Positions 1-12,396 of a stretch of DNA of 12,396 nt are shown here, piece after piece. The stretch covers positions 1 to 12,396 of the forward strand of contig JALWSI010000211.1 of NCBI GenBank assembly GCA_027080315.1, read 5' to 3'. The position numbers were made by a program, and so were the translations under genes. The notes under the pieces are model-generated. The model made no database searches. It was not told the origin of the DNA and saw only the letters and a list, made by a program, of their open reading frames with translations. The stretch comes from a bacterium (GTDB taxonomy: Bacteria; Thermosulfidibacterota; Thermosulfidibacteria; Thermosulfidibacterales; JALWSI01). Positions within the stretch are counted from its first letter, which is position 1; each line of letters opens with the position of its first letter.

Positions 1-143
1 TACTCATCCTTCGCCAAACGGATGAACATATTTTTTCCCGTCATGCTCTTGGACTTGTGTGCAAAGTTCAGGTAGTTTATAAGCCCCTTCTTCTCAAGCT
101 CTATCCCTGCTTCTATCACCTTCACCAGCTCAGAGTTCCCCAT
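1..143 (-). CDS. Ferritin-like diiron (rubrerythrin-related) protein, N-terminal part
   Basis: This is the first 47 codons of a gene that continues beyond base 1. The fragment begins with ATG at 143-141 after a good ribosome site (AAGGAGAT, about 152-160). It reads as one amphipathic helix, a turn, and the start of a second helix ending LAKDE. The spacing of Glu17 in the first helix and Glu47 in the second fits the pattern of ferritin-like/rubrerythrin diiron domains, where these residues bind iron (family knowledge). The expected role is peroxide or oxygen detoxification, or iron handling, in the cytoplasm. It is the last visible gene of the perR-rubrerythrin cluster, but a 101-nt spacer with a large nested palindrome separates it from the cytochrome gene, so it may have its own control. 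The C-terminal half and any rubredoxin domain are not visible. Confidence 0.65.
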   Translation of the reverse strand, partial: MGNSELVKVIEAGIELEKKGLINYLNFAHKSKSMTGKNMFIRLAKDE

Positions 144-165
144 CTTTCCTTATCTCCTTTCTAAA

Positions 166-236
166 ACTTAGAGTTATTTGGATGGCGAACGGTAATCGTT
201 CACCATCCCAAAAGTTATACTTTAATAACTCTAAGT
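166..236 (-). repeat. 71-bp nested palindrome upstream of the ferritin-like gene
   Basis: Two inverted repeats are nested. The outer arms, ACTTAGAGTTATT at 166-178 and its exact complement at 224-236, pair over 13 bp. Inside them, 180-191 pairs with 197-208 over 12 bp with a five-base loop (192-196). The only imperfect pair, 186/202, is C-A in plus-strand RNA but G-U in minus-strand RNA, so the fold is slightly better in the transcript of the surrounding genes. A 15-nt unpaired stretch (209-223) lies on one side. The outer stem ends five bases before the ribosome-site region of the ferritin-like gene and begins eight bases after the cytochrome stop codon. It could be a processing or attenuation structure in the mRNA, or a small palindromic mobile element with 13-bp terminal inverted repeats. 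No target-site duplication is visible, and no second copy is in this window. Confidence 0.75.
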
Positions 237-244
237 CAACCTTC

Positions 245-1591
245 TCACTTTCTCACTTCAACAACGGTGCTAACCGAATTCACCTTCACAGGTGCATACT
301 CTGTTTTTGGAAGCTTCAGAAACTCCCCTACTGAGGAGGGCACTAAGCTGTAGTAGAGGGTGGCGGTGATGGTCACCGGTCCTGGAGCCACTGTTGCCGG
401 TATCTTCCACTTGTAGTTCTCCACTTTGGTCTCTCTGGGCCCTATGCGGTAATCTACCAAGGTGTTCTTGGCGGTGTACCACTGGCAAATGGTCTGACGA
501 CCCTTTGGATCCAGGAAGGGCTTGCGGAATATTCTTGCGCCATCAGGAACATCACCGTCTCTCTTCACACCCTTGAAGTTCTTTATCCCCAAAATCTCGC
601 CCATGGCCTGGTAAGCGTAGGCTTTAGAATCGGCAATGGTGTACTCCTCTCCCTTGAAGCCTTTGGGAGTCACAGGAATACTGAACTTCTTCCCTTCAGA
701 GTCAACTGCCCACACCTCTAACCACAGCATCCTCTCTTCAGTGGAACCAGAAGGAATGTAGTGACCAACCTTGCCATTGAACAGCTCTACCCTAAAAGGA
801 AGGGTTGAGCCCTGCTTCACAGAGGCTTTTTTGGTATAGATAGCCACATCAACAGATCCTGCCAGCTTACTGGCAAAGTGCGCTCCGTGGAAGGTGTGAT
901 GGGCTATGTCTTTTCTCTCTGGCCCCATCCCAGTTGATTTGCCTGGAGCATAGTACATGTGACAGTCCTGACACCTTACGCCCTCTTTGGCATAGGGGCC
1001 TTCCTTCCACTCGCGGTATGTGCTCTTAACCCATGCCCCGTAGGGGCTTGCCTCGTCATGGCAGGTTGCGCACATCTCTGGACTTCTCAAAAAAGAGGAG
1101 TAGTGGGTACCATGAGGGGCCTCGGCGTCTTTTCTTGGGCCTTCTTTAACATTGTTGGGCTCAATGGTGTAGCTGAAGTTGTAAGGCACCTTCTCGGTGG
1201 TACCTGTAATGTTATGACAGATCTCGCAGCTCACCCCCTCATTGGCTCTGGTGTTGGCAGAGGGAGACTTAGGAGGAATGTCGCCACTAAGAAAGGCAAG
1301 AGGGGCATGGCAGGCTATACATCCAGCCTTAACCCCGGCCACCTTCTCCAGTTTCTGCGCGTGGGGCAGAGCCAGCTTGAAGTACTCAACATCGTCCCAC
1401 CCGTGAGTGAAGGATTTAGCCATCAAACTCTGGCTCCACTCCTGGTATATCTCTCTATGGCACATGCCGCATTTTTTAGGGGACTTAAAGTCTTTGTAGT
1501 GATACTTCCCCATCTCGGCAGCCCTGGATCCCACGCTAACAAACAGTAGAAACCCCAGCGTTAAGGCCGCTACAATGCTCACCTTCCTCAT
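245..1591 (-). CDS. Exported pentahaem c-type cytochrome (cytochrome c554-like)
   Basis: A 448-residue protein with a Sec signal peptide (basic MRK, hydrophobic residues about 4-20, likely cleavage after SRA or RAA near 24). Five CXXCH haem-binding motifs start at residues 41, 91, 122, 174 and 207, followed by a His-rich stretch (231-238) that could supply axial ligands. The haem part therefore fills residues 35-240. The remaining 200 residues contain no Cys pair and look like beta-sandwich sequence, with a GHYIPSG motif often seen in this type of multihaem cytochrome. It should act in the periplasm or at the cell surface as an electron carrier or reductase; the substrate cannot be told from sequence. 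Start ATG is preceded by GGGAGGTGA. It lies 41 nt after rubrerythrin in the same direction, probably in the perR operon, which suggests a link to oxygen or peroxide reduction (inference). Confidence 0.9.
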   Translation of the reverse strand: MRKVSIVAALTLGFLLFVSVGSRAAEMGKYHYKDFKSPKKCGMCHREIYQEWSQSLMAKSFTHGWDDVEYFKLALPHAQKLEKVAGVKAGCIACHAPLAFLSGDIPPKSPSANTRANEGVSCEICHNITGTTEKVPYNFSYTIEPNNVKEGPRKDAEAPHGTHYSSFLRSPEMCATCHDEASPYGAWVKSTYREWKEGPYAKEGVRCQDCHMYYAPGKSTGMGPERKDIAHHTFHGAHFASKLAGSVDVAIYTKKASVKQGSTLPFRVELFNGKVGHYIPSGSTEERMLWLEVWAVDSEGKKFSIPVTPKGFKGEEYTIADSKAYAYQAMGEILGIKNFKGVKRDGDVPDGARIFRKPFLDPKGRQTICQWYTAKNTLVDYRIGPRETKVENYKWKIPATVAPGPVTITATLYYSLVPSSVGEFLKLPKTEYAPVKVNSVSTVVEVRK

Positions 1592-1632
1592 AACTCACCT
1601 CCCATAAACAAAAGATTATTTACGTTAAAACC

Positions 1633-2208
1633 CTACCAGTTCTCTCCCCAAAGCTCAAAGTAAGCCCTGGGATGGGCACAAGCCGGACAGGTCTCAGGGG
1701 GCTCAAGCCCTTCATACACATATCCACAGTTTCTGCAGCGCCAAAGCACCTTCTCTGGACGCTTAAAAACCCTATCTTGCTCAATGTTAGAAGCAAGGTC
1801 TAAGTAGCGCTTCTCGTGGTACTTTTCAGCAACTGCAATGCTTCTCATAATAACGGCAATCTCAGGAAATCCCTCTTCTTCTGCTGTCTCTGCAAACTCG
1901 GGATACATCTCGGTGTACTCATAGTTCTCTCCTGCAGCAGCCTCTTTCAGGTTCTCCAAGGTTGAACCGATCACCCCAGCGGGAAATGCAGCGGAGATCA
2001 CCACCTCTCCCCCCTCCAAAAGCTTGAAGAGTCTCTTGGCGTGCTCTTTCTCCTGGTTTGCTGTCTCTTCAAAGATATAGGATATCTGTACATACCCCTC
2101 TTTTTTAGCCTGACTGGCAAAGTAGGTGTATCTGTTCCTTGCCTGAGACTCCCCTGCAAATGCCGTGAGGATGTTCTTCTCCGTCTTTGTACCTTTCAGC
2201 TTACCCAA
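1633..2208 (-). CDS. rbr: Rubrerythrin
   Basis: A cytoplasmic peroxide reductase with an N-terminal diiron ferritin-like domain (about 1-145) and a C-terminal rubredoxin domain. I chose the TTG at 2208-2206 as start: the ribosome site AGGAGG lies 7 nt upstream, whereas the GTG two codons earlier (2214) would leave only 1 nt. From this start the protein is 191 residues and begins MGKLKGTK, matching the usual MKSLKGTK length. In this numbering the diiron ligands fall at E20, E53, H56, E94, E97, E128 and H131. The rubredoxin iron site is C158, C161, C174, C177. The stretch [11 protein letters not shown] and the [15 protein letters not shown] helix are classic family sequence. The gene sits 21 nt after the winged-helix gene in the perR operon, consistent with peroxide-inducible expression. 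It needs a rubredoxin or NADH-dependent electron donor, not seen here. Confidence 0.96.
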
Positions 2209-2229
2209 TTTCACGCCTCCTTTCTCTGG

Positions 2230-2442
2230 TTAAACGTTCTCTTTACCACTATCCGTTATTCCGTACTTACACCTCACTGGGCTATCCACATAGCCCAGCT
2301 TCTTTAAAACCTTTATGTTGGCACTCACCTCTTTAGATTCCACCCCAACTGCCTCAGCTATCTGTTTCGGAGCCAAAGGCTTCTCTGTTTCATTCAACAC
2401 AGACAGAATCTTCTTCTGAACATCTGTCAGCCCTTCACTCAT
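2230..2442 (-). CDS. Small winged-helix DNA-binding protein
   Basis: A 70-residue protein that is essentially one winged helix-turn-helix domain. Helix 1 covers TDVQKKILSVLNE (6-18). The helix-turn-helix is PKQIAEAVGVESKEVSANIKVLKKLGYV (25-52), and a short wing is SPVRCKYGITDSGK (54-67). It resembles the DNA-binding module of MarR/ArsR-type regulators without any dimerisation or ligand domain. Cys58 is the only cysteine, so a redox switch through an intermolecular disulfide is possible but unsupported. ATG start with AAGGAGG seven or so bases upstream; the upstream perR stop is 12 nt away and the rubrerythrin start 21 nt beyond its own stop, so all three are almost certainly co-transcribed. 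Its role is unknown; a second regulator of the same stress operon is the simplest guess. Confidence 0.8.
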   Translation of the reverse strand: MSEGLTDVQKKILSVLNETEKPLAPKQIAEAVGVESKEVSANIKVLKKLGYVDSPVRCKYGITDSGKENV

Positions 2443-2454
2443 CTCTTCTCCTCC

Positions 2455-2874
2455 TTACCAGCTCTCCTCAGTTTTCCTCCCAGGATTATTCTCTTCCATC
2501 TCATCAGAACACTCCGGACAGATCCCCAGAATATTCACAGCGCACTCTAATATGATGTAACCCGTATCCGGATCATATCCCTCTCTTATTTCTGGAAAGT
2601 CTTCAATGTGGTAATCAGCCACCTTGCCACAGCGGATGCAGATTATATGGGGATGTGGCCACACCCCTCCATCAAAGCGCATCTTCTTGCCAGCCACTTC
2701 AAGCTTCTTGATCTCTCCCATTGAAGCAAGCAGCTCCAGGTTTCTGTAAACCGTTCCCAGGCTGATGTTTGGCATGGTCTTCTTCACCTCTACATATACT
2801 TCGTCAGCAGTAGGATGTGATTTCATGTTCCGGATGGTCTTCAAAATCGCTTCTCGTTGCTGAGATCTCTTCAT
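2455..2874 (-). CDS. perR: PerR-type Fur-family peroxide-sensing repressor
   Basis: A 139-residue Fur-family regulator. Counting from the ATG at 2874 (preferred over the adjacent GTG at 2877 because AGGTGA is better spaced), the N-terminal winged helix spans about 5-62, with SLGTVYRNLELL as recognition helix region. The Fe/Mn sensing ligands of Bacillus PerR (H37, D85, H91, H93, D104) have counterparts at H20, D68, H74, H76 and D87. The structural Cys4 zinc site is C79, C82, C119 and C122. In PerR, iron-catalysed oxidation of the sensing histidines releases DNA (family knowledge). Presence of the Asp at D87 rather than Glu favours PerR over Fur. It heads the operon with the winged-helix gene, rubrerythrin and cytochrome, and the promoter upstream has a weak PerR-like half-site, so autoregulation is likely but not shown. 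Confidence 0.93.
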   Translation of the reverse strand: MKRSQQREAILKTIRNMKSHPTADEVYVEVKKTMPNISLGTVYRNLELLASMGEIKKLEVAGKKMRFDGGVWPHPHIICIRCGKVADYHIEDFPEIREGYDPDTGYIILECAVNILGICPECSDEMEENNPGRKTEESW

Positions 2875-2885
2875 CACTCACCTTC

Positions 2886-2900
2886 CAATAATAGTAATTT
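2886..2900 (-). promoter_or_regulatory. Possible PerR operator at the perR start region
   Basis: The 15 bp AAATTACTATTATTG matches the PerR-box consensus TTATAATNATTATAA at 8 of 14 informative positions. The right half begins with a perfect ATTAT; the left half is poor. It lies just downstream of the candidate -10, where a repressor would block transcription initiation. Position supports it more than sequence does. A-T richness of the region makes a chance match quite possible. Confidence 0.25.
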
Positions 2901-2906
2901 TTCTCT

Positions 2907-2936
2907 TTTAGATATATCCCTACTCCCAAATGTCAA
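2907..2936 (-). promoter_or_regulatory. Candidate sigma-70 promoter of the perR operon
   Basis: A perfect -35 hexamer TTGACA (2936-2931) is followed after 18 bp by TCTAAA (2912-2907), which matches TATAAT at four of six positions. A second TTGAC lies seven bases upstream, and an A/T block AAAATTTTAAAA (2963-2974) could serve as an UP element. The site lies 33-62 bp before the perR ATG, and the upstream gene (tatBC) ends at 3002. The -35 is convincing; the -10 choice is less certain. Confidence 0.5.
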
Positions 2937-3001
2937 TAGTCAAAAGAAAAATTGTAACCACCAAAATTTTAAAACTATCGCATCCCCCAACAACTGAAAC
3001 A

Positions 3002-3856
3002 TTATCTATTTCTGGCTTTGATATAAGCCTTACTCACCAGCAAGCTTAACTCAAACAACACTATCAGGGGCATAGACATCATAACCTGTGAAAGTACGTC
3101 TGGCGGTGTCAATACAGCACCAACCACAAAGCTTATGACCCATATAACCCTGCGATAAGAAGAAAAGGTCTCTATGGGCACAACTCCCGAGGAGGTGAGA
3201 AAGAAGATTACAACGGGCAATTGAAACACAAACCCAAAAGCTATCATCAACTTAAAAACAAACGAAAAATACCTCTCAACAGTAAGCATAGGTTGGAACC
3301 ACGGGGCAGAAAAGTGAAGAAGGAACTTAAATGCCATCGGCAATATGGCAAAATATGCAAAGCTCATACCACCTGCAAAAAGGAACACTGAAACCACAAA
3401 AAGAGAGATAAACAATCTCTTTTCTCTGGGGTATAGCCCTGGGGCTATAAACATCCACATCTGGTAAGCAATAATAGGAAAGGCAAAGATCACTCCAGCA
3501 GCCAATGCTACCTTCATGTTAACCACAAAGGCCTCTGTGGGAGCCACAAAGATTAGGTTTCCGCCATAAGGATGTCTGAAAAACTGGATGATTTTATTAG
3601 AGAATGGGAAGGCAGCAATGGCAAAGGGAATAACAGACCCTAAGGAGATAAGAAGCCTTCTCCGTAGCTCCTCTAAATGGTTTATCAATCCTGGTTCTTC
3701 ATCCTCGTCGGTTTCTGGGTCATTGTTTCCGCTTATACTGCTTCTGATAGATGCGGTTTCTTCGCGCAAAGATTGGATGGTTTGAATAACCCTTTCCGGA
3801 CCCAGAAGCAAAAGGGCCAGAAAAAGCACCACCATAGCTTCGTTAAATCCTATCAC
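3002..3856 (-). CDS. tatC: TatB-TatC fusion: twin-arginine translocase receptor subunit
   Basis: A 284-residue inner-membrane protein that recognises twin-arginine signal peptides and exports folded proteins with TatA. The start is GTG at 3856 with AGGAGAGG just upstream. Residues 1-42 form a TatB-like unit: short membrane helix with an acidic residue (E6), Gly-Pro hinge at G19-P20 (LLGPERV), then an amphipathic helix to about 42. An acidic linker (43-54) leads into a full TatC: HLEELRRR (60-67), the APGLYPREKR loop (138-147, with E145), FQLP (211-214) and TPPD (250-253), with six hydrophobic segments. TatB and TatC are normally separate proteins that bind each other one to one, so a fusion is mechanistically sensible. 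No stop codon or frame change separates the parts. tatA lies 276 nt upstream; no separate tatB is seen. Confidence 0.93.
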   Translation of the reverse strand: MIGFNEAMVVLFLALLLLGPERVIQTIQSLREETASIRSSISGNNDPETDEDEEPGLINHLEELRRRLLISLGSVIPFAIAAFPFSNKIIQFFRHPYGGNLIFVAPTEAFVVNMKVALAAGVIFAFPIIAYQMWMFIAPGLYPREKRLFISLFVVSVFLFAGGMSFAYFAILPMAFKFLLHFSAPWFQPMLTVERYFSFVFKLMIAFGFVFQLPVVIFFLTSSGVVPIETFSSYRRVIWVISFVVGAVLTPPDVLSQVMMSMPLIVLFELSLLVSKAYIKARNR

Positions 3857-4132
3857 GTCCTCTCCTAATCACATAGAAATTTGAGGGGTGTTCAGGTTGT
3901 AATGCCCACACCTTCTAAATTCACACGAGAAACCTACCCCCCCCATAGCAAACCCTAACCTCTGGCTTCTACAAAGAAAGGGGTCCACGCCCTCAAAGCA
4001 AATCATACGTTAGTAGAGCAAATAACCTCTAACCTAGGCTTTCCCCTTCTTTCCCAAATTCAGGACGCTATCTGGTCACCTAAGGAAAGCCCGCCCATCT
4101 ATATACTTAAGGTTTTATGTGGCAGAGTTGTT
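3857..4132. other. Non-coding gap between tatA and tatBC
   Basis: No open frame with a plausible start and ribosome site was found on either strand in these 276 nt, which is odd inside a tat cluster. It holds an inverted repeat, GGCTTTCC at 4037-4044 pairing with GGAAAGCC at 4084-4091 (loop 39 nt). There is also a run of eight C (3937-3944; eight G in the minus-strand transcript) and two imperfect direct repeats on the plus strand sharing AGCAAA and CTAACCT (about 3948 and 4018). There is no T-run after the inverted repeat, so it is not a standard terminator. I do not recognise a known riboswitch class in it. Confidence 0.5.
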
Positions 4133-4348
4133 CTACTGCATCTTGTTCAGAGGGGCAGTGGTTTTCTCTTCTCCCGAACCCTCCTCGGGCGGAACTTTGA
4201 CAACCTCTTCAACCTCCTTCGCAGCCCTTCTGAACTCCCTCAGAGCCTGTCCCATGCCCCTTGCAACCTCCGGTAGCTTCTTGGCACCAAAAAGAAGAAG
4301 GACCACCACAAATATCAGTAATATCTCTGAAAATCCTATACTACCCAT
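4133..4348 (-). CDS. tatA: TatA, pore-forming subunit of the twin-arginine translocase
   Basis: A 71-residue single-span membrane protein. It has a short N-terminal helix (about 6-20, GFSEILLIFVVVLLL), the F20-G21 hinge followed by the FGAKKLPE motif, and an amphipathic helix (about 24-50). The polar tail (51-71) is rich in Glu and Thr. The length is normal for TatA and the FG rather than GP hinge separates it from the TatB-like segment of the downstream gene. It oligomerises at the TatBC receptor to let folded proteins cross the inner membrane. ATG with a very strong ribosome site AAGGAGGTGA. It lies 102 nt after the VKOR gene; I see no convincing promoter in that spacer, so it may be transcribed with the upstream genes or from a weak promoter. 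Confidence 0.95.
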   Translation of the reverse strand: MGSIGFSEILLIFVVVLLLFGAKKLPEVARGMGQALREFRRAAKEVEEVVKVPPEEGSGEEKTTAPLNKMQ

Positions 4349-4450
4349 TCTTTCACCTCCTTATTGCTCTGTGTGCCCCTTTCTACTCCTATCACTTCAC
4401 TTTACACAACCTTTCTTAAACAAACGCTATGATAGAAATATCTACCCTTG

Positions 4451-5497
4451 CTATCTACACTCCTTATTAGGAACACGCATTCCGGGTTCCCCAAGATTCC
4501 ACAAAGGAGCCCCATAGCCCTTAGGTTTGGCCTCTTCCAAATAAGATTTAATGGCTCTGGGCCCTTCGTAGATACAGGTCTTGTTTGGATTGGTCACCAC
4601 TAAGGTGGGAACCATTCTACCTCTGAGAGAAAGCAGCTCTTTAAGGTTCCAATCAAGAAGGGCCCTTATCTCTTTCTGGGTGCTCTTATCAGGCAGAGGA
4701 ACACTATTGTCTGGCGCCTCGTGAAGCTCTTTCAGAAGCTCCCAGATGTCTCCCCCTGCCTTCAATCTCTTCACCAGCTCACAGCTTTTGGCAAAGGCCC
4801 CTTTATGGACCAACACGTCCCTGAACACTATCTCAACCTTCAGTCCATCCACCTCTTTGCTTAAGGCGTCTATGACGCTCGCACACCCCGGGCAGTCTAA
4901 ATCAAAAAAGAGCTCCCACTTTCCGCAGGTGGTGCCCTTGTCATTGCGCCAGGTGAACAGTTTATCCAGCATCTCCTTCTGGGCTTTGTAAGGGGCCTTA
5001 GGGGTGGTTGCAGGCGAAGAAGCTGCTGTCACTTTAGGTCCAAAAGGGGGGAAATAGAGCATGTGTGAAGCAAAGAAAGAGAGCACCACAAGCACCACGC
5101 AGACCTTGGCGCTATCCCAGCTCCAGTTAACAAGGAAAAGCAAAAAAGTGACTGTCTCCACCTCTATGCAAAGGGGACATATCTTATGGAGCACTGCCAC
5201 CTGCACCATCACCAGGTAGAGGGAAAAACCCACTCCAATTGAGAGCCACAGCCTTAATCCCCTCTTGTAGCACATGAGCACCAAGGTGATCACAAAGAAG
5301 CCCAGACCGAGCAAAGGCAGGGGAACTCCCATTATGGATGAGTAGTGAGAAGAGGCCGCAAGGCGACAGCCGGTAAAGGGACAGAGCTCTTTTTGGGTAA
5401 AGATTGAGGCCACATCCACCGCCACTGTGGCCACACCCACCAATATCAAAAACAGAGAGATAGTTGTGCGTTTATCCCTACCCTCAGATTCAAACAT
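4451..5497 (-). CDS. VKOR-thioredoxin fusion, disulfide bond-forming membrane protein
   Basis: A 348-residue protein joining a vitamin K epoxide reductase domain to a DsbA/thioredoxin-like domain. The VKOR part (about 10-145) has four or five membrane helices, a loop cysteine pair C39/C44, the S53-S54 plus GVPLPLLGLG segment typical of the quinone site, and the active CPLC at 107-110. After a Thr/Ala/Pro linker (about 155-175) comes the thioredoxin-like part with CPGC at 202-205 and a cis-proline loop MVPT (P297). Family knowledge: VKOR reoxidises the fused thioredoxin partner and passes electrons to quinone, replacing DsbB/DsbA. The start was set at ATG 5497, which has GGGAGG upstream and overlaps the preceding gene by 8 nt; a longer frame back to 5581 would overlap that gene by 92 nt. 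It sits just before the Tat genes, both serving extracytoplasmic proteins. Confidence 0.92.
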   Translation of the reverse strand: MFESEGRDKRTTISLFLILVGVATVAVDVASIFTQKELCPFTGCRLAASSHYSSIMGVPLPLLGLGFFVITLVLMCYKRGLRLWLSIGVGFSLYLVMVQVAVLHKICPLCIEVETVTFLLFLVNWSWDSAKVCVVLVVLSFFASHMLYFPPFGPKVTAASSPATTPKAPYKAQKEMLDKLFTWRNDKGTTCGKWELFFDLDCPGCASVIDALSKEVDGLKVEIVFRDVLVHKGAFAKSCELVKRLKAGGDIWELLKELHEAPDNSVPLPDKSTQKEIRALLDWNLKELLSLRGRMVPTLVVTNPNKTCIYEGPRAIKSYLEEAKPKGYGAPLWNLGEPGMRVPNKECR

Positions 5498-6119
5498 CAC
5501 GGCCTCCCTTAACTGCAATGAGTAAAGTGGACTTTCCCGTGGGACTTGAGATCCTCTCTGCCTTCTCAAAGAACCTTCCAAAAAGGCTCTCCTCTTCCTT
5601 TCTCATCCTCGCCGCATTGAGAGAACCCAAGGCAAACAGGCGAACATAGTAAAGGGCTTTAACCAAAGGATGGGTGGGCATCTCGTGCTCCATCATTAGA
5701 AAGGTGCCTCCTGGTTTTAGAACCCGCCTTGCCTCTGCCAAAGCCCAAAGGGATTCCTGACCTTTAAGCTCGTAGAAGGCATGAGAACAGGTTACCGCCC
5801 CAAAACACTCTGATTTAAAGGGCAACCTTGTGACGTTGCCAAGCACCCACAAGACCTGGGAGTCCTTCTCTTTTGCCTTGTTCAACATGCCCTGTGAGAA
5901 ATCCAACCCCACCACCGTGGTTTCATGATCCCTTCTAAGGCGGGAGGCCACAGAGCCCGTACCTGTACATATGTCCAACAGGGGAACCCCTTTCTGAACA
6001 CTTATCTGACGAGATAAGAAGCCCCTTAGCTCCCCTGCAATATCCTTTGAATGCAGGGCAATCACCTTGTCGTAGAACCGGGAGAAGAGATCGTAGTATG
6101 CTCTTCTTACTCTTCTCAT
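5490..6119 (-). CDS. Class I SAM-dependent methyltransferase (UbiE/MenG-like)
   Basis: A 209-residue Rossmann-fold methyltransferase. The SAM-binding glycine motif is LLDICTGTGSVA (47-58), the acidic residue after strand 2 is D73 in VVGLDFSQGML, and an adenine-contacting N95 follows. RLPFKSECFGAVTCSH (98-113) and RVLKPGGTF (132-140) are motifs of the UbiE/COQ5-like family. Length is slightly short for MenG/UbiE and it lacks their diagnostic quinone-biosynthesis signatures as far as I can judge, so the substrate is unknown. Because it is translationally coupled to VKOR, a quinone-using enzyme, a quinone-related substrate is tempting but unproved. ATG with AGGAGGTGA four bases away. A weak promoter (TTGTTT, 17 bp, TAAAAG) can be read upstream on the minus strand. 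Confidence 0.85.
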   Translation of the reverse strand: MRRVRRAYYDLFSRFYDKVIALHSKDIAGELRGFLSRQISVQKGVPLLDICTGTGSVASRLRRDHETTVVGLDFSQGMLNKAKEKDSQVLWVLGNVTRLPFKSECFGAVTCSHAFYELKGQESLWALAEARRVLKPGGTFLMMEHEMPTHPLVKALYYVRLFALGSLNAARMRKEEESLFGRFFEKAERISSPTGKSTLLIAVKGGRDV

Positions 6120-6234
6120 ATCACCTCCTGGTCAATGATCCCTTTTACCCCGTTGAGGGTTATGAAACAACAAGCCCCTGTGAAAATAGGCCCCTTTGTG
6201 GTAGCATGTAGTAAAACAGAGAGAGGTGAAAGCC

Positions 6235-6975
6235 ATGAGAGAGATTAAAGAGATCGCCAAGGCCATTAGAGAGGCCGAGAGGATAGTGGTCTTTACAGGA
6301 GCAGGAATCTCTGCCGAAAGCGGGGTACCTACCTTCAGGGGCAAAGAGGGGTTATGGAAAAGGTACAGGCCCGAAGAACTCGCCACCCCCCAGGCCTTTG
6401 CCCGAGATCCCAAGCTGGTATGGGAGTGGTACAACTGGAGAAGAGAGCTGATAGCGCCTCTTCAGCCAAATCCCGGTCATCGGTTTGTGGCAGCCTTGGA
6501 AACCTTAGGAGCCCAGGTGACTGTGGTAACCCAGAACATTGACGGACTTCACAAAAAGGCTGGTAGCACCGTGATTGAAGAGGTTCACGGAAACATTTGG
6601 CAGGTTAGGTGTACCAAAGAGGGCACCATCACAGAGAACACCCAGGTGCCTCTTCCTGAGATCCCTCCCCATTGCCCTGAGTGCGGAGCCCTTCTCAGGC
6701 CCAATGTTGTATGGTTTGGGGAGGCTCTGCCCCAGGATGTATGGATGCGTGCCTTGGACGCTGCTTCAAAAGCCGACCTGATGCTGGTTATTGGAACCTC
6801 TGCAGTGGTCTATCCCGCTGCGGGACTCCCTGAGAACACCCTTGCTGCAGGGGGAAGGGTTGTTGAGATCAACCCTGATCCCACTCCCCTCTCAGGTACT
6901 GTAACCTGGTCACTTCGTATGAAGGCAGGAGAGGCGGGAAGGGCGTTGGCAGAAGAGCTTGGCCTAAACATCTAA
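6235..6975 (+). CDS. cobB: Sirtuin NAD-dependent lysine deacylase (CobB/SIRT5-like)
   Basis: A 246-residue Sir2-family enzyme that removes acyl groups from lysine using NAD. The start is ATG 6235 with AGAGGTGA six bases upstream; an in-frame GTG at 6226 lies inside that ribosome site and is unlikely. Visible motifs are GAGISAESGVPTFRG (22-36, NAD binding), QNID (100-103), the catalytic H118 and GTSAVVYP (187-194). Y66 and R69 (YNWR) reproduce the Tyr-x-x-Arg pair that lets SIRT5 and E. coli CobB accept succinyl or malonyl lysine. Only three zinc cysteines are seen (C126, C147, C150), an arrangement I recall from E. coli CobB. It is the only plus-strand gene, diverges from the methyltransferase and converges on the kinase with 3 bp between stops. 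It may control acyl-CoA-dependent modification. Confidence 0.95.
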   Translation: MREIKEIAKAIREAERIVVFTGAGISAESGVPTFRGKEGLWKRYRPEELATPQAFARDPKLVWEWYNWRRELIAPLQPNPGHRFVAALETLGAQVTVVTQNIDGLHKKAGSTVIEEVHGNIWQVRCTKEGTITENTQVPLPEIPPHCPECGALLRPNVVWFGEALPQDVWMRALDAASKADLMLVIGTSAVVYPAAGLPENTLAAGGRVVEINPDPTPLSGTVTWSLRMKAGEAGRALAEELGLNI

Positions 6976-6978
6976 AGT

Positions 6979-9480
6979 TCAGAGCCCTGCTATCTTCTCA
7001 ACAGCCTCTTTTATCTCCTTTATCTTGTAGGGTTTCTGTAGATACAGCTTGGCCCCCATCCTTATGAGCTCCTCTGCCGAGCTATCGAATGGATGACCCG
7101 ATGAGATAATCACCTTTGCTTGGGGATCGTAATCTAAGATAAGCTTCAATGCGTCCTTTCCTGAAAGGACCGGCATAGTGATATCCAAAAAGACAAGATC
7201 GGGGTTCACCTCTTTGTAGAGCTTTACCGCCTCTTCTCCGTCTTTTGCCAGCACCACTTTATGACCAAGATGGCCTAAAACGGTATTGCCAATATCCCTT
7301 ATTATCTCTTCATCATCTGCCACAAGAATGGTAAGCTTCCTCACAGAGGTTTTATGGACCTCCTTAATATCCTCTTTTTTATCACTCTTTTTTTCTTCTC
7401 CATCTCTACTATCAATCGCAGGTATATAAAAGGTGAACTTGCTTCCTATTCCCCTTTCGCTCTCTACAATAATCCATCCACCATGCTGCTTAACCAGTCC
7501 ATACACCGTGGCTAAACCCAATCCTGTTCCTTTATCTATCTCCTTAGTGGTGAAGAAGGGATCAAAGACCTTTGAAAGCACCTCTTTATCCATGCCACAA
7601 CCGTTATCTTCAACAGCAAACACCACGAATCGCCCCGTTTTAGCATAGGGGAATTGAAGCACATAGTCTTCCTCTATCATTATGTTCCTTGCCGAAAGTA
7701 GAATCCTTGGTGGGTCCTCTTTAAGTCCCGTAGCATGCTCGCACCTTCCCTCTATTCTATCCATCAGAGAATCCTTTGCATTCAGACACAGGTTCATTAA
7801 TACCTGTTGAAGCTCTGAAGGATCAGCCTTAACCTGCCATAGTTCCTCCCCATACACCGTCTCAATAGATATCCTTCTGTCTATGGTTCTCTTCAAAATC
7901 TCAACCGTCTCTTCCACTACAGAGCGAGGATCAACCACCTTCATCATCACAGGAGCCTGCCTTGTGAAAGCAAGAAGCCTCTTGGTTATCTGAGAGGCCT
8001 GTTGGACCACCTTCTCTGCAGACTCTGCATACTTGGCCATCTCGCTATAATCACCTCTCTCTTCAGCGGTTAAGGTGATCAGGTTGAGGTTTCCAAGAAT
8101 GGCTCCAAGCATGTTGTTGAAGTCATGGGCTATCCCCGATGCCAGAACCCCTATTGCCTCCATACGCTGGGCATGGGAAAGCTGTTGCTCCAACTGGTGC
8201 TGAACGGTTATGTCTATGAAACTCACTATGCCTGCCACATTGCTATTTGAAATGTGCCCTAAACGGGAGAATTGGGACAGCACGTATAAGCTACGCCCCT
8301 CCTTTGTTTTGGCCATCTTCACAACAGGAGCCAGCTCCCCCTCTAAGGGTTCAGATGGAATAGCCCCCTCCACGCAACCCTTGCAGGGAGGAAAGACCTG
8401 AAGAACCTCGCACACAGTTCTTCCCAAGGCCTCACCCTCTGAGAAGCCCGTTATGGATCCAGCAGCCTTATTCCAGAAGAGGATCTTCATGTTCTTATCC
8501 ACCAAGGCTATGCCCGATGGCAAAGAATGTATCACGCTCTCCATAAACTCCCGGGAAATGGTGGTCTCCCTAAGTTTTGAAACCATGGTGTTGAAGGCAT
8601 CGGTCAGATCTTTTAGCTCACCGGAATCAAAGGACTGGATTCTAACCGAAAGATCCCCCTGATTAACCTGCTTCATCCCTTTCAAAAGGCTATCTATGGT
8701 TCTGGATATCCCTCTTCCTATGCGAATGGCTATTCCCAAAGATAGTAAGAACACCACAAGTATTATTAGGGTGATGGGAAGCATAACCCTGTAGAGATTG
8801 CTTCTCATGATCTTTTCGGTATGCAAGGCCACTCCTGAAAAGACCCCTTTTGAGAGCCGCATAGACTGCATCACGCTATCTGTCTCCACCTTTGCCCCAA
8901 CCACCAGCAGGTATCCATCACGCGATCTCTCTTGCAAAGGCACCAGAAAGGCAAAGCACCTCTTTTTTATCCCATAACTTCCTGGTGGAGCCCAGTTGTA
9001 GAAACCACTTGCATAGTGACCCTTGGCAGCATTCTTAAACATTCTTATCAGGGCAGGGCTATTAGCAATAAACTTTGTGTAGTCATGTCCATTAACCTCA
9101 GGCATAGGGTGCGCCACAGCCAGATTCTTATCTGGAGCAATGAGAAAGGTGTAGCCATGGCTTAGGAGGGGTTGAGCCGCTATATTGTAGAGTTCTTTAT
9201 CTTTCACCATCTCATCCAAAGTCTCCGGATGTTGCTGAAGATAGAGAGAGACCTCTAAAGCCACATCCAAAGCCTTCTGGCGGGTTAAGGCCTCCATGTG
9301 GGCCTCCACCTTCTTTTGAATTCTGTGTTCCGCCTCTGAGAATCCCCTTAGCAGGGTTGACCGTATCTGTGAAACTACGCTCTGTCTATAAGAGAGAACC
9401 GCCACCAATCCTGCCACTAAAGGAATAACGCTGGCCACCAGTATTATGAGCAGGATTCTGTGAAAGACCTTTTTGGGCAC
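6979..9480 (-). CDS. Hybrid sensor histidine kinase: Cache-HAMP-PAS-HisKA-HATPase-REC
   Basis: An 833-residue membrane kinase. From the GTG at 9480: membrane helix 1 (about 6-30), an extracytoplasmic Cache-like sensor (about 45-215), membrane helix 2 (about 232-254), HAMP (255-308) and PAS (about 312-425). The PAS carries a Cys pair in PPCKGC. Then come HisKA with phospho-His452 in [10 protein letters not shown] and the ATPase with Asn box [10 protein letters not shown] (N567), D625 in DNGCGMD and [12 protein letters not shown] charged linker leads to a receiver with acceptor D766 in FLDITMP and K816. The start is one nucleotide after the stop of the upstream lipoprotein gene, with AGAAGGGA as ribosome site; an ATG at 9513 would overlap that gene. 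The receiver has no output domain, so a separate phosphotransfer or regulator partner is needed and is not in this window. The binding-protein genes just upstream suggest what it senses. Confidence 0.92.
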
Positions 9481-9481
9481 T

Positions 9482-10507
9482 TTAATTCCCTTCTGGAGAG
9501 TCAATAATGTCATCAGCCCTAAGCAGAACGGGCCTTGGGATGGTGATGTTCAGCTTTCGGGCCACAGTAAGATTAACCCTTATGTGTCTGCTGTTGCTGG
9601 GACGAGAACGCAGTTTGTCAGGAGAAAGTCCAGAAAGCACCTTGTAGGCCATATCTGCCGCCTCCTCCCCAGCCTCGTAATAGCTAACATACTCTGAGAG
9701 AACCGCTCCCTTCTCCGCGATATCTCTAGTTATACCCACCACGGGTACCTTATTCTTCATGGCAACATGCAAAGCCTTATTCAAGAAAGGAGATGAATAT
9801 AGTACGGGATCGGGAGCGAAATAGAGAAGATCCACCTTTTTGGCAAGCTCATCTATCTTCCTTAAGCTTTCCTCAAGCTCAGAGCTATTAAGAAACAAGA
9901 GCTCAGGTTTACCCCCCAAAGAGCTTAATGTTTTTGCAAAGTCTTGAGAGGTGATCACCGCTGGACGGGTATCGGGGAAATACACAATCCCCACCTTTTT
10001 GGCCCAAGGAAATGCCTCTATGATAACCTTCACCCTCTCAACTACAGGGATCTCCACTCCGATACCTGCCATGTTTTTGGGTGGGGATAGATATGACGGA
10101 ATTATACCCGTACGGTCTGGAGAGGTGGTTGCTGTGAAGATTAAAGGTATCTTAGAACGCTCTTTTTGAAGCACCTTCTTGGCCTCTAAGGCAGCAGGAG
10201 TGCCCAAAACAAGAAAGATATTTGGCTGCCATTGAATCAGCTTTTCTGCAAACTTCTTCGCTAACTCCCTATTCTCATCACAAGAAAACCGCAACACTTT
10301 GAGGTTAACCCCCTCCACGTAGCCCTTGGCCCTCAGGGTATCCATAAATCCGTCAAAAGCATTACAGTACGCCGGAACCCTGTCACTCCACTGAAGCACT
10401 GCCAGCTTGTAACTCTCCTTCTTAGTGCATCCTTGAAAGAGCAACACCAACACAGGCAAAGAGACGATAAAAAGTTTTGAAAACACCCGTTTATTTATCC
10501 TTATCAT
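9482..10507 (-). CDS. Substrate-binding lipoprotein, ABC_sub_bind family (proximal to kinase)
   Basis: A 341-residue two-lobed periplasmic binding protein of the PF04392/COG2984 type (the TrpX-like group, some members of which bind aromatic amino acids). The signal sequence ends in LLFQGC, so C27 is likely lipidated. Family-type stretches are VLQW (37-40), a LVLGTPAALEAKK segment, IPLIF, GIGVEIPV and VGIVYFPD. It is clearly homologous along its full length to the lipoprotein encoded upstream. The stop codon is one base from the kinase start, so translation is coupled. The start is uncertain: AAGGAG directly abuts the ATG at 10507 with no spacing, and GTG at 10486 (residue 8) would leave an intact signal peptide. 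No permease or ATPase gene is adjacent, so a sensory rather than transport role is proposed. Confidence 0.88.
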   Translation of the reverse strand: MIRINKRVFSKLFIVSLPVLVLLFQGCTKKESYKLAVLQWSDRVPAYCNAFDGFMDTLRAKGYVEGVNLKVLRFSCDENRELAKKFAEKLIQWQPNIFLVLGTPAALEAKKVLQKERSKIPLIFTATTSPDRTGIIPSYLSPPKNMAGIGVEIPVVERVKVIIEAFPWAKKVGIVYFPDTRPAVITSQDFAKTLSSLGGKPELLFLNSSELEESLRKIDELAKKVDLLYFAPDPVLYSSPFLNKALHVAMKNKVPVVGITRDIAEKGAVLSEYVSYYEAGEEAADMAYKVLSGLSPDKLRSRPSNSRHIRVNLTVARKLNITIPRPVLLRADDIIDSPEGN

Positions 10508-10575
10508 CTCCTTAGCGGAATCTCCCTATATTTCCTCTCCTATTGAGAGAAGTGTACCTGAAGAACGATTTTAGT

Positions 10576-11598
10576 TCAATGTACCAATTTGGGGGCATCC
10601 TTATCAGAGTTGATGTCTATTATTTCCCTTGCCTCCAACATGATACTCCGAGGTATGTTTATACCCAAGGCCCTCGCCGAGCCTATGTTTATGGCCAAAT
10701 AATGGCTTTGTCCTGGACGCGGAGCGATCTTACGTGGAGGGGTTCCATGAAGCACCATGTCAACCATATCCGCTGCCTCCACACCTTGTTCGTAATAGTC
10801 TGAGTATAGAGCCAAAAGGGCACCACTTTTCACAGAGTTTATGGTCACTCCTGTAGTCGGCTTTCCCTTGGACAAAGCCTCATCAATAACCCCTTTAAGG
10901 GTAGATGGAACATAGAGTACAGGGTCGGTAGGTAGATAGATAACATCACATTGTGAGCTTATCTTTCCTATCTTCCTAACGGCAGCTCTGGGACCTTCCT
11001 TTTTTGACAGCGCAAGGGTTATTGCCCTTACTCCTTTCTCTTCCAGTATCGCCCTGGCTTCGGTGGCGGTTATACCCGCTTGAGGATTATCAGGGAAATA
11101 AGGGATCACCACCCTTTTAATGTGAGGAAGAACCCTTAGCAAAAGATTCACCCTCTCTCTAACCGGCGTCTCAGCGCCTATACCTGTTATTCCTTTTTGA
11201 GGATGATAAGAGTCTATGACTCCAGTCAGATGAGGAAAGGCGCACCCAACAAATACCAAAGGAATTGATGAGCTTTCAGGGTGCAGGACCTCCTTTGCTG
11301 CAAGAGTTGCTTTGGTTCCAATGGTGACGATGAGATCCGGGCTCTCATTTTTCCACCTATTGATCACCCTTTTGGCGAGATCGTAATCGCCCTTTGCTAT
11401 CACACGTTTAATGTCAATATTAACCCCGGGTTTGTATCCCTTACTGCCAAGGCTCTCTGTGAGCCCATTGTATGCATCGTAATAAACCTCTGCCACTCCC
11501 CATTGCAGCACCCTTACTGAAGGAGAGTCATCGCTGCTACACCCTAAGCAACAACAAAAAAACAAAACCACAACGATAAAACATATTCTCTTAATCAA
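10576..11598 (-). CDS. Substrate-binding lipoprotein, ABC_sub_bind family (distal paralogue)
   Basis: A 340-residue paralogue of the next gene, with the same VLQW opening (residues 30-33), IVTIGTKATLAAKE, IPLVFVG, GIGAETPVRERV, IPYFPD and the ADMV segment near the C-terminus. The signal peptide is short and has a Cys-rich end (FCCCLGC); C20 follows a slightly atypical lipobox. The start is TTG at 11598 with GAGAGG seven bases upstream; no better ATG lies close. Sixty-eight nt separate it from the second binding-protein gene, with no terminator seen, so the two and the kinase probably form one transcript. Pocket-lining residues cannot be assigned, but differences from the paralogue (for example GCAFPHLTG against ATTSPDRTG) suggest the two may bind different ligands. 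Confidence 0.87.
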   Translation of the reverse strand: MIKRICFIVVVLFFCCCLGCSSDDSPSVRVLQWGVAEVYYDAYNGLTESLGSKGYKPGVNIDIKRVIAKGDYDLAKRVINRWKNESPDLIVTIGTKATLAAKEVLHPESSSIPLVFVGCAFPHLTGVIDSYHPQKGITGIGAETPVRERVNLLLRVLPHIKRVVIPYFPDNPQAGITATEARAILEEKGVRAITLALSKKEGPRAAVRKIGKISSQCDVIYLPTDPVLYVPSTLKGVIDEALSKGKPTTGVTINSVKSGALLALYSDYYEQGVEAADMVDMVLHGTPPRKIAPRPGQSHYLAINIGSARALGINIPRSIMLEAREIIDINSDKDAPKLVH

Positions 11599-11643
11599 AC
11601 GGCAACCTCTCGCCTCTAATACAAAATAGGCTTTAATCTTATC

Positions 11644-11675
11644 CTTCTCTCCCCTTCAACGCAAGGGAAGAGAAG
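11644..11675 (-). terminator. Hairpin between htpX and the binding-protein operon
   Basis: A 13-bp stem with a six-base loop (11657-11662). The one imperfect pair is G-U in minus-strand RNA but C-A in plus-strand RNA, so it folds best in the htpX-direction transcript. It starts 37 nt after the htpX stop codon and ends 46 nt before the next gene. There is no T-run after it, so it may be a factor-dependent end, an mRNA-stabilising hairpin, or a leader structure for the downstream operon. Confidence 0.4.
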
Positions 11676-11711
11676 TCTCTAAAGATAGATACTTTTGAAG
11701 CTAAAAGCCCT

Positions 11712-12002
11712 TCAACTGACTGCCATTTCCTTCAGTCTTCTGATCCTTTCCTCTGTGGGGGGATGGGTAGAGAAAAGATTCATTAAAGACTGACCTCTAA
11801 AAGGATTCACTATGAACATATGGGCGGTGGCCATATCTCCTCCATTCAAAGGTATCTGAGACACACCAGCTTCCAGCTTCTGCAAAGCGCTGGCAAGGTA
11901 AAGAGGATTGCCGGCAAACACCGCTCCGTCTCTGTCAGCGTAGAACTCCCTCGCTCTTGAGACTGCCTTCTGGATCAGAATCGCCGCTACGGGGGCCAAC
12001 AT
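11712..12002 (-). CDS. htpX: HtpX-type membrane zinc metalloprotease, C-terminal fragment
   Basis: About 96 codons of the C-terminal third of an M48 protease that degrades damaged or misfolded inner-membrane proteins. Family hallmarks are LAPVAAILIQ (the last membrane segment), SRAREFYADRDGA whose first Glu is the third zinc ligand, GNPLYLASALQKLE, HMFIVNPF and the terminal FSTHPPTEERIRRL. The HEXXH zinc motif and the N-terminal membrane helices should lie upstream, but homology stops at about 12003, where the base composition jumps. The residues just before MLAP (VLR) do not suit a membrane helix. The gene is therefore cut at that point, most likely by an assembly or amplification join and not by a real deletion. 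The stop codon and downstream spacer look normal. Confidence 0.88.
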   Translation of the reverse strand: MLAPVAAILIQKAVSRAREFYADRDGAVFAGNPLYLASALQKLEAGVSQIPLNGGDMATAHMFIVNPFRGQSLMNLFSTHPPTEERIRRLKEMAVS

Positions 12003-12396
12003 ACGCAGCACCCAAGCGCCCCAACCACCGCCCGGCGCCGATCATGGCCAGCCTGAGCACCCGACCCACGGCGCGCCACCCGCCTCGTGCCCGGCATGCT
12101 CGACGTCACGGACATGATCTGCCTCGGTGCCGCCTGCTGCTCGCTTCGCTCCGACGACTCCGTGTGGTGCTGGGGACGGGCCTACGCCGGCGACCTCGCG
12201 ACGGCCAAACTCGGCATTCACCAGCCGCGCGCCGACGACCGCATCCCCGAGCCGGTGCCGGGACTGGAGGATGTGCGACGCGTGATTCCCACAACCACTG
12301 TCTCTGTGGAAACCCAGACTGGACATGAGGTCTTGATCCTTGGAGCAGCCCTGCTCGACCTCACCGTGGAAGACCCCGGTGGACATCCCGCACCGA
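12003..12396. other. GC-rich sequence of different origin at the right end
   Basis: From about 12003 the base composition changes sharply: for example 12061-12120 is 43/60 G+C, against 29/60 for 11701-11760. The codon use in the readable frame is strongly GC-ending, unlike any gene to the left. Near 12287 the RCC1-like similarity stops and the last 110 bases look different again; I recognise nothing in them. Two successive breaks within 400 bases at the window end argue for a chimeric join. Confidence 0.75.
12057..12287 (+). pseudogene. Fragment of an RCC1-repeat protein from a high-GC genome
   Basis: The frame following the TGA at 12054-12056 reads about 77 codons of RCC1-like sequence. A repeat boundary is RLVPGMLDVTDM, followed by CCSLRSDDSVWCWGRAYAGD, cut short here for brevity, and a second boundary PEPVPGLEDVRRV. 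The SVWCWG core and the VPGL-DV spacing are typical of RCC1/alpha-tubulin-suppressor repeats, common in secreted proteins of myxobacteria-like, high-GC organisms (family knowledge). There is no start codon with a ribosome site and no natural end: similarity stops at about 12287 although the frame stays open to base 12396. Bases 12010-12056 may be an earlier repeat in a shifted frame. It is not part of the neighbouring genome's gene set. Confidence 0.6.

Follow-up and report, generated by a model that had tools for sequence, protein, structure and literature searches.

Two PF04392 binding proteins encoded with a Cache hybrid histidine kinase: a probable transporter-free sensory unit

Organization of the locus

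The window (the whole stretch of 12,396 nucleotides analysed here) carries on its minus strand, one after the other, the genes of two binding proteins, SBP-A (11598-10576) and SBP-B (10507-9482), and of a hybrid sensor histidine kinase that ends at 6979. Both the positions of the open reading frames and the PF04392 matches agree with a preliminary description of this DNA, in which two tandem paralogous ABC_sub_bind genes had been placed upstream of a kinase. SBP-A (340 aa) starts with TTG, with GAGG seven bases 5', and SBP-B (341 aa) with ATG; their matches to PF04392 (ABC_sub_bind) reach 133.7 and 128.4 bits, respectively, for a cut-off of 25.9. The two proteins are 38% identical over 322 aa, both frames are intact, and in the tree they are sisters with support 100/99. 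Their hydrophobic N-termini, as read from the sequence, contain C20 in SBP-A (CCCLGC20) and C27 in SBP-B (LLFQGC27); the lipobox residues are not canonical, and the proteins may be called lipoprotein-like.

The kinase (6979..9513, minus strand) measures 844 aa from the ATG at 9513, the mechanical call, or 833 aa from a GTG at 9480. The GTG appears the better start, since it has AAGGG seven bases 5', while the ATG would overlap SBP-B by 32 bases and has a poorer ribosome site. The alignment with the kinase of a related locus, L190 (see below), begins just past that kinase's own start. At the resulting coupling site TAA-A-GTG (9478..9484, minus strand), one base separates the SBP-B stop codon (9484-9482) from the probable kinase start, as expected from the translational coupling claimed previously.

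Downstream of its sensor region the kinase contains a HAMP domain (aa 265-316, 8566..8721; PF00672, 9.2e-08), a PAS domain (aa 322-436, 8206..8550; PF00989, 5.7e-10, plus PAS_9), a HisKA and HATPase_c core (aa 457-699, 7417..8145; PF00512 and PF02518) and a C-terminal REC domain (aa 729-839, 6997..7329; PF00072, 7.7e-23), all on the minus strand. HisKA scores 25.0 bits, just below the Pfam cut-off of 26.9; the phospho-acceptor H463 (in HDFNN), the N-box, the G-boxes and the REC phospho-acceptor D777 are all present, so that HisKA, HATPase_c and REC stand in one chain with their catalytic residues, as in hybrid histidine kinases. The PAS domain also includes a Pro-Cys-Lys-Gly-Cys motif (PCKGC, aa 376-380, window 8374-8388), which is possibly redox- or metal-sensing.

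A Sir2 gene in convergent orientation follows only three bases after the kinase gene, so that the unit ends with the kinase. Apart from the REC domain that the kinase itself carries, no response regulator adjoins it. Four Hpt-type matches were found in the genome, each within a larger open frame on another contig. On the other side, the sole visible gene 5' of SBP-A is a truncated M48 peptidase gene (12011-11712), within which, from about 12012, the GC content jumps from about 0.46 to more than 0.62. The sequence beyond this break (12012-12396) is RCC1-like coding sequence on the opposite strand, with weak Pfam matches, and is probably a chimeric contig end; the true upstream side of SBP-A is consequently visible only to 12011. 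Scans for sigma-70 promoters and terminators gave sites no more numerous than in shuffled sequences, and no tRNA or Rfam matches were found in the window.

The sensor domain of the kinase

Hydropathy predicts two transmembrane segments in the kinase (TM1, aa 12-30; TM2, aa 245-263) with a 215-aa loop between them. Pfam gave no Cache-clan match above the cut-off for this loop, the best being dCache_2 (14 bits against 26.5, E 0.027). The same profiles also miss the Cache domain of the clear homologue L190, suggesting that the low score reflects the sensitivity of the profiles. The AlphaFold2 model of the window sensor alone was poor (pLDDT 62), while the addition of L190 as a single homologue raised the pLDDT to 78.7, with values of 76-97 by 10-residue block in the core. 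This model has a Cache fold, that is, a long N-terminal helix followed by an alpha/beta PAS-like core, and in VIA structure alignments it matches 3lib (Z 13.9, rmsd 2.4 over 130 residues), 4k08 (Z 13.1, rmsd 2.9 over 133 residues) and 5g4y (Z 12.9, rmsd 3.5 over 137 residues), and thus both single and double Cache structures. According to the model the sensor is a single extracytoplasmic Cache domain, at about aa 71-215 (8869..9303, minus strand). The Cache domain proposed in the preliminary description hence holds by structure, but not at Pfam thresholds.

Search for a transporter partner

No permease or ATPase gene flanks SBP-A, SBP-B or the kinase in the ORF list of the window, as had been noted before, with the upstream view ending at 12011. 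The search was extended to the whole assembly, which comprises 1.84 Mb in 253 contigs and is 94% complete. PF04392 occurs at four places in this genome: SBP-A, SBP-B, a lone protein on contig C134 and a fusion on contig C72 (L006 467-3241), in which PF04392, a transmembrane segment, PAS, GAF and a histidine kinase form a single chain of 924 aa, with a response regulator gene directly 3'. A query for PF04392-type permeases found no match at E 10 in the 94%-complete genome; as an empty answer alone proves nothing, the search was repeated with eight control genomes, and the same query matched in 8/8. The PF02653 permeases that the genome does encode are of the Liv type by sequence and occupy four loci, at three of which they stand with their own unrelated periplasmic binding proteins, the fourth being cut by a contig end. 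Neither an adjacent permease and ATPase nor a cognate permease elsewhere was therefore found in the 94%-complete assembly. Permease and ATPase partners elsewhere in the genome were what the preliminary description had named as evidence against its proposal, and the outcome of these searches favours the proposal.

It could still be imagined that SBP-A and SBP-B serve an ABC importer encoded elsewhere and that the kinase regulates that importer. PF04392 does include true transporter binding proteins, such as TrpX and CD0873, the locus is truncated upstream in a fragmented assembly, and a transporter could lie in the missing part of the genome. Against this stand the permease search with its positive controls, the binding proteins already allotted to the PF02653 loci, the position of SBP-A and SBP-B outside the transporter clade (see below) and their scores with the TrpX profile NF041285, 121.3 and 115.8 bits for a cut-off of 390. 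We consider such a distant importer very improbable; the data support a transporter-free unit of binding proteins plus kinase.

Gene context of PF04392 proteins

PF04392 was searched for in 386 diverse genomes, and 120 loci with 137 binding-protein ORFs were read. Twenty-nine of the 137 ORFs lie directly upstream of a histidine kinase gene (gaps of -32 to 165 bases, median 15), 18 directly upstream of a permease gene and none of both. A second set gave a similar division, with 16 of 42 followed by a kinase, 22 of 42 by a permease and none by both. The kinase and permease profiles were built from few seeds and distant members may be missed, so these counts are lower bounds. Counting how often the family stands beside kinases with no transporter had been proposed as a check in the preliminary description, and the number is high: a kinase gene commonly follows a PF04392 gene, and the window is in this respect no exception. 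The permease-linked proteins are clustered in the tree, with 5 changes where shuffling gives 17, and most of those linked to kinases fall outside their few groups. Exactly two predicted transmembrane segments flank an extracytoplasmic domain in 26 of the 29 partner kinases of the first set; among those scanned with Pfam, CHASE8, sCache or dCache matches, some of them weak, were detected.

Other layouts of PF04392 genes were seen as well. PF04392 genes lie directly upstream of genes for proteins with GGDEF-like motifs at L111 (5954-9026) and L123 (2102-5199), for which a cyclic-di-GMP output is possible. Proteins of about 1000 aa at L191 (3808-6897) and L193 (3844-6831) resemble three PF04392 domains per chain and lie near permease, ATPase and other large transporter-like or regulator-like genes, while at L094 (4122-7046) PF04392 is matched twice, and a permease once, within a single open frame. 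At L088 (5961-12709) and L108 as many as six PF04392 genes stand in tandem, adjoined by neither a permease nor a kinase gene, and at L016, L018 and L019 PF04392 genes lie between or beside outer-membrane-protein-like genes.

Relatives of the binding proteins and of the kinase

A contig scan with SBP-B as single sequence found no relative, and an 11-row alignment was dropped as query because it was too diverse. A joint scan with SBP-A and SBP-B led to L190, in the Deltaproteobacteria MAG contig JAFDEW010000077.1, where one binding protein, 32% identical to SBP-B and encoded by the only PF04392 gene of its genome, ends 12 bases before a hybrid kinase of 975 aa; the sensor regions of this kinase and of the window kinase are homologous (4e-40). 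We then searched 395 genomes of the phylum of L190 with SBP-A, SBP-B and L190 as queries and read 40 loci.

In the resulting tree, SBP-A and SBP-B join 10 other binding proteins in a clade of 12 that stands apart from the clade holding all 39 permease-linked proteins; the support is 82/56, or 99/81 one node deeper, and the placement may be regarded as moderately supported. A pattern scan showed D-P-[VI] throughout this clade where transporter binding proteins carry D-N (DN in 37 of 39). A Cache kinase gene lies directly downstream at all 11 loci of the clade, eight of them with the sensor family of the window and three with double-Cache-like sensors (L233, L235 and L234, the last cut by a contig end). 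Besides L190 and these three, the binding-protein gene is directly upstream of a Cache-HAMP hybrid kinase gene at L236-L239, L241 and L244. All these relatives resemble the window in the order of binding protein and Cache hybrid kinase and in having no adjoining permease, but they have one binding protein, larger kinases (921-1439 aa where complete) and, in most cases, no Cache motif; two binding proteins are found only at the window locus.

The pairing with a Cache kinase has been inherited in genomes that are far apart. The binding protein remains beside the kinase while the type of sensor changes, which argues that the linkage is selected. A mirror-tree comparison of binding protein and sensor gave r 0.78 (8 of 40320 permutations). 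This is no better than the correlation of the binding protein with the kinase core (0.90), and the co-variation consequently indicates co-inheritance only; as evidence of contact it was set aside.

Erosion of the Cache motif in linked sensors

To look at the sensor from the opposite side, a profile made from the kinases linked to binding proteins was searched in the same 395 genomes and found matches in 51 of them. The seven strongest matches are linked sensors from which the profile itself was made, and their linkage is thus built into the search; what is informative is the lack of a binding-protein gene beside the other homologues, together with the difference in motif. No binding-protein gene lies within about 1.5 kb of 25 homologous sensors (the next 23 loci plus L188 and L189), which belong to HD-GYP proteins, kinases and short Cache-HAMP proteins. 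These 25 show hardly any variation at the residues G-[YF]-Y-x-W, R-x-K and T-x-Y-x-D-E. In the linked sensors, on the contrary, most of the motif is lost or deleted in six of eight, including L237; L190 retains nearly all of it, and the window sensor keeps G-F-Y-x-W and has lost R-x-K and the T/Y/E residues. If the motif forms the ligand pocket, as its conservation would indicate, this pattern suggests that the Cache pocket was lost after ligand recognition had passed to the binding protein.

Seven of the homologues (L280, L282, L284, L288, L296, L299 and L301) are Cache-HAMP membrane proteins of about 300 aa without an output domain, and a receiver-domain gene follows several of them.

Since the window Cache keeps G-F-Y-x-W, and L190 nearly the whole motif, a direct Cache ligand is possible. 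The Cache domain might then bind its own ligand alone, SBP-A and SBP-B being orphans kept for periplasmic buffering or for an unrelated permease; the 25 homologous sensors that have no adjoining binding-protein gene also point in this direction. It should be noted, moreover, that neighbouring genes need not encode docking partners: the sensor domains of AgtS and AruS did not bind the binding proteins whose genes lie close to theirs, although an ABC transporter operon is present in the case of AgtS (PMC11113362). However, a Cache that works alone does not account for the Cache kinase downstream at 11/11 clade loci, for the loss of the motif in most linked sensors, or for the loci L233-L235, where the binding protein has kept its place next to a hybrid kinase although the sensor there is a double Cache, and we judge this explanation unlikely.

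Proposed mechanism

Given that no matching importer was found in the 94%-complete assembly and that the pair recurs in other bacteria, SBP-A and SBP-B most likely inform the kinase rather than feed a transporter. The binding proteins and the kinase lie in one operon, and the kinase has an extracytoplasmic domain between two transmembrane segments. Our main reading, to which we assign a probability of about 0.72, is that of a sensor kinase which depends on binding proteins, has no transporter attached and would work in the manner of CuaDSR or LuxPQ. Both the fusion of PF04392 with a kinase on contig C72 and the precedent of CuaD (PMC10384115) speak for it. To the observed gene order, the lack of a transporter partner, the clade-wide linkage, the Cache fold and the motif erosion this reading adds docking and ligand binding, which we infer together with the phosphorelay. 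SBP-A and SBP-B would sit anchored in the envelope, facing the periplasm, where both, or one of them, would close on a small ligand and dock on the single Cache domain. By way of HAMP and PAS the change would reach the HisKA/HATPase core. Phosphate would be transferred from H463 to D777 in the REC domain of the same chain, then presumably to an Hpt protein and on to a putative response regulator. In this kinase-linked family, the binding protein may largely have taken over ligand recognition from the Cache pocket. In the window lineage it was apparently duplicated, so that a single kinase may receive a pair of related ligands, or inputs of two affinities.

As to the ligand, sequence matches to the solved structures 3lkv (6e-32), 6hni (4e-20) and 3lft (1e-12) show the same family and fold. 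In the PF04392 proteins of known structure the ligand is Phe, Tyr or Trp, and two positions are said to set the side-chain preference (PMC6816091). At both positions SBP-A and SBP-B share Thr and Tyr, and the nearby segments differ from the solved proteins too. An aromatic amino acid is a possible ligand, not a predicted one.

In a stronger form of the main reading, SBP-A and SBP-B would each recognise a ligand of their own and one Cache dimer would receive both proteins, with the kinase integrating two signals. Their deep divergence in intact frames fits such a scheme, as do the segments around the binding cleft, with TTSP in SBP-A against CAFP in SBP-B and GTPA against GTKA. The shared Thr and Tyr at the known specificity positions (PMC6816091) and the single binding protein at every other clade locus oppose it, and we hold two inputs of this kind to be possible but on balance doubtful. 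The broader proposal, that the kinase-linked PF04392 family has left transport, that its Cache now serves as a docking platform and that the duplication in the window provides two chemically distinct inputs, is speculative and seems to us rather improbable as a whole.

Comparison with known systems

PF04392 proteins are routinely annotated as substrate-binding proteins of ABC transporters. Many members, including the whole clade of SBP-A and SBP-B found here, have a kinase downstream and no adjoining permease, and such annotations may misname their function. Moreover, the linked and unlinked sensors form a natural series, from L190 (motif kept) through the window (part kept) to L237 (lost), along which the Cache may be changing from a domain that senses a ligand directly to one on which a binding protein docks.

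Periplasmic binding proteins dock on the extracytoplasmic domain of a kinase in LuxP-LuxQ of Vibrio, TorT-TorS and XylFII-LytS. These systems differ from the window in their binding-protein families and partner arrangements, and each has a single binding protein. Several of them are cited in PMC9602780 and PMC10384115. Transporter-free kinases linked to binding proteins are already a known kind, and the preliminary description over-read the novelty of the locus. In the literature on PF04392 or TrpX-type proteins with kinases, in a coverage that leaves out most subscription journals, the arrangement was not found.

TrpX, CD0873 and VC_1101 share with SBP-A and SBP-B the PF04392 family and, by sequence, the fold. 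They have permease and ATPase partners, however, and where a structure has been solved the ligand is an aromatic amino acid (PMC6816091), while in SBP-A and SBP-B DP replaces DN and the scores are far below the TrpX cut-off. In CuaDSR of Ruminiclostridium cellulolyticum, too, a binding protein is encoded directly with a two-TM HAMP kinase: CuaD is a signalling-only lipoprotein that binds the extracytoplasmic part of CuaS (PMC10384115). Unlike the window, it has one binding protein, of another family and with a sugar ligand, a separate response regulator, CuaR, and a matching importer, CuaABC, next door (PMC10384115). Compared with these systems, what is new here is that the binding protein is of the PF04392 family and duplicated, that it is paired with a Cache kinase and that the Cache motif apparently erodes in a series, while the principle itself is known.
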